NCBI RefSeq assembly: GCF_020515625.1
Contig: NZ_JAIWPJ010000007.1
Location: 1-64,000 of the forward strand
Length of the DNA stretch: 64,000 nt
Direction: 5' to 3'
From: Natrinema amylolyticum
GTDB taxonomy: Archaea > Halobacteriota > Halobacteria > Halobacteriales > Natrialbaceae
Position 1 is the stretch's first letter; each line of letters opens with the position of its first letter. Of the stretch, positions 1 through 64,000 are shown one piece after another. A program made the translations under genes and the position numbers. Below the pieces are notes generated by a model. It worked only from the letters and a program-made list of their open reading frames with translations, did no database searches and was not told the DNA's origin.

Positions 1-155
1 TCTTCCGTGAGATAAAACGACGTACTTCTTCGTTCTCAAACTGTTTCAGTCACGCACAACCGTCAACAGCTGAATCGTGGCTCCAAGCCTTCGCCGTCTG
101 GCACAATGCTACAAACTAAACACGACCGGTGGTAACAGGAGTTGGGAGGTACTGG
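1..155. other. non-coding left edge
   Basis: No reading frame with coding character is visible here. The window opens inside intergenic sequence upstream of the small zinc-ribbon gene's 3' end. Confidence 0.5.
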
Positions 156-347
156 TCAGTCGGCATTCGCTTCTCTGGTTTCGTCCAAGAACGCTGGGAG
201 TGGCCTGAACGCTGTTCCCTCGCAGGACGCACACCCCTTCCGGTTCCCGATCGGTCGTATCTCACCGTTCGGCCGCTTGAAAGCCGCATACATTGACCCG
301 CAGTCTTCGCACACTGCTACGAGTCGAGTGCGTTCCCCTCCCTTCAT
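156..347 (-). CDS. small zinc-ribbon protein
   Basis: A 63-residue protein with two cysteine pairs (CEDC near residue 14 and CASC near residue 38), separated by a short aromatic/proline segment (MYAAFKRPNGEIRP). This spacing suggests one structural zinc site. The 54-residue protein at 39140-39304 has the same plan (CTEC, YPAFRLPDGT, CRC), so the two belong to one haloarchaeal family. The ATG at 347 is preferred because the paralogue also has only about 13 residues before its first cysteine pair; a GTG at 392 would add 15 residues. Function is unknown; a nucleic-acid or protein-binding role is only inferred from the zinc ribbon. Confidence 0.6.
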   Translation of the reverse strand: MKGGERTRLVAVCEDCGSMYAAFKRPNGEIRPIGNRKGCASCEGTAFRPLPAFLDETREANAD

Positions 348-604
348 TGCCTCTGAATCGGCGAATGCCACAGAAAAGGATGCTGTGAACACAAGAGGAG
401 TAACCTGGCTCCTTGTTACAGGGGTAGCAACAGAGGATTGCTCAGTAGAGATGCATGCTGAGCGATTGTTTGTCTCAAGAGCTCTGGTTTGCTTATAATT
501 TGATATTGGCTCGATTTCTATTGAAAGATAATGTAAACTGTCTGATGTGAAGAAAATGAGAAATTAGCATCAATCCGTCGCCGAGGCGGGTGACACCGCA
601 ATGC

Positions 605-1156
605 TTACTCAGTGTTTTGCCACCAGTCTTCGGTGTCGAGAATATTGTCTTCCTCGTCCTCGCCAACCGGACTGGCGTTGACGGTGATGAGCCGGTTGTT
701 GTCGCTGAATGGGGTCCATTCTTGGTTCATCTCGAATAACTGCGGTTGGTTCTGGTCGTCATCGGCGTCGGGGATGAATCCAAGCTCTTCGTCGTACTCG
801 CCGATATTTGCGTCGTGTGCGACATACAACGGGACAACCTCGTCGGTGTTGAGCCACCGAATCTGGTATGTGTTGTAGTCCGAGAACCAACTGTCCTGCA
901 CATCGCCGTAGTTCGGCGACCACTCGATAACCCCTGAGACGAACGTGAACCGGGCGTTCGGATGGAAGTTATCGACCTGAATGAGCGCTTTCCATGCGTC
1001 GTCAAGATCGCCGAAGACTCCGTCGTCTTCCTGCGCCGTCGCAGTTCCCGATGCACCGAGGGCAAGTGCGCCTGTCGCGAGCGCACCCTTCTTCATGAAG
1101 GATCGACGCGAATCGTCCGAATTACTGAGGACTAGATCCCTCTGTTTCTCTGGCAT
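605..1156 (-). CDS. Tat-exported hypothetical protein
   Basis: 183 residues. The N-terminus has a twin-arginine signal (SRRSFMKKG around residues 17-25) followed by a hydrophobic Ala/Gly-rich stretch ending near ATAQED, so it should be exported folded by the Tat pathway. There is no lipobox cysteine, so release or another anchor is likely. The mature part is very acidic and rich in Trp, Tyr and Asn, with WSPNYGD and DDAWKALIQVDN segments. I recognise no catalytic motif or named domain. It stands alone, with more than 250 bp of non-coding sequence upstream. Confidence 0.8.
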   Translation of the reverse strand: MPEKQRDLVLSNSDDSRRSFMKKGALATGALALGASGTATAQEDDGVFGDLDDAWKALIQVDNFHPNARFTFVSGVIEWSPNYGDVQDSWFSDYNTYQIRWLNTDEVVPLYVAHDANIGEYDEELGFIPDADDDQNQPQLFEMNQEWTPFSDNNRLITVNASPVGEDEEDNILDTEDWWQNTE

Positions 1157-1432
1157 AACAGGATCCCTCCATCAAACGGGCATCCTCGTAAAGTGGTAAG
1201 ATCTATGCTTGCTCCATGCTACACTTTCACTCTATATTGAACATGCGTTTCGCGAGCAGTTCTAGATTAAGAAATCGTGCTGCGGTCTCATGCTAATCTG
1301 ATATACTAGTACGTGACATCATGCATACTCTGTCAGTCTGTGAACAGTCACAAGTCCAGTGCTAGCAGCCAGATCGGGGGATATAGTTAAGCCCGAGCGT
1401 CTGGAACGGTCTGTTGACAGGTGATCTGATAG

Positions 1433-1711
1433 ATGTCCCTGGCCACCGATCCCCGTCCACCACTTCCCGACTGGGTGCTGGACGCATACACTATCCTCTG
1501 CGATCACATCACCGGGCAGGACCACGGTGAAAGTCAGCGCCACGTCCTGGCGATCCCTCGTGACGACGCGATCAAAGTGCTGCGATCCACTGACGAGATC
1601 AGGCTTGAACCGGGGGATGCTGACCATGCACTGACGCGCCTGATCGACCATGGCTACCTCTACGAGGTCGACAGCGAACTCCGCGTCACCGAGCCACCTG
1701 AAGACATCTGA
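1433..1711 (+). CDS. small winged-helix-like protein, paralogue 1
   Basis: 92 residues. It aligns along its whole length with the protein at 18068-18331. Shared blocks are DPRPPLP(D/E)W(V/I)LDAY at the start, a middle block around LEPxDAxHALxRLIxxGYxYEV, and ELRVTxPE at the end. The helix-helix-strand pattern near the C-terminus (RLIDHGYLYEVDSELRVT) looks like the wing of a small winged-helix domain, so DNA binding is possible. That is inference from pattern only. It is monocistronic, with a start ATG at 1433. Confidence 0.75.
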   Translation: MSLATDPRPPLPDWVLDAYTILCDHITGQDHGESQRHVLAIPRDDAIKVLRSTDEIRLEPGDADHALTRLIDHGYLYEVDSELRVTEPPEDI

Positions 1712-1820
1712 GTCTAAACGCCGCCCAGTATTATTAAAACGAATATCGCAGGACGGCGAGTAGACAGATCAGCGAAACGCTTTTCGGCATTACTGCTGAA
1801 ACAGGCACGAGTGATTCACT

Positions 1821-2003
1821 ATGGGGGGCTGGGAGCTACTGAAACGAGCGGTTTCGACAGATAAGGAACCGAGACGCCCAGATGAACCCGAATACGCGGA
1901 CGTGATCTATGAGTGCCGGCACTGTGGAACGACTGTGGATCAGCGAACACAGCACTGTCCGGCATGCGGTGGATCAGAGATCGCAACGTACGCGATCAAG
2001 TAA
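1821..2003 (+). CDS. small zinc-ribbon protein
   Basis: 60 residues with a clear zinc-ribbon: CRHC at about residues 32-35 and CPAC at about 47-50, in the C-terminal half (YECRHCGTTVD, QHCPACGGSEI). The N-terminal half is charged and probably disordered. Many haloarchaeal proteins of this size carry only such a rubredoxin-like zinc knuckle and have no assigned function. It lies 110 bp after the winged-helix-like gene and converges with the PAC2 gene. Confidence 0.7.
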   Translation: MGGWELLKRAVSTDKEPRRPDEPEYADVIYECRHCGTTVDQRTQHCPACGGSEIATYAIK

Positions 2004-2050
2004 CCAAAAACACCGGAAACAGCATAATTTCCCGAGATAAAGCTGCTCTC

Positions 2051-2800
2051 CTACCGGAACATCCCTCGGACAGGTTCTTCCTGTTGGCCCTGCGCCTGCT
2101 GTAATTGCTGTGCGACCTGCTGTTTCTGGCGCTGAATCTCCTCCGCTTTCTCCTGGAGTTCACTGGTGTCGATATCGAACTCGACAAGCGGTTCAAGCGC
2201 GTTCTCGATCACGGACCGGGCCGCGGCCGGATCCGGGAGCCGTGGGTCCGCCCGGACGAGCAGCAGCGCTGCCGGAACATCCGCCTGATAGCACGCATTG
2301 ATGAGCGCGCCGGTCACACCACTCACAGCGCCGTCCTCCTCTGCGAGTGCGATATCCGCCTCTTCGAGTTCCGTCTTCAGGTCATTGGTTGTTGCCACGC
2401 CGACGACGTTACCCTGCTGGTCCTCTGACTGGGCCGGTGCACCAGCAAGGAAGATCGCCTGGCTGAAGTCCTCGTCCAGTTCCTCTAGTACGCACTGGCT
2501 GAGATCGGAGAACGCGTCTTCCGGTATCGGGACATCACTCTGCAGCGTCATGATATCAGGATCCGAACCACCGTAGACGCGTACCGAGTCCTGGACCAGA
2601 CCGTCCGTGAACGAAGCAACGGGTGGCAAGGTATCGGACCGGATTGCACCATACTGATCAAGGCCCAGCTGGTCGGTGATCTGATCGACGGCGATCGAAG
2701 CCACCAGTCCGTGGCCCGGTAATCCCTCGATCAGTGTCGGTGCCACCGCATCAAAGTCGGCCGACCGGTAAAATGTCCCATCAGGAGTCTCTGGGGTCAT
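2051..2800 (-). CDS. PAC2 family protein
   Basis: 249 residues. The N-terminal two thirds match the PAC2 (proteasome assembly chaperone 2) fold, with the hallmark early segment LIEGLPGHGLVASIAVDQITDQLG and the later GVTGALINACYQADVPAALLLVRADPRLPDP. The last 45 residues are a Gln/Glu-rich coiled coil (KAEEIQRQKQQVAQQLQQAQGQ). The ATG at 2800 is preferred because the segment from 2866 has no coding character and PAC2 proteins start close to the FYRSADFDAVAPTLIEG block. In archaea such proteins are often called proteasome assembly chaperone family; the actual role here is unproven. Confidence 0.85.
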   Translation of the reverse strand: MTPETPDGTFYRSADFDAVAPTLIEGLPGHGLVASIAVDQITDQLGLDQYGAIRSDTLPPVASFTDGLVQDSVRVYGGSDPDIMTLQSDVPIPEDAFSDLSQCVLEELDEDFSQAIFLAGAPAQSEDQQGNVVGVATTNDLKTELEEADIALAEEDGAVSGVTGALINACYQADVPAALLLVRADPRLPDPAAARSVIENALEPLVEFDIDTSELQEKAEEIQRQKQQVAQQLQQAQGQQEEPVRGMFR

Positions 2801-3250
2801 GCCCGATGACCTACACCGACCAGTCAGATATGCATACGGGGGAACCGGTAGGTGCGTGTCGGTCACTCAGTCTCCTGTATAGCACTATGCTCCCTGATTC
2901 TCCGGTGTAAAGTATTCTTCCTGCGTCTTACTCTCCTCGGATTCGATCGGCTAGAATACCTCGAAGACGGCACGGACCGTACACCGTCATCAATCAGAAT
3001 ACCTGTAACGCCAGAAGTGTCAGAACCTCGCTTATAAGTGGCCGCAACTGGACATCGACCGCTTTCACTATCATACACCGCAATAACGCTATTTAATAGG
3101 GATTGAACATCCAATTACCCTGAATATAGTACCAAGTGATCGGTACCTGTCCTATCCGTCCTCACCCTCTTACTCGGGATCTGCCTACGGACAATCTAGC
3201 CAATTGATCATTTAAACAGGACTGGTAGCAACGATGAGGATCCTGGCTAC

Positions 3251-3607
3251 CTACGCGTCAGTGTATCCAGCCAGTTCCAGGTAGGGCGCTACAACACTCC
3301 GCTTAACCGCTAATTCCACGATTTCGCTTTCAGCATCGTAAGAGATCAGCTCTGCTTCCTGCAGGTGTGGGAGGTGACAGTGCGCGAGATCGGTGAGCAC
3401 CCGCTCATACCACTCATACGATGGCTGTTCCTCTTTGATCGCGATGTACTCAGCGAGGTCGCCGAGTGCGATTGCGGCTGGTTTCTGCGCCAGATATGCC
3501 AGTGTCTGTTGTCGGCGTTCGTGCGAAAAGGCTGTGAACAGCTGGGTCGGGGTGATCTCACGACGGTCGTCCTTCGGCTGATTCGTGTCTCGAGTTGTTG
3601 GCATCAT
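3251..3607 (-). CDS. DUF7344-type winged-helix protein
   Basis: 118 residues. The segment LFTAFSHERRQQTLAYLAQ followed by LGDLAEYIAIKEE and VLTDLAHCHLPHLQEAELISYD is the pattern of the haloarchaeal DUF7344 winged-helix domain, in which two helices are followed by an H-L-P-L wing. Proteins of this type are thought to be DNA-binding regulators; no target is known. Two adjacent ATG codons (3607 and 3604) could start it. It is monocistronic. Confidence 0.8.
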   Translation of the reverse strand: MMPTTRDTNQPKDDRREITPTQLFTAFSHERRQQTLAYLAQKPAAIALGDLAEYIAIKEEQPSYEWYERVLTDLAHCHLPHLQEAELISYDAESEIVELAVKRSVVAPYLELAGYTDA

Positions 3608-3803
3608 AGGTCGGCTGGGTGTACTATACTTATGCGACGTCCAGACCGGTTAGCTCTCGTGAAGCGCCTTCAGCAAAGTACGTCTACCTCGGAGCATGTT
3701 AAGGCTACACATAAACCTTTTTATCCCGGAAAGGTGCTAGAAAACTAACATTCAGCGTTTTCGGCGGGTTGGACTGTTATCGAGACCAGTAATGCCTCCC
3801 GAG

Positions 3804-4028
3804 TTACTCCTGTTCCTCGAGGAACGTTGGTTCGTACGTTCGTTCCTCTAGGGGGCGTTTCTCGATGGTCACCCACCAGTTCGGGGCATCAGAAACGGGA
3901 GATGCGATATTCCATGTGTCTTCAATGTCTGCGCCACGACCGAATGCAGTAAGGATCAAGTCCTGGAGGTCGTGTTCGAATGCAGCTGTTGTATCAGCAG
4001 AGGGATTGGAGGGATCAGTGGCTTCCAT
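3804..4028 (-). CDS. hypothetical acidic protein
   Basis: 74 residues from the ATG at 4028, or 99 from ATG 4103. The shorter start is favoured because it opens with an acidic, Ser/Thr-rich tail usual in haloarchaeal proteins. The core reads [24 protein letters not shown] and [12 protein letters not shown], an alpha then beta arrangement seen in small uncharacterised haloarchaeal proteins. No catalytic motif is visible. Confidence 0.6.
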
Positions 4029-4165
4029 GATAGGTGGAGGGATCAGACCGTTACAGACTATCCGAACTCTCATATCTTCCAGGTATGGGGTGATGATAAC
4101 CATGTCGTTTATCTATCTCAGCGGTGACCACAGTATCTTCTACTTTCAAAAACGCTGATAAAACA

Positions 4166-4414
4166 CTATTGGGTTAGCTGCGGAGCCAGCTGCACCCTGC
4201 CCATCTCACCTGCAAACACACCATCCACGACCTCCATGACATCATCCTTTTCAAACCGTGATGCTACCGGAATCGGCCAGACTACATCATCACACAGCGG
4301 ACACCGTTCCTCCAGCCAATATTGATCAGTCGGGAACGTCTGCCGGCAGTCCCTGCATTCGGAAAAACCATCCTCACGCATTTTGACCGGTTCGAAACTA
4401 TCGTTCAAGTACAT
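4166..4414 (-). CDS. zinc-ribbon hypothetical protein
   Basis: 82 residues with CRDC at about residues 20-23 and CPLC at about 38-41, forming a zinc-ribbon in the N-terminal half. The C-terminal half (DVMEVVDGVFAGEMGRVQLAPQ) looks like a small beta domain. It lies upstream of the 3804 gene on the same strand, but the gap of about 140 bp gives no clear operon signal. Function unknown. Confidence 0.6.
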   Translation of the reverse strand: MYLNDSFEPVKMREDGFSECRDCRQTFPTDQYWLEERCPLCDDVVWPIPVASRFEKDDVMEVVDGVFAGEMGRVQLAPQLTQ

Positions 4415-4905
4415 ACCCTGATCTACCCACTACACTACAAAAGACACATCTGCAGAAGTCACAGATCTGACGGACCCAGCCCTCTGTCTGAAGTATAGGA
4501 ATTACGGTTAATTCTATATATAAAAGAATAGAATGAAAATATATTTGACCGGTATGAATCCGTTGTACGGCGTATTGCCAATGAGGTGTCGTCGGTCATA
4601 TAATACGCCGAACCGGTAAGCGAAGGTTCTGAACGTTCAGAGTTCTCCCTGCACGAATTCTCCCGAAAGTTCCTTACTTCAGACCATCCCCGACAGGTGG
4701 CGCGAACACTACTGACACGGTAGATAGCAGTCCAGCTCCAGTGGCGATTCATCCTCTACTGCGGCTACGCAGAAAGCTATCAGCAGTCAGGTTCCAATGA
4801 TATAAACGAATGTATAAAATAGCGGTCAGTGTCTCTATTCACACCTTCCTGTTGGGTATATTATGATTATTTACCCTTGCGAGTGGACCACACACGGAGG
4901 CGACT
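4415..4905. other. intergenic region
   Basis: About 490 bp with AT-rich stretches (for example around 4510-4545 and 4800-4870). The long minus frame at 4459-4752 is Ser/Arg-rich without haloarchaeal acidic bias and is judged non-coding. The region must hold the promoter of the 4906 gene; the GGAGG at about 4896 is a usable Shine-Dalgarno for it. Confidence 0.5.
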
Positions 4906-5310
4906 ATGGCAACAACAGAGAAAACCAACGTCGAAATTGTCAAAGAACTGTACGAGGCATTCAATCAAGGCGACCTCGAGACATGCTTGGCTGGATTCGC
5001 TGACGATATCACGTGGACCGAACCAGAGGGATCACCGCTCGCCAGCGGGACATACACTGGAACAGACGACGTGATGGAGAACGTGTTTGCACCACTTGAC
5101 GACCAGTTTGAACGATTTGAGGTCGTTGTCGACCGATTTATCGATGGCGAAGACACCATCGTCATGGAAGGCAAACACCGCACAACTCCGATAGACGGAG
5201 ACACCTTCGAGGTCCCTGGCGTTCACGTCATGGACATGGAAGACGGGAGAGTGAAGGAATTCACCGGCTACGAAGACACCGCACTCACCCAGCAGCTGAT
5301 GGATGCGTGA
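4906..5310 (+). CDS. SnoaL-like / NTF2-fold protein
   Basis: 134 residues with the alpha+beta cone pattern of the SnoaL/ketosteroid-isomerase-like family. It begins with a helix VEIVKELYEAFNQGDLETCLAGFADDITW, has SGTYTGTDDVMENVFAPL in the middle, and ends with ...VPGVHVMDMEDGRVKEFTGYED. Such proteins bind small hydrophobic ligands or act as isomerases, hydrolases or cyclases; the substrate cannot be read from sequence. A GGAGG motif 6 nt before the ATG decides the start. It precedes the alpha/beta hydrolase on the same strand but with a 370-bp gap. Confidence 0.85.
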   Translation: MATTEKTNVEIVKELYEAFNQGDLETCLAGFADDITWTEPEGSPLASGTYTGTDDVMENVFAPLDDQFERFEVVVDRFIDGEDTIVMEGKHRTTPIDGDTFEVPGVHVMDMEDGRVKEFTGYEDTALTQQLMDA

Positions 5311-5450
5311 TCTTCACTAGGCACGGCAGCAATATTTTTGATTCAAATAGCCGCCGACAACTGTCAGTAGCGTCATGATCGGATGAAGACAGTATTATCA
5401 GCTCTGAAAAGTACTAATGCCATTCTGATCACACAGCATAGACCGCAAAT

Positions 5451-5636
5451 TCAGTTACTTCTGTTCTGACCAGGTACGCCGTAGTCGATGTGAACCTCCG
5501 GCGTGCTCGGTGACTCCGGTGCAGGAGTACCGTTCCAATCAACGACGTGCACGCCCAGCGGGCTGATCCATAATTCGTCGTCTCTGATCAGACGCTGCAC
5601 CCTGGTCAGAGGGTGCACATTTGTCACGAGATGCAT
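5451..5636 (-). CDS. possible small hypothetical protein
   Basis: 61 residues, no recognised motif. The sequence (DDELWISPLGVHVVDWNG, PSTPEVHIDYGVPG) has moderate coding character and would be transcribed divergently from the hydrolase at 5680. It could equally be a chance frame, so confidence is low. Confidence 0.35.
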   Translation of the reverse strand: MHLVTNVHPLTRVQRLIRDDELWISPLGVHVVDWNGTPAPESPSTPEVHIDYGVPGQNRSN

Positions 5637-5679
5637 CTATGTTATTCGCTACCGTATCGAGTTACGGGTGAGTGACTTC

Positions 5680-6552
5680 ATGGACGAACTACCACCAGAT
5701 ACAGACCAGGAAACGGAAATTCACCGGACTATTTCGGATGACGGCACCGAGATAGCCGGACGCGTGCATGGAGAAGGACCACCTCTGGTCCTCGTTCCGG
5801 GTGCTATGGGTGATGGCGAATTCGTCTGGGACCCGTTGTTACCATTGCTCACTGATCGGTTTACCTGCTACACGATGAACCTGCGAAGCAGGGGATTGAG
5901 CGGCCACAGTACCGACCTCTCGACCGATCGTCGAATACAGGACGTGGTAGCGTTCATTGAGAGCATCGGCGAACCTGCCGGGTTACTGGGATGGTCTCAG
6001 GGTGGCCAGCTTGTACTCGGTGCAGCGGAACGCACCGACTCAGTGTCCGCCCTCGTCGCCTACGAGCCAGCCGTGTTAGAGGCGACAAGCGAGGAGGAGT
6101 TCGCACACTTGACCGACGCGGTTACACGCCTGGGCGAGCTGGCCGCTGCTGACCGTCCGGTTGACGCGGCCCGGTCATTCTTTGAGTGGGTCTCCACCGA
6201 GGAGGAACTGGACGAGATGGACGAAGCGATGTTATCGGCCTTCAGTGAGGGGGGCGCGGAAAACGTCCAGGTCTTCTTGCAGGAGGTTGAAGGCCTCGAC
6301 GAGGAAGCCGGGACGAGTCCGACCGAAGCAGCTGAACTTACAAAGATCGCCGCGCCAGTCTTGCTCTTGCATGGGGACCGATCGGATCCCTGGTTCATTA
6401 ACGGCATCCACCACGTTGCCAGGCACGTGACTGACGCCCAAGTGCGCGAAATTGACGGCACTGGACATATGGGTCCTATCCACACCCCCGAGGCTGTTGC
6501 TGACGAGGTCAGACAGTTCTTCGCCCCGACACCAGAGTCACCTCGATCGTGA
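5680..6552 (+). CDS. alpha/beta hydrolase
   Basis: 290 residues. It shows the alpha/beta-hydrolase order: a strand ending in PPLVLVPGAMGDGEF (oxyanion region), the nucleophile elbow GWSQGG (Ser near residue 110), an acid region in LLLHGDRSDPWF, and the catalytic His in DGTGHMGPIHTPEAV near residue 267. The middle 80 residues form an acidic lid domain. The substrate is unknown; haloperoxidase/esterase-like relatives hydrolyse esters or lactones. The ATG at 5680 is chosen since the extension from 5503 has no acidic bias. It is monocistronic. Confidence 0.88.
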   Translation: MDELPPDTDQETEIHRTISDDGTEIAGRVHGEGPPLVLVPGAMGDGEFVWDPLLPLLTDRFTCYTMNLRSRGLSGHSTDLSTDRRIQDVVAFIESIGEPAGLLGWSQGGQLVLGAAERTDSVSALVAYEPAVLEATSEEEFAHLTDAVTRLGELAAADRPVDAARSFFEWVSTEEELDEMDEAMLSAFSEGGAENVQVFLQEVEGLDEEAGTSPTEAAELTKIAAPVLLLHGDRSDPWFINGIHHVARHVTDAQVREIDGTGHMGPIHTPEAVADEVRQFFAPTPESPRS

Positions 6553-6625
6553 ACCGCCTGCGAAGGGCAAACACTGACAGAAACGCAGTGTGTTGACTAC
6601 GGAAATTTTATAAACTACTCTCGTC

Positions 6626-7032
6626 CTAGTCTGCTGGCTTTACGTTTTGATTCGACCGGAAGAGATTCTCCGAGTCGTACTCGTTTTCGGCTCAACAAGT
6701 CGGTCGGAGTTCTCGCCATATATGTTCCGCTCACGACCTTCACGATCGCCTTCGAAGTTGACGTACGTCCCGCCCGTCGCACCTTCAGCGAGCAGGTCGT
6801 GTCACTCTTGTACCCAGTCGATGCACTGGTCGTCTTTCGTCGGACCCTCCCAGCGCGCGACGACGGTTACAATGAACTCCGTGTCCCGGTGCAGGTATGC
6901 GGTTGCATTCGACGCGACGTCGTTGATGGCCCCGTCAACTTGGTGAATAACGAATAGAATTTCAACGGGGGCCAGTATTGTCGCGGTCTCGCCCGGAACA
7001 CAGGTGGTAACATATAACATGGTACAGAGCAT
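6626..7032 (-). pseudogene. decayed FAD-linked oxidase (berberine-bridge type), C-terminal part
   Basis: The minus strand reads as the last third of a berberine-bridge-like FAD oxidase: VDGAINDVASNATAYLHRD, then an in-frame TGA after CIDWVQE, then GGTYVNFEGD and YGENSDRLVE, then a frame change into EYDSENLFRSNQNV before a TAG at 6626-6628. The intact homologue at 19401-20810 ends with the equivalent YVNYLSWDE and KYDPDNLFRVNQN segments, which proves the reading. The FAD-binding N-terminal two thirds are missing. So there is a truncation, one nonsense codon and one frameshift; no product is expected. Confidence 0.8.
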
Positions 7033-7108
7033 AGAAGAAACTAGCGCTTGCTATGAAGCCACATCAGGGGAGAGAGTGAGTTGAGTGAAGTGCATCGAGA
7101 GGGAACCT

Positions 7109-7279
7109 ATGGCCAGAGGAACACAGCGCAATAACGGTGTCAAAGTCGCCAGATCACGCCGAATAGTTACAATTATTTGTCTTCTCATCGCTCTTGCTGT
7201 TCTTATCACACCGATCCAGTGGACGATCGGCTACTACCGCTTCAACCGACAGAAGCATCGCGTCACATCCACTATCTGA
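7109..7279 (+). CDS. single-pass membrane micro-protein
   Basis: 56 residues from the ATG at 7109. A basic N-terminus (ARGTQRNNGVKVARSRR) precedes one transmembrane helix (IVTIICLLIALAVLITPI) and a short basic tail (YYRFNRQKHR). A decayed copy of its C-terminal coding region (QWTIGYYRFN-like) lies on the minus strand near 39340-39400, upstream of the zinc-ribbon gene at 39140. Function unknown. Confidence 0.5.
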   Translation: MARGTQRNNGVKVARSRRIVTIICLLIALAVLITPIQWTIGYYRFNRQKHRVTSTI

Positions 7280-7295
7280 TAGGTGGCTGATCCAT

Positions 7296-7490
7296 TTACA
7301 CCTTATTTGGTTGTCTGAAGCGTTTTATTCCGGCGAACTCGAGGATGCCCGTTTTATCGAGTTCGTCGATTCTGCGTTCAGCGTGTCCAGTACAGTAGTA
7401 GGACGATGTCACTGCACCAGACTCTAAATTACCGATCTCAACACGGTGGGTTGCCTCATCATCACAACTGGGCCACCATTCACAGGTCAT
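7296..7490 (-). CDS. small Cys/His protein of virus-like cassette
   Basis: 64 residues starting MTCEWWPSC. Cysteines at residues 3 and 9 plus YYCTGHAERR downstream could bind zinc. It is the last gene of a minus-strand cassette that starts at the tRNA-like gene (9503); the gap to the preceding gene is about 60 bp. No known domain is recognised. An alternative ATG at 7505 adds five residues. Confidence 0.6.
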   Translation of the reverse strand: MTCEWWPSCDDEATHRVEIGNLESGAVTSSYYCTGHAERRIDELDKTGILEFAGIKRFRQPNKV

Positions 7491-7548
7491 GCTATACGCT
7501 ACCACACGAGTTGAGATAAGCGTTCACCGTCATCCCAATTCACCAGTA

Positions 7549-7653
7549 TTACTCACCGGATTTCACCTTCTTGTCGTAGCACACGAGTTTCCCGTGGTAC
7601 TCATGGTCCTCGTCGCCGCCACATGCACAGTCCTCGTCGTCAGAGGTCGACAT
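7549..7653 (-). CDS. 34-residue acidic Cys protein
   Basis: A very short gene. It starts at ATG 7653, inside the last codons of the preceding gene (14-bp overlap), and ends with TAA at 7549. The product has an acidic start, a CACGG motif and a later cysteine (KLVCYDKK), so it could be a minimal metal-binding peptide. The overlap, with GGGAGG just before the start, supports translational coupling. Small overlapping genes of this kind are characteristic of haloarchaeal virus or provirus modules. Confidence 0.5.
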   Translation of the reverse strand: MSTSDDEDCACGGDEDHEYHGKLVCYDKKVKSGE

Positions 7654-7852
7654 CCTCCCACTTCACCTCACCAAAGAATCGGTGTGCGATTTCGTGTTTC
7701 AGTCCACGTAACTCCGCTTGCCGATGATGAGCGCCATTGAACTGCGATGTATTAGAATCGTACTTCTCCTTGACTGCCTTCGCAGCGTCTATGTGCTCAT
7801 CGATCAACGCCACAACCTGCGCTAGCGTGTTCTCATCGTAGTCGCTGCTCAT
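7640..7852 (-). CDS. hypothetical protein of virus-like cassette
   Basis: 70 residues, ATG at 7852 overlapping the end of the upstream gene by 20 bp. The sequence is a long helix (LAQVVALIDEHIDAAKAVKEKYDSN) followed by HRQAELRGLKHEIAHRFFGEVKWEDVDL. The HEIAH sequence resembles a zinc-metalloprotease HExxH signature, but the protein is far too short for that fold, so I do not call a protease. It sits in the cassette between the 133-residue and 34-residue genes. Confidence 0.65.
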   Translation of the reverse strand: MSSDYDENTLAQVVALIDEHIDAAKAVKEKYDSNTSQFNGAHHRQAELRGLKHEIAHRFFGEVKWEDVDL

Positions 7853-8234
7853 CGCTCTCCGCCTCGTACTCCTCGACCGGCATCCACCGATACGTGTACC
7901 CGCCGTCCGCTGCCGGATAACAAATCTCGTCACCGGGCGAGAGTTCACCGTACCGGAGCCACACAGACAGGATGGCCTCCATCTCCCGATGCAGCTGGCG
8001 GCACCACTCATCGTCCGCGCTCTCCATCTCCGTGATCTCACGGATGCTGTCGGTGACGGAGCTGTCACCGTACGGCCGCTTGGGATTGATCTCCGGTGCA
8101 CCGAACTCGCCAGGGTGCCACCTGACCCGCATCTGGCGGAGCAGTTTGATGTGTTCCGGTTTGATGGTTAACGGGTTGCTCGGCTCGTAGATGTCCGATG
8201 GATCGTACTCGTCGTCATCGTTGTCGTTGAAAAT
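7833..8234 (-). CDS. virus-type conserved protein, probable ATT start
   Basis: 133 residues if translation starts at ATT 8234, or 99 from the first ATG (8132). The upstream 34 codons read smoothly (DDDEYDPSDIYEPSNPL, then KPEHIKLLRQMRVRWHPGE) and continue the acidic bias. From memory, haloarchaeal virus-derived proteins share the block around PEHIxLLxxMRVxW...INPKRPYGD. The upstream stop TGA overlaps this ATT (TGATT), where TGATG would be the normal coupling. The middle part is a helical DxxREIxEM segment and the C-terminus is a short beta region. Function unknown. Confidence 0.65.
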   Translation of the reverse strand: MFNDNDDDEYDPSDIYEPSNPLTIKPEHIKLLRQMRVRWHPGEFGAPEINPKRPYGDSSVTDSIREITEMESADDEWCRQLHREMEAILSVWLRYGELSPGDEICYPAADGGYTYRWMPVEEYEAESDEQRLR

Positions 8235-8527
8235 CAGCTATCACCGGTCTCAAGACCAAATGCGGCGTTTGACACGATCCGGTGATCGTCGGACGTTGCA
8301 CACTTGTGGAAGCTCATCGAATCGTTGAACAACTTGATGATACTGTCACCGTCCGGATCTCCGTGGAGAATCATACAGGACCAGTCATCAGGGCTGACCC
8401 AGCCATCTGATTGCAACTTCTCTTGCCTCTCTGCTGCCCCCACCGCAGCACCGATGACGAACACGATTACCGCGAGGACCACGACAGCAGTCGCCTGTTT
8501 TTCGGTGATCTCGAACGATACCTTCAC
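8234..8527 (-). CDS. membrane-anchored hypothetical protein
   Basis: 97 residues with one N-terminal transmembrane helix (residues 12-32, TAVVVLAVIVFVIGAAVGAA) and a soluble domain with two cysteines (DWSCMILHGD, HKCATSDDHR) that could form a disulfide outside the cell. The start is GTG at 8527, overlapping the upstream stop as GTGA. It belongs with the next gene upstream, which has the same architecture: a helix followed by a Cys-containing extracellular part with Met/Ile-rich strands. Confidence 0.65.
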   Translation of the reverse strand: MKVSFEITEKQATAVVVLAVIVFVIGAAVGAAERQEKLQSDGWVSPDDWSCMILHGDPDGDSIIKLFNDSMSFHKCATSDDHRIVSNAAFGLETGDS

Positions 8528-8925
8528 CGCGTATCACCCTGTACGTAGTCCGCGAAGTCCTTGAACATGGGAAACGCCTTCCGGACGCGCTGCCCGTCCT
8601 GATCATCGTAACAGGTAATCATATACTGATCTCCTGTGGTCGTAGTCGGGTATCCAGCCCGGTACCCGTGCTTCTCACAGAACGCATCCACCGTATCCTC
8701 GTCCAGTGAGGCCGTGATCACCTGTTCGGTGACCGTTCCATCCGGAATCTGCATGGCTGTGGTCGTACTGTCCACCGGAGTATCGTCTACAGTCGGATCG
8801 CTGGTTCCGAAGATAGCGACAAGGAAGATCATGCACGCGGCACCGAGGATGAACGCCATATACGCATAGACGAATACTTCACGGCGGCTGTACCCATACT
8901 CCTTCCACGGTTCGTTCTCGGTAAT
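8524..8925 (-). CDS. membrane-anchored hypothetical protein, probable ATT start
   Basis: 133 residues from ATT 8925; the first ATG is at 8859. The 22 upstream codons read TENEPWKEYGYSRREVFVYAY, a good cytosolic segment leading straight into the helix MAFILGAACMIFLVAIFG, so a start at 8859 would cut the protein just before its membrane anchor. The ATT overlaps the preceding TAA (TAATT), mirroring the TGATT junction one gene further on. The outer domain has Thr/Asp-rich linkers and cysteines in DAFCEKHGYRAGYPTT and MITCYDDQ. Confidence 0.6.
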   Translation of the reverse strand: MTENEPWKEYGYSRREVFVYAYMAFILGAACMIFLVAIFGTSDPTVDDTPVDSTTTAMQIPDGTVTEQVITASLDEDTVDAFCEKHGYRAGYPTTTTGDQYMITCYDDQDGQRVRKAFPMFKDFADYVQGDTR

Positions 8926-9323
8926 TAGCTATCACCCTCTTTTACCGGCGACCCGGCACTTGGTTCCAGCTGCCAGTCCGCAAACTGCTGTTTGATGAGT
9001 AGCATGAGCTGTCGGTATCGCACCGCTTGGTCGCCGCGGATTTCTGCCCCGCAGTCTTCGCATTCCCGGTGTTCTGACGGTACTGCCCGGTGGAACGTCA
9101 TCTCGTCCAGGTTGTGGAGCTTGCCGTCCTCACATCGTGGCAGGAGTTCTTCCATCCTGTCAGCGATGATGTCCATGGCCGCACCGACACCGTGAATGAA
9201 CGCATCATGGGCTGGGTTCGTGACGTCTGCGCCGTTCACCCACTCGATGAGTTCGGGGATATTTTCTGCTCCACTGTCACCTGCCGCTGTCTTCACCTTA
9301 TCTAATGATTTGATTGTCCTCAC
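8925..9323 (-). CDS. hypothetical protein with zinc knuckle, first gene of cassette
   Basis: 132 residues, GTG start at 9323 only 18 bp after the tRNA-like gene. A helical N-terminal region (ELIEWVNGADVTNPAHDAFIHGVGAAMDIIADRMEELLPRC) is followed by CEDCGAEIRGDQAVRYRQL, so a Cys4-type knuckle may be formed with the cysteines of LLPRCEDG and HRECEDC. No known family is recognised. It leads the minus-strand cassette and is probably co-transcribed with the tRNA-like gene. Confidence 0.6.
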   Translation of the reverse strand: MRTIKSLDKVKTAAGDSGAENIPELIEWVNGADVTNPAHDAFIHGVGAAMDIIADRMEELLPRCEDGKLHNLDEMTFHRAVPSEHRECEDCGAEIRGDQAVRYRQLMLLIKQQFADWQLEPSAGSPVKEGDS

Positions 9324-9328
9324 CCCTG

Positions 9329-9341
9329 TCTGTTGAACAGA
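9329..9341. repeat. perfect 6-bp palindrome at tRNA-like gene 3' end
   Basis: TCTGTT-G-AACAGA lies directly against the 3' end of the tRNA-like gene and just before the first gene of the cassette. It could be an RNA-processing hairpin or a recombination core; neither is shown. Confidence 0.4.
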
Positions 9342-9503
9342 TGGAGCAGCCGGGATTTGAACCCGGGAACCAAGGCAGGCTCCATAGCGTTCGGAGGGAC
9401 GACCTCCCTGAGCGCTTCAGCCGTCACCCGATAGAGGTTGGCGGTCGACTCTCACGTCGGCCTATCACCTGCCATATGCTCTGCCAAGCTGAGCTACTGC
9501 TCC
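9342..9503 (-). tRNA. tRNA-like gene with intron or insertion, anticodon uncertain
   Basis: The minus strand starts GGAGCAG and ends CTGCTCC plus A, a perfect 7-bp acceptor stem. TA at positions 8-9, the D-stem GCTC/GAGC with GG in the loop, and a T-arm CCGGG-TTCAAAT-CCCGG are all canonical. The anticodon region is much too long. GGCAGG is complementary to CCTGCC, with about 85 extra nt between them, and ATAG/CTAT can form an inner helix resembling a bulge-helix-bulge splice site. If spliced conventionally, TGATA would read as a GAT (Ile) anticodon, but the linker lengths do not fit a standard tRNA. It may be an intron-containing, viral or degenerate tRNA. Confidence 0.6.
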
Positions 9504-9547
9504 TTGTCAGATTCGGGCTTTCTCACCCGCGGAACGGGTTCACCCTA

Positions 9548-9721
9548 CTACCCAATACCGGGCGGCCTCGGCACGTAGGTTGATCCGATAGGCTTTCCGC
9601 TGTCGGCAAGTTTCTCTAAACCCTGTTGTGCAGTATGCCGCGGACAGTCAAGCATATCGGCGACTTCGTCGGCAGTGATCGGTGTCGCTGGCCGCTCGAA
9701 CGGCGTGAAAACACCCCGCAC
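9548..9721 (-). CDS. small winged-helix protein
   Basis: 57 residues from GTG 9721 to TAG 9548. The sequence GVFTPFERPATPITADEVADMLDCPRHTAQ followed by LEKLADSGKPIGSTYV is the usual haloarchaeal winged-helix core (TADEVAxxLDCxRxTAxxxLEKL). The usual basic wing end is absent, so the 3' end may be altered. A TATA-like TATATA at about 9767-9772 on the minus strand is near the right distance for a leaderless or short-leader transcript. The frame stays open further upstream without a start codon, so it could also be a truncated longer gene. Confidence 0.5.
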   Translation of the reverse strand: MRGVFTPFERPATPITADEVADMLDCPRHTAQQGLEKLADSGKPIGSTYVPRPPGIG

Positions 9722-10003
9722 CTCCTCCCGAGTAACATCCGGAGCTGAACCGGGGAATCCCCTGAACTTGTATATAGACCCGGGACCGGAAACGGTTGGC
9801 GTTCGGAAAAAGATGATTGCGGAGAAGACGTGTCCGCTGGTGAGATCAGACTCATTGGTACTGGCTATACATGCCCATGTGGCGGGACAGCTTTTCAGAC
9901 GCTTGAATGACCAGCAGAGGATCAGCTAGTTCTGTTAGAGCTAGTATCAATAAATTCACTCCAGATACGGCGCAATAGGATTAAGACGGTACACCAGGGA
10001 GAT
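9722..10003. other. non-coding stretch
   Basis: Nothing convincing is visible apart from the minus-strand TATA element near 9767 and the upstream extension of the winged-helix frame. Confidence 0.4.
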
Positions 10004-10147
10004 ATGACTATGAGTGAGACGGAGGACCCACCGTCTCCGAAGGGGATCCCGCTCCTCGGTAACGGCCTGTCCTTTTCCCAAGACCCAGTCGGCGCAATGG
10101 AATCCTGGGCGGATCACGGTGACCTCGTTCAGTCCTCTGAGGGATGA
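10004..10147 (+). pseudogene. cytochrome P450 N-terminal remnant
   Basis: 47 codons. The product has the proline-rich P450 entrance (PPSPKGIPLLGNGLSFSQDP) followed by VGAMESWADHGDLVQ, which in full-length P450s leads into the B-helix region. The frame stops at TGA directly after GDLVQSSEG, and no heme-binding or I-helix segment follows. It is therefore a 5' fragment left by a deletion. No function is expected. Confidence 0.7.
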
Positions 10148-10189
10148 ATACGGCATTTAAGTGTCGGAACCATGATAGAACAACGTGTC

Positions 10190-10530
10190 ATGAGTTCTCC
10201 GCCATCGGAGAGTCCGAACGTGGAACGATCCACGACGTCTAGTATCCCACTCCCGGAGTCGTTGACTGGCTCTTAGGAGCCCTCATTGCGCTCGGTGGAT
10301 TGATCTTTGTAGCAGTCGGGGCCGCCCTTATGTTTGGTATTGATCGAGAGTTGCTCGAACAGGCTATCGAAGAAGAAACCACAACGGTCACAGTCGGCAC
10401 GACTGAACTTACTGACGCCGAGACGCTTGAGGTAGCTGACGAGCTTCGTATGAAAGCCATATCGGTTTCTGCCTATTTGTCTAACCAATCCGTATGCGAA
10501 CCTGTGAGACCGAATCGGAACCGACAGTGA
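10190..10530 (+). pseudogene. decayed membrane-protein gene
   Basis: An ATG at 10190 opens a Ser/Pro/Glu-rich start that ends at a TAG. A second frame then continues VVDWLLGALIALGGLIFVAVGAALMFGIDRELLEQAIEE and TTELTDAETLEVADELRM before losing coding character. The first helix and the DRELLxxAIxEE segment resemble a haloarchaeal two-helix membrane protein family, whose second helix is missing here. So there is a frameshift plus a 3' truncation. Confidence 0.6.
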
Positions 10531-10611
10531 TCGGTAGCTGTCCGACTGAGACAGGTATCGATACATCAGGGACCAAACCGACAGCCAATACATCACTGTG
10601 AGGGGCAGAAT

Positions 10612-11196
10612 ATGCCAGTCCTGCAATCACTTATTGAGAACGAACGGATAAACGCGGCACTCGCCTGGCTGATCGTCTGTTCGATCATCGTCGCTGCCAT
10701 CGCGACCGTTTGGCAGGGCTCGTTTCTCTGGGCGGCCCTCACAGTGGCGATTGTGTCCCTTGCGTTCGTCCCACCGATCATGCGACGGGACGCATTGGTG
10801 ATGCCTCCGTGGGAAGTGTTGGCAGTGGCCGCCATCCCGATTTGGGTTCGACTGTACGGCACACTCCCGATCGCTGGCTTCCTTACCGTCGCCGCGATCG
10901 CGCTACTCGTCACTGTTGAGCTTGATGCCTTCACACCGATCGAAATGTCCGCACGGTTTGCCGTTGCATTCGTCATGCTCGCAACGATGGCTGTCGCCGG
11001 GCTCTGGGTGATCGCCCAATGGGCCTCCGACGTCGCCTTTGCAACATCATTTCTCACGACGAAGGGCGAACTGATGTGGGATCTCATCTATGCCACCGCA
11101 TTCGGCGGACTCGCCGCCGTCCTCTTCGTAATCTACTTCTACCGACATGATACCGCCAGCGTCGGCAATCGGAGCCAGTCGGGTGATCCGTCATGA
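10612..11196 (+). CDS. multi-pass membrane protein
   Basis: 194 residues with about five hydrophobic helices (residues 14-32, 36-54, 66-82, 86-103, 111-133) and a last one near 160-176. The loop FVPPIMRRDA and the helix with VTVELDAFTPIEMSARF are mirrored in the next gene (LTFLPALIRREF, DSVTHTVSATL), so the two genes look like distant members of one family. They overlap by four bases (ATGA) and must be co-transcribed. No function can be assigned. Confidence 0.85.
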   Translation: MPVLQSLIENERINAALAWLIVCSIIVAAIATVWQGSFLWAALTVAIVSLAFVPPIMRRDALVMPPWEVLAVAAIPIWVRLYGTLPIAGFLTVAAIALLVTVELDAFTPIEMSARFAVAFVMLATMAVAGLWVIAQWASDVAFATSFLTTKGELMWDLIYATAFGGLAAVLFVIYFYRHDTASVGNRSQSGDPS

Positions 11197-11855
11197 CGGC
11201 TGACAGCGATGCCGACACCGTGCTGGGCCTCTCCGAGCGCCGGTGCTGGCACGCTGTCCGACTGATCCAGGGCCTGTTATTGATCATCGTCGGCTATGCG
11301 CTCGTCACGGTCAATCTCGGGCTGGTTGTGAACGCTGCTATCCCGCTGGCCCTTACATTCCTGCCAGCCCTCATACGGCGCGAGTTCACTCATGAGATGG
11401 GTGCCGGTCTTGCACTCTGGATCGCACTGGCTGCGTTTCTCCACGCGGCCGGCGCACTCGGTCCCTACGAGATGTTCGGCTGGTATGATTCGGTGACGCA
11501 CACTGTCTCGGCTACACTTGTTGCTGGCGTCGGATACGCTGTCGTTGACGCACTTGATCAGTCCGCCGAGTCAGTCACGGTTCCCGGCGAATTCCGCTTC
11601 GTGTTCATCCTCATCTTTGTCCTCGCGTTCGGCGTCCTCTGGGAGATCGGGGAGTTCACCTCCGCCGGCGTAGCAAGCGTCGTTGGCGGCGAACCGGTGC
11701 TAGCCCAGTACGGAACAAGCGACATCGTCTTCGATCTCCTGTACAACGCGATCGGCGCACTGCTCGTTGCCCTGTGGGGGACCGGCTACTTCGACGGCGT
11801 CGCCGGACTCGTCAGCCGCCGGTTCAACCGGCCAAGTGACTCATCTGAGCAATGA
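11193..11855 (+). CDS. YjdF/DUF2238-like membrane protein
   Basis: 220 residues, six or seven hydrophobic helices. The acidic/aromatic loop YEMFGWYDSVTHTVSATLVAGVGYAVVD, then FGVLWEIGEFTSAG and YGTSDIVFDLLYNAIGALLVAL, matches the pattern of the DUF2238 (YjdF) inner-membrane family, which conserves D..tH, WE.gE and D...N. Its biochemical role is unknown. It is translationally coupled to the preceding membrane protein. Confidence 0.85.
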   Translation: MTADSDADTVLGLSERRCWHAVRLIQGLLLIIVGYALVTVNLGLVVNAAIPLALTFLPALIRREFTHEMGAGLALWIALAAFLHAAGALGPYEMFGWYDSVTHTVSATLVAGVGYAVVDALDQSAESVTVPGEFRFVFILIFVLAFGVLWEIGEFTSAGVASVVGGEPVLAQYGTSDIVFDLLYNAIGALLVALWGTGYFDGVAGLVSRRFNRPSDSSEQ

Positions 11856-12290
11856 TCCTCCAGTCAACCACCGCTTCCTCCCCCGACTCGGACCGTGGTT
11901 CGCCGCAGCCGATCATTTCCACGGACAGGACAGAATCACTATGGTCAAGACACAAGTGCTGCACTCGCGAATACTCTTTTCGCCGTAGATATTTGCGTGG
12001 TTCCGAGGCGGAAAAGTATGTCTGCAGACGCACCTACCGGTCAGTACAGGCGAAGTACACATCATTCAGTGAGCATTATCTCTATCAATAAGCTACATAC
12101 ACTGAGGGATATGAGAAACGCGAGGAAGTACGTGAACACCGCCCTGCGAATACTAAACAGAGACTTGCCTGTATTTGTCCCAGAATGTTGTCACCTCTCC
12201 CGACGAAGTGTTATAGTCTTTTGCTGGTTTTGACTCTGGGTGACGGATCCTTCTTCGTTCGGTTGGATGACAACGAAGCCGTCAGAGCCG
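11856..12290. other. intergenic region
   Basis: About 430 bp downstream of the membrane-protein pair. Several short frames exist but none has haloarchaeal coding bias or a recognisable motif. It ends in copy A of a dispersed repeat. Confidence 0.4.
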
Positions 12291-12360
12291 GTAACGCCAC
12301 TTTCGAACCTAGACTTAGTGAAATCACCGTCCGAGAGTTCGTCCAAAGCCGGACAGCGAC
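12291..12360 (+). repeat. dispersed repeat, copy A
   Basis: The stretch runs from GTAACGCCACTTTCGAA through GTGAAATCACCGTCCGAGAGTT to CCAAAGCCGGACAGCG. Three other copies occur at 13919-13983, 24683-24750 and 55795-55862, all in the same orientation. On the minus strand they read CPxLDEFSDxDFTKxxFESGVT, which may be a decayed coding segment of a lost mobile element. This copy lies just after the stop of the NSS transporter. Confidence 0.65.
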
Positions 12361-12369
12361 TTGTCTCAG

Positions 12370-13797
12370 TCAGTCCGTACTCTCGCTCGGTTGCGGTCGG
12401 TTTTCAGAGACGGAACGGCGGGCCACTAAGACGAGTGCCATCATTGTCAGCAGTGCCGCGACTAACAACAGTCCCGTTCCCGCTGAAATCTCGACTAGGG
12501 CCGTGACGTCGGCGTAGAACGTAAAGAGGAGAAACGCTGGGAAGAGGGTCCCGATTGCGTATCGCCACGGGACCACTAGTGGGCGCGAGAGCTGTCCCGC
12601 ACCTTTGAGGTACTCGTCGATCGCGGCTGGACCGAGGACCCAGGCCGTGTACACCATGAACCCGGTCAGGCCAAGCACCAAGAGTAGATCGACGAGGTGG
12701 TCCGCGAACAGCGTAAACACCGCGGGGCTGAACGCGTTCACGCCGCCGGTGAGTGTGACCAGCGCGAATAGCCCCCGGGTCGCAGTCGCCCGCTCGAGAT
12801 CGAACTCGTCAACCAGAAACGAGACCGGAATCTCGAGCATGCTGATTAGGCTCGTCAGGGCTGCGAGGAGAACGACAAGAAAGAAGACTGTGCCGAGAAG
12901 TCGCCCGCCGGGCAGACTTGCGAACGCGCCGGCGATTCCGATGAACAGGGCGCCGGGGCCGCCCTCAGTCGGGCCTGGCGCGAACGAGAACAGCAACGGG
13001 AATACCACGAGTCCGGCCAGGATGCCGATACCGAGATTGAACACAGCGATAGCCGAGGCGTCGAGGGGCAGCGAGCGGTCATCGTCGATGTAGGAGGCGT
13101 AGGTGATCATCGTCCCGCTGCCGATCGAGAGGGTGAACAGCGCTTGGCCGGCGGCCGCTCCCAGTACCGATAGGAAGTTCTCCGCGAGGTAGGCACCGTC
13201 GAATTCGAGGTAGAACTCGTATCCCTGCACGGCGCCGGGTTGTCGGGCTGCCCAGATCGCAAGTCCGACGAGCAACACGACGACACCGGGTATCATCACC
13301 TTCGTCGTCGCCTCGATGCCGCGTCTGATCCCCGCGGCGACAATCAGAGACGTGGCCGCGAGAACGGCGAGTTGGTAGCCGAACGCTTCGGCACCGTAGC
13401 TGATCGCCGCGAAGTGGGTTTCGGGATCCGCGAAATAGGCACCTGTCGCACTCTCGAGGAAATACCGAAGTATCCATCCGCCGACGACGCTGTAGAACGA
13501 CATCAGTATGATCGAGGTGACGACACAGAGCACGCCCAACGCCGTCCAGAAACGCGACCCGGCGAGCGATCTGAACGCCCCCACTGGGTTCCGATTCGAC
13601 CGTCGACCGATCACGAATGCGGCCAGCAATCCCGGCACCCCGACGACGAGGACGATGAGCAGATACAACAGCAGAAAGGCGCTCCCGCCGTTCTCCGCGG
13701 TCATCCAGGGAAATCGCCAGATGTTCCCCAGTCCGACCGCGCTTCCGACCGCGGCCAAGATAAATCCGGCGCGACTCCCCCAACTTTCACGTACCAT
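12370..13797 (-). CDS. sodium-dependent NSS-family transporter
   Basis: 475 residues, 11-12 transmembrane helices. The N-terminal signature WGSRAGFILAAVGSAVGLGNIWRFPW is the NSS/SNF helix 1 with its unwound Na+/substrate site. FSLSIGSGTMITYASYI-like residues near 235 (LFTLSIGSGTMITYASYIDDD) correspond to helix 6. The protein imports an amino acid or related solute with Na+; the substrate cannot be read. The C-terminal cytosolic tail is short. The gene stands alone, flanked by repeat copies A and B in direct orientation, which suggests it came in with, or is bounded by, mobile DNA. Confidence 0.92.
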   Translation of the reverse strand: MVRESWGSRAGFILAAVGSAVGLGNIWRFPWMTAENGGSAFLLLYLLIVLVVGVPGLLAAFVIGRRSNRNPVGAFRSLAGSRFWTALGVLCVVTSIILMSFYSVVGGWILRYFLESATGAYFADPETHFAAISYGAEAFGYQLAVLAATSLIVAAGIRRGIEATTKVMIPGVVVLLVGLAIWAARQPGAVQGYEFYLEFDGAYLAENFLSVLGAAAGQALFTLSIGSGTMITYASYIDDDRSLPLDASAIAVFNLGIGILAGLVVFPLLFSFAPGPTEGGPGALFIGIAGAFASLPGGRLLGTVFFLVVLLAALTSLISMLEIPVSFLVDEFDLERATATRGLFALVTLTGGVNAFSPAVFTLFADHLVDLLLVLGLTGFMVYTAWVLGPAAIDEYLKGAGQLSRPLVVPWRYAIGTLFPAFLLFTFYADVTALVEISAGTGLLLVAALLTMMALVLVARRSVSENRPQPSESTD

Positions 13798-13918
13798 TCT
13801 GTCTCAGGGAACCGACTCGGCGCGCATAAGAATTGTTTATTAGTGGCTCAGTTCATTTGCAGTGACATAGAATCAGGTGATCTGAACACGACGCTTAATT
13901 TAGTCAGTTCACACGTGC

Positions 13919-13983
13919 GTAACTCCACTTTCGAAACCGAATTTGGTGAAATAATAGTTCGAGAGTTATCCCAAAGTCGGACG
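13919..13983 (+). repeat. dispersed repeat, copy B
   Basis: GTAACTCCACTTTCGAAACCG...GGTGAAATAATAGTTCGAGAGTT...CCAAAGTCGGAC aligns with copies A, C and D. It lies about 120 bp upstream of the NSS transporter start, so the transporter gene is bracketed by two direct copies. Confidence 0.65.
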
Positions 13984-14066
13984 GGATCGGCCCGATCCCA
14001 CCGTCTGAACCACCGAAACAACTTCCATTTCCCCTCGAAACTGACCGAGTAGCGTGCATCCCGGAT

Positions 14067-14450
14067 ATGAACCTACACCAGCACGAGCACCGAGACGAGA
14101 TGAAGGTTTGGCTCAGCCAGACCGAGGTCGATCAGTTCCTCGAGGCCGCCGCCGATACTCAGCAGCGGATCGCGTTTGCACTCGGTGCCCGCTGCGGGCT
14201 CCGCTCACACGAGGTGTTCAATGTCGCTCCAGACGATGTCGTCGACACCGACGTCGGGACGATGCTCTGAGTCTGGCACGGGAAGACGACAAGTTCCGAG
14301 AAATTGCGGGACGACTATCGACACGATCGGAGGTTGCTCTGCTGTCCATGGCGCTGACCCATGGCAATTCACCCGCGCTACGAGGGGGATGCCCCGATCC
14401 TTGAGGTTGGGGAGGAAGCCGACACTCCATTACACCAACCACGATCGATA
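14067..14450 (+). pseudogene. broken tyrosine recombinase (integrase) fragment
   Basis: The first 67 codons read as the start of a catalytic-domain integrase: MKVWLSQTEVDQFLEAA, then RIAFALGARCGLRSHEVFNVAPDDV with the first catalytic Arg (GLRSHE). A TGA then replaces the expected Arg codon in the VGTMLxVWHGK block, and a frame change is needed to continue with EDDKFREI. Later traces (YEGDAPILEVGEEADTP) show further decay, and the HxxR and Tyr boxes are not recoverable. It is a dead integrase, evidence of past integration near here. Confidence 0.75.
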
Positions 14451-14570
14451 GCGACTACTTGGTGAAAATATGAATCAGCAGACAGTGAAGGAAATCAGTG
14501 GACGAGAATGATGGGACACTCTCCCCACTAGTAAAGCACCGTCTCCTTGTCACTCCCACCCAAACAATGA

Positions 14571-14894
14571 CTAGTTCTCTGAATCGACTGGACCTTTGTA
14601 CTTTGACTTGATTTTCTCGCCCTCTCTCCACTGCCAGTAGTAGTAGCGGTTGTCGTTGATCTCTTTGATTGTGATCGTTGCCTTCGATGGGACGTCGTCC
14701 GGGAGGTCGTCTGGTTGCTCCTCCACCTCGTCTTGATCTGCTGGCTTCTCGAGACGAGCCTCACGTTCCCTGTGTTCGGCTAGCTCTTCGGCGTACGTAG
14801 CAACGTCTCGGAGACGTTCCGGAGTCGACTCGTTGAGCGTGTTGACGATTTCCGTTGGAAGGCTTGCCGGTGGGGTCGGGGGTTCGTAGGACAT
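14571..14894 (-). CDS. DUF6788-type protein
   Basis: 107 residues. A helical acidic N-terminal half (ERLRDVATYAEELAEHREREARLE) is followed by a charged linker and the conserved C-terminal hairpin ATITIKEINDNRYYYWQWREGEKIKSKYKGPV. I recognise this Y-YYWQWREG-K-KYKGP block from a haloarchaeal family annotated DUF6788, whose function is unknown. It is divergent from the HTH regulator at 15033, with two palindromic operators in the intergenic space, so regulation by that module is likely. Confidence 0.75.
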   Translation of the reverse strand: MSYEPPTPPASLPTEIVNTLNESTPERLRDVATYAEELAEHREREARLEKPADQDEVEEQPDDLPDDVPSKATITIKEINDNRYYYWQWREGEKIKSKYKGPVDSEN

Positions 14895-14908
14895 CGGCTA
14901 CTCTCGTG

Positions 14909-14949
14909 TTAACCAACACAGGTCGCTAATCCATAGTTTTGTTGGTTAA
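14909..14949. promoter_or_regulatory. inverted-repeat operator TTAACCAACA-N21-TGTTGGTTAA
   Basis: Perfect 10-bp inverted arms at 14909-14918 and 14940-14949, separated by 21 nt (arm-to-arm period 31 bp, three helical turns). It sits directly upstream of the DUF6788 gene. An identical pair with the same spacing occurs at 52287-52327 next to a decayed relative of the nearby regulator. This makes it a probable binding site of that regulator family. Confidence 0.75.
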
Positions 14950-14980
14950 GACGGTGGCGCCGGTTCCCGTACCTGCTGAC

Positions 14981-15030
14981 TGTAACACTACTCGAAACTT
15001 CTTTATATACAAGTTTCGTACTATGTTACA
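14981..15030. promoter_or_regulatory. nested palindrome centred on TATA box
   Basis: TGTAACA (14981-14987) pairs with TGTTACA (15024-15030), and CGAAACTT (14993-15000) pairs with AAGTTTCG (15011-15018). Both pairs are exactly symmetrical about 15005.5, in the middle of CTTTATATAC. The TATA box lies about 27 nt before the GTG start at 15033, so the transcript is probably leaderless. A dimeric repressor bound here would block TBP/TFB access, which suggests autoregulation. Confidence 0.8.
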
Positions 15031-15032
15031 CC

Positions 15033-15956
15033 GTGCTCCGGCGCATCGAACTTGAGGTCCTCGCCATCGTTGAACGCGGCGACACGATCTCCGAGCTCGC
15101 GACGAAGCTTGACCACAGCGAGAGCTACCTCTCTCGTGCCGTCGGAGACCTCGCCGAGAAGGGGCTCGTCTACACGGAACGCGACGGCCGCCGAAAGCGG
15201 GTCGTCTCTTCAGATGCTCGAGCCGTCGAAGTCTACCAGGACCTTGTCCGTCAGCACTCCCACATCGACTTTCCTGAGCTGTTGACCGGCAAGGCACTCG
15301 AGGTGCTGTACTACTTCGACCAGCCGCGGACCGTCTCCGAGATCGCCACGCAAAGCGACAACTACCGCAACACGGTCAACCGAGTTCTCAAGCGACTCCG
15401 CGACCGCGGTCTCGTCGGCACGGACGACGGCTGCTATGATTTCAACGGCGACTTCGATCGGCTCCACGAGTTCGCACGCGAGCTGGCCCACCACCTCCAC
15501 CGGCAACGCCTCGAAGTAATCGCGCCGAACGGGACGATTCTTTGGGAGGACCACGATGAATTCCTCGCCCAGACCGAGACGGAGGTCGAAGCGGAGCACT
15601 TCCACGAAACCGGTCTCGCTCGGTTCGCGGCATTCGACCTGCAGTTTCTGCTGACCCGCCACCGCCACTACCTCTACTCCAAGGACGGAGGGGAAGTCTC
15701 ACCGACGGAACTCTGCTGTCACACGTTGCTGATTGACGACAGCCGCCACCGCTCGTACTGTCTCCTGTTGCTCACTCACGTCGACATCGACGAGGACGAC
15801 CTCCGAAAGCAAGCGGCGAAGTATGGCCTCGAAGACGAAATCGACACCTTGCTTCGCTACCTCGAGACGCACGGCGAGGTTGACGGCGACCGCCTCCCGG
15901 AGTGGGACGAGTTCCAGGAATTGGCGGCTGACTACGAGGTGCCACTACCAGAATGA
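15033..15956 (+). CDS. winged-helix regulator (antitoxin-like) paired with nucleotidyltransferase
   Basis: 307 residues. There are two HTH regions: residues 10-50 (VERGDTISELATKLDHSESYLSRAVGDLAEKGLVYTERDGRRKRV), MarR/winged-helix-like with a basic wing, and residues 85-125 (LTGKALEVLYYFDQPRTVSEIATQSDNYRNTVNRVLKRLRDRGLV). The C-terminal half is an acidic domain with no named family (LAQTETEVEAEHFHETGLARFAAFDLQFLLTRHRHYLY). It overlaps the next gene by 4 bp (ATGA). The order of regulator then DUF6036-like nucleotidyltransferase is an AbiE-like toxin-antitoxin arrangement. The GTG start fits the TATA box 27 nt upstream. Confidence 0.8.
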   Translation: MLRRIELEVLAIVERGDTISELATKLDHSESYLSRAVGDLAEKGLVYTERDGRRKRVVSSDARAVEVYQDLVRQHSHIDFPELLTGKALEVLYYFDQPRTVSEIATQSDNYRNTVNRVLKRLRDRGLVGTDDGCYDFNGDFDRLHEFARELAHHLHRQRLEVIAPNGTILWEDHDEFLAQTETEVEAEHFHETGLARFAAFDLQFLLTRHRHYLYSKDGGEVSPTELCCHTLLIDDSRHRSYCLLLLTHVDIDEDDLRKQAAKYGLEDEIDTLLRYLETHGEVDGDRLPEWDEFQELAADYEVPLPE

Positions 15957-16756
15957 GACCGACATTCGGACGCAAGTACATCGAGAACGAGTTCCAGCGA
16001 ATCGCGGAGGGGCTGTCTGACCCGCTTACGGTCTATCTGATCGGTGGTGGCGCGATGTCGCTGCGCGACCTCAAGGGAGCGACGAAGAATATTGACCTGG
16101 TCGTCGCCGACGGCGACGCGTACGGCCAGCTATGGGCTGTCCTGATGGATCTTAGGTATGCGGAGGTACAATCGCTGGACGCCGATTACCGGGCGCTGGG
16201 TGCGACCAGCTGCGTCGAGAACGACGATGGGTGCCGTCTCGACATCTTCAACCAGCAGGTCGCGAACAAGCTCGTGCTGACCGAGGGGATACGCGACCGG
16301 AGTGAGCCGTTCCTCGCGACCGACCGATTGACGGTTCGGTTGGTCAGTAACGAGGATATCTTCCTGTTCAAACTGATCGCGGGCCGTGACGACGACATCG
16401 AGGACATGAATATGCTCGTGCAGGCTGGCCTCGAATTCGACATCGTTTGAGATGAACTCGAAGCCCAGATCGATCGGCTCAGCGACGACCAGTTCGCCAC
16501 CTTCGCGAACGAAGCCCTGGTCGAGCTTGAGGAGCGATACGGGGTGACAACGCCGATTGAGGACCCCATCCAAGAGCTGACGAACCGATACTACCGCGGG
16601 CTCGAAGTCCTCCAGGCAGTCGACGAACCGATGACCGTCGACGAACTGTCCGCTGATCTTGGACTGGACATCGATGAGGTCCGAGAGAGGATCGCGTATC
16701 TTGCGAAATTCGACCGGGTACGCCAAGAAGGCGACACAGTCCGTCCGGTGGAGTAG
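15953..16756 (+). pseudogene. DUF6036-like nucleotidyltransferase with in-frame TGA
   Basis: The first 165 codons contain a nucleotidyltransferase core: YLIGGGAMSLRDLKGATKNIDLVVAD (GG...K.xTxDxD-like) and a later acidic strand DDGCRLDIFNQQ. A TGA at 16448-16450 follows FDIV, but the same frame continues with DELEAQIDRLSDDQFATFANEALVELEERYGV and a C-terminal HTH-like region to a TAG at 16754-16756. The full 267-codon frame matches the expected length, so one TGG-type codon probably became TGA. It may be inactive, or it may yield two polypeptides: 165 residues, plus a restart at the GTG near 16544. Confidence 0.75.
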
Positions 16757-16773
16757 TCCGGTATCCACCCTAC

Positions 16774-16968
16774 TTAGAGGGAAGGCGACCATCTCAGGTT
16801 TGCACCAGCTGGCCCAGCGACTGCTCTCGCACGCTCGAGTTCGCGAGCCTCTCGCTGGGCCTGCTGCTCGAGTGTACCTGCCCGTCGAGAGTGCTCGTCA
16901 CCTATTTCGTCGACGATGGCGTCATCGATCGTGAAGCGCTTGCCACGGTGATCAATCTGTTCGAGCAT
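16774..16968 (-). CDS. small accessory protein
   Basis: 64 residues, ATG at 16968 overlapping the upstream TGA (TGATG). The sequence is basic/acidic helical: KRFTIDDAIVDEIGDEHSRRAGTLEQQAQREARELERARAV. It is the last gene of a three-gene unit (25-, 51- and 64-residue products) that starts downstream of hairpin element M1. No family is recognised. Confidence 0.6.
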   Translation of the reverse strand: MLEQIDHRGKRFTIDDAIVDEIGDEHSRRAGTLEQQAQREARELERARAVAGPAGANLRWSPSL

Positions 16969-17123
16969 CAGTACGCGTCCTCTTGAGCAGCGTCTCGAGC
17001 GTCCGTCTGGAGGTGCTCGTATCGGACCTCACACTTGTCGGAACAGAACTGTCCGGTGTATCCTGCTTGATTACGGGGGAGTCTTGTACAGGTCGGCAGT
17101 CGACACTCGTTACGGTCGGTCAT
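16968..17123 (-). CDS. 51-residue zinc-finger protein
   Basis: ATG at 17123, TGA at 16968. It has four cysteines (CRLPTC near the start, then FCSDKC), typical of a MYM/treble-clef-like zinc finger of the FCSxxC type, followed by a charged tail ending DAAQEDAY. Its ATG overlaps the stop of the 25-codon ORF upstream, and its stop overlaps the next ATG, so three short genes are translationally coupled. Probably a nucleic-acid-binding accessory protein of a mobile element. Confidence 0.65.
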   Translation of the reverse strand: MTDRNECRLPTCTRLPRNQAGYTGQFCSDKCEVRYEHLQTDARDAAQEDAY

Positions 17124-17197
17124 CTGGCGATACCTCGATTCAGAAACCGAGTCGGTTCACTGTCTGGTGCTGCTGTTACTCCATCAGCTATATTCAT
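17120..17197 (-). CDS. 25-codon leader ORF
   Basis: ATG at 17197 lies 28 nt after hairpin element M1. The ORF ends in a TGA that overlaps the ATG of the zinc-finger gene (ATGA). The peptide (MNIADGVTAAPDSEPTRFLN...) has no motif. Its position at the same hairpin-to-start distance as the other four units, and its perfect coupling, argue that it is really translated. Confidence 0.45.
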   Translation of the reverse strand: MNIADGVTAAPDSEPTRFLNRGIAR

Positions 17198-17224
17198 GGA
17201 TTGCTGCGGTGGCTCCGTTCGAGT

Positions 17225-17250
17225 CCCCTCACCCCTTCTGGGGCGACAAA
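17225..17250 (-). promoter_or_regulatory. conserved hairpin leader element M1
   Basis: The minus strand reads GTTTGTCGCCCCAGAAGGGG then TGAGGGG. CCCC and GGGG form a stem around a loop containing GAAGGGGTGA. Four further copies (17867, 23402, 32105, 33148) share the consensus TTTwTCGCCCC-nGAAGGGG-TGAGGGG, always on the strand of, and 25-32 nt before, a start codon. Confidence 0.75.
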
Positions 17251-17281
17251 CTGTCTCGAGCAACGACTCGGTCGTCCACTG

Positions 17282-17842
17282 TCAGTGACTGAATGTTCCA
17301 TCCGGAGCGGGAACCAGCCCGGTACGGATTTCGAGATCGACACGCCGAAGATGCTTGCAGCCATCGTCTGGCTGGCGGTACTCGAAGTCCGGACAAGTGC
17401 ACGTCTCCCCCTCGATATCGACCTCGTAGGTATTTCCACTCACACTCACAACCTCATAGCGAGCGCCCAGAGTGGCGAAGCGGACGTCCATGCCCTCACT
17501 CAATGCACGGCGAGTCCGTGGGTCGTCGACCGAGTAGCCACCGTCCTCGAGTGGTGTTGATGGTACTGGTGTTTCGCACTGGTTTCTGAACTCGTCGCGA
17601 CGATTGCGTTCTTGGCCACAGTTTCGGCAGCGCCAGTAGCGTGTGCGGTACTCGTAGCCGTCGATGAGATCGATCTCGTATGGAGTCGGTTCCCTCCCTG
17701 GTAGCCACTCATCGATAGCGATGAGTTCGTGCCCGTTCAGTCGAGCGACATCACCAGAATACCGCTGCTCTCGGTCGGTGGTGTCGCCACGATCGTGGTG
17801 GTACTCCTGCTGCTCGCGATGAATCGATCGATCTGTACTCAT
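17282..17842 (-). CDS. SWIM zinc-finger protein
   Basis: 186 residues from ATG 17842; ATG 17860 adds six. A Cys pair WRCRNCGQERNRRDEFRNQC near residue 75 may form a first zinc site. The C-terminal part has a clear SWIM finger, CTCPDFEYRQPDDGCKHLRR (CxC...CxH), preceded by a beta hairpin with VVSVSGNTYEVDIEGE. SWIM domains bind DNA or proteins and are common in haloarchaeal mobile regions. The GTG at 17875 lies inside hairpin element M2 and is rejected as start. The unit is led by M2, 25 nt upstream. Confidence 0.85.
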   Translation of the reverse strand: MSTDRSIHREQQEYHHDRGDTTDREQRYSGDVARLNGHELIAIDEWLPGREPTPYEIDLIDGYEYRTRYWRCRNCGQERNRRDEFRNQCETPVPSTPLEDGGYSVDDPRTRRALSEGMDVRFATLGARYEVVSVSGNTYEVDIEGETCTCPDFEYRQPDDGCKHLRRVDLEIRTGLVPAPDGTFSH

Positions 17843-17866
17843 GGTACTCTCGAGGCACATGTCGTC

Positions 17867-17893
17867 GCGCCTCACCCGTCAGGCGCGAAAAAA
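17867..17893 (-). promoter_or_regulatory. conserved hairpin leader element M2
   Basis: The minus strand reads TTTTTTCGCGCCTGACGGG then TGAGGCGC. The stem GCGCC/GGCGC has changed on both sides relative to the CCCC/GGGG of the other copies, a compensatory change that supports a real stem. It lies 25 nt before the SWIM start at 17842. Confidence 0.75.
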
Positions 17894-18067
17894 CAACGTT
17901 CTGGCCCGTGAATTGGTTGTGAGGAGATAACTTTGAGTAAGATCGCAGTCTCCGTTTGTTCGAAGGAGTCCCTCGAGACTGGGTGGTTCCTCACGGCGTC
18001 AGCCCTGTCCCTCGCTGAGGCATACTCTTAAGCAAGTCAATAGCAAAGAGTAGAGTACGACGTTGCG

Positions 18068-18331
18068 ATGAACAATCTCTCTGATCCACGGCCACCGCTT
18101 CCAGAGTGGATCTTAGACGCCTACGATGTCCTTTGTACGCACAGTCTCAATTCGGCTACGCATGATGACGTGCAGTCAATCTCTCGAGAGCAAGCGCTCG
18201 AGGTTCTCTGCAGTCCTGATGAATTGGCTCTCGAACCCGAAGACGCGACCCATGCACTCTCCCGGTTGATCGAGCGCGGCTACTTCTACGAAGTTAGTGG
18301 CGAACTGCGGGTGACGATGCCGGAAGACTAA
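18068..18331 (+). CDS. small winged-helix-like protein, paralogue 2
   Basis: 87 residues, homologous end to end with the protein at 1433-1711 (DPRPPLPEWILDAY, then LEPEDATHALSRLIERGYFYEV and ELRVTMPED). About half the residues are identical, and the differences are mostly in the middle loop, so both copies look maintained. The gene stands alone. DNA binding is possible but not shown. Confidence 0.75.
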   Translation: MNNLSDPRPPLPEWILDAYDVLCTHSLNSATHDDVQSISREQALEVLCSPDELALEPEDATHALSRLIERGYFYEVSGELRVTMPED

Positions 18332-18421
18332 CTCCTGAATGGGGTTCAAGATCGCGTTGATCATGCCGATCCGAAATATGTTGTATCGGTAATCCCAACC
18401 ACACCGATGACTGGGTGTTCC

Positions 18422-18574
18422 TCAGAGGTCAGGTGACGCGACCCGACAGCCACACGGCGCTGCGATGTGTTCCATCGGACCGCGTGTGTATACCAGAAGC
18501 ACCGCCTTTCCACAGTACGGACACGACGGTAGCGACCGGTCTTCTTCCTCTCCCGACTGTGTCTTCTCGCTCAT
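18422..18574 (-). CDS. 50-residue zinc-finger protein
   Basis: ATG at 18574 to TGA at 18422. After an acidic start it reads LPSCPYCGKAVLLVYTRG and then APCGCRVAS, a CPYC...CGC zinc ribbon. Such micro-proteins are numerous in haloarchaea and are thought to be regulatory or structural. It stands alone and converges with the winged-helix paralogue. Confidence 0.6.
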   Translation of the reverse strand: MSEKTQSGEEEDRSLPSCPYCGKAVLLVYTRGPMEHIAAPCGCRVASPDL

Positions 18575-18642
18575 AGCCACCTCGAACGGTGACTGTCGAG
18601 ATTGACGACTACTCGAGTGCGATACGACTCTCGTGCGGGACG

Positions 18643-18770
18643 TTTATATCCCGTTAGAAGCAAGCGAAACATGGCTTTCGAGCCTCGCGGCTGGAAGCCA
18701 CGTCTCGGGTGCTAGTGACACCCGGGGCATTTCAACGCATACCCCCGCGGCTACGTGGAGCGCGGCTTCC
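18643..18770 (+). ncRNA. candidate structured small RNA with TATA promoter
   Basis: A TATA box TTTATATC (18643-18650) is followed by four strong hairpins: GGCT-TTCG-AGCC (18673-18684, a UUCG tetraloop), GGCT-GGA-AGCC (18689-18699), GGGTG/CACCC (18707-18723) and CCGCG/CGCGG (18745-18765). The overlapping reading frames have no convincing coding character; the only leaderless ATG gives a 14-residue peptide. The run of stable stems at the correct promoter distance suggests a non-coding RNA, but no known family is recognised. Confidence 0.35.
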
Positions 18771-18910
18771 ATATTGATTGTATGCATCTATTCACTTATA
18801 GCATTGGGATTAGTACTTGAGAGAAATAGTTCGGAGCCCACCTTGCTCGGTGACTCTTTGGCAGTATTCTGCCCGTCGTGCTATATGTGATTATGCGGCC
18901 AATGCTGGCG

Positions 18911-19102
18911 ATGCCTAAATCCGAATACAGAGATGATTTCCTCATCGCTGTCGCACTGACTGAGTTCAGCGTCCAGTATGTGCAGGCTGATCCTGAACTA
19001 GCTGAACATGCGTGGCAACTGGCTGCTGCTCGTCTCATCGATCGCGATAGCCGGCCTGCTATGGCTGTCGACGAACTTGAGATTGGAGCATCAAGGGAGT
19101 AA
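18911..19102 (+). CDS. hypothetical protein
   Basis: 63 residues from ATG 18911 (in-frame upstream ATGs at 18893 and 18902 and a start at 18878 are possible). The sequence YRDDFLIAVALTEFSVQYVQADPELAEHAWQLAAARLIDRDS looks like two amphipathic helices with good haloarchaeal bias. No domain is recognised. Confidence 0.5.
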   Translation: MPKSEYRDDFLIAVALTEFSVQYVQADPELAEHAWQLAAARLIDRDSRPAMAVDELEIGASRE

Positions 19103-19400
19103 CTGATCTGATTAGAGAACCTTATCTTAGCTATCAGAATTAATGAGAGCTGATGCTAAGTACAGGAGAAGGCGTTACCGAAGCCGTGATTCACCTCTCC
19201 GGAAGCTGCCAGAAACTGCGTGCTGATTACAGAGGATAGGTTCAGTACGCCAACCCGGGGAAAAGCGAAGAGAAATCACTAGGTCAATCCGGCGGAATAG
19301 AGCGCGGTTGTCAGGCGTACGTCTCAGAAGACGATCGGATTCCGAATTTTGAATCCTCGTTCGGCTCTGAGCGTCGCAGTTCCGGGGTGTCCTGAGAGTC
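19103..19400. other. intergenic region
   Basis: About 300 bp between convergent genes; no coding frame or strong repeat is visible. Confidence 0.4.
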
Positions 19401-20810
19401 TCACCCTTCTCGGTCAGCCCTTGGGTCAAGATTTTGGTTCACCCGAAACAGGTTGTCTGGATCGTACTTTCTCTTGAGTTTGATCAGTCGTTCGTAATGG
19501 TCGCCGTAGGCGGACTTGGCACGTTCTTGTTCGTCCCAGCTGAGGTAATTGACGTATACGTCGTCGGTCGCGAACCGTGCCGTCGCATTGAAGAACTCGC
19601 GAGCCCATTCGATCATCTCCTCATCGGCAGCGGGGTCGGTCCACTTTGGGGCGACCGTGAACGACACTGTTGCGTTCCTGTGCGGGAAGGCGGTCGCGTC
19701 GGAGTCGCGACGAGCGATAGCCCCGCCCATCCACTCGAAGAATACGGTGGTGAACGGCGTTGGGAGCGGATCAACGTGCTTGACGATGGTATCGATCGCC
19801 TCGTCGGTGAGTTCGTCAAAGAAGTGCGATTTCCAGTAGTTCCGGTGGCCCTCCTGGTACAGTTCGTCGGAACTCTGCTGATGCTGGACGTAGGGCGTCG
19901 GTCCGACCATGTCAGCGACGGGCTCGCCGAAGTCGCGCAACGGCTGGATAACTTCACGTCCCTCGTCAATGTCCCCGGAGTACAACACGACTGCCCCGAC
20001 CAAGGTCTCCCCGTGGAGTTGTTCGGGCATGCCCATCGCCGGGTTCCCCTGGATGAACGCCGCATATGCCTGCATATCGTCGGGCGCGTTGTGCATGAAA
20101 TCACGGTACCGGCGAAGGAAAGCCGGAGCTGCCTCATACGGGTGGATAATTCGTCCGGCGAGCACCTCGGGGCCGACCTCGTGGAGGTCGAACTCGAACG
20201 ACGTGGTGATGCCGAAGTTCCCCAGCCCACCACGCATCCCCCAGAACAGGTCCGCGTTTGCCTCCGGACTCGCCTGTACCAGTTCGCCGTCAGCCGTCAC
20301 GACGTCCATCGAACTGAGGTTATCGTGCGCGAGGCCGTACGTCCGGGAGAGATACCCCAGTCCCCCGCCGAGCGTCACCCCGGCGACACCGGTCGAGGAG
20401 ACGATACCGCCGGTCGTCGCTAGACCAAACGCCTGCGCCTCGTGGTCGAAGTCAGCCCACGTCGCCCCTCCACCGACTCGGGCGGTCCGTGCATCTGGAT
20501 CGACACGAACGCTGTCCATCGGCGAGAGGTCGATCATCAGCCCACCATCACAGACCGCCTTTCCTGCGACGTTGTGGCCGCCGCCGTGGACGGCCAACTC
20601 CAGGTCGAGGTCGCGAGCGAAATTGACGGCGGCGATCACGTCGCTGGCGCCTGTACAACAGGCGATGAGTGCCGGTTCCTTGTCGATCATCGCGTTCCAC
20701 ACGGAGCGGGCTTCGTCATATCCCTCATCGTCGGGCTGGAGTACTTCCCCGTGTAACTGCTCGCGAAACGTCTGGACTGTCGTGCTCTCGAGTGGCTCTG
20801 TTGTTGTCAT
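19401..20810 (-). CDS. FAD-linked oxidase, berberine-bridge type
   Basis: 469 residues from ATG 20810. The FAD_binding_4 domain comes first (residues ~35-205): AVNFARDLDLELAVHGGGHNVAGKAVCDGG carries the His expected to bind FAD covalently, and TTGGIVSSTGVAGVTLGGGLGYLSRTYG lines the flavin. The C-terminus has the BBE signature YVNYLSWDEQE...YGDHYERLIKLKRKYDPDNLFRVNQN. It oxidises an alcohol, sugar or similar small molecule with O2; the substrate is unknown. The extension to 20966 runs over the divergent regulator's promoter and is rejected. A decayed second copy lies at 6626-7032. The divergent regulator at 20959 probably controls it. Confidence 0.9.
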   Translation of the reverse strand: MTTTEPLESTTVQTFREQLHGEVLQPDDEGYDEARSVWNAMIDKEPALIACCTGASDVIAAVNFARDLDLELAVHGGGHNVAGKAVCDGGLMIDLSPMDSVRVDPDARTARVGGGATWADFDHEAQAFGLATTGGIVSSTGVAGVTLGGGLGYLSRTYGLAHDNLSSMDVVTADGELVQASPEANADLFWGMRGGLGNFGITTSFEFDLHEVGPEVLAGRIIHPYEAAPAFLRRYRDFMHNAPDDMQAYAAFIQGNPAMGMPEQLHGETLVGAVVLYSGDIDEGREVIQPLRDFGEPVADMVGPTPYVQHQQSSDELYQEGHRNYWKSHFFDELTDEAIDTIVKHVDPLPTPFTTVFFEWMGGAIARRDSDATAFPHRNATVSFTVAPKWTDPAADEEMIEWAREFFNATARFATDDVYVNYLSWDEQERAKSAYGDHYERLIKLKRKYDPDNLFRVNQNLDPRADREG

Positions 20811-20958
20811 GGATATCTTTCGTCGGTCGTCAGTTCGGTCAGTTCTCTCGGGGCCCGTATCGAGCCGGTTTGTCGAGAGCCCCACTAACACCTCGGGAGC
20901 GAGTGACATCCCCTTACCCTGTGAGAGTGTGCTCACAGCGTAGGACACGGCCCATAGC

Positions 20959-21840
20959 ATGAACATTGATACCTATGCACACGAACTCCCAAACATGCTT
21001 GAACGGGGTGAGAAACCTTCGGAAGACAGCCTCGCCGACATCGCATATCTCGCGCGATCAGCGAATCGAGTGATAATCCTCAATACGCTCGTGTCAGGGT
21101 CGTACACGTCGCGAGACCTAGAACAAGCAACGGGAGTCTCCCGATCGACGCTCGAACGAATCGTCTCAGAGTTGGAAAGGCGTGACTGGATTGAGCGAAC
21201 TACACAGGGAGAGTACACGGCCACGACCGCTGGTGAGTTTGCTATGTCCGAATTCGCGCCGCTTGCCGACTCGATGACGGCCCTGCGAGCCCTCGGAGAC
21301 GCTGTAGAGTGGCTCCCGAGGGAGGAGTTATCGATCGGACTCCACCATTTCAGCGATGCGATCATCCGGGTACCCAACTCGAACAGTGCAACTGCACCAG
21401 CCGCGTACATGGCCAAACTGCTCCGCGAGGCCACGGAGTTCGCCTGTCTCGTACGAATCGCTCCGCCACTCGGATTCGAGATTGCTATGCGCGACCGCGC
21501 CGCTACCGGGAAGTTGACCACTGAACATGTCGTCACGGAGGACGAACTGGCCTACATCGCCGAGCAACCGGACCGCGTTCGCCGGTGGCGGGAGTACCTC
21601 AACACGGGTGTCGACGTGTTCTGTTACGCCGGGGATGTCCCATGCAACCTGTTCGTCATCGACGAAACAGTGCTGGTCGTGGATCGGGAACCCAATGTCT
21701 GCGCGTTCATCGAGAGCGAGAACGAGACGGTTCGCGTGTGGGCCAGCGACATGATCGGAACGTACCGCGCAGAAGCCGACCGGCTACGGCCCGATACATT
21801 CAGAGAGATATGTGCAGCCGGGCTGGAGCGGAATTCATAG
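20959..21840 (+). CDS. FilR1-type winged-helix transcriptional regulator
   Basis: 293 residues. The N-terminal winged helix (residues 28-80: LARSANRVIILNTLVSGSYTSRDLEQATGVSRSTLERIVSELERRDWIE) and the C-terminal sensor-like domain (AYIAEQPDRVRRWREYLNTGVDVFCYAGDVPCNLFVIDETVLVV) match the haloarchaeal HVO_A0261/FilR1 (methanogenesis regulatory protein-like middle domain) family. It is divergent from the FAD oxidase with about 150 bp between starts, so control of that oxidase is likely. The ligand is unknown. Confidence 0.85.
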   Translation: MNIDTYAHELPNMLERGEKPSEDSLADIAYLARSANRVIILNTLVSGSYTSRDLEQATGVSRSTLERIVSELERRDWIERTTQGEYTATTAGEFAMSEFAPLADSMTALRALGDAVEWLPREELSIGLHHFSDAIIRVPNSNSATAPAAYMAKLLREATEFACLVRIAPPLGFEIAMRDRAATGKLTTEHVVTEDELAYIAEQPDRVRRWREYLNTGVDVFCYAGDVPCNLFVIDETVLVVDREPNVCAFIESENETVRVWASDMIGTYRAEADRLRPDTFREICAAGLERNS

Positions 21841-22069
21841 TGTCGACGCGTCTCTCGATAGTTACCTCCCTGTACTTACCGCAAGTCGTGGCACAAACTC
21901 ACTGGGAGTCACGGGCTTGGCTGGAAGCTCGAGTTCTGCGTTCATCGTTTTGTAGACGTTCCTCACTCACCGATCAAACCCGCCGGGTTTGCGGGGGATC
22001 TCCGGCGCACCTGAATCAAGGTCACTGAGTAGTCGTCCTGGAGGGATATATGGGTTGTTTGAGACAGAC

Positions 22070-22579
22070 TCATTCACATCGCTCACTGGAGCAGACGCAT
22101 TCATGCCGTAGTGTTGCGGCATTCAGAATATACCGGTGAACTGCTTCGGCAAGTGCCAGCATTGCATCGGCTTGTTCGGCACTGGCAACCGTCTCGCGAT
22201 AGTACACCTCGGCTCGGTTTTGCTTCCAGAGTTGGGTAAGGCGGTCAGCGAACTCTTGGCTGAACAAATTCACCTTCGCACCTTGCTGGTACACCTCTGT
22301 GTGTTCGTAGCGTAAGTCCTCCCCAGATGCGTGTCCACGATGCAGCAGATAGAACTGAATACTGCGCTCGGCGGCCACAAACGATGCCTCGATCACTACC
22401 GTATAGTATCCGTTCTGCTCGCGGAGTGTTCGTGCTGCTTCAAGGAGCCGACAGGCCTTCCGTAGCTGAACGAGAGCGGTGTTAGAGACATCCAGATCGG
22501 ATTCACCAGTTTGTGCACGGGTCCGCTGAAAGGCTACCTCAGCGTCGGTGAGTGCTTCGTCGACGTAGCTATCGTCCAT
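22070..22579 (-). CDS. HEPN-domain protein, putative toxin
   Basis: 169 residues, all-helical. RKACRLLEAARTLREQNGYYTVVIEASFVAAERSIQFYLLHRGH is the helix pair of a HEPN domain, and QNRAEVYYRETVASAEQADAMLALAEAVHRYI near the end carries the R...Y pattern of HEPN partners of MNT proteins. In HEPN-MNT modules the HEPN protein is an RNase toxin and the MNT protein silences it by adding AMP to its Tyr; this is family knowledge. The start overlaps the MNT stop by 11 bp. Confidence 0.8.
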   Translation of the reverse strand: MDDSYVDEALTDAEVAFQRTRAQTGESDLDVSNTALVQLRKACRLLEAARTLREQNGYYTVVIEASFVAAERSIQFYLLHRGHASGEDLRYEHTEVYQQGAKVNLFSQEFADRLTQLWKQNRAEVYYRETVASAEQADAMLALAEAVHRYILNAATLRHECVCSSERCE

Positions 22580-23246
22580 TCGTCAGTACCTCCTCTTTGA
22601 GTTGGGTGAGAGAGTCGGATCCTTCAAGCGTCAGTCCGGTGGCGAAGATTTCGCGCAGTCGATTCCCGTATCGGCGCGCACTTTCAACGGATTCGACGAG
22701 GACGTGGAATTTGTAGCGGTCACCATCGAAGGCTTCCTCGTTCAACTCCGACGTCAGTTCGTCGGCGGTTTGCTGGGCTGTCGCCTGCGTACCGTCGACG
22801 AGGACGAAACAATCGATATCGCTTCGGCGATCAGCATCCCCTTGAGCAACACTGCCGAAGAGGACGATCCCATGGATATCGTCAACGTTGTTAGTCAGTC
22901 TCGAGACAAGTTCTCGAACTGGGGCGTGAAACTCCGTTTGCGGGATCTGGATAATCGGATCGTCAGGCTTGCTAAGTCGGGCACGATTAATCTGAACGAG
23001 CTTCTTCCGTCCACTATGCTCGATCTCGACGAAGCCAACCGCCTCGAGGTCGTCAACGGCTGCTGAAATGCTTCGATGCGGATTATCCGTTGCTCGGCTC
23101 AAATCCCGAATCCCGAACGCTGTATGGGGATTGTCGACAAGCAATGTAAGAATCTCCCCAGTACAGGCGTGACTGAAGAGGTCCGTAGAAGGGACAGGAA
23201 CTTCCAGCTCGAGTGAGGCGCCTCTTTGGATACTTTTTCTGCCCAT
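22569..23246 (-). CDS. MNT nucleotidyltransferase with winged helix, putative antitoxin
   Basis: 225 residues from ATG 23246. The N-terminal winged helix (residues 25-85: HACTGEILTLLVDNPHTAFGIRDLSRATDNPHRSISAAVDDLEAVGFVEI) is followed by the minimal nucleotidyltransferase core IVLFGSVAQGDADRRSDIDCFVLVD, with GS and DxD catalytic residues intact. It is translated just before the HEPN gene and overlaps it, so the pair is a type VII-like toxin-antitoxin unit. The HTH suggests it also represses its promoter. The long extension to 23453 lacks coding bias. Hairpin element M3 lies upstream. Confidence 0.85.
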   Translation of the reverse strand: MGRKSIQRGASLELEVPVPSTDLFSHACTGEILTLLVDNPHTAFGIRDLSRATDNPHRSISAAVDDLEAVGFVEIEHSGRKKLVQINRARLSKPDDPIIQIPQTEFHAPVRELVSRLTNNVDDIHGIVLFGSVAQGDADRRSDIDCFVLVDGTQATAQQTADELTSELNEEAFDGDRYKFHVLVESVESARRYGNRLREIFATGLTLEGSDSLTQLKEEVLTNGR

Positions 23247-23401
23247 GGATAGATATCCTCTCCGATTCATAAATAGGTGCTGGAAAGGGGGTATTCCCCA
23301 ATGATGCTGATACGTCCGGTTCGGCTGGTACTTGATCGATACGCCAGTGTTGCTGGTACAGTTGCAGAGAAGGCATACGTTGTTCCGGGGTAATTCGAAA
23401 A
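23247..23401 (-). pseudogene. possible truncated gene between M3 and the MNT gene
   Basis: An ATG at 23376 lies 26 nt after hairpin element M3, the usual distance for this element, but its frame (MPSLQLYQQHWRIDQVPAEP...) soon runs out of coding character and into the MNT gene in another frame. A second frame carries a zinc-finger-like CLLCNC. I read this as the remains of a gene that once followed M3. Confidence 0.3.
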
Positions 23402-23431
23402 CCCCCTCGCCCCTCCGGGAGTGAAAAACAC
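23402..23431 (-). promoter_or_regulatory. conserved hairpin leader element M3
   Basis: The minus strand reads GTTTTTCACTCCCGGAGGGG then CGAGGGGG. It matches the consensus in the T-run, the CCC/GGG stem and the GGAGGGGcGAGGGG part. It precedes ATG 23376 by 26 nt and the MNT start by 156 nt. Confidence 0.65.
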
Positions 23432-23600
23432 TACGCGGCGAGTTTGACATCACTCGTTAGGGGAAACAGTATCTCGCTGGCGAACTCGATGTTTGGGATC
23501 TTACAGCTGACTGAACCCAGCTGGCTACGACCCTAGATCGAAAACCAGCTAGTCGCCAATCCTGAACAACTTCACAGACGGCTGCCTGGAAGAAGGCCCC

Positions 23601-24286
23601 TCACTCATCTTCGAGCGCTGCGTAAATCTCCGCGTGGCGGCGTCCGTCAAGCTTCCCCATCTCGAGGGCAATTTCGTGACGTTCGGCGTCGCTCTCGGCC
23701 GTCTGGTACTGATCGTACAGCTTGCGAACCTCGTCGTCGCCTTCCCATGCAGCCAGATAGAACGCTGACCCGCTCGTATCGAGCCCGAAGTACCGCCCAA
23801 CAATGTAGCCGACCGCTTCGATCTCGAGTTCGCGTTTCGAGCGTTCAGTCTCGTCGTCGACGATCACCATGCAAGCGTGCGTGGGCGTATTCGTGGACGA
23901 GCGTCACAGCGAGAGCAGCGTCGTTCTCTCGGTTTCGAACCTCGATTAGTGGTCGCTCTACAGGTGATCGATACTGACAGACACCCTCAGCATCGCCATG
24001 AGGCCACTCTGGTTGAGAGACGACGTCTACATCCACGTCAAGTGCTGAGGCTGCCTCGAGGAGCGCTGGCAGTAGTTCGCTGGCATCTCCACTCGCTTCA
24101 GTCTCGAGTTCGGGGAGTGGCTCTCCCTCAGTTTGAGAAATATCGAATACTGGCGCTGGTCAGAAGCCCACGAGTCCTTTCGACCACTCGTCGGGTGCTG
24201 TCTCGTCGTATTCACAGTCACTTTGGTCGTGGTACGACGGTGAGTTCTCACACTCGGGGCACTGCTTTGCGATGATCGGTGCCCAT
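23601..24286 (-). pseudogene. ArdC-like gene, 5'-truncated, nonsense and frameshift
   Basis: This segment is a near-identical duplicate of 31200-31775 inside the intact ArdC-like gene. The first 150 or so codons are missing; similarity stops near 24286. GGC TTC TGA replaces the Arg of GFRPAPIFDI. One extra base in the run CGACGATCACC shifts the frame after the zinc motif HEYAHARLHGD. The C-terminus (DDEVRKLYDQYQTAESDAERHEIALEMGKL) differs from that of the intact copy. No active product is expected. Confidence 0.85.
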
Positions 24287-24386
24287 CCATAATGATCACT
24301 CTCTCGGTGTTTTCGGAGTGCTCAAACGTGCTCTCGTGGCTAGTTCAGGCTGCCCGCTTATTCGTGTCAGAATCAAACGCCCTCAT

Positions 24387-24596
24387 ATGACTGAGTTCAC
24401 CGATCGTCTGCTGATACTTCTGATCGCAGCTGTCGGGTTCGGAAGCTTACTTGTAGGCTGGTTCGGCGGATTCGTAATTCCATCGACCAGCGGCCAGTTA
24501 GAAACCGTCCTGATGGGCGTCTTGGTCGCACTCTTCGTCGCCATCCTGATCGGCATCTGGGTCGAATTCAACAGGGTCAGCACGAGATCAGAGTGA
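24387..24596 (+). CDS. small two-helix membrane protein
   Basis: 69 residues from ATG 24387. Two transmembrane helices (LLILLIAAVGFGSLLVGWFGGFVI and LETVLMGVLVALFVAILIGIWV) are joined by a short Ser/Thr loop. No family is recognised. It lies next to the truncated edge of the ArdC pseudogene. Confidence 0.65.
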   Translation: MTEFTDRLLILLIAAVGFGSLLVGWFGGFVIPSTSGQLETVLMGVLVALFVAILIGIWVEFNRVSTRSE

Positions 24597-24682
24597 TCAG
24601 TCCCGCCTCTACATAGAGCATTGCTGTCTGGTTATTTCCGCCTCATCTTAGAGTGACTAGGGTGTTCACTCCGCATACGCAC

Positions 24683-24750
24683 GTAACGCCACCTTCGAAA
24701 CTAAGTTTGGTGGAATCATCGTCCGAGAATTGGGGGAGCGTCGGACAGGA
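24683..24750 (+). repeat. dispersed repeat, copy C
   Basis: GTAACGCCACCTTCGAAACTAAG...GGTGGAATCATCGTCCGAGAATT...GTCGGACAGGA aligns with copies A, B and D; the stretch after GAATT differs. About 85 bp downstream is the associated TGCTGAATACAGAGG motif (near 24832). Confidence 0.6.
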
Positions 24751-24759
24751 GATCGTGAA

Positions 24760-25458
24760 CCAGCGGTAAGTACAGGTCGAGTAGTTAACAGAACAGCAAT
24801 TAGAATCTCCGATATCTGTCAAGAATAGTCTGCTGAATACAGAGGATCTATACAGCACGTCACTGTGTCTGTGTTCGAGATACCACTACCGTTGTCCGGA
24901 AACGGAATAGCATGCCGGCCGCGCTACAGGGATCCACCGTGATTCGTCTCATTCATTCATCCAGTTCCGGCGTGCGGTGCCGTCGTCCCGTTCGGCGCGA
25001 TCAGTTACCGGAGTCGCTGCGGGCACCGGGTCGCAATCTGTGACTAGAATCGCCTCGATGCTCCAGCCCCGGTATGACAGTCCTCCCCAGGACACGCTGC
25101 AGTCGATGTGGCCCTGGATCTGTCGGAGTCCATGCCGTTGGAACTGCGACCGGTGTCACCAGCTACGGTGTCCTCTGTCGCTGGAGATTACCGACATGGA
25201 ACTGGACTTTTCGAGGAGCTTTTTCGGCGTCTACGCTGACATCGGCACCGTCAACTACGGTGACTCGCTGGCTGGCTCCGGGCTGGTCGCCAACTCCTCC
25301 GGTTACGTCGTCAACTAGGAGACTACTGGCCCTGAGTATGGCCACATTGAGGACATTCTCGGCGTGATCGACTGACTTCTCTTACGGATTGGTATCAATC
25401 CACAAATGCGACGCTGAGTAGTGACGCCGTCTCAGTGTTATCCGCTTCGTCGCCGCGT
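24760..25458. other. decayed, non-annotatable region
   Basis: Around 25060-25370 the plus strand has traces of protein-like sequence in changing frames (DLSESMPLELRPVS, then VYADIGTVNYGDSLAGSGLVANSSGYVVN, then ETTGPEYGHIEDILGV), suggesting a dead gene. I cannot name the family. The rest holds repeat-related motifs. Confidence 0.4.
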
Positions 25459-26427
25459 TCACTCCTCCAGATACCACGTCGCCGACTGGCAGGCGGTGAC
25501 GCCGTCGCCGAGAGCAGTGGCAACCGTCCGCGGTGAGGACTGTCGGACGTCGCCGGCGGCGAACAGCCCGGGAACCGCCGTCTCCAGCGACTGATCGACG
25601 GCGACGGCGCCGCAGCTGGTCCGCGGAATCCACTCTGGGAGGAACGACGCCTCCGGCTCGACACCGTGCTGGACGTACAATCCGCCGACAGCCTCGTCGT
25701 ACTCGGTGCCTTCGATGCGGTCAAACAGCTTGAGCCGCTCGAGGACGTCTTCACCACTGACACCCCGGATCTCGGTGGCGGTCCGTACCTCGACGTCCGG
25801 GTGGTCTGCGCCCTTTTCGCGAAGCGTCTCGCCGGCGGACAGTCGCGGCCCCTCCTCGATGACCACGACGCGTTCGGCGTGCTCGGTCAAATAGAGTGCG
25901 TCGGTCAGCGCCCATTCGTCGCCGCCGGAGACGGCGATAATTTCATCGGCGTACAGCGGTCCGTCGCACATCGCACAGTTGAAGATACCGCGACCGCGGT
26001 ACGCTTCTGCGCCGGGGACGTCTAGCCGGATCGGCCGACTGCCGGTAGCGACGACGACGGTCCGGGTGCTGTAGGAACCTTCAGTCGTGTCGACCTCGAA
26101 GCCGACGGCGTCGCCGTCCTCGGCTCGCTCGGGAGCGCCGTCGCCACTGGCCGCCTCGTCGTCCACCTGACGGATATCGTCGACGGCCGCCAGTTGGATC
26201 TGTCCGCCGGCCTCACGGAGGTGGTCGACCAGTGTCGAGCGGAGTTCGGGACCCGTGGATTCGGGGTGGCCAGGGAGGTTCTCGATAGTGTGGCGGTTGA
26301 CGAGTTCACCGCCGACGGACTCCCGCTCGAAGATAACCGTCTCTAGCCCGCGGCGGCCGGCGGCGATGCCGGCGGCCAGCCCTGCGGGCCCCGAGCCGAT
26401 CACGAGGAGGTCATAATCGTACTCCAT
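25459..26427 (-). CDS. thioredoxin-reductase-like FAD/NAD(P) oxidoreductase
   Basis: 322 residues from ATG 26427. The N-terminal FAD-binding Rossmann motif is LLVIGSGPAGLAAGIAAGRRGLETVIFE; the middle has VVVATGSRP and the redox-active pair CAMCDG (CxxCD as in thioredoxin reductase) near residue 140; and the C-terminal FAD motif is TAVPGLFAAGDVR. The NAD(P)-binding half is shortened and lacks a clear GxGxxA, reading AVSGGDEWALTDA. It is the last gene of a three-gene operon with an unknown protein and a UGSC-family protein, which suggests reduction of that cysteine protein. Confidence 0.85.
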   Translation of the reverse strand: MEYDYDLLVIGSGPAGLAAGIAAGRRGLETVIFERESVGGELVNRHTIENLPGHPESTGPELRSTLVDHLREAGGQIQLAAVDDIRQVDDEAASGDGAPERAEDGDAVGFEVDTTEGSYSTRTVVVATGSRPIRLDVPGAEAYRGRGIFNCAMCDGPLYADEIIAVSGGDEWALTDALYLTEHAERVVVIEEGPRLSAGETLREKGADHPDVEVRTATEIRGVSGEDVLERLKLFDRIEGTEYDEAVGGLYVQHGVEPEASFLPEWIPRTSCGAVAVDQSLETAVPGLFAAGDVRQSSPRTVATALGDGVTACQSATWYLEE

Positions 26428-26432
26428 GTGGG

Positions 26433-27539
26433 CTACTCGCTGCTCGCCTGTCCCCACTCGCGATCGAGTTCGTCGCCGTACCGCTCGAGAAGCGCCTCCC
26501 AGTCGTCGGGCAGTTCGACGCGCTTCGTCGTCGGGCCACCGAGTGTCGGTCCCATTACGGCGTTGAACCGGCCGCTACCGCCGGTCACGAACAGGTTGAT
26601 CCGATCCGGATCCTGGAACTGCCGCCCCCAGAGCGGCTGCAGTCCGTCGTCGGCGTCGGCGCTCCCGAGGTCGACGGAGAACAGCTCGTCGGCCCTCCGT
26701 CTGGCGTTTTCGGCGATGTACGCCTTGATTTCAGCCTTCGTGTACCCCTCGAGTTCCTGGGCGTTGTACGGACAGAGCGCATAGAACACCTCGAGTTGCG
26801 CGCCCTCGTACCGCTCGTTTGCGGTCTCGGTCTTGAGACCGAGCATGTTCGGCGGCGTGTGTTGAATCAGGCTCTCGACCATTTCCTGATCGCTTCGGGC
26901 CCCCGCCTTGAACTGGTACTGGAGGAAGCTGTTGGGCGCGGCGAAGGTGATCGTGCTCTCGTCGCGGTCGTAGCCCCGCTCAGCGTGCATCGGCTCCCAG
27001 GGGCTTCGCTCCTCGTTCTCGCCTGCAAACAGGCTGAACTTGAACGGATTGCCCAACGTCGCCATCTCCTTTTCGCCGGGGTTGATCTGGGCGGTGTTCT
27101 TGTAGGCCAGCCCGAGCGCCCGACCGACGGTCCGGTTGGTTCGGAACCCGGGACCGAACGCGCCGGTGTCGGAGTTGACGTCCAGCGCCTCCCGGATCGG
27201 GCCGTTGACGATACAGAGGTAGGCCCACGAGCCGGTGCTAACCGACGCCTGAATGGCGTTGGACTGGGGGTCCGCCAGCGCCCGCGCGCCGGCGACCAGC
27301 AGAGGCATGTGGATCGGCAGACAGCCGGCCATCACGCCGTTGACCGCCAGCTTCTCGACCGTGAGAGCGCCCTCGCGGGTCCCGAGCCGGCCGATCACGT
27401 CGTCCCGTGGCAGGTCAGTTCCCTCGAGCATCTGCTCGACGCGCTCCTCGCTCGGCGGCACCACCGGCAGCCCGTCGGTCTTTCCCTCACGATAGAATGA
27501 GTTCGTTACGCCCTCGATGTCGGCTTCCTGACGGCTCAT
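26433..27539 (-). CDS. UGSC-operon partner protein of unknown function
   Basis: 368 residues. It starts GVTNSFYREGKTDGLPVVPPSEERVEQML and contains GTREGALTVEKLAVNGVMAGCLPIHMPLLVAGARALADP, ASVSTGSWAYLCIVNGPIREALDVN and FVTGGSGRFNAVMGPTLGG. I know this protein type as a frequent neighbour of UGSC-motif proteins, but no enzymatic function is established. Cysteines in MAGCLP and YLCIVNG could be redox or metal ligands. It sits 4 bp after the UGSC gene and 5 bp before the reductase gene, so the three are co-expressed. Confidence 0.75.
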   Translation of the reverse strand: MSRQEADIEGVTNSFYREGKTDGLPVVPPSEERVEQMLEGTDLPRDDVIGRLGTREGALTVEKLAVNGVMAGCLPIHMPLLVAGARALADPQSNAIQASVSTGSWAYLCIVNGPIREALDVNSDTGAFGPGFRTNRTVGRALGLAYKNTAQINPGEKEMATLGNPFKFSLFAGENEERSPWEPMHAERGYDRDESTITFAAPNSFLQYQFKAGARSDQEMVESLIQHTPPNMLGLKTETANERYEGAQLEVFYALCPYNAQELEGYTKAEIKAYIAENARRRADELFSVDLGSADADDGLQPLWGRQFQDPDRINLFVTGGSGRFNAVMGPTLGGPTTKRVELPDDWEALLERYGDELDREWGQASSE

Positions 27540-27543
27540 CGGG

Positions 27544-28143
27544 CTATCGATCCCCGCCGGTAACGACCGTCCGGTCGGACTCAGCGTCGTCAGCGGCCTG
27601 CTCTTCTGCCCTCGGCGGCCGCGTCAACTCCTCGAGCAGTTCATCGAGGACGTCGGCAGTGAGCTGCTCGCGGAAGCGGTCGCGGTCGAGCACCTCGGCG
27701 GCCGCCGACAAGGTGTAGTAGCGTATATCGCGGCCGAAATCGCGAGCGTTCGTGTCCCAATCGAGCGTAAAGCCCTCGTCAACGATGCCGACGCCGGGTG
27801 TCCCGCTACGTTCGACCGACTCGATACCGTAGACGAGGTACTTGGTACAGGAACCGCAGTCGCCGATGGCGCCGATGCAGGCGTCGAGTTCCTCGTCGGC
27901 CCACGCCTGGATGTTCGCCATCTCCTCCTCGTTCTTGATGCGATTGAGGTGGTCGACGGCGTAGCGGTCGATCGTCACGGTCGGGTACGCTTCCTCGAGG
28001 CGCTCCTCGACGACGTCTAACAACGGCTCCGCCGCCGGCTTCCCGTTGTCGAACAGCCCGATACGTACGCCCTCGATCTGCTCCAGCCGCGGGGCGATGG
28101 GTTTCCGCTCCGTCAATTCGGAATCAGCCACTGGATCGTACAT
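27544..28143 (-). CDS. UGSC-family (seleno)protein homologue, Cys form
   Basis: 199 residues from ATG 28143. The motif IGDCGSCTKY near residue 110 corresponds to the UGSC signature, in which selenocysteine (U) is replaced by Cys here. The surrounding VDHLNRIKNEEEMANIQAWADEELDACIGA and EGFTLDWDTNARDFG agree with this family. It is thought to be a thiol/selenol redox protein, function unproven. TTTTAA at about 28175 on the minus strand lies some 30 nt upstream of ATG 28143, supporting this start over ATG 28167. Confidence 0.8.
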   Translation of the reverse strand: MYDPVADSELTERKPIAPRLEQIEGVRIGLFDNGKPAAEPLLDVVEERLEEAYPTVTIDRYAVDHLNRIKNEEEMANIQAWADEELDACIGAIGDCGSCTKYLVYGIESVERSGTPGVGIVDEGFTLDWDTNARDFGRDIRYYTLSAAAEVLDRDRFREQLTADVLDELLEELTRPPRAEEQAADDAESDRTVVTGGDR

Positions 28144-28167
28144 GCCTGTCGTGCTATAAGTTAGCAT

Positions 28168-28528
28168 TCACCTTAAAATTGAAGGTCGTTGACGAGGTTC
28201 TCAGATGGACTAGTATCGGAGCAAGATCAGGCGATTATGTTGCCGCCACTCGCGTTGCACAACTTGGCCGCATCTAGGGAGTCAGTCGATGCAGGCACAC
28301 GCTGGAGGGGGGTGTTACTCGCTATCGGACCGACAACGCTGAGAACCCACCGTACTCATAGAGGGCACAGTCACTAGCCCAGTCTCACACTCTCTCAACA
28401 GCCACACCTATCCAGGAAACAAGGTGATGACGTGCTCGGATCGCTTACGATCACCCTGCTCCAGAAAGGCAGCGAATTCCTGCCCCTGCGCTGCATTCGC
28501 GCCCTCTATGCAGCAGAGAGGCTGTTAG
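28168..28528. other. intergenic region
   Basis: Contains the promoter of the UGSC operon at its left end. The rest shows no convincing frame. Confidence 0.4.
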
Positions 28529-29284
28529 TTGTCGTTGATCTGGGGAATACTCATTCCCGGTCACCCCACTCCTGCAAAGGATGGTTCACCAAGGAACGTC
28601 AAGAACGAATGGGCCGACCGACACCGACAGGCACTGACCACCCGCCATTCCCATGAAGATGTACTCAACGACAGAGAGTTCGAACTGCTGTTAGAGGCGT
28701 GTAGGGATCTGCCAGCACCGCGTGTCTTCGAGGCGCGGTTCATTTGTCTGCTCGGCGGTCGGCTTGGGCTCCGCGCTGGGGAGATAGCCCATTTCCATAC
28801 GTCCTGGCTGGACTGGAACCGCAAACTCATCCGCATCCCACAGCACGAGCCGTGTGACTGTGGCTACTGCCGGCGACAGGCCCGTCAGGAAGTCGCTCAC
28901 AATGACCAACTGACTAAAGCCGACGCTATCGCTTCACGCTGGCACCCAAAGACCGTCGCGTCAGCTCGGTCAATTCCCTTCGATCTCTCACTACGAATCG
29001 AACTCTGTATCGAGCGATTCGCAAACCGCTACAGTGGCTTCCCACGGTCGCGGTCAACGGTCAACCGACGGGTCGAAGAAGCCGCGAACCAAGCGAATCT
29101 CACTGGACGAATTTATCCACACTGTCTGCGAGCAACCGCAGCCAGCCATCATGCGTACAAGGGAGTAGCTCCGGTACCGCTATAAGTACTGATGGGATGG
29201 AGTGACCTTGCGACTGCCCAGAAGTACATCCGGATCTCCGGAACCGCGATCGCTGACGCACTCCGTCGAGTCCACCACAAATAA
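28529..29284 (+). pseudogene. tyrosine recombinase interrupted by one TAA
   Basis: The frame encodes a haloarchaeal site-specific integrase: EDVLNDREFELLLEACRDL, GGRLGLRAGEIAHFHTSWLDW (Arg I), a Cys cluster CDCGYCRRQA, and PHCLRATAASHHAYKG (HxxR box). At 29183-29185 a TAA replaces the Gln codon expected in VPLQxLMGW. The same frame then continues LMGWSDLATAQKYIRISGTAIADALRRVHHK with the catalytic Tyr, to a TAA at 29282. A single C-to-T change thus removes the nucleophile. The true N-terminus is uncertain because the open frame begins with TTG. Confidence 0.85.
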
Positions 29285-29460
29285 CCGAATAACCACCCTT
29301 CTGGCAGATTGCCCATTGCTGCATAGAGAGGATATATTCATCAGCGCGGTTGCTCACGAACGAGTCGTTAGGAAGGTCTGCGCCCCGATCATATTTATCG
29401 GTTAGCTCAAAGGTATAGTTAGACAGAAAGTATTTGCTAACTGCTGTAAGATCGGCAGAT

Positions 29461-30714
29461 ATGAATCGACGTGCCCTTCTTATCACAATTAGCACGATCA
29501 CTGCTGGCGTTGCTGGCTGCCTCGGAACGAGCTCAACCGGTAATAACGACGGTAACAGTGACGGCGAGTGGCAGCATAACCTCGTTGCGAATCACCTCAC
29601 CGTTTCTCACGGACAAGTCTATGGAAATGAGGCAGTAAGTGAGGATAGCGATAATGCGAATGTCAATGGTGGTATTTTTGCGCTTGACGGGGAGACTGGC
29701 GACCGTCAGTGGTCATATGGCTCTTCGGATGGCTCTCCCGCGCTCTCGTACACATTGACGGAGAACGGCATCTACGTCTCGCAAGATGACGACCAGCCGA
29801 AAACACCAGGCAGTATCACTGCGCTTGACTTTGATGGAACCATTCGATGGGAGAATATTAGCGGTTGGTTCGCAGACGCGGTTGCTGATACAGCATACAT
29901 CAACGTCCCAGGCTCATCTCATCAAGAAGGATCTTCAGATCCCCATCTTAGAGCGCTCAACGCAGATACTGGAGAACAACTGTGGACGAGTACGTATGGA
30001 GGAGCAGTGGAATTCGACTCAGAATCAAATTCTCCGCTTGAGACCGCCTACGTGAATCGAGATACGCTGGCTGCAGTCGACGCGAACGACGGAAGTGTGA
30101 AATGGAGTTATGGAAATGCGGAGGACTCGTTTATGAACCCGACTGTCGCTAACGGTGTAGTATATAGTGAAGTGAACTGGGATGAAGCGCTTGTTGCAGT
30201 CTCTGAAGGAGAAAAACTATGGACTGTAGACTCAATCCATCCACACCTTGTAGGCATCTCTTCTGATCACGTACTCGCCGCTAATCTAGGAGCGGAGTCT
30301 CAATTCCCTATTTATGCATTCGATCGCAAGACCGGGAAGAAACGATGGGTACAGAAAGACATCAAACCAGGAGAGTATGGAACATCAATTATATTCAATA
30401 AAAATAGACTTTATATTGGAGAGCGAGGGCAAATTTCTGCTATCTCGGCAGAAGATGGTTCCAAACTATGGAGCACTCCACTTGAGAGTGAGGCTCGGGT
30501 GAAAACGCTGGACGTAGTTCCTGAAAGCGGAAGCGATCAGATGGTATTTGTCCTTGTTGAACAGGCTCGTACTGAATACTCTCTTCACCAAATTAGCGCA
30601 AATGGAGAAGAGATTTGGATGCAGAGCTTTGATGAACAGATCCGAGATTTTGCAGTGGGCGAATCGATTATTGTTGCGACAGATTCTGGCATCTCTGTTC
30701 TCGATCCACCGTGA
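29461..30714 (+). CDS. lipoprotein with PQQ-like beta-propeller
   Basis: 417 residues from ATG 29461. The signal MNRRALLITISTITAGVAGCLG has a twin arginine and a lipobox (AGVAGC), so the protein is lipid-anchored outside the cell. A Gly/Asn/Ser linker is followed by repeated propeller blades with WxxxxxS-type and ALDxxTGxxxW motifs (FALDGETGDRQWSYGS, LRALNADTGEQLWTST, VDANDGSVKWSYG, FDRKTGKKRWVQ, SAEDGSKLWSTP). No enzymatic residues can be assigned; such propellers usually mediate binding. Its codon use is more AT-rich than its neighbours, suggesting separate transfer. Confidence 0.88.
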   Translation: MNRRALLITISTITAGVAGCLGTSSTGNNDGNSDGEWQHNLVANHLTVSHGQVYGNEAVSEDSDNANVNGGIFALDGETGDRQWSYGSSDGSPALSYTLTENGIYVSQDDDQPKTPGSITALDFDGTIRWENISGWFADAVADTAYINVPGSSHQEGSSDPHLRALNADTGEQLWTSTYGGAVEFDSESNSPLETAYVNRDTLAAVDANDGSVKWSYGNAEDSFMNPTVANGVVYSEVNWDEALVAVSEGEKLWTVDSIHPHLVGISSDHVLAANLGAESQFPIYAFDRKTGKKRWVQKDIKPGEYGTSIIFNKNRLYIGERGQISAISAEDGSKLWSTPLESEARVKTLDVVPESGSDQMVFVLVEQARTEYSLHQISANGEEIWMQSFDEQIRDFAVGESIIVATDSGISVLDPP

Positions 30715-30929
30715 ATGCTTCCCCACTATTGAACGCTCACCGTCCCCAGCTGAACAGTTGGTTTGCTGACTATGCGCTATGCATTCAGCATAGCTCTGTC
30801 AATACCACCGGTAATTGACAGGAGTGCCGCCGTTCAATTCGCATACTCACCTACTAACTTGTTTGTCTCAATATGGTCTGAAATTTAGATGGGACAAACG
30901 AGCGGAAGATTCTCTATCTGGATCGCCTA
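30715..30929. other. intergenic region with short repeat
   Basis: The stretch near 30832 (GCCGTTCAATTCGCATACTCACCTACTAAC) has a close copy near 60120 after the nickel-transporter gene. No gene is seen. Confidence 0.4.
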
Positions 30930-31142
30930 CTACGGACTCGGAAGGACCTCCACATCGGACTGCGTCACGCAGAGACGAAACTCACCAACCGAAAATCTGA
31001 CCTCGAGGTCAGCACCTGCTGAGTCGACGAGTTGCTCAAGCGCTTCGATATCGACCGCCCGTTGCAATTGATACTCGTCACGAGCGAGTCCCTGTTCTTC
31101 GAGCGCAGCGACGATCTCGAGGAGGAGATTCCGTTCACTCAT
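30930..31142 (-). CDS. HalOD1-like small protein
   Basis: 70 residues. EIVAALEEQGLARDEYQLQRAVDIEALEQLVDSAGADLEVRFSVGEFRLCVTQSDVEVL follows the HalOD1 output-domain pattern: a first helix, Y-L-x-x-x-VDxEALExL, then a beta strand with F-V-x-Y/F. HalOD1 proteins are haloarchaeal signalling output modules of unknown mechanism. It overlaps the ArdC-like stop by 8 bp and so is the second gene of that unit. Confidence 0.65.
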   Translation of the reverse strand: MSERNLLLEIVAALEEQGLARDEYQLQRAVDIEALEQLVDSAGADLEVRFSVGEFRLCVTQSDVEVLPSP

Positions 31143-32073
31143 CTATCATCACCTCGTCGACGATATCGATGATCTCTGCAGCTGTCGAACTGATCCGTTC
31201 GAGTCGATCGAAGATTGCCTCCGGTTCGTCGCCCTCCCATGCAGCCAGATAGAACGCTGACCCGCTCGTATCGAGCCCGAAGTACCGCCCAACAATGTAG
31301 CCGACCGCTTCAGCCTCGAGTTCGCGTTTCGAGCGTTCAGTCTCGTCGTCGACGTCACCATGCAAGCGTACGTGGGCGTATTCGTGGACGAGCGTCACAG
31401 CGAGAGCAGCGTCGTTCTCACGATTTCGGACCTCGATTAGTGGTCGTTCTGTAGGAGACAGATACTGACAGACACCCTCAGCATCGCCGTGAGGCCACTC
31501 TGGTTGAGAGACGACGTCTACATCCACGTCAAGTGCTGAGGCTGCCTCGAGGAGCGCTGGCAGTAGTTCGCTGGCATCTCCACTCGCTTCAGTCTCGAGT
31601 TCGGGGAGTGGTTCTCCTTCCGTCTGCGAAATATCGAAGATGGGCGCTGGCCGGAAGCCCACGAGCCCTTTTGACCACTCGTCGGGTGATGCCTCGTCGT
31701 AGTCGCAGTCGCTTTGATCGTGGTACGACGGCGAGTTCTCACACTCGGGGCACTGCTTTGCGATGATTGGCGCCCAGATCCAGATTGCACTCCCGCCTTC
31801 GTTCACATGACGGTCGAATTCGTCTTGCCACGTTCGATAGCCGGCGACGCGAGTTGCGTTCGGACACTGACGAGTGATTAGCAGCGTATTTCGGTAGGAG
31901 TAATCGTGGAAGTGACTCTGGACGTCGAGCCACTCCTGGAACTGCTCACTCGAGACTGCGTCGTCAACCTCGTCGACGAGGTCGTCGACCCACGCTTCCA
32001 TCGTACTGTGCATCTCGTCACGTCTGGTGTCCGAGTCATCGAAGGACACCGGCGAACAGTCGTTCGTAGTCAT
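31135..32073 (-). CDS. ArdC-like antirestriction protein with zinc metallopeptidase domain
   Basis: 312 residues from ATG 32073. The N-terminal ArdC-type domain (residues 25-105) has FQEWLDVQSHFHDYSYRNTLLITRQCPNATRVAGYRTWQDEFDRHVNEGGSAIWIWAPI. A Cys segment (CPECENS...CDYDEAS) and the C-terminal metallopeptidase domain follow, with LVHEYAHVRLHGD (HExxH) and KRELEAEAVGYIVGRYFGL (downstream Glu). ArdC proteins bind single-stranded DNA and protect incoming plasmids from restriction; here that role is inferred. The upstream extension to 32172 lies in hairpin element M4, 32 nt before the chosen start. Confidence 0.85.
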   Translation of the reverse strand: MTTNDCSPVSFDDSDTRRDEMHSTMEAWVDDLVDEVDDAVSSEQFQEWLDVQSHFHDYSYRNTLLITRQCPNATRVAGYRTWQDEFDRHVNEGGSAIWIWAPIIAKQCPECENSPSYHDQSDCDYDEASPDEWSKGLVGFRPAPIFDISQTEGEPLPELETEASGDASELLPALLEAASALDVDVDVVSQPEWPHGDAEGVCQYLSPTERPLIEVRNRENDAALAVTLVHEYAHVRLHGDVDDETERSKRELEAEAVGYIVGRYFGLDTSGSAFYLAAWEGDEPEAIFDRLERISSTAAEIIDIVDEVMIDE

Positions 32074-32104
32074 TGCTCTCGATGACGGGCGCTCAACGTT
32101 GGAA

Positions 32105-32135
32105 CGCCCCTCACCCCTCAGGGGGAGAAAAACAC
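32105..32135 (-). promoter_or_regulatory. conserved hairpin leader element M4
   Basis: The minus strand reads GTTTTTCTCCCCCTGAGGGG then TGAGGGGCG. It has the T-run, the CCCC/GGGG stem and the GAGGGGTGAGGGG segment. It precedes the ArdC-like start by 32 nt. Confidence 0.75.
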
Positions 32136-32189
32136 GCTCGAGTCGACGCTTACGTGGGATCTTCGTAATCACCTCTTCTGGTTTTCCCT

Positions 32190-33119
32190 CTAGACTATGG
32201 TGTCGAGCTCGAGTAACTCGTCTCGACGGTTTCGAAGCGTATTCGGTGATGTCCCTGCGATGTCGGCGATCTGACGCTGAGATAGACAGAACTCGGCGCG
32301 TTCAGCAGCAAGATAGAGACAGCCCGCTGCGACGCCACTTGGCCGGCAGCTGATCGTAATTCCAGTTTCCCTCGCTTTCTGTGCAAGCGCAAGTGCTCGT
32401 CGACGAACCTGATCTGGGACCTCGAGGTCCGTTGCGAGGCGTGGAATGCGATCTGCTGCCGAAGTCGGTTGTGCCGGTAACTCGAGTTCGACGTTCATCG
32501 CGTCGTAGGCAGTGGTGAGTCTCTCCTGGTCACAGCGGGCACTGGATGCAACTTCCGTCCGGGATCGTCCGAGTCCGTTACAGCGAGCGATTGCGTAGAC
32601 GCTGGCTGCGGCCACCGCCTCGAGCGAGCGCCCCCGACAGAGGTGTTCGGACTGTGCACGGCGGAAGAGTGCACATGCTTGGTCACGGATACTGTCTGCC
32701 AGACCGAGACTCGCGACGACCCGCCGTACTTCACTGAGTCCATAGGCGAGGTTCCGATCTGCTTTCGATTGCCATTGTGCGCGAGACTGTTCGCGACGCA
32801 GTCGGTTCAGTCGTCGTCGCTTCGTGCTCGAGAGGGTGTTTCCGTTTCCGTCTTGCTTGTAGCCAATCTCGGTGGAGAGGCCTCGATCGTGGCGTGTCGG
32901 TGTCAGTGGTGCGCCGGTCCGTTTCTGGGTTTCTCCGTCGTCGCTTCGGCCCCAGTCAGGTCCTCGATCCAAGTGATTGTTCTCGAGGATGCGTCCGCAG
33001 TCCTCGCAGATCGTTTCGCGGCCGGTCTGTCGAATGCTACCGCCGCAGTCCGGACAGTCAGTTGCAGTCGTCTGGACGTCTTCGTCGAACGCCGTCGTAT
33101 AGATGTCTCTCGGTGCCAT
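32190..33119 (-). CDS. tfb: transcription initiation factor IIB (TFB) paralogue
   Basis: 309 residues from ATG 33119. The N-terminal zinc ribbon CPDCGGSIRQTGRETICEDCG (residues ~22-42) recruits RNA polymerase. The B-reader/linker region GPDWGRSDDGETQKRTGAPLTPTRHDRGLSTEIG follows. Two cyclin-like repeats come next: the first around ASLGLADSIRDQACALFRRAQ...RSLEAVAAASVYAIARC, the second around LEVPDQVRRRALALAQKARETGITISCRPSGVAAGCLYLAAE. These bind the TBP-promoter complex and BRE. Haloarchaea have many TFBs with different promoter preferences. This accessory copy is led by hairpin element M5 and may direct expression of the element's own genes. Confidence 0.92.
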   Translation of the reverse strand: MAPRDIYTTAFDEDVQTTATDCPDCGGSIRQTGRETICEDCGRILENNHLDRGPDWGRSDDGETQKRTGAPLTPTRHDRGLSTEIGYKQDGNGNTLSSTKRRRLNRLRREQSRAQWQSKADRNLAYGLSEVRRVVASLGLADSIRDQACALFRRAQSEHLCRGRSLEAVAAASVYAIARCNGLGRSRTEVASSARCDQERLTTAYDAMNVELELPAQPTSAADRIPRLATDLEVPDQVRRRALALAQKARETGITISCRPSGVAAGCLYLAAERAEFCLSQRQIADIAGTSPNTLRNRRDELLELDTIV

Positions 33120-33147
33120 CGATAACTCCGAAGGGAACAACTGATCA

Positions 33148-33176
33148 GCCCCTTCACCGCTTTTGGGGCGATAAAC
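33148..33176 (-). promoter_or_regulatory. conserved hairpin leader element M5
   Basis: The minus strand reads GTTTATCGCCCCAAAAGCGG then TGAAGGGGC. The stem GCCCC/GGGGC is intact, the loop varies, and GGTGAAGGGG matches the consensus. It lies 29 nt before the TFB start. Confidence 0.75.
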
Positions 33177-33342
33177 ATCGCTAAGGAGCTGTTGTCGGTC
33201 TCCCTGTTGGAACGGCCGCAGATCCCCCACTCACTTTTTCGGCTACTTGGTGAACGAGGATCTCTCCGTCAGACTAACTGGAACGGAGTCTTCTCAGCAC
33301 CACTGTTTACCGAGAAGAAGGCCGACCTACGGAGGATAACAA

Positions 33343-33777
33343 TTAGAGTGCTCGCGGATCGCTATCGACGATACTCGCAAACGCAACGTTCTCCTGAACC
33401 TGCTCGATTTCGACGGTCGGCTCGTCACCAGGTTGGGCACCGGGGACAATCACGACGTAGCCACGTTCGACTTTTGCAATACCGTCGCCCTGATCGCCGA
33501 CAGTCTCAATTGTTACATCACGCACCTCGCCTTCATCGACAGGGGGTTCCAACGGGGCGCGGCTCACGGTCTCCCGAGAGTGGGATTGCTGTGACTCTTC
33601 TTGCATCGATGACTCTGTCGAGACAGGAGACTCAAGAATCGCTACGCGATACGTTTCGTTAGCTGACAACGCTTCATGATTAACTTCACTCGAAGGAACT
33701 TCAATAATGTACGTCCCATCTTGTTCTTCGATTGGAGCGCTGAACAGAGAGCGAAGGGAATGGGGGATCTCAACCAT
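33343..33777 (-). CDS. TRAM-domain protein
   Basis: 144 residues from ATG 33777. It starts MVEIPHSLRSLFSAPIEEQDGTYIIEVPS, then a Ser/Gln-rich linker, then a C-terminal TRAM domain (VRDVTIETVGDQGDGIAKVERGYVVIVPGAQPGDEPTVEIEQVQENVAFASIV). Haloarchaeal stand-alone TRAM proteins bind RNA and are proposed RNA chaperones. The order of opening block, linker and TRAM is the usual one in this order. The upstream extension to 33870 runs into an IS1341 3'-end remnant. Confidence 0.88.
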   Translation of the reverse strand: MVEIPHSLRSLFSAPIEEQDGTYIIEVPSSEVNHEALSANETYRVAILESPVSTESSMQEESQQSHSRETVSRAPLEPPVDEGEVRDVTIETVGDQGDGIAKVERGYVVIVPGAQPGDEPTVEIEQVQENVAFASIVDSDPRAL

Positions 33778-33859
33778 TGAGTTTGTAGTACTCAGTACCC
33801 ACAGGACAAGTATGTTAACCCAGAAGGTTGGCGAGCTCGTGGAGGAGTTGAGACGTTGA

Positions 33860-33977
33860 TCTTCTCCCACCTCTGAAGAGTGGGATTCCCGAAGGTAAGT
33901 TGAAGCGTTGAGGCGGTGGTCCGAGGTCGACTACCAACAGCTCGCGAGTCGCTCATTGCTCGTCTCCACCTCAGCAA
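33860..33977 (-). mobile_element. solo 3' end of an IS1341-type element
   Basis: The minus strand reads like a TnpB C-terminal tail and 3' hairpin: DSRAVGSRPRTTASTLQLTFGNPTLQRWE, with CCCAC-TCTTCAGAG-GTGGG forming a hairpin. The arrangement corresponds to the end of the intact tnpB at 35460 (GSPTLKERTASAVSE plus CCCACCCT hairpin). The body of the gene is missing. Confidence 0.5.
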
Positions 33978-34202
33978 CGGATGTCGGCACGAACCAAGAG
34001 TAAGTGGTTCGCAAAGAGACGTGTCCGGAGAACTAAGATGGTGATTGGTGAACTACCACATATGTCACACAATCATCGTTCCTCTCCGATTCCCTCGCCT
34101 CTCGAATCAGTCCACCATCCGGTCGAGGGCATCAGTGAGAGACGAACACAGACTGCCACAGGAGTACCGAATCTGCTGTCTACCAAATCAACATCGATAC
34201 AC

Positions 34203-35294
34203 GTGCACTCACGACTGCAGTCTCGCCGCGTCCTCCTGAGCAAACTCAGTGTCCTTACCGTTCCCTTTGCAGGCTGTATGCGGACAGAAACCGAGTGGGA
34301 GAGCGGGTGTACCGAAACACTACCGGGTCTCATTGAGACTATTCACGAAGTCCAACAGGACTGGATCGAGGCCATCAACGAGGGGTTCGTCGAGGACGGT
34401 CTCTACCCCAGTCCAATCTACGATCCGAAGAGTATTCAGACAGAGTTCCGACTGCCGGAGACAATTAGAGAATCAACGTCCATGAATCTGTCTCCGAATG
34501 TAACTCCAAACACAACAGTGAATAATTCAAAAATCAATAATACTTCGACTACTAATATTACAAATCAGTCCTCGACTCGACGACCACTCTCCCGACATCC
34601 TGAGAAACAGTATCCAATCCACTGTGACATGGAGTTAGCAGAAGACGGCGTCTATGACCGCATCCGGTATTTCATTTGTCATCCAGACGTGATCGCAGCC
34701 CAGTACGAGAACTGGCCATTGGGAACGCTCACCGAGTACGAACTTGAGCTCGTCCTCGCGTTTGCCATGGAAACACTCGTCTCAGCAATTATCGCTGTGC
34801 CAGCAGCCCGCAAACAACGCGATGACGATGGTTGTGCATCCTTCTACGAACGCTTCCATCACCACATCGGACGTATTGATGTCGAACTTCATGATCACGG
34901 TGAAACGACCGTGACAGCGACTGTTCCTGCGGAGAAGGTGACTGAATTCTTTACTGCTCTCGAAACGAGTACTGACGATGAGCGTATAGACATCTATCGT
35001 GATATCCGCGAGTATCTCCAATCACAGATCCAGCTACCGGAGGATCCGGACTGTCCAGATGTCCAGATTACTGAGTCTGGAAGGATAGTTACGATCGAAC
35101 AGGTTCCCGGTGACGATATTTCGTTCCCCGACCCAGAAGACGGCGGACCGCCTGATATCGGTCCACCAGAGACACACGAGTCCGACGCGAGTGAGACGGA
35201 CTCGAACGAGTCAGCTACTCAGTCCGCACTGGCTCATCTCACTGCGGCCATCTCGGGAGTCCACAGTCACGAAAGGCGGCGTGATATCCACTAA
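34203..35294 (+). CDS. probable Tat lipoprotein, unknown family
   Basis: 363 residues from GTG 34203; ATGs at 34062 and 34038 and a start at 33981 give longer forms. The GTG is preferred because it places the export signal LQSRRVLLSKLSVLTVPFAGC (twin Arg plus lipobox) at the N-terminus. An Asn/Thr-rich linker (around NTTVNNSKINNTSTTN) precedes a C-terminal domain with RYFICHPDVIAAQYENWPLG, EAFAMETLV-like helices and HDHGETTVTATVPAEKVTEFFTAL. The tail is Asp/Glu/Pro-rich. I do not recognise the family; the Asn/Thr stretch may be glycosylated. Confidence 0.65.
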   Translation: MHSRLQSRRVLLSKLSVLTVPFAGCMRTETEWESGCTETLPGLIETIHEVQQDWIEAINEGFVEDGLYPSPIYDPKSIQTEFRLPETIRESTSMNLSPNVTPNTTVNNSKINNTSTTNITNQSSTRRPLSRHPEKQYPIHCDMELAEDGVYDRIRYFICHPDVIAAQYENWPLGTLTEYELELVLAFAMETLVSAIIAVPAARKQRDDDGCASFYERFHHHIGRIDVELHDHGETTVTATVPAEKVTEFFTALETSTDDERIDIYRDIREYLQSQIQLPEDPDCPDVQITESGRIVTIEQVPGDDISFPDPEDGGPPDIGPPETHESDASETDSNESATQSALAHLTAAISGVHSHERRRDIH

Positions 35295-35449
35295 GTACAG
35301 GACAGGAATTCGAGGGTGAGAGTGCGGCTATGCACATCTTCGGCGAAGACAAAGGAGACAGGATTCTCACGCGTTACCGTTTCATGAACTTCTCTAATAG
35401 CTCGGTACTGGTACGGAACATTATCGGTGGTCGTCATCCGATTTGTGAA

Positions 35450-35515
35450 CTACCCCACCCTACTCGCTCACGGCTGACGCCGTTCGCTCCTTGAGGGTGG
35501 GGCTTCCTGTTTCCA
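35450..35515 (-). ncRNA. IS1341 right-end hairpin / presumptive omegaRNA 3' part
   Basis: The last codons of tnpB and the following bases form CCCCACCCT ... AGGGTGGGG with an internal stem ACGGC/GCCGT. In TnpB systems the guide (omega or sense-overlapping) RNA ends at this right end and the bases just outside act as guide; that is family knowledge. No transcript evidence is available here. Confidence 0.5.
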
Positions 35516-36689
35516 CGACGTGCTTTGCAGATACAGGCGTATCCACAGGGAGCGCAGTCTCCACAGGCGCTGATTCGGAGTGAACCACTCCTACTTCTTC
35601 AAGACCGCGAGAAAGGATGTTCCACGCCGCGTTCGCGTCCCTGTCCGCCTCAAAACCGCAGGCAGGACAGGAGTGTTCGCGCACCCATAGCGGCTTCTCC
35701 GTCGAAACGCCGCAGGACGCGCACTCTTTGGTCGTCCCTCTCGGGTCAACCGCGACGAGATACGTCCCTTCCCGCTCGCACTTGTATTCGAGCATCCGCA
35801 GGAACGTTCCCCACGCCGCTCCCGCCCGGTTACGAGAGTTGCCCGGCAGTTCGACCAAGCCCTTCGCGTCCAAGTCCTCCACGGCCACGAGGTCGTACTC
35901 GCGGACGTAGTGGTTCGACAACTTGTGAAAGAAATCCCGACGCTTCCGCTTCAACTCGACGTGACGTTCGGCCACGACTCGGCGCTGTTTCTCCCAATTC
36001 CCAGAGCCGTGTTCCTTCCGTGAGAGGTCACGTTGTGCGCGTTCGAGTCGCTCACGTTCCTCGCTGAAGTCAGGACTCTCGATGGCGTACCCGTCGGTGT
36101 CGTGGGCGTACTTGAGAATCCCCACGTCGATGCCGACGACCTTCTCGGGGTTCCCCGGTTTCTCGGGCGTTTCTTTGTCCATGTCGATGCCGAACGTAGC
36201 GTACCACTCACCCGAAGGTTCTTGCTTGACCGCGACCTGTTTGATGGTCGCGCTTTCAGGAATATCTCGATGGAGGTGAATTGGAATCTCTCCGATTTTG
36301 CTCAACCACAGGACAGGCCGACCACTCGTATTCTTGAGTTTGAAGCCGGACTGGTTGTAGGTGAGCGACCGATACTCCCGAGGCGGTTTCCACTTGAGCA
36401 TTCCCACGGCATGCCCGTTCTCCTTCTGCGCTTTTAGCGTAGAGAGGTTGTCATAGACGCGCTTGATGACCATCTGGAGGACTTTCGAGTGAACGTCTCC
36501 GAGGTCGTCCCACCACGTTTTGAGGTCGGGGAGTTGCCCCTGCACCTCGTAGCGAGCGGGAATGTCGTCGGACTCGTTGAGCAGGGAGAGAACGTGGTTG
36601 TAGAGTTGTCTACAAGTATCGACGTGGTACAGAAGCGTCTCGGTGAGGGCTTCCGGTGGGTCGAGTCGATACTTGTAGTTGTAGTACAT
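35460..36689 (-). CDS. tnpB: TnpB RNA-guided endonuclease of IS1341-type element
   Basis: 409 residues. An N-terminal HTH/WED-like region (YYNYKYRLDPPEALTETLLYHVDTCRQLYNHVL) is followed by the split RuvC domain: VVGIDVGILKYA (catalytic Asp), LVAVEDLDAKGLV (Glu) and FEADRDANAAWN (Asp), with a zinc knuckle CASC...CPAC between the last two. All catalytic residues are present, so it could be an active omegaRNA-guided nuclease. No tnpA is in the window, as in IS1341-type elements. Three bases separate it from the DUF2080 gene upstream. Confidence 0.92.
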   Translation of the reverse strand: MYYNYKYRLDPPEALTETLLYHVDTCRQLYNHVLSLLNESDDIPARYEVQGQLPDLKTWWDDLGDVHSKVLQMVIKRVYDNLSTLKAQKENGHAVGMLKWKPPREYRSLTYNQSGFKLKNTSGRPVLWLSKIGEIPIHLHRDIPESATIKQVAVKQEPSGEWYATFGIDMDKETPEKPGNPEKVVGIDVGILKYAHDTDGYAIESPDFSEERERLERAQRDLSRKEHGSGNWEKQRRVVAERHVELKRKRRDFFHKLSNHYVREYDLVAVEDLDAKGLVELPGNSRNRAGAAWGTFLRMLEYKCEREGTYLVAVDPRGTTKECASCGVSTEKPLWVREHSCPACGFEADRDANAAWNILSRGLEEVGVVHSESAPVETALPVDTPVSAKHVVETGSPTLKERTASAVSE

Positions 36690-36692
36690 ATT

Positions 36693-36839
36693 CTACTCGT
36701 CTGAACTAAGTTCGGAGACGCGGACGACTTTCACGTCGGCTCCGCGCCAGCGTTTGGGAACGATGACGTGGGCACTATTTCCCGACGGTTTTGCAGTCCC
36801 GTCGAGGACTTCTTCACCTTCGATTTCAAATCTATCCAT
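36693..36839 (-). CDS. DUF2080 transposon-encoded protein
   Basis: 48 residues from ATG 36839. MDRFEIEGEEVLDGTAKPSGNSAHVIVPKRWRGADVKVVRVSEL is the standard DUF2080 sequence found just before haloarchaeal tnpB genes. It has an AbrB/SpoVT-like beta pattern (GNSAHVIVPKRWRG), so it may bind DNA and regulate the element. The extension to 36896 is rejected because it crosses the AT-rich promoter region. Confidence 0.85.
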   Translation of the reverse strand: MDRFEIEGEEVLDGTAKPSGNSAHVIVPKRWRGADVKVVRVSELSSDE

Positions 36840-36937
36840 CACTGATATATATATACTATAGATAGATATAAAGGTAGCGGTGGACCTGTGGGCCAAGCGC
36901 CAAACGTGTTTGAGAACCGTTCGACGCTGTATCCCCT

Positions 36938-36998
<61 letters not shown>

Positions 36999-37270
36999 GC
37001 CTAATCCCAGTTAAAATTGGCCGGTTCCATCATCGCGACGGAGGACGTTCTCTCCCAGTAGTCATATTCTCGGAGCTATGGGTGAGAGCGCCCGGGGCGG
37101 TATACGTACCTGGATTCTCAAATTTGTAGCGGAAGTAATCCCGGCTGTTTGGAAACATCGACGTGGATCGAACGCTAGTACAATCTAGTTGGTACTGGAA
37201 ATAGAAATGAAGACGAGAGAGAAGTAGTCACAGGCTGGCACGTGGTACCATTTTAGTCAGTGATCAATGT
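36999..37270. other. intergenic region
   Basis: No gene is seen; it contains the promoter region of the exported protein at 37271. Confidence 0.4.
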
Positions 37271-38701
37271 GTGCCTCATATGGGTCAACGGCACACAATT
37301 GACATCACCCAGCCAGACACTCCAGTGAGATATGTGCGTTCCAACCATTTCTCTCGGCGAACATTCCTCAGTACAACGAGCGCCGCCTTCTCACTTGGAG
37401 TAATCAGACAGATCGCGTCAGCAGTCACCCAAGAATCGTCGTCGACACTCGTCATCGAATTGAGAGAGGATGAATTTGGACAAGCAGCTTATACGGCATC
37501 GGTGACCGGGTCAATTCGTCCGCCACTCGGCTCCCAAACGCTTACGACTGACTCGACAGTTCTTGGGGTACTCAGTCCGGGTGACTCAGTGAGTCTCACA
37601 TATACAGGCACCTTGGAGCGTGTACTGGTGGACGGTGACGCATCCATCTCGGTCGATGCACAGTCAACAACCCCAGACACGATTCTCGCAGTCGATGGCC
37701 AGTCTTCAATCGACGACCGACCAGAGTCGTTTGACAACACGCTCACCGTCACGAAGAAAGAAAAGACATTCGAGTGGGCTCCCTACACCGTCACAACAAC
37801 GGGCACAATCGTCCCAACCACTGATACCGAGGCTGTCAGTGATGGCACGACTGCCCTCGACGCGGTCGGGATAACCCCCGACACGGATACATACCGGTAC
37901 ACAGGCGAACTCGAGACCATCTTGACACTCGGACCCGCAATTTTCAAACGGAACGGTAAGCCGATCCCCAGAACCGAGATTACTGGCCCTCCGTTCAGGC
38001 GCGTCTTCCCAGAGATGTACAACCCGACCGTTACGCCCGGAACGACGGTTCACTTTGAACTCGATGATTCAATGTATGATCAGACACGCTCACTCAGGTC
38101 TGAATGGTGGGTTGACGGCACACTCATCACGGACAGTTTCTTTGATCCAGACCCGGTCGAACGATCAATGTTCCCAGCCAACCGTGATTATTTCCATCAC
38201 ACGTTCGAGGAACCGGGCACGTATACTGTGGAAGGAGCCTTGCTTCCGGCACAAAAGAATACCCGTGACACGCCTGATATCCCCGTGGAGAACCGAGTGA
38301 CATGGAACGTAACCGTTCGCGATGACGGGAATCGAGCACCGCAAGTTGGGCCCCACTCCCCCGTCGCACCCATGACGATTGGCGACGACCTGTTCTCGCT
38401 CGAAGCGAACGTACTTGACTGGGATGGAGAACTCGCACGGGTGTACTGGCGGTATCGGTTCGGTGATGTCTACCTCGGCGACTCAAAAATCACAGGCGTT
38501 CACGATGTAGCACTGCTCCACGATATCGACCTCGAACTGTATTACGGGGCGTTCGAAGTGCTTGCTGTGAACACGACTGGGGCAGTCACGTCAGCCATCC
38601 TCTGGGAAGTCGAGAGCTCGTCGGGTGATCCTACGTACCATACGATCCGACCTGTATGTGATCACACTGTCCGAGGCATTCATGCATCCGATACCTGTTG
38701 A
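37271..38701 (+). CDS. Tat-exported surface protein with PKD-like C-terminus
   Basis: 476 residues from GTG 37271 (ATG 37280 is equally possible). The signal is HFSRRTFLSTTSAAFSLG. Residues ~55-230 hold two related beta repeats (AAYTASVTGSIRPP...LSPGDSVSLTYTGTLERVLVDGD and PYTVTTTGTIVPTT...DTYRYTGELETILTLGP). The last 200 residues (VTPGTTVHFELDD, EWWVDGTLI, FHHTFEEPGTYTVEGALL, NRAPQVGPHSPVAPMTIGDDLFSLEANVLDWDGELARVYWRY) resemble the C-terminal part of the large protein at 44633-47320. Probably a cell-surface binding protein; the ligand is unknown. Confidence 0.8.
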   Translation: MPHMGQRHTIDITQPDTPVRYVRSNHFSRRTFLSTTSAAFSLGVIRQIASAVTQESSSTLVIELREDEFGQAAYTASVTGSIRPPLGSQTLTTDSTVLGVLSPGDSVSLTYTGTLERVLVDGDASISVDAQSTTPDTILAVDGQSSIDDRPESFDNTLTVTKKEKTFEWAPYTVTTTGTIVPTTDTEAVSDGTTALDAVGITPDTDTYRYTGELETILTLGPAIFKRNGKPIPRTEITGPPFRRVFPEMYNPTVTPGTTVHFELDDSMYDQTRSLRSEWWVDGTLITDSFFDPDPVERSMFPANRDYFHHTFEEPGTYTVEGALLPAQKNTRDTPDIPVENRVTWNVTVRDDGNRAPQVGPHSPVAPMTIGDDLFSLEANVLDWDGELARVYWRYRFGDVYLGDSKITGVHDVALLHDIDLELYYGAFEVLAVNTTGAVTSAILWEVESSSGDPTYHTIRPVCDHTVRGIHASDTC

Positions 38702-38802
38702 TGCACGGTTCTTGTGACGAATCGGTGGGCTATCCTTTCCCGAACACGACTCCACTCTCGAGTTGAATTGGTGATGTCCTCAGTCATCACGTGCGGCCAC
38801 AG

Positions 38803-39069
38803 TCACTTCTCCCCCGCTTCCTCATCGTCTGTTTCAACGAAGACAAGAAAGTCGCCAGTCGGACTGCCTGACGGGAGTTCCGACGTGAACATGACAGTCG
38901 TCATCTCTCCGCCGTTGAGTGTTACCGAGCGAGAGTCCGTGTTGACCGTGGTTCCCTCATGTTGTACCTCGAAACTCACCTCTTGCGTCGCTTCCGTGGC
39001 CCAAACATTCTGCACGTCAGCTGTGACTTCGAAAACATCCCCCGAACTGATGCGTGCTTTTTCGGGCAC
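38803..39069 (-). pseudogene. isolated CARDB-type domain fragment
   Basis: 88 codons: ISSGDVFEVTADVQNVWATEATQEVSFEVQHEGTTVNTDSRSVTLNGGEMTTVMFTSELPSGSPTGDFLVFVETD. This is one CARDB-like Ig domain, related to the last domain of the 44633 gene (TVTMAAGATDEITLTSTVPSGLKGEWVSFRVQSD). It has only a GTG start, no signal peptide and no partner domains, so it is most likely the 3' end of a lost exported protein. Confidence 0.55.
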
Positions 39070-39139
39070 GAATTACTTTGAAAACACCACGCCTCACTCC
39101 TTCAACCTTATCTGAACACCATCGCTACTACTATACTGT

Positions 39140-39304
39140 TCAGTCCTCCTTCGTTAGTTCGACAAATAAGTTGCTTCCGCATCGGCAAGATGGCCTGTTG
39201 CTGGCCCGTGTCAGTGTCCCATCTGGAAGTCGAAACGCGGGATAGACAGCACCGCATTCGGTACAGCGGATGGACACCTCCTCTGTACTCTCCCAATCAT
39301 CCAT
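39140..39304 (-). CDS. small zinc-ribbon protein, paralogue of 156-347
   Basis: 54 residues from ATG 39304: IRCTECGAVYPAFRLPDGTLTRASNRPSCRCGSNLFVELTKED, with CTEC and CRCG forming the zinc site. On the minus strand a TATA element CTATATG lies about 33 nt upstream of the ATG, so the transcript is leaderless or nearly so. Just upstream is a decayed copy of the membrane micro-protein of 7109-7279. Confidence 0.7.
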   Translation of the reverse strand: MDDWESTEEVSIRCTECGAVYPAFRLPDGTLTRASNRPSCRCGSNLFVELTKED

Positions 39305-39471
39305 CGTGGGTAGAGTGAACGAGACGAAGTACATATAGAAATGGTGGCCATTCAGCCTGTCAGTTGAAGCGGTAGTAGCTGACCGTCTAATAGAGGGGCA
39401 TAACAGAGTGAACGGTGCACGCTGCGAGCAATCGTCAATAAGTACAAGCATGGGCGGCACTCGCCGTCACG

Positions 39472-39794
39472 TCATCTCTCTGTGCCACGGACACGTGCCG
39501 ACTGTTCAGCGGTCTGTTCACCAACAGTCACATGAACCGGAAACTCTTGCGTATTCTTAACTTTTGGCGTCATGTAGCCTAACGACACTGTTTTTGATTC
39601 ACTCGGCGGAATCGTCACCGACTTCGATTGAACTTGCTCTGGATTATGCACCACAATGAGGGTGGCATCTTGGTAATCGGTATCTCGCCTGTGTTCTCAA
39701 TACGGGCAGTCACCTCGAGGAATTTCCCAGCATCCAATGGCGTATTCGTCCCAGCAATCATGACAGCAGCTGAGTCCGCTTGTGCGTCCGTCCC
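39472..39794 (-). pseudogene. decayed third CARDB repeat of the beta-helix protein
   Basis: Directly after the TAG that ends the 748-residue gene, the same frame reads GTDAQADSAAVMIAGTNTPLDAGKFLEVTARIENTG. After a frameshift it continues DTDYQDATLIVVHNPEQVQSKSVTIPPSESKTVSLGYMTPKVKNTQEFPVHVTVGEQ to a TGA. This is a third copy of the repeat found twice at the end of the main gene (xTPxVKNTQEFPV). The parent protein has thus lost its last domain by one nonsense codon, and the leftover has since shifted frame. Confidence 0.8.
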
Positions 39795-42041
39795 CTACTG
39801 GTTGTTGCTGGTTGTTCCATAGACGCGAACGGATTTGGCCGCTGACCCAGCATTGGTCTGAATTTTCACTGGGAACTCCTGCGTGTTCTTCACTCTCGGG
39901 GTTTGATACCCCAGTGTGACGGTCTTCGTTTCGTTCGGTTGAAACGTCACCGTTTGCGAACCTACCTGCTCGGGGGTATGCCCAACGATTAGACGCACGT
40001 TCTGCGTCGTCTCATCGTTCCTAGTGTTTGTGAGTTCACCAGTGACTGTGAGACGCTTGCCAGCGTTGATAGGGGTGTTCGTCTCCGCGATCGAGACATT
40101 AATCCCTGTTCCGCCCTGCGCCTGTTTGTCAGTGCTATATTTCTGACTTGTGGTGCCATACACGCGAACTGACTTGGTGGCAGTACTATTCTCGGCCCTG
40201 ATTCGGACGGGGAACTCTTGGGTATTCTTGACCGGTGGCGTCTCGTAGCCGACCGTCACTCTCTTCGTTACACCGGGTTCTACAGTGACTGTCTTCATAT
40301 CGACTTGCTGCGGGTCATGACCGACGATTAATCGGATGTCTTTCGTGACAGGATTTGGACCCGGGTTTGTCACTGCCGCAGTTACTTCTACTGAATTTCC
40401 GGCAGACACCGGGGTGTTCGTCTCTTGAATCGTGATTCCTCTTTCCGTCTCAGTCTCTGTTTCACCCTCAGTCCCAGTCTGGGTCCCTGATGACGGGGAA
40501 AACGGTAATGAGGATGAGTTAGCTGGTCCCTCAGCCTCTCGTGGTGGCTGATCTTCCAACTGACCCTTACTTTTGTTTACATCAGTATCGTCTACCTGAT
40601 GGTTATTCTCGCCTTCGGTTATCCCAGTGGAACCTGTCTCCAATCCGTCTGGGGTGAGAAGTGGTTCTTGCAAGGAATCGCTGCTCCAGAAGACATCTGG
40701 CGTCCATTCCCCCCATGCTTCAGAGTCATTCTTTGTATCGACGAAGTTACTTCCCTGTTCTGGGAGATCATCGCCAAATATTGGTGTAGGAACCTCAACA
40801 AAATTGGAACCCTTAACAGTGTAGTTTGTCTGTAAGAATCGTTCTGATGTCGTATTATACACTGTTGCATTGCGAAGCCTGACAGATGCATCCTCAGGGC
40901 TACCCGCGTAGCTAATCCCCCCGCTGTTGTAGAAGCAGGTTGTTTGAATAACGGCATATACTGGCCCAGTTGGGAGTTCAACTGGTTTCGGTGTGTTCGA
41001 AAAGCAGGAGTCGTGAATTGTGATCTCTGGCGCCATTAGGCGATTGTTCTGGATTCGAAGGTTTGGAATCGGACCTGTGACTGTTGGGTCATAGGTTCCA
41101 GAGAATTTCGTTTCACTAATTTTGACGGTTCGAGTATCGTCCGTTTCGACTATACTATCATTGAACATAGAATCAAGAACTGTGAGATTCCCGGACCCTA
41201 CAAGTTCGGATTGAGTAACCCGCGTATTATTGAGGACCGAGTTAGCTATGTTTATATTTCCATTATGGAAAATTGTGTTTGAAATACGTGTATCAGGCTG
41301 TGACCCACTAGGTTTATGATTCGGTTGATAATGTTGAACAAATAACTGTGTATCATAAAGCTGACTACTTGTGGCTGTAAATGACTGTTTCGACGTAATC
41401 GTAGATCCGTTGACTATAGATCCCCTCACAGACACGTCTGCTGCATTTCGGACGAGATGTCCCGTAGTAGTGAGTCTAGAGTTCTTAATCTGTACATTCG
41501 GAGCCCGAATCGTGAGTCCATTTCCGGTGGAATTCACAACATCAACGTCAGGGGCTTCCACAATCCATGCCCGAACCTCGGAGACAGATATTTTTGAGTC
41601 AATGATTGAGACTGGACCGGCAGAGTGGATTAACTGCTCTGTATGAACAGTGTGGTGTATCTCCAAATTCTGAAGTGTGATGGAAGTATTACTCTGCGAC
41701 CGTAGTAAGAGATTCGTTATAGATGCACCATCTTCCCCAATAAAAACAATGGGTTTAGACCTTTCATAGGAGAATGTTTGGCGAGGACTCTCGCTAAAAT
41801 CCATTTGCGCCGTTATTTGAACGACAATTGTTCCGTCAGAGTTCGTGTCTTCGAACCCGTTTTGAACGCGGTATTCAAACTCTGATTGTGACTTGATAAC
41901 ATGATCGGCGGCCGGTTGCTCTAGTTCAAGGACCGGTGTTTTATCGTCGGTTTCCAGAGTTGCCGCGGCTACAGCTACCGTCATTGGCGCAATAGAGACT
42001 ATTACACACAGGCTGATAGCAAGGATTTGTCTCCCCTTCAT
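39795..42041 (-). CDS. exported parallel beta-helix protein with CARDB repeats
   Basis: 748 residues. A Sec-type signal peptide (MKGRQILAISLCVIVSIAPMTVAVAAA) is followed by ~350 residues of Asn/Ser/Thr-rich strands with many SxIxNSxI-type turns (VSIIDSKISVSEV, VRGSIVNGSTITS, ISNTIFHNGNINIANSVLNNT), the pattern of a right-handed parallel beta-helix. An acidic Thr/Glu linker and two CARDB-like repeats (ITIQETNTPVSAGNSVEV and VSIAETNTPINAGKRLTV, each ending VKNTQEFPVxI...KSVRVYGTT) complete it. It is a probable surface adhesin or polysaccharide-binding protein. The gene ends early at a TAG; a third repeat follows as pseudogene. Confidence 0.82.
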   Translation of the reverse strand: MKGRQILAISLCVIVSIAPMTVAVAAATLETDDKTPVLELEQPAADHVIKSQSEFEYRVQNGFEDTNSDGTIVVQITAQMDFSESPRQTFSYERSKPIVFIGEDGASITNLLLRSQSNTSITLQNLEIHHTVHTEQLIHSAGPVSIIDSKISVSEVRAWIVEAPDVDVVNSTGNGLTIRAPNVQIKNSRLTTTGHLVRNAADVSVRGSIVNGSTITSKQSFTATSSQLYDTQLFVQHYQPNHKPSGSQPDTRISNTIFHNGNINIANSVLNNTRVTQSELVGSGNLTVLDSMFNDSIVETDDTRTVKISETKFSGTYDPTVTGPIPNLRIQNNRLMAPEITIHDSCFSNTPKPVELPTGPVYAVIQTTCFYNSGGISYAGSPEDASVRLRNATVYNTTSERFLQTNYTVKGSNFVEVPTPIFGDDLPEQGSNFVDTKNDSEAWGEWTPDVFWSSDSLQEPLLTPDGLETGSTGITEGENNHQVDDTDVNKSKGQLEDQPPREAEGPANSSSLPFSPSSGTQTGTEGETETETERGITIQETNTPVSAGNSVEVTAAVTNPGPNPVTKDIRLIVGHDPQQVDMKTVTVEPGVTKRVTVGYETPPVKNTQEFPVRIRAENSTATKSVRVYGTTSQKYSTDKQAQGGTGINVSIAETNTPINAGKRLTVTGELTNTRNDETTQNVRLIVGHTPEQVGSQTVTFQPNETKTVTLGYQTPRVKNTQEFPVKIQTNAGSAAKSVRVYGTTSNNQ

Positions 42042-42825
42042 TTTGCTCGCCCGCTACACCTACCAGCCATAAATTGTTTTCATACGTTAGAATACTAGAT
42101 TATGCCACTTCCACATATATGTGGAACTCTGGGTACATCCCTGTGGGAGGGGCTATACATCATTGAACCTCCTCTCTTGTACTTAAACGTTCTTTGGAGC
42201 CGTCAATCGGCTTGCTATTGCTGAATTTAGAGAATCACCTTTTCTCGGATTGATTCGCTATCATGATTCTGTTTGCGGAATCCAACTGATAGCACACTCG
42301 ACTTTTTGTTCATCAATCCTTTCACGCATAGTGCCCGTCTCCTCTCGAACGATGTCAGGGTTCGCGATTGGAGACCAATGAATTGGCCAAGTGGCCCAAT
42401 TCTATTGATCAAGACTCTGTTCATATAAACATCGAGCTTGATGCATCCTCCATAGTCCAATCATGATCTCCTAGTATCTCGTCGGTGTTCCACTCCTCTA
42501 TCGAATCCGGAACTCGAGCTCCCTTCGGTGCCAGTAATAGACGTGACGGACTTTCGCTGGCGAACCCTTGCGATCGACGCTGGAGTTCATTTCGAGTACG
42601 GTGTGCTCGTATCGACAACGCCTAGTCATTTCGAAACAGGTACTTGAGCATCGACTATGCGTTACGATGACGTGGACTCCGAAAGTTGTTGTAAACAAAC
42701 AAGTGGAGCACATGCGTGAGGAGATAGATATCCAGTTCGAGCGTCGACCATGCTTCACTACTATTCCGAATATCTCGCCTTTCTTCGTTAGAGAGATTGG
42801 TATCGGTGAGACGTTCACGTAACTA
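42042..42825. other. long intergenic region with possible remnants
   Basis: On the minus strand at 42421-42540 the frame APKGARVPDSIEEWNTDEILGDHDWTMEDASSSMFI has a coding look, and an adjacent frame upstream (HTVLEMNSSVDRKGSPAKVRHVYYWHR) may continue it across a frameshift, suggesting a dead gene of unknown type. The rest is AT-rich promoter DNA of the beta-helix gene. Confidence 0.35.
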
Positions 42826-43167
42826 TTAGGCTGACTCGGCACCATGTTCTGCCTCCAACTCCTCTAATTGCTCTAGACGGTCCTCGAGTTCTGACCCAAG
42901 TTCAGGACGAGAACGGGTCTCGATCAGATCGGTGATTTGATCGAGAAATTGATGGACAGAATTTGGTTTGTATTTCTCGCCGTCTGTTTCAATAACCGTA
43001 TTTACAGCTGCGGATCGCTCAAGTTCCCTTTGTGCAGTCTCTGGCGTGATATCTGCCTGGTAAGCAATAGCTGCGACTAATTCCGCCTCACAAAGCGTCT
43101 CGACAACCATCCGAACACGCTCTCGCCCACTCGTCTTCTCTTGCCACGTATCGGTTGGCGCGGTCAT
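42826..43167 (-). CDS. DUF7342-type winged-helix regulator
   Basis: 113 residues from ATG 43167. DTWQEKTSGRERVRMVVETLCEAELVAAIAYQADITPETAQRELERSAAVNTV is the haloarchaeal DUF7342 HTH (W-E-E-x-T-x-RERVRxVxETL...VxxIAxxAxVxxxTAxxxLExL). A helical C-terminal tail (ELGSELEDRLEQLEELEAEHGAE) follows. The family is annotated as transcriptional regulator; its target is unknown. It is somewhat shorter than relatives I remember. Confidence 0.75.
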   Translation of the reverse strand: MTAPTDTWQEKTSGRERVRMVVETLCEAELVAAIAYQADITPETAQRELERSAAVNTVIETDGEKYKPNSVHQFLDQITDLIETRSRPELGSELEDRLEQLEELEAEHGAESA

Positions 43168-43305
43168 CACCAACTAGTACACGATTGAGGAAGCCACCGT
43201 CGTCACAGTCAGTTCTGCAGAAGATGCGTTATCATCATCCGAAACCTGCTCAACTATCATCGATGAGGGAGGAGAATTGTTGCTCAACGCTCTGTTCTCG
43301 ACCGC

Positions 43306-44097
43306 TCATCCGATCTCGGGCACTGCTGAAAATGCAGGGGTCAGGTTCGGAGCCTCACTTCTAGAGAGGAAATCACACTCACGGATTCTCACGCGGTATG
43401 AAGGAGCTCCGACTCCGGGATTCCCGAAACTAAATCGGTACCGTCCCCCGTTTGAGGCGAGAAATAGACCTTCGTTCATCCCCCGTTCTTCTAGCGGCGA
43501 GTCAAGAATTCGCCGGTTCCAAATATCGTACTCATCCGGATCAGTAACTGTCAATACCATCGCTCCATCACTGTCGACAACCTTGACAGCGACGATAGCG
43601 CCTTCAGCTAACTCGACTGTATAATCTTCCTCCGTATTTTGGACCCGGCCAAGCGAGATTTCTTGGTCAAGTACTGGTTCACAGTCCCCGATTGGATCTG
43701 CACATTCCGCAACAGTGAGGTTCGCTGACGGTGAGCCAATGAGATTGGTAAAGCTGAAGCGATAGAGTCCACCGCCGTATGTGCGGAATATATCATTCCA
43801 CTCTGACTCGATGAGCCGGTGGTCCCAGATTTCGTAGTCTAGCGGATCGGTGACTGTAACTCGCATCCCTGACGCAACTTCAGTGAAAGCGACTGAGACG
43901 AGTGTGTCCTCCGACAATCGCACCGTGTAATCTTCATCGTCGACGAGAAACCCCAACGATACCGTCTCTTCAAACACGGTTTCACAGCGTCTCGGGCGGG
44001 ATGTGCGGACAGTACCTTGTGGGCCAACCCTCCAACCCCCGAGTGCGACACCACTTGCTTCGAGGAGTTTTCGGCGGGTGAGTGATGGGTGGGTCAT
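43306..44097 (-). CDS. Tat-exported protein with two tandem beta domains
   Basis: 263 residues. The signal is LTRRKLLEASGVALGG. Two repeats of about 95 residues follow (residues 40-135 and 140-245). Each has the order CExVxxxxxSLGxxxxxEDYTVxLxE, a V-rich strand, VTVTDPxxYEIWxxRxI, GGxYRFSFxNxxGxPSxxxxVxEC. One Cys near each end of the repeats suggests a disulfide per domain. The fold looks like an extracellular beta sandwich, similar in outline to GOLD-like domains, but I cannot name it. It is monocistronic. Confidence 0.8.
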   Translation of the reverse strand: MTHPSLTRRKLLEASGVALGGWRVGPQGTVRTSRPRRCETVFEETVSLGFLVDDEDYTVRLSEDTLVSVAFTEVASGMRVTVTDPLDYEIWDHRLIESEWNDIFRTYGGGLYRFSFTNLIGSPSANLTVAECADPIGDCEPVLDQEISLGRVQNTEEDYTVELAEGAIVAVKVVDSDGAMVLTVTDPDEYDIWNRRILDSPLEERGMNEGLFLASNGGRYRFSFGNPGVGAPSYRVRIRECDFLSRSEAPNLTPAFSAVPEIG

Positions 44098-44632
44098 GGG
44101 AATCGGTCATTCACGTTGCTGCGCCAACGGTAGCTCCGAGCGTGATCCACTTAGGTACCGGTCTGACGTCACTGGCGTTCTCAGTCCTCCCAGCAGGGCG
44201 ACCGTGAGTGATCTCCAGTTCCCCAGTTGGATCTCTCGCTCGCGATCCATGTTGGATGAGTGAGTACGATGGAAAGGATTCATAATCACGGCGATTGTTT
44301 CAGTTCATTAGAAAACATTTCTGCTGACTGTAGAATTCCTTGCTCCCTCCTGCAGAGTCCTTCTGCTCATGTGACCGCTTTCATCAGAGAATAATACAAT
44401 CTGTCTAAAATTCATTAATATATTACTAATACCGTCTAATTAGGTCAGTCTGGTGAGGGATCGTAGCCAAATAGTCTCAACAACTGAGTTCACGCGACCG
44501 TTCGGACGGTCGAGATAGACAGTAAACTGTCCGAGAAGAGGACAAGGAGCAAGGAACTCTAAAAGGCGCCCTATACTATACCACAATGCCAAAACGTGCG
44601 GTGGATATTATCCTGAAGGTGTACACCATCAG
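44098..44632. other. intergenic region
   Basis: A 47-residue minus frame from ATG 44247 (MDREREIQLGNWRSLTVALLGG...) is possible but unsupported. Near 44575 a TATA-like CTATACTATAC precedes ATG 44586, which opens a short plus frame (MPKRAVDIILKVYTIS...) with no continuation, perhaps the stub of a lost gene. Confidence 0.35.
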
Positions 44633-47320
44633 CTATCCTTCCTCAGTATTCTTCCGTTCTACGTGGATCACTCCATCATCTTGATGTGTATCTGATTGAA
44701 CGCGGAACGAAACCCATTCCCCTTTTAGCCCGGATGGCACCGTGGACGTGAGTGTGATCTCATCTGTCGCGCCAGCCGCCATCGTCACTGTCTGATTCTC
44801 CACGACCGTTGGCTTCTCACCGAGCGTAAGTTCAATCTCTCGTGTCACTTGCGTCGATTCGATGTTTTCGAGCATTGCCCTTACCTTCACTGCCTCGCCC
44901 TCAACAATCGGACTGTTCGTCTCAAGAACTAGTACGTTGATGCCCCTTCTCTTATCGAGATTTTTCGCTGAGTCTTCACCGTCTTTGAACTGCCATGGAA
45001 TGATCGACGTGTACGTGTTATTCTCAGTAATTGCCCATGCTTCAATCTGGCACGATAGACAGCCACCATCGATCTCGAGCGACGCCGTGTCATTCCGACT
45101 ACTGACCTCGGTGATACCGATGATCGTATCCGCCTGTGTCATCCACCACACAACCCGGTCAAGATCGGTTGTCGGACTCGAGATATCGAGTTCGAGTGTA
45201 TACTGTCCGTCTGCTGCGAGTTCGCTGGTGACTGGGCGAGCGGCATCAATTCTGGGTGGTATAGCCCCTGAGTCGGTCACAGTAATGGTCCACCGCATTG
45301 CACGGTTCCTATCGTCTCTGACAACAGCTGCGGTAATTTCGTGGGTGCCGGGAGACTCAAACAGATACGAGAAGAATTCACGTCCAACTTTATCGGCATA
45401 CATGAACGGCCACACTGCACCCTGAGTCGGATGGTGGCTACCATCAACATACCATTGGATGGTTCCCTCTGGTTTCATCACCGTGGTGTCAATCTCGAAC
45501 ATAACCTGTGTAGCAGGCTGGATCGTGAGTTCGGAGGACGGAGATGTATACGTGGACTCCAACTCGTCGACAGCACGAACGGTGACTGTTTTGGTGGCTG
45601 TGTCCGTTTCAATCTCAGCACGGATCGGGATATCCACCTCGTCTTTCACGGGGTAGGTTCGATAGCCGAATGAGTGGGTCTCTGTTTTCCCCGGTTCGAC
45701 GGTCGTTTTGATCCCGCCTCTCTTTTCTTCGTTAAAGATGGCTGTAATCTCTGGTCGATGTGCTATTTCACCAGTATTCGTGACTTCGACTGTGATCGTC
45801 AATCTGTCACCGCCTTCAACCGGGCTGTTTGTGTCAACAATCGCTATCGAGAGGTCGCTCTCGCGAGGCGTGACGGAGAGAGCCCGTTGGACAGTATCTT
45901 TGGCTCTCGTTTCGTCAACCACAGTAAGCGAAATAGGGTGTAATCCTCTGTCAGAAAACGTATGTTCAACACTTTGTCCGGTGCGATCAGCGGTCCCATC
46001 ACCGGTGAAATCCCACTTGTACGCTACGATCTTACCGTCTTCTACCGTTGACGCTGACGCATCAAAGGCGACCGGCTCATTGACGGTTGGTTCGTCCGTG
46101 TCGATCACGAAATCCGCCAGTAGCGAGTGATCATATGTGGGAGGGGTGACGGGACCACCACGGCGGAGACTATCGTGATGGCCGAGTGTACCGAGTAACA
46201 CTCGTGATCCTTCACTTGATCCATCAACGTCTGTCGGGAACGCGTACACCGACGAGTCGTAACTCCCAATATAGACGGTTCCATCAACCGCTGTTGGGGA
46301 CGAGGAGACAGGGCCGTCAGTTTTGTACTGCCAGATGAGATGGCCGCGTACCGCGTCGATCGCATACAGATTTGGGGCACCATGCGGTGACGAATCCCCG
46401 ACGTAGACGATGCCATCAACGACAGTTGGCGATGAATCCACAGTCGTACTGGTTGTGAACGTCCACTGCTGCTCGCCAGTACTGGCATCAAGTGCGTACA
46501 CATCGGCATTATACCCGCCGATATACACGGTGTGGTCCGCGACCGTCGGTGATGAGGTCCCGATGTGTCCGCCAGTGTCAACGCTCCAGATTTCCTCCCC
46601 CGTTGCGACATCGACTGCGTAAATTGAGTCATCGAAACTCCCGACGTAGACATTACCCTTCACGACTGTTGGTGACGAACGTACCTCGCCACCAGTTTCG
46701 AACGCCCACTGTTCATTACCATTTGTGGCATCGAGCGCGTAGAGGTAGTTATCGGCACTCCCGATATAGACGGTATCAGCAACTACTGTTGGCGACGATC
46801 GTTGAATACTTCCACCGGTCTCGTACGTCCAGATTTCGCGACCGGTTACCATATCTAGTGCATGGACATCCCCACTGAAATCCCCGACATACACGGAATC
46901 ATCACCAGCAGTCGGTGATGACATCAGAATACTTGATCCGATGTTGGAGACCCAGCGTTTCTCTCCAGTCTCAGCATCGAGCGCGTAGACGTTCTCATCG
47001 CGACTGCCCACGTAGACGGTTCCATCAACCACTGTTGCCGATGATCCCACCTCACCCTCGGTCGAGACAGTCCACACTGCTTGACCAGTGCTTACGTCAA
47101 TTGCATAGATCTGACTGTCATGGCTTCCGATATACAGAATGCCATCAACGATCGTCGGCGATGCGGAAATGAACCCACCAGTTTCAAATCGCCACCGTTC
47201 GGGAGTACTATCATCACGGCTCGTAGTTTGCTGTGCGTGATCGGTGGGCCAGACGGATGTAGTCCCATATCCGGCGGTCAGTTGCAGGAGGTGACGGCGC
47301 GTGAAGTGTGTGTTGGACAT
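44633..47320 (-). CDS. large Tat-exported PQQ-like beta-propeller / PKD / CARDB protein
   Basis: 895 residues. The signal is HFTRRHLLQLTAGYG. Residues ~40-370 form an eight-bladed-type propeller with repeats SSPTVVDGxVYVGSxDxxxYALDAxTGxxxW. Residues ~395-475 are a PKD domain (FDASASTVEDGKIVAYKWDFTGDGTAD). Then comes a CARDB-like domain (DTNSPVEGGDRLTITVEVTN), the WYVDGSHHP/ESPGTHEITAAV module shared with the 37271 protein, and a final CARDB-like domain (LETNSPIVEGEAVKVRAMLEN). Probably a cell-surface adhesin or binding scaffold. It has no visible catalytic site. Confidence 0.88.
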   Translation of the reverse strand: MSNTHFTRRHLLQLTAGYGTTSVWPTDHAQQTTSRDDSTPERWRFETGGFISASPTIVDGILYIGSHDSQIYAIDVSTGQAVWTVSTEGEVGSSATVVDGTVYVGSRDENVYALDAETGEKRWVSNIGSSILMSSPTAGDDSVYVGDFSGDVHALDMVTGREIWTYETGGSIQRSSPTVVADTVYIGSADNYLYALDATNGNEQWAFETGGEVRSSPTVVKGNVYVGSFDDSIYAVDVATGEEIWSVDTGGHIGTSSPTVADHTVYIGGYNADVYALDASTGEQQWTFTTSTTVDSSPTVVDGIVYVGDSSPHGAPNLYAIDAVRGHLIWQYKTDGPVSSSPTAVDGTVYIGSYDSSVYAFPTDVDGSSEGSRVLLGTLGHHDSLRRGGPVTPPTYDHSLLADFVIDTDEPTVNEPVAFDASASTVEDGKIVAYKWDFTGDGTADRTGQSVEHTFSDRGLHPISLTVVDETRAKDTVQRALSVTPRESDLSIAIVDTNSPVEGGDRLTITVEVTNTGEIAHRPEITAIFNEEKRGGIKTTVEPGKTETHSFGYRTYPVKDEVDIPIRAEIETDTATKTVTVRAVDELESTYTSPSSELTIQPATQVMFEIDTTVMKPEGTIQWYVDGSHHPTQGAVWPFMYADKVGREFFSYLFESPGTHEITAAVVRDDRNRAMRWTITVTDSGAIPPRIDAARPVTSELAADGQYTLELDISSPTTDLDRVVWWMTQADTIIGITEVSSRNDTASLEIDGGCLSCQIEAWAITENNTYTSIIPWQFKDGEDSAKNLDKRRGINVLVLETNSPIVEGEAVKVRAMLENIESTQVTREIELTLGEKPTVVENQTVTMAAGATDEITLTSTVPSGLKGEWVSFRVQSDTHQDDGVIHVERKNTEEG

Positions 47321-47627
47321 TCTTTGTCACCTCATTTGTGCTTCGCATTCAATCGGGGACGGTAGTCACGGTCAAAGCAGTCGCGCGAGTCATTTTCAGC
47401 CTATAAGCCGTATCGCTGTGGTATCCGGATTTGGGATACCGTATGGGTGTGGTACTTCGACGCATATGCCCATTACCGCCATCACTAAACTATTTAGTAC
47501 TTTGTCATAAGAGGTTATACGTTTGTAACGGATCACAGTTAGTGATAACTGAACGTTCAAACCCTACACCGAGTGCCCGTGACCTACCAATACCTCATCA
47601 GTGATCTGGCGTCGTGAGCATCGTCGA
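47321..47627. other. intergenic region
   Basis: Promoter region of the 895-residue gene; no other gene seen. Confidence 0.4.
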
Positions 47628-47936
47628 TTAATCAGCATCGACCGCTACCTGCCACCGCAAGATCAGATAGTCGTCTGGGTCTGTGACGACCGTCCATGTA
47701 TCCTCGAAATTGAGTGCGGGCATGTTCTCTTCAGCTACTCCGCCTTGCATTTCATCGGTGGACAGTCCAGCGAAGTCAGTTCTGTAACCTACATTGTCAC
47801 TGATTCCGTCCGTATGTCCTGTGGCCTCAATGTCCCAGTACGACTCGCTCACAACTCCCTCGGGGCCCTCGTTATAACCGGTAAGACCGCCAGTATTCTG
47901 GTCACCTTCGACGGTGGTGGTCGCATACCTTTAACT
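47628..47936 (-). pseudogene. GLUG-repeat surface protein, C-terminal fragment
   Basis: The frame from about 47936 has a stop (TAA) just upstream and reads YATTTVEGDQNTGGLTGYNEGPEGVVSESYWDIEATG, then GLSTDEMQGGVAEENMPALNFEDTWTVVTDPDDYLILRWQ. This is the last GLUG repeat (GGLxGYN...SYWD) and the typical closing block GLTTxEMxG...FDFxxTWxxV of GLUG surface proteins. No start codon, signal peptide or earlier repeats remain, so it is a 3' fragment. Confidence 0.75.
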
Positions 47937-48225
47937 CAGATTAGGTACTGTCGTCGATAGTGACTTCCGCCCACAACTCACTTCTCCCTTCTGCTCACTC
48001 TCTCATCCGTGACTATGACTTCTACCTCAACCCACTAGTTAACGTCACTTCTTCCCTTACTCTAACAACTTGACGATTGGGTGAAGGATAGATCCCCGTC
48101 GATCTCCATTATACCAGAATTCCTGAGGCCACAACGGATGTAGACCTACATATCGGAGCACTTCTCACCTGGTTTCGTATTTCCTCCCGCTTCACACTCC
48201 GCTTCAAATATAGATTGTTCTACCC
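47937..48225. other. intergenic region
   Basis: No coding frame. It is AT-rich near 48185-48230, just before the end of the 823-residue gene. Confidence 0.4.
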
Positions 48226-50697
48226 TCATCTATATGCGTATATTTTCTGGTTCGAAGATGCATAAATTAGATCTCGAGTGACAGCTCTTACTCCGGCATA
48301 GTATTCTGTTTCAATTTTCCATAACTCATCTCCTGACTTTGAATCGATGGCAAAGAGAATACCACGATCTGCATTAGCAGTTCCACCGCCACAAAAGAGA
48401 GTATCCCCAATCATCAACGGATCGGAAAGGGATTCGGCATTTGTCTCGTATCGCCAGTCTTCGGTTCCATCATCAGGATCAAGTGCAACAACGTAACTCT
48501 GACTATTAGACCCCCAAAGCCCGCTTGAGAAGTATAATCTCTCATCAGTAATGACCGGAGATGAGAGTGAGTCGGTGTCAGAATTCATTAAGGTCTGTGC
48601 GCTCTGTTCAGGAATATTGAGACGATAAACAGTACCTGAACCTGGATTTATGTTAAAAGCACGTACGTAGGCATGATCTCCTACCACGGCGGCATCAGTG
48701 ACCTGGTTCTCCGTTCTGAAGGTCCAAGTTTCAGTCTGACTTTGGCGATCAATGATATGAAACGCCCCTTCTCCAAATGCCCCTTCATCTGTGCTATCTG
48801 TGTTCAAGCCACCGATGCAGATGGTATCGTCAGATACTGCAGGGGTCAATAGAAATTCTGATGCTGGGGTCTTAAGTTCCCATTTGCGCTCACCGCTCTC
48901 AGCATCTAGTGCAATATACTTACCATGAGAGATATCATTGACAGCGGTCGTGCTTCCCACATGCACAATTCCATCTGTAACTTCTGGGACATGGAATCCT
49001 GGTCCGGTTCCAAGTGGTGTGCTCCAGCGTTCGTTGCCATTGTCGGTATTTAATGCTACAATCTTACCCTCCGTAGTGGCACCTCCTCGTTTCCCGAAAT
49101 ATAGAGTTCCATCGACGATAGTAGCCCGGTCGTTATGCGATGGAGATTCCCCTACTCGATACCGCCATTTTTCATCGGCGAACGGATTGACGGCGACTAT
49201 CGAATTCTGTTGAGATTCCAAATTATAGTGTAAGAGATATACTGTATCCGTGAGGGCGGCAAGGACCTCCCACTCAGGAGATTCAACTTCTTGGGGAAAT
49301 TCCCAAAACTCAGTAGTCTTGGATGTCAGTTCAGTTTCTGACGGATTGTATCTCGTATGTTCAGCATCGAACTCTGTTCTCGGCCATCCTGTCGGCGCAG
49401 CGTCTGTCTCATCTTCGGTTGGTGGAGTGACAGAGAACTCACGTTTGAACTGAGCAAACCGTCCAGAGTGACTCACAGTCCAGTTGGCCTCAATTCTGAC
49501 AGTTGGATCGGCGTCTGTATCGAACATAATGGGGACTTGGAAGATGTAGCTAGAAGCCCCCAGATTTGTTGCCGCCGTGATTGGCTCCTTTTCATTCCGA
49601 TCGATTTCAGGCAAGGATTGACTCCCTGTGATTTGATAGGGGTCCTGTTCTTGGTTCGGGTCAAGGATGCCTCCCAATGTCAGTAAGCCTCCAGCGAGCA
49701 TGCCGAGCGGTCCGGAGGCAACAGCTGCGGCTTTCGTCACTACTGAGCCTGTGAGTGAGACGATGCCTTCGTTCACCATCGCTTGCAGATTCTCGAGTTC
49801 GTCAGTGACCTGCTCGTAATCGCGGCCGGTCACCGTGAACGCGGGCATGTTCGTTCGACTTGGATGCCATCGTTGAATCCCGCGGGCCGCTGGCCGAGAG
49901 AGTTCAGCCTCGTTTGGGGCATACCACGTATCGATCCCGGCACCGACCAGAAAATCATCCTCATCGTCATAGCTGATGCGTGTCTCACACTTGGGAACAG
50001 TAACGACAAACCCACCTCCAGCTAACGGATTATCTTCACGGTAGCTTTCCGGGCGACTCGGGGGCGTTTGGCCTGTCCTCCGCGGTGCAGTATCGATTTC
50101 GTGTGCGGTGTTTCCATATCCAAACGCTGTTTCTGTGACTTCGATCGAGATGAGCATTTCCAGTGGATTATCCGGATTCACCGTCCGCCAGGTCGATAAG
50201 ACCCCGTGCCGAAGGTCTGTCTCTCCGACGAGAACAGAGACAGGTCCAAATAACAGCTCGTGTGATAATTGCAACGTGAGATCTCTCCCAACGTTTTCGG
50301 CAGATATCATCTGAAACTGGTCAAAGAAGCCGCGTTCTACCACTTCCTTTTCTTCCGTGACGAGAATTCTGATTTCGTCCGGTAACGTGCCTGTTTCCTC
50401 AGCCGATAAACTGAATGTCCCATCAGGATCTGTTGTGATTGATGTCTGGAAGGCTTCTGACTCAGCATGACTAGTAATCGGAGGTGGGCGCGTATTCAGG
50501 TCATAGAACTGTAACCGACTCTCGACACCTTTTCCAAAGGGATCTACCACCTTCCCTGTAAATCGCGATTTATTGTCTATGTCTTGGACATCTCTCCCAA
50601 CGATTTTGTCCGCCTCTAGTAATGAGTATCCAACGGTTGTTCCAGCACTAGTCTCCCGCAGGAAGTCCCGTCGCGATGTTCGACCATTCCGTGACAT
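48226..50697 (-). CDS. Tat-exported protein with regulatory-like domain and PQQ propeller
   Basis: 823 residues from ATG 50697. The signal is RTSRRDFLRETSAGTTVG. Residues ~40-120 look like a carboxypeptidase-regulatory-like beta domain (RFTGKVVDPFGKGVESRLQFYDL...TTDPDGTFSLSAEETG). A unique middle region (GGFVVTVPKCETRISYDDEDDF; SLTGSVVTKAAAVASGPLGMLAGGLLTLGG) has a Gly/Ala-rich hydrophobic helix. The last 350 residues form a PQQ-like propeller (IVALNTDNGNERWSTPLG, YIALDAESGERKWELKTP, VVALDPDDGTEDWRYETN, FAIDSKSGDELWKIET). It probably acts at the cell surface; the mid-protein hydrophobic helix is unusual. Confidence 0.85.
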   Translation of the reverse strand: MSRNGRTSRRDFLRETSAGTTVGYSLLEADKIVGRDVQDIDNKSRFTGKVVDPFGKGVESRLQFYDLNTRPPPITSHAESEAFQTSITTDPDGTFSLSAEETGTLPDEIRILVTEEKEVVERGFFDQFQMISAENVGRDLTLQLSHELLFGPVSVLVGETDLRHGVLSTWRTVNPDNPLEMLISIEVTETAFGYGNTAHEIDTAPRRTGQTPPSRPESYREDNPLAGGGFVVTVPKCETRISYDDEDDFLVGAGIDTWYAPNEAELSRPAARGIQRWHPSRTNMPAFTVTGRDYEQVTDELENLQAMVNEGIVSLTGSVVTKAAAVASGPLGMLAGGLLTLGGILDPNQEQDPYQITGSQSLPEIDRNEKEPITAATNLGASSYIFQVPIMFDTDADPTVRIEANWTVSHSGRFAQFKREFSVTPPTEDETDAAPTGWPRTEFDAEHTRYNPSETELTSKTTEFWEFPQEVESPEWEVLAALTDTVYLLHYNLESQQNSIVAVNPFADEKWRYRVGESPSHNDRATIVDGTLYFGKRGGATTEGKIVALNTDNGNERWSTPLGTGPGFHVPEVTDGIVHVGSTTAVNDISHGKYIALDAESGERKWELKTPASEFLLTPAVSDDTICIGGLNTDSTDEGAFGEGAFHIIDRQSQTETWTFRTENQVTDAAVVGDHAYVRAFNINPGSGTVYRLNIPEQSAQTLMNSDTDSLSSPVITDERLYFSSGLWGSNSQSYVVALDPDDGTEDWRYETNAESLSDPLMIGDTLFCGGGTANADRGILFAIDSKSGDELWKIETEYYAGVRAVTRDLIYASSNQKIYAYR

Positions 50698-50823
50698 ACG
50701 ATACCGTGGGAACGTACCACAACATCCGCTATTAAGCTTACCGGAAATGCTGAAGGGCCGTATCAACGATCAACTTCTGCGATTGATAGATGATTTTCTC
50801 TTTCATTAGGCAATTCTATTGTT

Positions 50824-51189
50824 TCAGTTGCCTACAGACATTTGTGGGTGAGCGTACACGAGATGCACCCCAAGCAACGGCAGTGCTTCTTCTATTGGGT
50901 TTCTATCAGTATCGATACATAATATGGTACTGTAAAAACGGATCCAAACCTCTTCCTCTCCATCTGATTCTGACAGAACTAGAACAGGAGCGGCCCTGAA
51001 CGCTGGCTCATTCTTCAGATCCTCGAGAAGATCATACCCATCCATTTCTGGCAAATGCGGATTCAAGAGGATTATCTGTGGAGATGGCGCATCCGAATAC
51101 TCCCCGCGTTGATAGAGGAAATCTAATACATCCTCTTGGAGGAGGTGGAGGATACCGCGGTCGACATCATCGAGATTGAATGAACTCAT
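50824..51189 (-). pseudogene. chimera of Lrp/AsnC-type start and receiver-domain core
   Basis: The first 20 codons (MSSFNLDDVDRGILHLLQED) are the typical opening of an AsnC/Lrp helix-turn-helix protein. Without any HTH continuation the frame then becomes the middle of a response-regulator receiver (LDFLYQRGEYSDAPSPQIILL, PHLPEMDGYDLLEDLKNEPAFRAAPVLVLSESD). The phospho-acceptor Asp expected in IILLD is Asn here, and the receiver's N-terminal DD pair is missing. The C-terminal 45 residues look random. It appears to be the in-frame product of a deletion joining two genes; a functional protein is unlikely. Confidence 0.65.
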
Positions 51190-51497
51190 CTCAACAGTAC
51201 ATATTTAACGCATAGCCATGAGTATTTCAAAAACAACAGGTTTGATTTATCTAATTATATGTAACGTAATATTCTCCAATATATTTGCGAGATATATCGT
51301 TGATTAGTAGGATCTGCTACTCTTCCTGTCCTCATTTCCTTTATGATATATGAGACAGATCAGCAGCCTCGGGCTGAGACTTAATACAAACCTCCGGTTT
51401 AGGCGCCATGCAGTCCACGGGGACGAATCAAAGCCAGTCAGTCACGGTCTGATCAGGACATCACATCACCAGACATTGTGATTGTGTGAGTCCGTCG
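51190..51497. other. intergenic region
   Basis: AT-rich with no coding frame. Confidence 0.4.
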
Positions 51498-51680
51498 TCA
51501 GTCGTTGCCCGACGTCGCTGACTCGTTACTAGTCGTCTTCTCGAATCGCTGCGTTTCGTGATTATCCGACACCAGGCGACCGTGGCGACTGCCAGCCTGC
51601 TGCTGATACGCATGGCATCCCTCGTTTCGACTGTCGCGTGAGTCCACACACGCGGCGGAATCCCACCCCGGAAAAGACAC
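51498..51680 (-). CDS. possible small hypothetical protein
   Basis: 60 codons rich in Ser, Asn, Asp, Arg and His (GCHAYQQQAGSRHGRLVSDNHETQRFEKTTSNESATSGND). No motif or clear start. Just upstream at about 51731-51755 the minus strand has CTGTTTTCACTCGACATGAG then GGGTG, reminiscent of the hairpin leader elements. That is the only reason to suspect a gene. Confidence 0.3.
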   Translation of the reverse strand: MSFPGWDSAACVDSRDSRNEGCHAYQQQAGSRHGRLVSDNHETQRFEKTTSNESATSGND

Positions 51681-51744
51681 ACCGCGATCGGGCGTTTTCT
51701 CTCCCCCGCGCCGCTCGCGGCGTTTTCAACACCCCTCATGTCGA

Positions 51745-52060
51745 GTGAAAACAGTCGCTAGTCGTCGGTCTGAAACAGGCGATCGTCGAACGTCCCGTTT
51801 GGTAGATGTTCTCCATGACCGGCTGGGTGACGTTGATAATCGCCGCATTGAGCGTGGTCAGACAGTAGGGGTGACGAAGCACCGACTATCCCTCGCGGTC
51901 GAATACGACCTCGATATCGTCCGAGTAGGCTTGCCACTCCGGACAGTAGAGGTTCGTAAAACGGCCGTCGGAGATTTGACCACTCCTGGTTCCAGATAGT
52001 CCGCGAGCGTTACGTCCGACTGTGGGGCGGCGTTCACGTTCTCGTCGGCCGTCTTTCGTT
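51745..52060 (-). pseudogene. decayed gene of unknown family
   Basis: The minus strand reads ENVNAAPQSDVTLADYLEPGVVKSP, shifts frame to QISDGRFTNLYCPEWQAYSDDIEVVFDREG, stops at TAG, and resumes in the same frame SVLRHPYCLTTLNAAIINVTQPVMENIYQTGRSTIACF. The pieces clearly belonged to one protein, but I do not recognise the family. There is at least one frameshift and one nonsense codon. Confidence 0.55.
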
Positions 52061-52286
52061 AGTGGCAGTGTTCACTTCTCAGTCATGACGATGCACTGTA
52101 CATAGGCACAGCGGCCCTGTTGGCTCACCACCGGTTGGCTCGCGGCGGTGATTACGGCGAGTGGTCGGAGTCAGACGCTTCTTAGTGGCGTAGGGGTGAT
52201 CGATTGGACGGAATAGCACTTGGTTCACTTCCTTCACGGAGAAACTCGAGAAACGAACTTGTCCGCCTTCACCTGGTTGACGAGAG

Positions 52287-52327
52287 TTAACCAACACAAT
52301 AGAGACTGACGAAGGTTTGTTGGTTAA
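52287..52327. promoter_or_regulatory. inverted-repeat operator, second copy
   Basis: TTAACCAACA (52287-52296) and TGTTGGTTAA (52318-52327) with a 21-nt spacer: identical arms and spacing to the operator at 14909-14949, while the spacers differ. It lies about 110 bp upstream of a remnant of the 15033-type regulator. Confidence 0.75.
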
Positions 52328-52439
52328 ACCAATCTTCACAACTTCTGTGCCGTCGTAGACTTTACCGAGAAGCTTGTCTATATGCCGCACAATGGCCGTC
52401 AAAAGCGGACTGTTCCCGCTGACGATCGAGTTCTAATAG

Positions 52440-52637
52440 TTGTTGACTAGCAAGGATTTCGAGGTGCTCTATCACTTCGACCACCAACGAACAGTCAGTA
52501 AGGTAGCTGAGCAGAGCGACCTCAGGTATCTCCGGAATCGTGGAATCATCGGGGCAGATGACGTGCATTATCGATTTCGAGTGGCTGAATATGGATGGCC
52601 CCGAGACGTTCCGGACGATGCAGGACCTCAAGCTTGA
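52440..52637 (+). pseudogene. remnant of 15033-type regulator
   Basis: LTSKDFEVLYHFDHQRTVSKVAEQSDLRYLRNRGIIGADDVHYRFRVAEYG matches residues ~88-135 of the regulator at 15033 (LTGKALEVLYYFDQPRTVSEIATQSD...LRDRGLVGTDDGCYDF) with an internal deletion of about 12 residues. The N-terminal HTH and C-terminal domain are gone. Together with the shared operator it marks a decayed second copy of that toxin-antitoxin locus. Confidence 0.75.
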
Positions 52638-52857
52638 TCGCCTGGACAACAAGGAGTCCTCGGACAACTGGATCCGCCAATCCGGGCACAAGAAGCACCT
52701 CGAGAAAGCGCGAAAGGAAGCAGATCGACAGCGCCGGGACAGTTTGCTTGCATCGATCTACGAAGAGAGTGAACTGTCCGCGAACGACATTGCGAGATGC
52801 TCTGCCGTGGAAATCTCCGATGGACGCATCAGACAAATTGCCAATGATCAGGGCTAA
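52591..52857 (+). CDS. hypothetical protein with possible HTH
   Basis: 88 residues from ATG 52591. A charged helical part (KKHLEKARKEADRQRRDSLLASIYEESELSANDIARC) ends in SAVEISDGRIRQIANDQG, which resembles a helix-turn-helix of the sigma/recombinase type (SANDIARxxxVSxGRIRQI). The first residues overlap the regulator remnant in another frame, so it could itself be a 3' fragment of a longer gene fused there. Confidence 0.45.
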   Translation: MDGPETFRTMQDLKLDRLDNKESSDNWIRQSGHKKHLEKARKEADRQRRDSLLASIYEESELSANDIARCSAVEISDGRIRQIANDQG

Positions 52858-53088
52858 CGATCCGATACGGGAAACCGCAAGACGGCAATGGGGGTCTTCG
52901 CTGTTAGTAGCTCCGACGGCACTATACATACTGTTGTACGCCCAAAGCAAGTTGACGGGCAGGATTAGTGAAGTCGGAGGCAGGGGGCCCGGGGGCGATC
53001 GTGATCTGGAGTTGTGGAGATCGCGATCGAGATCGGCGTCGAGTTCGTCTTGGACGTCGCAACCAGTGGAGTACGATGGAGGTCGACG

Positions 53089-53529
53089 ATGAGTCGGCAG
53101 CTCGTCCAGGAGTGGATCGTCCAAGACAGGTGCGCGTGTGACGACTGTTCGGTCGACAACTTCGTGCGGATCCGAGCGCTGGCTGTTTGCGTTGCTCCGG
53201 CGATTGCACTGCTGGTTGCACTCCACGTGATCGGCGTGCCGGCTCCACTGTTCGTGGCAGCTCCCTTCATCGTGGTACTCGGTACTGTCGAGTGGATCGG
53301 GCCGGCAATCGAGGAGGCCGTGCCGTCAGAATGTCAGGCCGAAGAGAGGGATCAAGAAGCACCGATGAGTGGTGAGGAGTTCATTGCGTTTCTCACTGCG
53401 ATCGTGTTCCTCATCGCTGTACAGCAAGGATCGTCTCAAATCTTCCTTGCCTCGGCGATCGCGTTTGTCACGTTCATGATCGAGGCCTCGGGGCTCCTCG
53501 AGGAAGAGACGAGCGGGGTGGACGCATGA
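53089..53529 (+). CDS. membrane protein with Cys motif
   Basis: 146 residues from ATG 53089 (53014 is possible). A short cytosolic start with CACDDCSVDN is followed by hydrophobic helices at IRALAVCVAPAIALLVALHVIG, LFVAAPFIVVLGTVEWIG, then FIAFLTAIVFLIAVQQG and IFLASAIAFVTFMIEASG. The CxCxxC-like cluster may bind metal. Its stop overlaps the start of the next, truncated gene (ATGA). Function unknown. Confidence 0.65.
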   Translation: MSRQLVQEWIVQDRCACDDCSVDNFVRIRALAVCVAPAIALLVALHVIGVPAPLFVAAPFIVVLGTVEWIGPAIEEAVPSECQAEERDQEAPMSGEEFIAFLTAIVFLIAVQQGSSQIFLASAIAFVTFMIEASGLLEEETSGVDA

Positions 53530-53582
53530 GTATTCTCGAGAAGTATGTCCGAGAAGTTCGACAGAGTTGGATAGGATTGTGA
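53526..53582 (+). pseudogene. 5' stub of the next operon gene
   Basis: ATG 53526 overlaps the preceding stop. The frame reads MSILEKYVREVRQSWIGL and ends at TGA just where repeat-type DNA begins (GTAAGTCAGG...). It is presumably the start of a longer gene cut off by an insertion or deletion. Confidence 0.5.
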
Positions 53583-53644
53583 AGCGGCGGTAAGTCAGGG
53601 GACAACACATCGACCATTGATTCCTCCGATAGTCGTCAGAATTG

Positions 53645-53757
53645 GGTTGCTGAATACAGAGGGTGTGTTCAGAACTGGGTTCGTTTGTTTTACGGCAAAG
53701 ACGGTGGACTAACTGCTCAGTGGACCTGCGTACTGTTCGATGTTCTCCAGTACATGA
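53645..53757. repeat. repeat-type DNA (TGCTGAATACAGAGG family)
   Basis: TGCTGAATACAGAGGGTG near 53649 has relatives near 24832, 55381 and, inverted, 55728, often near the A-D repeat copies. These are probably the ends of dead insertion elements; no transposase gene is recognisable. Confidence 0.4.
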
Positions 53758-53818
53758 CACTCAGATTATTCTGTCACCAGAACTGCTTATGGAGCGAGGA
53801 GATGTCTCTCCTCTATGC
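53758..53818 (+). repeat. orphan copy of the DUF2270 leader
   Basis: GACACTCAGATTATTCTGTCACC ... GCTTATGGAGCGAGGAGATG ... TCTCCTCTATG is nearly identical to the 62 bp immediately before the DUF2270 start at 56606 (read on its strand). It includes the 7-bp hairpin GAGGAGA-TGTC-TCTCCTC just before ATG. The DUF2270 coding part is absent here. Confidence 0.7.
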
Positions 53819-54060
53819 ACGATACAATCTCGCCCCCTCTACTTCGTCGATAACAGCGGTGTTTGTCACGGTTTCATCCTCCTCGAACGCACCTTCAAAT
53901 CCGTCCTGATCACCGCCACTCACCCAGAATAGGGCATAATTCGATCTTCCATCGTCGCCACAACCTGCTCGATCTCGACGATCATCTGCGGAGTCGTTGT
54001 GAGTGCGTGGTTCAGCGCGAGATCATCTGATTTGACGGAAAACTCGGCGATAATGCTCAT
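53812..54060 (-). pseudogene. HTH_10 (bacterio-opsin-activator type) regulator, N-terminal fragment
   Basis: From ATG 54060: MSIIAEFSVKSDDLALNHALTTTPQMIVEIEQVVATMEDRIMPY, the usual start of HTH_10 regulators. One base is lost at TAT-TCT, and in the shifted frame the sequence continues WVSGGDQDGFEGAFEEDETVTNTAVIDEVEGARLYRA before TAG. The rest of the sensor-like region and the HTH are missing, replaced by the orphan DUF2270 leader. Confidence 0.8.
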
Positions 54061-54304
54061 ACCGCCGGTTGGTGGTCAAGCACAATAAGTCACAAGCGGA
54101 ATATCGTGTTCCTGTGCGATCCACATGGAGTGTTCACTCCCTCACTGTACTGAACGCACTGTTAGTGATGAAAGAACGGCGGTCATCGAACCGTCACGTG
54201 GTTGGGAAAGTGAAGCGGTTGATGACCGCCACTCTATGGGAGGGGCTCCACGGGGATGAGGCTAAGTTTTGCCCGAGCAACTTGTTTAAATAGGGTCTCT
54301 ACGG

Positions 54305-54955
54305 TTACTCTTGAGTCGGTACCAGAGTGCTTGCTATGAGTCGTCGAAGACCGCGCTGCAAACGCGATGAAACCGCCTGTCGGCTGATATCGAGTTCGTC
54401 GGCGATATCGTCTTGAGTGGCTTTCCGCGGCGAGTCGAAGTACCCACGAGAGTAGGCGAGAACCAACGCTGACCGCTGTCCATCAGTTAAATCGAATTCC
54501 CGATCTGATTTGAGTGGCGAGAGCGCGTGGAGTTGGGTAAGTTCAATAGGGATATCATTTTCCCGGCAGTACGATTGGAATTCGGAGATACTCTCTTGAT
54601 CGCTACTCCTGACTTCAAATGTCCAGTTCTCCTGTTCTCCCAATCCAGAAAGGAGTGTGATATCAGTGTTGACGATAGCAATTAGAATACTTTCATGGTT
54701 CAGGTTCCATTTAATGCGAACAAGCATCTCTTCCTCTAATTTGTCAATCACTTTGAACTCATCAACCCCCTTATCACCACTCAAATCGGCTGTGAAGTCC
54801 CCAACATTCTCCGCGTGAATCCAGAAGTACGGTACGATGGCATCCTCCGTTGGGACAACACGATCCAGTTCGATAGTTGCGTCTGGCAACTGTTCAAAAA
54901 CTGTATTCAGAGGGAACTCGGGTTGCGGGACAGTAAATGAAGCTTCAATCGCCAT
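54305..54955 (-). CDS. HTH_10 bacterio-opsin-activator type regulator
   Basis: 216 residues. The N-terminal BAT-type domain (ASFTVPQPEFPLNTVFEQLPDATIELDRVVPTEDAIVPYFWIHAEN) is followed by a middle sensor-like part and the C-terminal HTH_10: LTDGQRSALVLAYSRGYFDSPRKATQDDIADELDISRQAVSSRLQRGLRRLIAST. This C-terminal domain binds DNA in family members such as Bat. Signals and targets are unknown. It is monocistronic, and the decayed relative at 53812 lies just downstream. Confidence 0.9.
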   Translation of the reverse strand: MAIEASFTVPQPEFPLNTVFEQLPDATIELDRVVPTEDAIVPYFWIHAENVGDFTADLSGDKGVDEFKVIDKLEEEMLVRIKWNLNHESILIAIVNTDITLLSGLGEQENWTFEVRSSDQESISEFQSYCRENDIPIELTQLHALSPLKSDREFDLTDGQRSALVLAYSRGYFDSPRKATQDDIADELDISRQAVSSRLQRGLRRLIASTLVPTQE

Positions 54956-55489
54956 AGATACGATTTGTAGGAATTTCCTTTTGGTCTTCTCGCTGCTACT
55001 GCTTGTACTGAAGACACTCTGGTAACTACTCAGCCTCTACTGAACAGTAACTATACGTGCGTACTGAACACGGCATTTGTACCAAAGCAAAAAATCGGAT
55101 CGCTACTGCAATAACGAGGGAGCGTTGCCCCAATTACTCCCTTGGCCCCCAACCACATTATGGGGCGGCCACCGTATAATACTATTTCACGGCATAAAAA
55201 CCGCGTGTCCGGTAAAAGATGTAGACGAGTTTGGATCGGATATACTGCGGTAGCTGTGGTAACTCTACTGCCTGTACTGAACGATCACCACTTTCGCAGA
55301 TCGAGTCGAATCTCGTGCCACAGTCGCGCTGTGTATTCAACAAGACCTGAGCGAACACTAGTATTACTGTCAAGAACAGCGTACTGAATATAGAGGGTGG
55401 ATTCAGCAGATCGGTAACGATAGGGTACAGCGTTAACGGTAAGATTCGGGCTAATAATAATAATAACCTGTGACTTGTAACTTCATTCT
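54956..55489. other. intergenic, repeat-rich region
   Basis: Contains several ACTGAACxG motifs (55038, 55065, 55275) and GTACTGAATATAGAGGGTGG near 55381, part of the dead-insertion repeat family. No gene is seen. Confidence 0.4.
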
Positions 55490-55663
55490 ATGGTCAAATG
55501 TGCTCGATGCGGCCGTGATGTGGATGACGTTCAAGACATCACGCCAGATGCTATCACGAAAGAACTAATTGACTCAATCGATCACGGCGAAGAAGACCTT
55601 GCCGGGGAGGATGATTTGAAAGTTTGCGACAAGTGCATGGATGAATTGAAGGGAGGGGGCTGA
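55490..55663 (+). CDS. 57-residue zinc-finger protein
   Basis: ATG 55490 to TGA 55663. KCARCGRDVDDVQDIT at the start and VCDKCMDEL near the end give two CxxC pairs about 40 residues apart, with an acidic helix between (ELIDSIDHGEEDLAGEDD). It is a stand-alone small zinc protein of unknown function, with TAATAATAATAATAA in the promoter region just upstream. Confidence 0.65.
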   Translation: MVKCARCGRDVDDVQDITPDAITKELIDSIDHGEEDLAGEDDLKVCDKCMDELKGGG

Positions 55664-55794
55664 AAACGAAGCGGTTTGCGTTACTGAGGATTTCAGCAGG
55701 ATCTGGATTACAAGATTCGCGCCTTGTATTCAGCACGGTTCTGCCGACATCACCGACAGCTGAGAGAAGTGCCAGATTAGATACGCACATGTAC

Positions 55795-55862
55795 GTAACG
55801 CCACTTTCGAAACTAGGCTTGGTGAAATCATTGTCCGAGAATTCGTCCAAAGTCGGACAGCG
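55795..55862 (+). repeat. dispersed repeat, copy D
   Basis: GTAACGCCACTTTCGAAACTAGG...GGTGAAATCATTGTCCGAGAATT...CCAAAGTCGGACAGCGG is the best-preserved copy and is followed by CCCGTTCAATACAGAGAACGG. It lies immediately after the DUF2270 stop, just as copy A lies after the NSS transporter. Confidence 0.65.
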
Positions 55863-55886
55863 GCCCGTTCAATACAGAGAACGGAT

Positions 55887-56606
55887 TTATCTGTCTGTCT
55901 CTTTCCAGTCGTCCGGGTCCCCTTCACGGAATTCACCTTTGGCATGGCGCTCGCGGGGCCAGAAGGTGACGCCCAGTAGTACGACGTAGAACACACCCAC
56001 AACGGCAACCACAGCGATTCCGGGGATACGGGCGATTCCAGCGGTTGTCAGCCAGTCTTGGCGCGGCGCGAACGCTGTAATCCTGAAGACCCATGCGACC
56101 AAGAGGACACTGAGCAGAGCAAGGTACACACGCTGGAGCCGGTTCGCGAGTGCTTCGTAGAACGAGACTTTCAGCGTCGGCCTGCGATAGTCCCTGCTCA
56201 GTTCCGCCCGCCAGTCGTGACTTTCAGTGCCTTGGGACGGATCGAGGGCGTTTGCGAACAGGTTCTCTTGGATGACTCGAGCACGAGAGCGAAAGACATC
56301 GTAGTCCCGGTACCGCCGTGCTTCGATGGCCAGAAAGATGGTGACGACAACGATCCCGATCAGCAAGATATAGTGTGGGTTATCGGTACTCGAAAACCCC
56401 CACGTCAAGATAGCTGCCATCAGCGTCACCGCCCACGTCGTCGACTCGTCGAGGCGCTGCCGCCACGTCCCCACTCGGTCTATCTCTCCGCGATAGGCGT
56501 GGGCCATCACCGAACCGAGTCCCGTACTGTCGTCAACCATTTCGCGGCCGATCTCCCGTTGGTCTGGTGCTGTTGGGTCGAACTCGTCGTTACTCGAATC
56601 GGTCAT
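55887..56606 (-). CDS. DUF2270 family membrane protein
   Basis: 239 residues. A cytosolic N-terminus contains VMAHAYRGEIDRVGTWRQRLDESTTWAVTLMAAILTWGFSS, the DUF2270 signature, followed by helix 2 (YILLIGIVVVTIFLAIEARRYRDYDVFRSRARVIQENLFANAL), a cytosolic part SRDYRRPTLKVSFYEALANRLQRVYL, and two C-terminal helices. The function of the family is unknown. The ATG is directly preceded by a 7-bp hairpin that also occurs at 53758-53818. A second DUF2270 gene starts beyond the right edge. Confidence 0.88.
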   Translation of the reverse strand: MTDSSNDEFDPTAPDQREIGREMVDDSTGLGSVMAHAYRGEIDRVGTWRQRLDESTTWAVTLMAAILTWGFSSTDNPHYILLIGIVVVTIFLAIEARRYRDYDVFRSRARVIQENLFANALDPSQGTESHDWRAELSRDYRRPTLKVSFYEALANRLQRVYLALLSVLLVAWVFRITAFAPRQDWLTTAGIARIPGIAVVAVVGVFYVVLLGVTFWPRERHAKGEFREGDPDDWKETDR

Positions 56607-56668
56607 AGAGGAGAGACATCCCCTCGCTCCATAAGCAGTTATGGTGACGGCGTAATCTGAGTGTCAAT
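56607..56668 (-). promoter_or_regulatory. DUF2270 leader with start-proximal hairpin
   Basis: On the minus strand GACACTCAGATTACGCCGTC ... CTTATGGAGCGAGGGGATG ... TCTCTCCTCT ends at the ATG. GAGGGGA-TGTC-TCTCCTC forms a hairpin abutting the start codon. The orphan copy at 53758 keeps the pairing, GAGGAGA-TGTC-TCTCCTC. Confidence 0.6.
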
Positions 56669-56915
56669 CGGTCATTCCAGTGGATTAGGGGCGACGAATC
56701 GTTTCGGGCTATATTTTCGATGTTAGAGGCTGCAATGGGGTTGGGGAATTTCCCAAAGGCATTCAACAGCACCTGTATCGATCTCCTCGCGGAGGACGTA
56801 TTGGAACTGTGGCGGGACGCGAGCAATCGACGCCCGTTCAGAGAGTGACTAACCTCAGTACCTCACGAAGCATCCACATCTAACCGTGTCTGAGGTTTGA
56901 GTTCTGCGTCGGATC
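56669..56915. other. intergenic region with short ORF
   Basis: A plus frame from ATG 56719 (MLEAAMGLGNFPKAFNSTCI...LLAEDVLELWRDASNRRPFRE, stop at 56848) has some coding look but no recognised family; it may be the tail of a dead gene. Confidence 0.35.
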
Positions 56916-57932
56916 TTAGCGTTGTGATTCGCGGAGGATCAGCGGCTCGATGGCAAGTGTCCGTTTTGCTATGGTGACAATGCGAAGGACGTACGAGACG
57001 AACAGCATGAATGGAACGAGCGTCACCGCAAACGCACCGCCCACGACGAGGATGATGTGATCGAGACCGAGTATGCTTCCTGGGAACGTCCCCGCATCGA
57101 CGATTCCGACCATGATACCCGCAACGGCCAATGCCGGGACTGCAGCATAGAGAATCATCTGAGACAGGTCGATGAGTGCCCACTGGAAGTACAGCGTCTT
57201 GATGTGTTCGCGCGCCGGACCAAACAGAGACAGCGCTGTTTTGAGGTCGTCAAGCAAGCCGCGTTCTTCCTCATTGAGGCTCTCTTTGTATTCGTTCGCG
57301 AAGCGTTCAACTTGGAATATTTTCCAGCCATAATTGAAATTTAGTGCAGCGAATAATACATCGAACGAGCCGAACTGCGCATCCTCAAGTTGGTCACGCA
57401 CCGTGTCAGCGTTCCCAGTGACGCTTTCAGCGAATTCATCGACCTCTTCTCGGAGGTTCTCGTTATCATTCTTGTCAATAGACTCTCGAAGAGCCGTCGT
57501 CCGTTGTGCTGTAATTCCGATGATTTGCCGGAGGAATTCGGATGGATCGGCAGGACTCGGAGATCCGATTAATTCTTCAGTAAAGTCCCGGACATCCATC
57601 GAACTGGCCATCCGCTCGCGTTGATCGCCGAGCGGGCCGTTCTCTTGGGAGAGGACGAGCTGACCGATCGTGACGACGAGTGTCGTCCCAGTCACGATGA
57701 CCGTGATCATCGTCGAGAACATCGTGTCGATCATGTCGCCGGACTCGATTTGCTGTGAAAACGGTGGATCGAGGACAGCGACGGCGATGACGAATGCGAC
57801 GAACACGGCACTGGTCAGGACCATGGAGACGTGAAAGCGGTTCGCGCGCAGCAGCAACCAGAGTTTAATCCGACTCTCGCCTGAGCGCTCACGCATCGTG
57901 TTGGCCGTACTGATATCGGTCTTGTCAGTCAT
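56916..57932 (-). CDS. haloarchaeal four-helix membrane protein
   Basis: 338 residues. Two N-terminal helices (VSMVLTSAVFVAFVIAVAVL and MFSTMITVIVTGTTLVVTIGQLVLSQENGPLGDQRERM), a 150-residue charged helical middle region (TALRESIDKNDNENLREEVDEFAESVTGNADTVRDQLEDA), and two C-terminal helices (MILYAAVPALAVAGIMVGIV; IILVVGGAFAVTLVPFMLFVSYVL). It belongs to an uncharacterised haloarchaeal family. The start overlaps the DUF4177 stop (ATGA), so both are co-transcribed. Confidence 0.85.
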   Translation of the reverse strand: MTDKTDISTANTMRERSGESRIKLWLLLRANRFHVSMVLTSAVFVAFVIAVAVLDPPFSQQIESGDMIDTMFSTMITVIVTGTTLVVTIGQLVLSQENGPLGDQRERMASSMDVRDFTEELIGSPSPADPSEFLRQIIGITAQRTTALRESIDKNDNENLREEVDEFAESVTGNADTVRDQLEDAQFGSFDVLFAALNFNYGWKIFQVERFANEYKESLNEEERGLLDDLKTALSLFGPAREHIKTLYFQWALIDLSQMILYAAVPALAVAGIMVGIVDAGTFPGSILGLDHIILVVGGAFAVTLVPFMLFVSYVLRIVTIAKRTLAIEPLILRESQR

Positions 57933-58135
57933 ACTGGCTCACCCGATTGGGCAGGTCGCTTGAAAACGAGGTACTTGGTGCCGCCTCCCTCGTAGTCGAT
58001 CGTCTCCACAAACTCCCAGCCTTCTGCACCGAGTTGATTCAACTCTGCTTTCGGATCCTCTGCTTCTTTTTGGGTCTCATCGCGCGGTGGGCGAAGTGTC
58101 TCGTACTCCCAGCGGGTCACTTCTGATTCGGACAT
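57929..58135 (-). CDS. DUF4177 domain protein
   Basis: 68 residues from ATG 58135. WEYETLRPPRDETQKEAEDPKAELNQLGAEGWEFVETIDYEGGGTKYLVFKRP matches DUF4177 (W-EY-x...LNxxGxEGWExV...x-x-x-FKR). Its function is unknown. It is the first gene of a two-gene unit with the membrane protein at 56916. The much longer frame to 58600 is not coding. Confidence 0.85.
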   Translation of the reverse strand: MSESEVTRWEYETLRPPRDETQKEAEDPKAELNQLGAEGWEFVETIDYEGGGTKYLVFKRPAQSGEPV

Positions 58136-58315
58136 CACTACTAGTAGGTACTGTAGCCCTCTATACCCCCTCCACCACCGAGGTAGTGGAGACATTCCTG
58201 ATACAGAATATGGTCTGCTTGGACGCCCAGCAGTACAACACGCAAGCACTCGGACATCGAAGCGGACAATGGATGGCGAGCACTCCCTCACGCCGCCGGG
58301 CCGTTGCAATGATAG
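58136..58315. other. intergenic region
   Basis: Possible decayed upstream part of the membrane-protein remnant; nothing clear. Confidence 0.35.
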
Positions 58316-58525
58316 TCTTGGATTCGATACGAAGCAGTCCCCCTCGGCAAACTCATCGGTGCGTTCGCGCTCGTCAGTCTCATCCCGTTCACTCTTGTAT
58401 TCTTTCTCGGTGCTCAGGGTCCAGCTGCGATACTGGCAGTGATCGGGCAATTTATCCTCACCGTCGGTGCGGGGATCATACTTATGTATGTCATCGCTCG
58501 TGGGAACCACCTGTCCGGCGACTGA
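58316..58525 (+). pseudogene. membrane-protein remnant without start codon
   Basis: The frame begins right after a TAG and reads SWIRYEAVPLGKLIGAFALVSLIPFTLVFFLGAQGPAAILAVIGQFILTVGAGIILMYVIARGNHLSGD. It has two clear transmembrane helices and a hydrophilic end, but no start codon. It is probably the 3' part of a broken gene; the family is not recognised. Confidence 0.5.
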
Positions 58526-58599
58526 ATCGCATTGTGTCCACCCACCGTTTGGAGTATTCCTACAAGAGGGAATCACGAAAACTTGGTGACCGATACGCA

Positions 58600-58776
58600 C
58601 TGTGGGCCTTGTTTAGAGGCGTGATATCAGTGGTGTTAGAGCCTTACAGCTTGCTCGATATTTCTGACGGCGGCCTTAGGACGAGTTCTCTGAACTGGCC
58701 AAAGCCGGACAGCGGCTTCGTTCAATACAGGTGAAACACATAGCGAGTGTACCTCTCGAATGTTTCTAGCAGATCA
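58600..58776. repeat. degenerate repeat, copy E
   Basis: CTCTGAACTGGCCAAAGCCGGACAGCGGCTTCGTTCAATACAGG (about 58690-58733) matches only the last third of copies A-D (CCAAAGTCGGACAGCGG...CGTTCAATACAG). It lies just after the nikR stop. Confidence 0.45.
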
Positions 58777-59172
58777 TCATTCTTCGCCGTCCCGGATGAC
58801 CATTACCTTGACCCGATTTACGCCGTCAAAGTCGCGGAGTCGGTAGGTGAGGGTACGTACCTGCTCGGTTGGTCCCCGACAAAACAGTGATTCGAGGCAC
58901 CACTCCCCCTGGTGCGTATGACTCGTGTTGAGGATCACGTCTTGATACTCGTGTTGGACTGCATGGAGTTCCTGTATCACCTCGTGGTGGCGATAATCGA
59001 ATGCGACGAGCGCAACGATTTCTCCGCTTGTCTCTTTGAGGCGGGAGTGAGACTCGATGTACTCCAACATCGCTTCTCGGACCGCTCGGGATCTATTTTC
59101 GATGTCCTGCTCTTGCCAGACTCGGTCGAACTCTTCGACGACTTCGTCTGGAATATTGAAACTCGTTCGCAT
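58777..59172 (-). CDS. nikR: nickel-responsive regulator NikR
   Basis: 131 residues. An N-terminal ribbon-helix-helix (RTSFNIPDEVVEEFDRVWQEQDIENRSRAVREAMLEYIE) is followed by the ACT-like metal domain with EIVALVAFDYRHHEVIQELHAVQHEYQDVILNTSHTHQGEWCLE. The His of QHEYQD, the HTH pair and the Cys of WCLE match the square-planar Ni site of NikR. With bound nickel it represses uptake or activates efflux genes. It is divergent from the NicO/RcnA-like transporter, with 103 bp between starts, so direct control is very likely. Confidence 0.92.
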   Translation of the reverse strand: MRTSFNIPDEVVEEFDRVWQEQDIENRSRAVREAMLEYIESHSRLKETSGEIVALVAFDYRHHEVIQELHAVQHEYQDVILNTSHTHQGEWCLESLFCRGPTEQVRTLTYRLRDFDGVNRVKVMVIRDGEE

Positions 59173-59275
59173 AGGTATTGGCTCGTCGTGTTTCTACAAG
59201 AGGTTCTCGTATGACGATGCACCTATTTCGGTATTAACAACCGTTATTCACGTCGGTAGCAGAGTCTCGATCAGG
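59173..59275. promoter_or_regulatory. nikR / nickel transporter divergent promoter
   Basis: Contains CGGTATTAACAACCG (about 59229-59243), an imperfect inverted repeat (CGGT/ACCG), and a GTATGA half-site (59209-59214) like that of bacterial NikR boxes. No full GTATGA-N16-TCATAC site is present, so the true operator is uncertain. Confidence 0.4.
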
Positions 59276-60115
59276 ATGTTACACGGCGAAGCACTCGGTC
59301 TCTTCTTCGGGGCAGTTGTGCTCGGCGCTGTTCACGGCATCGAACCGGGTCATGGGTGGCCCGTTGCCGCCTCATATGCGCTCGACCAGACGAACAAGTG
59401 GGTGTACGGGTTCGCGGCGAGTCTCATCATCGGCGTCGGCCACCTTATCAGCAGTATTGCGATGGTGGGGGTGTTCTTCTACGCAAAAGACTACTTCAAC
59501 CTCACGCAGGTCAACGAGCCGATGACGATACTCGGTGGTATCCAAATCGGCGGGCCAGTCAGCCTCGTTGCCGGTGTTCTCCTCATCGCGCTTGGGATCC
59601 GTGAATACTTTCACGGGCATTCTCACGGCAGTCACAGTGATGACGGCCACTCCGACCATCACAGCCACGACCACCACCACCACTACCACGATCTGGACGA
59701 GCATTCAAGCCATTCTCACGAGCAGGTCCATTCACACAACCACAACAATGGGCTGATCACTCGTTTGAAAGGCTTCGTTCCCTTCGTCAGTGGGCACTCT
59801 CACTCACATGATGACCCCGAAGCAACCGCTGACCGTGGCCTCCTTGGAATCGCGTGGTTCGCGTTCGTACTCGGATTCGCCCACGAAGAGGAATTCGAGA
59901 TTATTGCGCTCTGCGCTGGATCAAACCACTGCCTCGAACTGATGAGTGCGTACGCCCTCACCGTCATCGCGGGTATCGTTGGACTGACGATGCTGTTGAT
60001 TGCAGGCTACCAGCACTCCGAGGAGAAAGTCAAGCAGTACACACCGTACCTCCCAGCGTTTTCCGCAGCTGTCCTCATCATCGTGGGATTGGGTTTCATC
60101 ACTGGAGTATTCTGA
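59276..60115 (+). CDS. NicO/RcnA-like nickel/cobalt transporter
   Basis: 279 residues from ATG 59276. Helix 1 holds the family motif VVLGAVHGIEPGHGWPVAASYAL (H-x4-D/E-x-x-H type), helix 2 has IIGVGHLISSIAMVG, and a long cytosolic loop is extremely His-rich (HGHSHGSHSDDGHSDHHSHDHHHH and further), as in RcnA exporters. The second half repeats FAFVLGFAHEEEFEIIALCAG. The His loop and NikR partner point to nickel; whether it imports or exports cannot be decided, though the RcnA-like loop favours export. Confidence 0.88.
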   Translation: MLHGEALGLFFGAVVLGAVHGIEPGHGWPVAASYALDQTNKWVYGFAASLIIGVGHLISSIAMVGVFFYAKDYFNLTQVNEPMTILGGIQIGGPVSLVAGVLLIALGIREYFHGHSHGSHSDDGHSDHHSHDHHHHYHDLDEHSSHSHEQVHSHNHNNGLITRLKGFVPFVSGHSHSHDDPEATADRGLLGIAWFAFVLGFAHEEEFEIIALCAGSNHCLELMSAYALTVIAGIVGLTMLLIAGYQHSEEKVKQYTPYLPAFSAAVLIIVGLGFITGVF

Positions 60116-60569
60116 CTTGCCCGTTCAATTCGCATATCTGCTTACCAGTAGATTCATTCCCTCCTCATCTGTAATTATCCCGAGTGTATCTTTGCTACCT
60201 ATGGGTATCGTCTGAGAAACCCCGTTTACAGACACCCTGGACATGAATAACCGACTTCGAAATAGGCCAAACCGTAATAGTACACGGTTTTTCATAGTGT
60301 CGTACTGAGTGTCACAGTCTCATGCAAGTAATAGTCCTATTTGCTCTCGGATCGGACCATGTTATGCTGGTCGAAGGCCAGAGGAACCCACCAACACCCA
60401 CACCGTGTTCATGGTAAGAGCGCGACCGGCGACAAGACGCAGCGAACGACAGTTCCGCACAACACCGCTCGCTTCGATCGGCCACCGGGAGGGGTATTCC
60501 CTTCCGGTGTCGTTCATGGTTGCCTAAGGGTTGACCTTGACTCGAGAGGTCACTTGAGCAAATCACTGA
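60116..60569. other. intergenic region
   Basis: About 450 bp with no supported gene. GCCCGTTCAATTCGCATATCTGC near 60119 repeats the motif at 30832. ACCGGGAGGGGTATTCCCTT near 60485 can form a small hairpin. Confidence 0.4.
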
Positions 60570-61262
60570 TCACGCTACCATCCCGGTTTCGGCTTCTTCG
60601 AGATATCGGTCTCGCCGACCGTAGATTCCGCGGGCGGTTGATCGGTTCACACCCGTTTCGTCAGCAATGTCTCTCCATGAACGGCCGGTTTCTCGAAGTC
60701 GGATCACTTCGAGGGCAGTCGCGAACTCCCTACTCTCGCGATCGGGGATCCACCGTCTGCCGTCCTCGTCGTAGCAAAGGCCGAAGGGCGGACGTCCGTG
60801 GTCGTCCCCACGCTGTTCACGGGCATCCATCGCGGCCTGGGATTTCTTTATCTCCCGCCGTTTGACGTCGCTCCCGACGGCTCTCTGGACTCGGAAAGTG
60901 AGCTCGTCCTCCGGTGGGTTTTCGACAAACTCGAGTAGACAGTCGCTGAGGACAGCTGCCCGTTTCAGTTTCCAATAAAATTGGTCACGGGCCAGGCGCG
61001 TATCGTCCCACGCGACGAGGTAGTCGTATTCGCCGTCACGGAGTGCCTCGAGTAATGTTTCCACCTTCGGGTTCGCATCGATACGCTCCTCGTCGACGGA
61101 CTTCATATGCACGCTGAATCCGGTGTGGACGCCGAGATCGATCACGTCCACCTCGTCGGCCAACTGCTCCGCGAGCGCCGGGACACGTTCGCGCTGTAAC
61201 TCGAGGAAGACATCGTCGTCACTCCCTTGCGACTTGCGGATAAACGCGGCGGCTCTACTCAT
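60570..61262 (-). CDS. serine recombinase (resolvase/invertase type)
   Basis: 230 residues from ATG 61262. The catalytic Ser lies in RAAAFIRKSQGSDDD (residue ~10). YDYLVAWDDTRLARDQFYW carries the D-x-R-x-x-R active-site arginines. A linker helix leads to KRREIKKSQAAMDAREQRGDDHGRPPFGLCYDED and a C-terminal HTH (TGRSWRDIADETGVNRSTARGIYGRRDRYL). The G-RPPFGLxYDEDGRRW block is typical of haloarchaeal resolvases. It probably resolves plasmid multimers or serves a mobile element. The extension to 61364 overlaps the divergent promoter. Confidence 0.88.
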   Translation of the reverse strand: MSRAAAFIRKSQGSDDDVFLELQRERVPALAEQLADEVDVIDLGVHTGFSVHMKSVDEERIDANPKVETLLEALRDGEYDYLVAWDDTRLARDQFYWKLKRAAVLSDCLLEFVENPPEDELTFRVQRAVGSDVKRREIKKSQAAMDAREQRGDDHGRPPFGLCYDEDGRRWIPDRESREFATALEVIRLRETGRSWRDIADETGVNRSTARGIYGRRDRYLEEAETGMVA

Positions 61263-61371
61263 CAGCTTTCTCGAGAGCACAGATCCATCGAAAGCCGCGA
61301 TCTCAGCGGTAGTCGGGACTCTGCCTGAGTGACCACAATATCCTTGCCCAGGTTCCGTGAACACGAACTAT

Positions 61372-62180
61372 ATGACTGACTCGACCGATCCGGACTCGTC
61401 TCCGCTATTCGAGGCCAAAGAATTCGACGAATCCTCTGTATTCTCGCCGGAAGCACTGCTGGAGAACGCCCGACGACAGAAGGACCTCCCGGAACGCTCA
61501 GTCCCGGAAATCTGTATCCTCGATCCAGATGGAGATATTATGCGCCAGTTGACGGCTACCGGTGAAGCACAAAAGGATGGAGCGTGGCCCGGCTATCACA
61601 CCGACCTCTATCGGTTCGAACGAAACGGGGAGGAGTTCGGAATCGTAGGGTGTGTTGTCGGGGCACCGTTCGCTGTGCTACTTGCAGAGCAACTGTTCGC
61701 CGCCGGCTGCCAGTTTCTCATAAGCGTAACCTCCTCAGGACAGATTGTGCCCAAGGACGATCCGCCCTACTTCGTTCTCATAGAGCGTGCGCTCCGCGAC
61801 GAAGGAACGAGTCACTATTACCGTTCGCCAAGTAGTTATGCGACTCTCGATGACGAGCTTCGTGTTTCGGTCGAAGAGGTGTGTAAAACTGTACCTCGAC
61901 CTGTATACACGGGAGCAACGTGGACAACGGATGCCCTATTTCGGAAACAGAAACTGCAATTGAACGTGCCCGATCAGACGGAATTCTTGCTGTCGAAATG
62001 GAGGCAGTAGCACTCTACACTTTCGGCGACGTTCGAGAGCAGCCAGTCGTTTGCTTCGCCCACGTGACCAACCAAATGGGGCAGACAGAGGAGGATTTCG
62101 AGAAAGGGGCGGCAGACGGGAGTCAGGATGCATTAGAGGTGATTGACACGGCTGCTATGGCTTGGAGATCTTTGGATTGA
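61372..62180 (+). pseudogene. nucleoside phosphorylase (PNP/UDP family) with frameshift
   Basis: Frame 1 from ATG 61372 encodes PEICILDPDGDIMRQL, FGIVGCVVGAPFAVLLAEQLFAAGCQFLISVTSSGQI and VYTGATWTTDALFR. The homology then jumps to the next frame near 61935: ETETAIERARSDGILAVEMEAVALYTFGDVREQPVVCFAHVTNQM...DGSQDALEVIDTAAMAW. The EMEA block is the family's substrate-binding Glu-Met-Glu. Together they make one ~268-residue phosphorylase, so a single indel separates the glycosidic-base half from the rest. It is divergent from the serine recombinase. Confidence 0.85.
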
Positions 62181-62502
62181 CGTATCCAGCGATAAGTTCA
62201 GGAACGATGTAATGGTGGGACACAGAATCATTCGGTGATTGATTTTCTGGTTTCCGACGAGTTTGGCTGTACGCGAATCCCGGTGATAATCACTTCCCCG
62301 TTCGCTCATCGAACGAAATCATAACTGTGGCCCGTTCGACCGATAATCGCCGTGCTGTCTGGCGATTATCGCACTTCAAATGTATGGGCGCTGCAAGCTC
62401 ACAGCCACTCAGACGCCCGCAGGATTCCTCTCGTTCTGTCTAACGAACGGGGGAAAATCGCGGAGTTTAGATCGACCCGTTATCGGTTCGCGACTCACGA
62501 CT
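62181..62502 (+). promoter_or_regulatory. upstream region of integrase with perfect palindromes
   Basis: Two perfect inverted repeats lie here: CGTTCG-CTCAT-CGAACG (62299-62315) and CGATAATCGCC-GTGCTGTCT-GGCGATTATCG (62341-62371, 11-bp arms). They are 130-200 bp before the integrase start and could be its operator, recombination core sites or a hairpin. Otherwise no gene is seen. Confidence 0.6.
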
Positions 62503-63516
62503 ATGAGTCTCGAGCCAATCGATCCGGAGACAGCACTCGAGCTGTACCTCACGGACAAGGAAGCCGAACTCGCTGAGAGTTCGATTCAGTCGCACAGGTA
62601 CCGCCTCAAGCACTTTCTGCGCTGGTGTGGGATGGAAGACATCGACAATCTCAACGACCTCACCGGTCGCAAACTCCAGCAGTATCGTCTCTGGCGTCGC
62701 GACGACGGAGACCTCTCCGTCGCCAGCGAGAAGACCCAGATGGACACGCTGCGCGTATTCATCCGCTGGGCCGAGTCGATCGACGCCGTCGAACAGGACC
62801 TCTCGACGAAGGTCCGTTCGCCATCGATGACGCCAGAGCAAAATACCCGCGACGAGATGCTGGAGACCGAGGAAGCCGAAGCAGTTCTCTCGTACCTCGC
62901 CAAGTACGACTACGCATCCCGTGAACACGTCACCGTCGCGCTGATGTGGCATACGATGATGCGTGTCAGCAGCGTCAACGCCCTCGACGTCGACGACTAC
63001 AATCCCGGCGAGCAGTACATCGAGGTCCACCACCGCCCGGAGACGGACACGCCAATCAAGAACAAGAAAGACGGTGATCGTCTGGTCGCGTTGTCGGATG
63101 ACATCTGCATGCTGCTCGACGACTGGATCGAAGAGAAGCGACCGAACGTGACTGACGACTTCGGCCGTGAACCGCTCGTCGCGACGAGGGAGGGTCGCGC
63201 GAACAAGACTACGCTCAGGAAGTACGTCTACCAAGCAACCCGGCCGTGCTTCCGTGGAGCAGAGTGTCCTGAAGATCGGGACCCAGAAGAATGTGAGGCT
63301 GCTGTCAACGACCAGGAGGCGTTCAGGTGTCCCGCGAACGTCAATCCCCACGCCATCCGGCGGGGGAGTATTACACACTCACTCAACAGCGCCCTCCCAG
63401 ACAACGTCGTCAGTGATCGAGCGAACGTGAGCCCTGCGGTCATCGAACAACACTACGACCGACGTACTGAGAAAGAGAAGATGGAACAGCGGCGGGACTA
63501 CTTGGATCGACTCTGA
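62503..63516 (+). CDS. tyrosine recombinase / integrase
   Basis: 337 residues from ATG 62503. A SAM-like core-binding domain (residues 5-90: ALELYLTDKEAELAESSIQSHRYRLKHFLRWC...GRKLQQYRLWRRDD) precedes the catalytic domain. HTMMRVSSVNALDVDDY carries Arg I, NPHAIRRGSITHSLNSAL has HxxR, and PAVIEQHYDRRTEKEK the nucleophile Tyr. The Cys-rich insertion CFRGAECPEDRDPEECEAA...FRCP is typical of haloarchaeal integrases. All catalytic residues are present, unlike the broken integrases at 14067 and 28529. It may mobilise this region. The extension to 62380 crosses the palindrome region and is rejected. Confidence 0.92.
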   Translation: MSLEPIDPETALELYLTDKEAELAESSIQSHRYRLKHFLRWCGMEDIDNLNDLTGRKLQQYRLWRRDDGDLSVASEKTQMDTLRVFIRWAESIDAVEQDLSTKVRSPSMTPEQNTRDEMLETEEAEAVLSYLAKYDYASREHVTVALMWHTMMRVSSVNALDVDDYNPGEQYIEVHHRPETDTPIKNKKDGDRLVALSDDICMLLDDWIEEKRPNVTDDFGREPLVATREGRANKTTLRKYVYQATRPCFRGAECPEDRDPEECEAAVNDQEAFRCPANVNPHAIRRGSITHSLNSALPDNVVSDRANVSPAVIEQHYDRRTEKEKMEQRRDYLDRL

Positions 63517-63663
63517 GCACAGCATAACCGCACTACTCCACTTTATTTCTGTAATTTAGTTGCGGTGGTTATGTCTGTGATATTCAGTATATAATAATAT
63601 ACGTTTGATAGCATGACTACGATACTCGGAAACGAAGATCCGCTAGCAGTTGCTGCCTGAGTC
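63517..63663. other. short intergenic region
   Basis: AT-rich (around 63540-63610) with no gene; it could contain the attachment site of the integrase just upstream, but no duplicated core is visible within the window. Confidence 0.35.
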
Positions 63664-64000
63664 TCATTTTTTACGCAGATTTTCAGAACGCAGTTCACCC
63701 TTCGCATGCCACGTTCGTGGGCGCATAGCGACGATAGCTGCGCCGAGATAGGACAGTACCACAATTCCGATGACAATCGTTCCGGGAATCATCCCGATCG
63801 CGGCACTCGTCACCCACGGCTCTGGAGAGAAAGCAGTAATACGTACGAGCCATGCAGCGAGTAACACGGTGAACAGCGGCAGATACACTCGTCGTAGACG
63901 GTGCGCTATCGCTTCCTCTGTGCTGATCTTGATCGTCGGTTCCCGATAATCCTGACTCAACGCTTCACGCCAGTTGGGATCGGGCAGCCCAGCAGAGGGG
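63664..64000 (-). CDS. DUF2270 family membrane protein, cut by window edge
   Basis: The 3' part of a second DUF2270 gene; its start is beyond 64000. The visible end reads GLPDPNWREALSQDYREPTIKISTEEAIAHRLRRVYLPLFTVLLAAWLVRITAF, then the last helix and RPRTWHAKGELRSENLRKK. It aligns with the C-terminal half of the 55887 gene (SHDWRAELSRDYRRPTLKVSFYEALANRLQRVYLALLSVLLVAWVFRITAF). Confidence 0.85.
   Translation of the reverse strand, partial: PSAGLPDPNWREALSQDYREPTIKISTEEAIAHRLRRVYLPLFTVLLAAWLVRITAFSPEPWVTSAAIGMIPGTIVIGIVVLSYLGAAIVAMRPRTWHAKGELRSENLRKK

Follow-up and report, generated by a model that had tools for sequence, protein, structure and literature searches.

Locus and gene neighbourhood

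The stretch of DNA analysed here (the window) covers the opening 64 kb of contig C7, which is 140,133 bp long and belongs to a 4.71-Mb haloarchaeal genome. It carries a tRNA-like gene on the minus strand in a mosaic, mobile neighbourhood, between a truncated sensor gene and a cassette of small open reading frames (ORFs) (Table 1).

Table 1. Features of the tRNA-like gene and its surroundings, in window coordinates
Feature	Coordinates	Strand	Basis and remarks
tRNA-like gene	9342..9503	-	5' end at 9503, discriminator A73 at 9342, CCA not encoded; Rfam RF00005 and structural scan
5' body: acceptor strand GGAGCAG, TA, D arm GCTC-AGCTTGGCA-GAGC	9478..9503	-	sequence
111-nt D-to-T interval	9367..9477	-	about 23 nt expected; helix GGCAGGT/GCCTGCC and hairpins
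3' body: T arm CCGGG-TTCAAAT-CCCGG, acceptor strand CTGCTCC, A73	9342..9366	-	sequence, Rfam
13-bp palindrome TCTGTTGAACAGA	9329..9341	.	abuts the 3' end of the tRNA-like gene
132-aa ORF	8925..9323	-	begins 18 nt past the tRNA-like gene; an apparently conjugative Natrinema element (G009) holds a weak relative (38% over 55 aa)
111-aa ORF	8524..8859	-	homologue encoded, along with a tyrosine integrase and a HerA/FtsK-like ATPase, by a chromosomal element of Natrinema (G010)
97-aa ORF	8234..8527	-	4-nt overlap with the preceding stop; no family
Two small overlapping ORFs	7833-8132; 7640 to ~7852	-	no family
Possible sixth minus-strand gene	7296-7505	-	ORF reading
Truncated N-terminal fragment of a PAS S-box sensor gene, ~57 aa	9593..9760	-	homology

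The earlier note on this DNA had counted seven minus-strand genes in the cassette, which is too many: five are convincing, with a possible sixth. It had also called the cassette virus-like. No convincing match to a viral protein family was obtained for the five genes (PHROG returned one weak match, to an unknown), no viral contigs with relatives were found for two cassette genes, and no hallmark virus genes, by which a virus-encoded tRNA would be recognised, were found among these neighbours. The mobile-element part of the description holds, with two homologues in integrative or conjugative elements, and from these relationships we would call the cassette mobile-element rather than viral. The G009 element is probably conjugative, with ORFs that by our own reading include what we take to be VirB2-like and VirB6-like proteins; the VirB6-like ORF had no PHROG match.

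Upstream, five relatives show the homology of the PAS S-box gene to Natrinema-group replicons ending precisely at 9597, 94 bp from the tRNA-like gene. The segment 9597-10441 is a patchwork of fragments from different Natrinema replicons (pieces of several lie within 9838-10441), including the PAS-sensor gene cut at 9597. The palindrome abutting the 3' end of the tRNA-like gene is present as described earlier; palindromes of this form occur 20 times in the window against 15.6 expected, which is approximately chance frequency.

An intact tRNA body around an unreadable anticodon region

The gene matched the Rfam tRNA family (RF00005) with 38.3 bits against a gathering cut-off of 29 (E-value: 1.6e-4 for the 64-kb window; 1.2e-6 for the local stretch), and its acceptor, D and T arms and conserved positions place it among tRNAs above that cut-off. 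A purpose-written structural scanner, which recovers 42 of the 46 host tRNA loci, returned this gene as its single match in the window and nothing from approximately 770 kb of shuffled sequence; it reports only genes with near-intact bodies, so that a pattern of intact bodies is partly selected by the method. All stems are perfect (acceptor, 7/7; D, 4/4; T, 5/5), and the 16 base pairs across them are all Watson-Crick. Both the tRNA-like identity and the perfect arms read earlier from the letters were thus borne out by Rfam and the structural scan. An identical 22-nt D-arm stretch is found in haloarchaeal tRNA-Thr(TGT). ARAGORN run without introns gave no match for the gene, and inspection of the 50 nt upstream revealed no obvious TATA-like element.

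The D-to-T interval exceeds that of a class I tRNA by approximately 88 nt. In the unspliced Rfam alignment the anticodon stem TATGG/CCTTG contains a T-T mismatch and position 33 would be A; the earlier description of a non-standard anticodon region with linkers unlike those of a canonical tRNA was accordingly correct. The insert folds no more stably than its shuffled counterparts (z = -0.75), although the GGCAGGT/GCCTGCC helix closes it (p ~ 0.04 for a flank helix that good).

Tests for an intron

Every possible single segment was removed from the 111 nt, with a 5-bp anticodon stem, U33 and a class I variable region required of the product. This excision test gave zero class I solutions at any position, so that a mature 5-bp stem with a 7-nt loop carrying U33 is obtained neither from the unspliced gene nor by any single class I excision. 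The same procedure recovered the expected arm from a related element's tRNA-Tyr(GTA), which holds a 107-nt intron, and a perfect anticodon arm from the intron-bearing tRNA-Ala(TGC) of the haloarchaeal virus HGTV-1.

Euryarchaeal endonucleases are described as strict for one bulge-helix-bulge (BHB) intron at positions 37/38 (PMC4090602). The earlier note had proposed an explicit BHB search and had suggested that ATAG/CTAT resembles such a motif. In an unrestricted strict scan the best score was 22 against a shuffled mean of 25, and a scan restricted to the anticodon region gave p = 0.59, compared with p = 0.01 for the tRNA-Tyr control; there is therefore no BHB above chance in the query, while the control has one. 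The ATAG and CTAT segments do exist, outside any strict BHB, and because the scan stays at or below the shuffled level they are not a BHB core. Archaeal intron-containing tRNAs carry a BHB at their exon-intron junctions, and this gene has none. The canonical archaeal BHB intron reading of the gene fails, and as written the gene is unable to decode by any rule tested in this analysis. Canonical 37/38 BHB precursors, such as haloarchaeal tRNA-Trp, are likewise normal tRNAs apart from an anticodon-region insertion of approximately 90-100 nt; they differ from the query in possessing a BHB and a readable anticodon after excision.

Several specific readings were also rejected. When introns were allowed, ARAGORN assigned an isotype that was inconsistent across settings, either Ser(CGA) or Ile(GAT). 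Forcing a canonical 37/38 intron produced the Ile(GAT) reading, with a broken D stem and positions 32-35 unpaired with the intron end, and the Ser(CGA) reading has C33. A Thr(GGT) reading has A33 in place of U33, and it has A73 where archaeal tRNA-Thr carries the discriminator U73. With a single intron and a class II variable region, one poor solution with a variable region of 25 nt was obtained, and 13% of shuffles did as well or better.

Possible two-intron or other unconventional splicing

The gene could instead be a functional mobile-element tRNA whose precursor is spliced unconventionally, through non-canonical sites, two introns or an element-encoded ligase, an explanation that we consider possible but unlikely. 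No class I two-intron reading with perfect stems was found. When two excisions were allowed, one class II solution emerged, a tRNA-Leu(CAG) with A26, an anticodon stem TAGCG/CGCTA, a loop CTCAGG(G/A), a long variable arm and A73. Its arm AGCG-CTCAGGG-CGCT matches the AGCG-TTCAGGG-CGCT arm of the host tRNA-Leu(CAG), and its discriminator is that expected of archaeal tRNA-Leu. This is the best such reading and the leading form of the splicing explanation; we do not present it as a finding. Some two-intron Leu or Ser solution arises in 17-23% of shuffled inserts, the variable arm has p ~ 0.06, the D arm is unlike the Leu type TAGCCAAG, and neither proposed intron fits a BHB on inspection, in keeping with the scan.

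Comparable systems lend this explanation some weight: HGTV-1 (NC_021328) has tRNA genes annotated with introns (tRNA-Ala(TGC) and tRNA-Asp) together with RtcB and RNA ligases, and one Natrinema element has an intron-bearing tRNA-Tyr beside odd tRNA-like genes. HGTV-1 resembles the present case as a haloarchaeal mobile genome with an anticodon-region insertion and with tRNA arrays among small genes. It differs in that its tRNA-Ala splices on paper to a perfect anticodon arm, where the query fails, and the two share no sequence similarity past the general tRNA pattern. If such genes are spliced, haloarchaea or their mobile elements would remove introns without the canonical motif that the endonuclease is thought to need.

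Within HGTV-1, the gene annotated as tRNA-Asp(gtc) with an intron (70440-70571; L168:22440-22571) has a D arm that looks like class II, and on paper it yields neither a convincing arm nor a convincing Asp reading; the annotation may be wrong.

Search for relatives and the host tRNA set

Neither the 100 relatives nor the 392 genomes of the order (approximately 490 haloarchaeal genomes in all) yielded a relative when searched by BLAST with the complete gene; matches were confined to generic tRNA arms and a single 35-nt stretch. That stretch, in G303 (E-value 9e-5, calculated for one genome among the 392), was the one candidate for derivation of the insert from a known gene and was judged to be chance. 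Exact patterns of the two gene halves are absent from viral contigs and from 85,000 species genomes. The earlier note, which had offered an intron-bearing viral tRNA as one possibility, had stated that the absence of similar genes from any virus would refute its proposal; searches of viral contigs by exact pattern found none, and searches for viral relatives by exact 5' half, exact 3' half and architecture returned nothing except ordinary bacteriophage tRNAs.

The host genome has 45 recognised tRNAs, a nearly full set that includes Ile(GAT), Thr(GGT), Ser(CGA) and Leu(CAG). Trp, Gln(CTG), Pro(CGG) and Arg(CCG) are not on this list, which comes from a search whose first pass overlooks intron-bearing genes, the present tRNA-like gene included; their absence from it is accordingly no evidence that the genome lacks these four.

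The earlier note had also offered a tRNA fragment acting as attachment site; such a site would be the remnant or the target of site-specific integration. Integrases are encoded on the same contig, and tRNA genes are common integration targets of haloarchaeal proviruses (PMC8651126). Such a site would be recognised by a duplicated tRNA 3' end at the far boundary or by identity to the 3' half of a host tRNA, and neither was found: the window contains the 3' end with its flank just once, and in the rest of the genome host tRNAs share with it no more than a generic T-arm stretch of approximately 19 nt. By contrast, a real duplication in this genome is exemplified by a tRNA-Gly 3' fragment lying approximately 13 kb from its gene. 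We consider an attachment site very improbable.

That fragment (L086, G000:C2:474700-475200) derives from tRNA-Gly(TCC), has an integrase gene near the intact tRNA gene, and looks like an ordinary integrated element.

Look-alikes in a sister element

A tRNA array in the G009 element (G009:C1:558171-558886; L091:172-887) comprises the tRNA-Tyr(GTA) used as a control, a tRNA-Leu(CAA) and two tRNA-like genes of 98 and 209 nt. In both of the latter the acceptor, D and T stems are perfect, the D and T arms lie 47 and 157 nt apart, and no reading with a single intron emerged; one of the two lies only 8 nt from the ordinary tRNA-Leu(CAA). The relative of the first cassette ORF is encoded approximately 8.5 kb from this array. 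Because this element carries two more such genes, the pattern of intact arms and an unreadable anticodon region recurs and the query is not unique, although the G009 genes have other sequences and insert lengths and are accompanied by a readable Leu(CAA) and an intron-bearing Tyr(GTA). Among 40 regions around 16 related conjugative-element loci, we observed ordinary tRNAs and one questionable odd anticodon loop (L144).

Possible relic or selected RNA

Our best explanation, held tentatively, is that a tRNA gene of a mobile element has suffered disruption of its anticodon arm and most likely no longer decodes. The mobile element would reside on a plasmid or secondary contig of the genus Natrinema; the gene's acceptor, D and T arms would have stayed intact while the anticodon arm was disrupted by the extra nucleotides, which would not be a standard archaeal BHB intron, and most likely no decoding tRNA is made any more. 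We favour such a relic because the tRNA match is real and the intron tests failed where their controls passed, and further because the insert folds like shuffled sequence, no relatives were found, the host tRNA set is nearly full and the neighbouring gene is truncated at 9597. We infer that unconventional splicing does not rescue the gene and that it is a relic instead of an RNA selected for its body alone. The degenerate gene that the earlier note listed among its options is in this respect the favoured one, although simple decay leaves the perfect tRNA body unexplained: 16 Watson-Crick pairs are not preserved for long under neutral decay, removal of a clean insertion should restore a readable anticodon arm and no removal does so, and two further intact-body, unreadable-arm genes occur in one Natrinema conjugative element. 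If the gene is only a relic, it warns that a tRNA called automatically on a haloarchaeal plasmid, in this case by a 38-bit Rfam match, can be non-functional.

The perfect body and the two look-alikes in the sister element leave real room for unconventional splicing or for a selected anticodon-less RNA. The latter would be a non-decoding tRNA-like RNA that needs only its acceptor, D and T arms, serving, for instance, to decoy enzymes that process or aminoacylate tRNAs, or to signal the processing by which the mRNA downstream is released. It would fit the shared architecture of the three Natrinema mobile-element genes and the short distance from the tRNA-like 3' end to the first cassette gene. 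We nevertheless judge it quite improbable: no orthologues were found, the three genes differ in sequence and insert length, the upstream 50 nt offer no obvious TATA-like element, and the recurrence was seen with a scanner limited to near-intact bodies and is in part a product of the method.

A broader proposal, which we regard as distinctly unlikely, is that haloarchaeal mobile elements recurrently carry tRNA-like genes in which the body is intact but the anticodon region altered; these would be either spliced without a canonical BHB intron (here as the two-intron tRNA-Leu(CAG)) or kept as anticodon-less RNAs, for example as decoys or in evading anticodon-cutting defences. If these genes are not spliced, mobile elements would be keeping tRNA bodies that are unable to decode, and another function would be needed for them.

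Two further tRNA-like genes were encountered during the comparisons. The L144 gene (L144:12778-12860; G306:C4) has an anticodon loop of 10-12 nt, lies beside a normal tRNA-Tyr in a related element and may hold a 3-nt insertion. A tRNA at L019:752-880 (G063) has an Arg(TCG)-like loop, CTTCGAA, and a palindromic insertion at a non-canonical place, after the D stem and before the anticodon stem.
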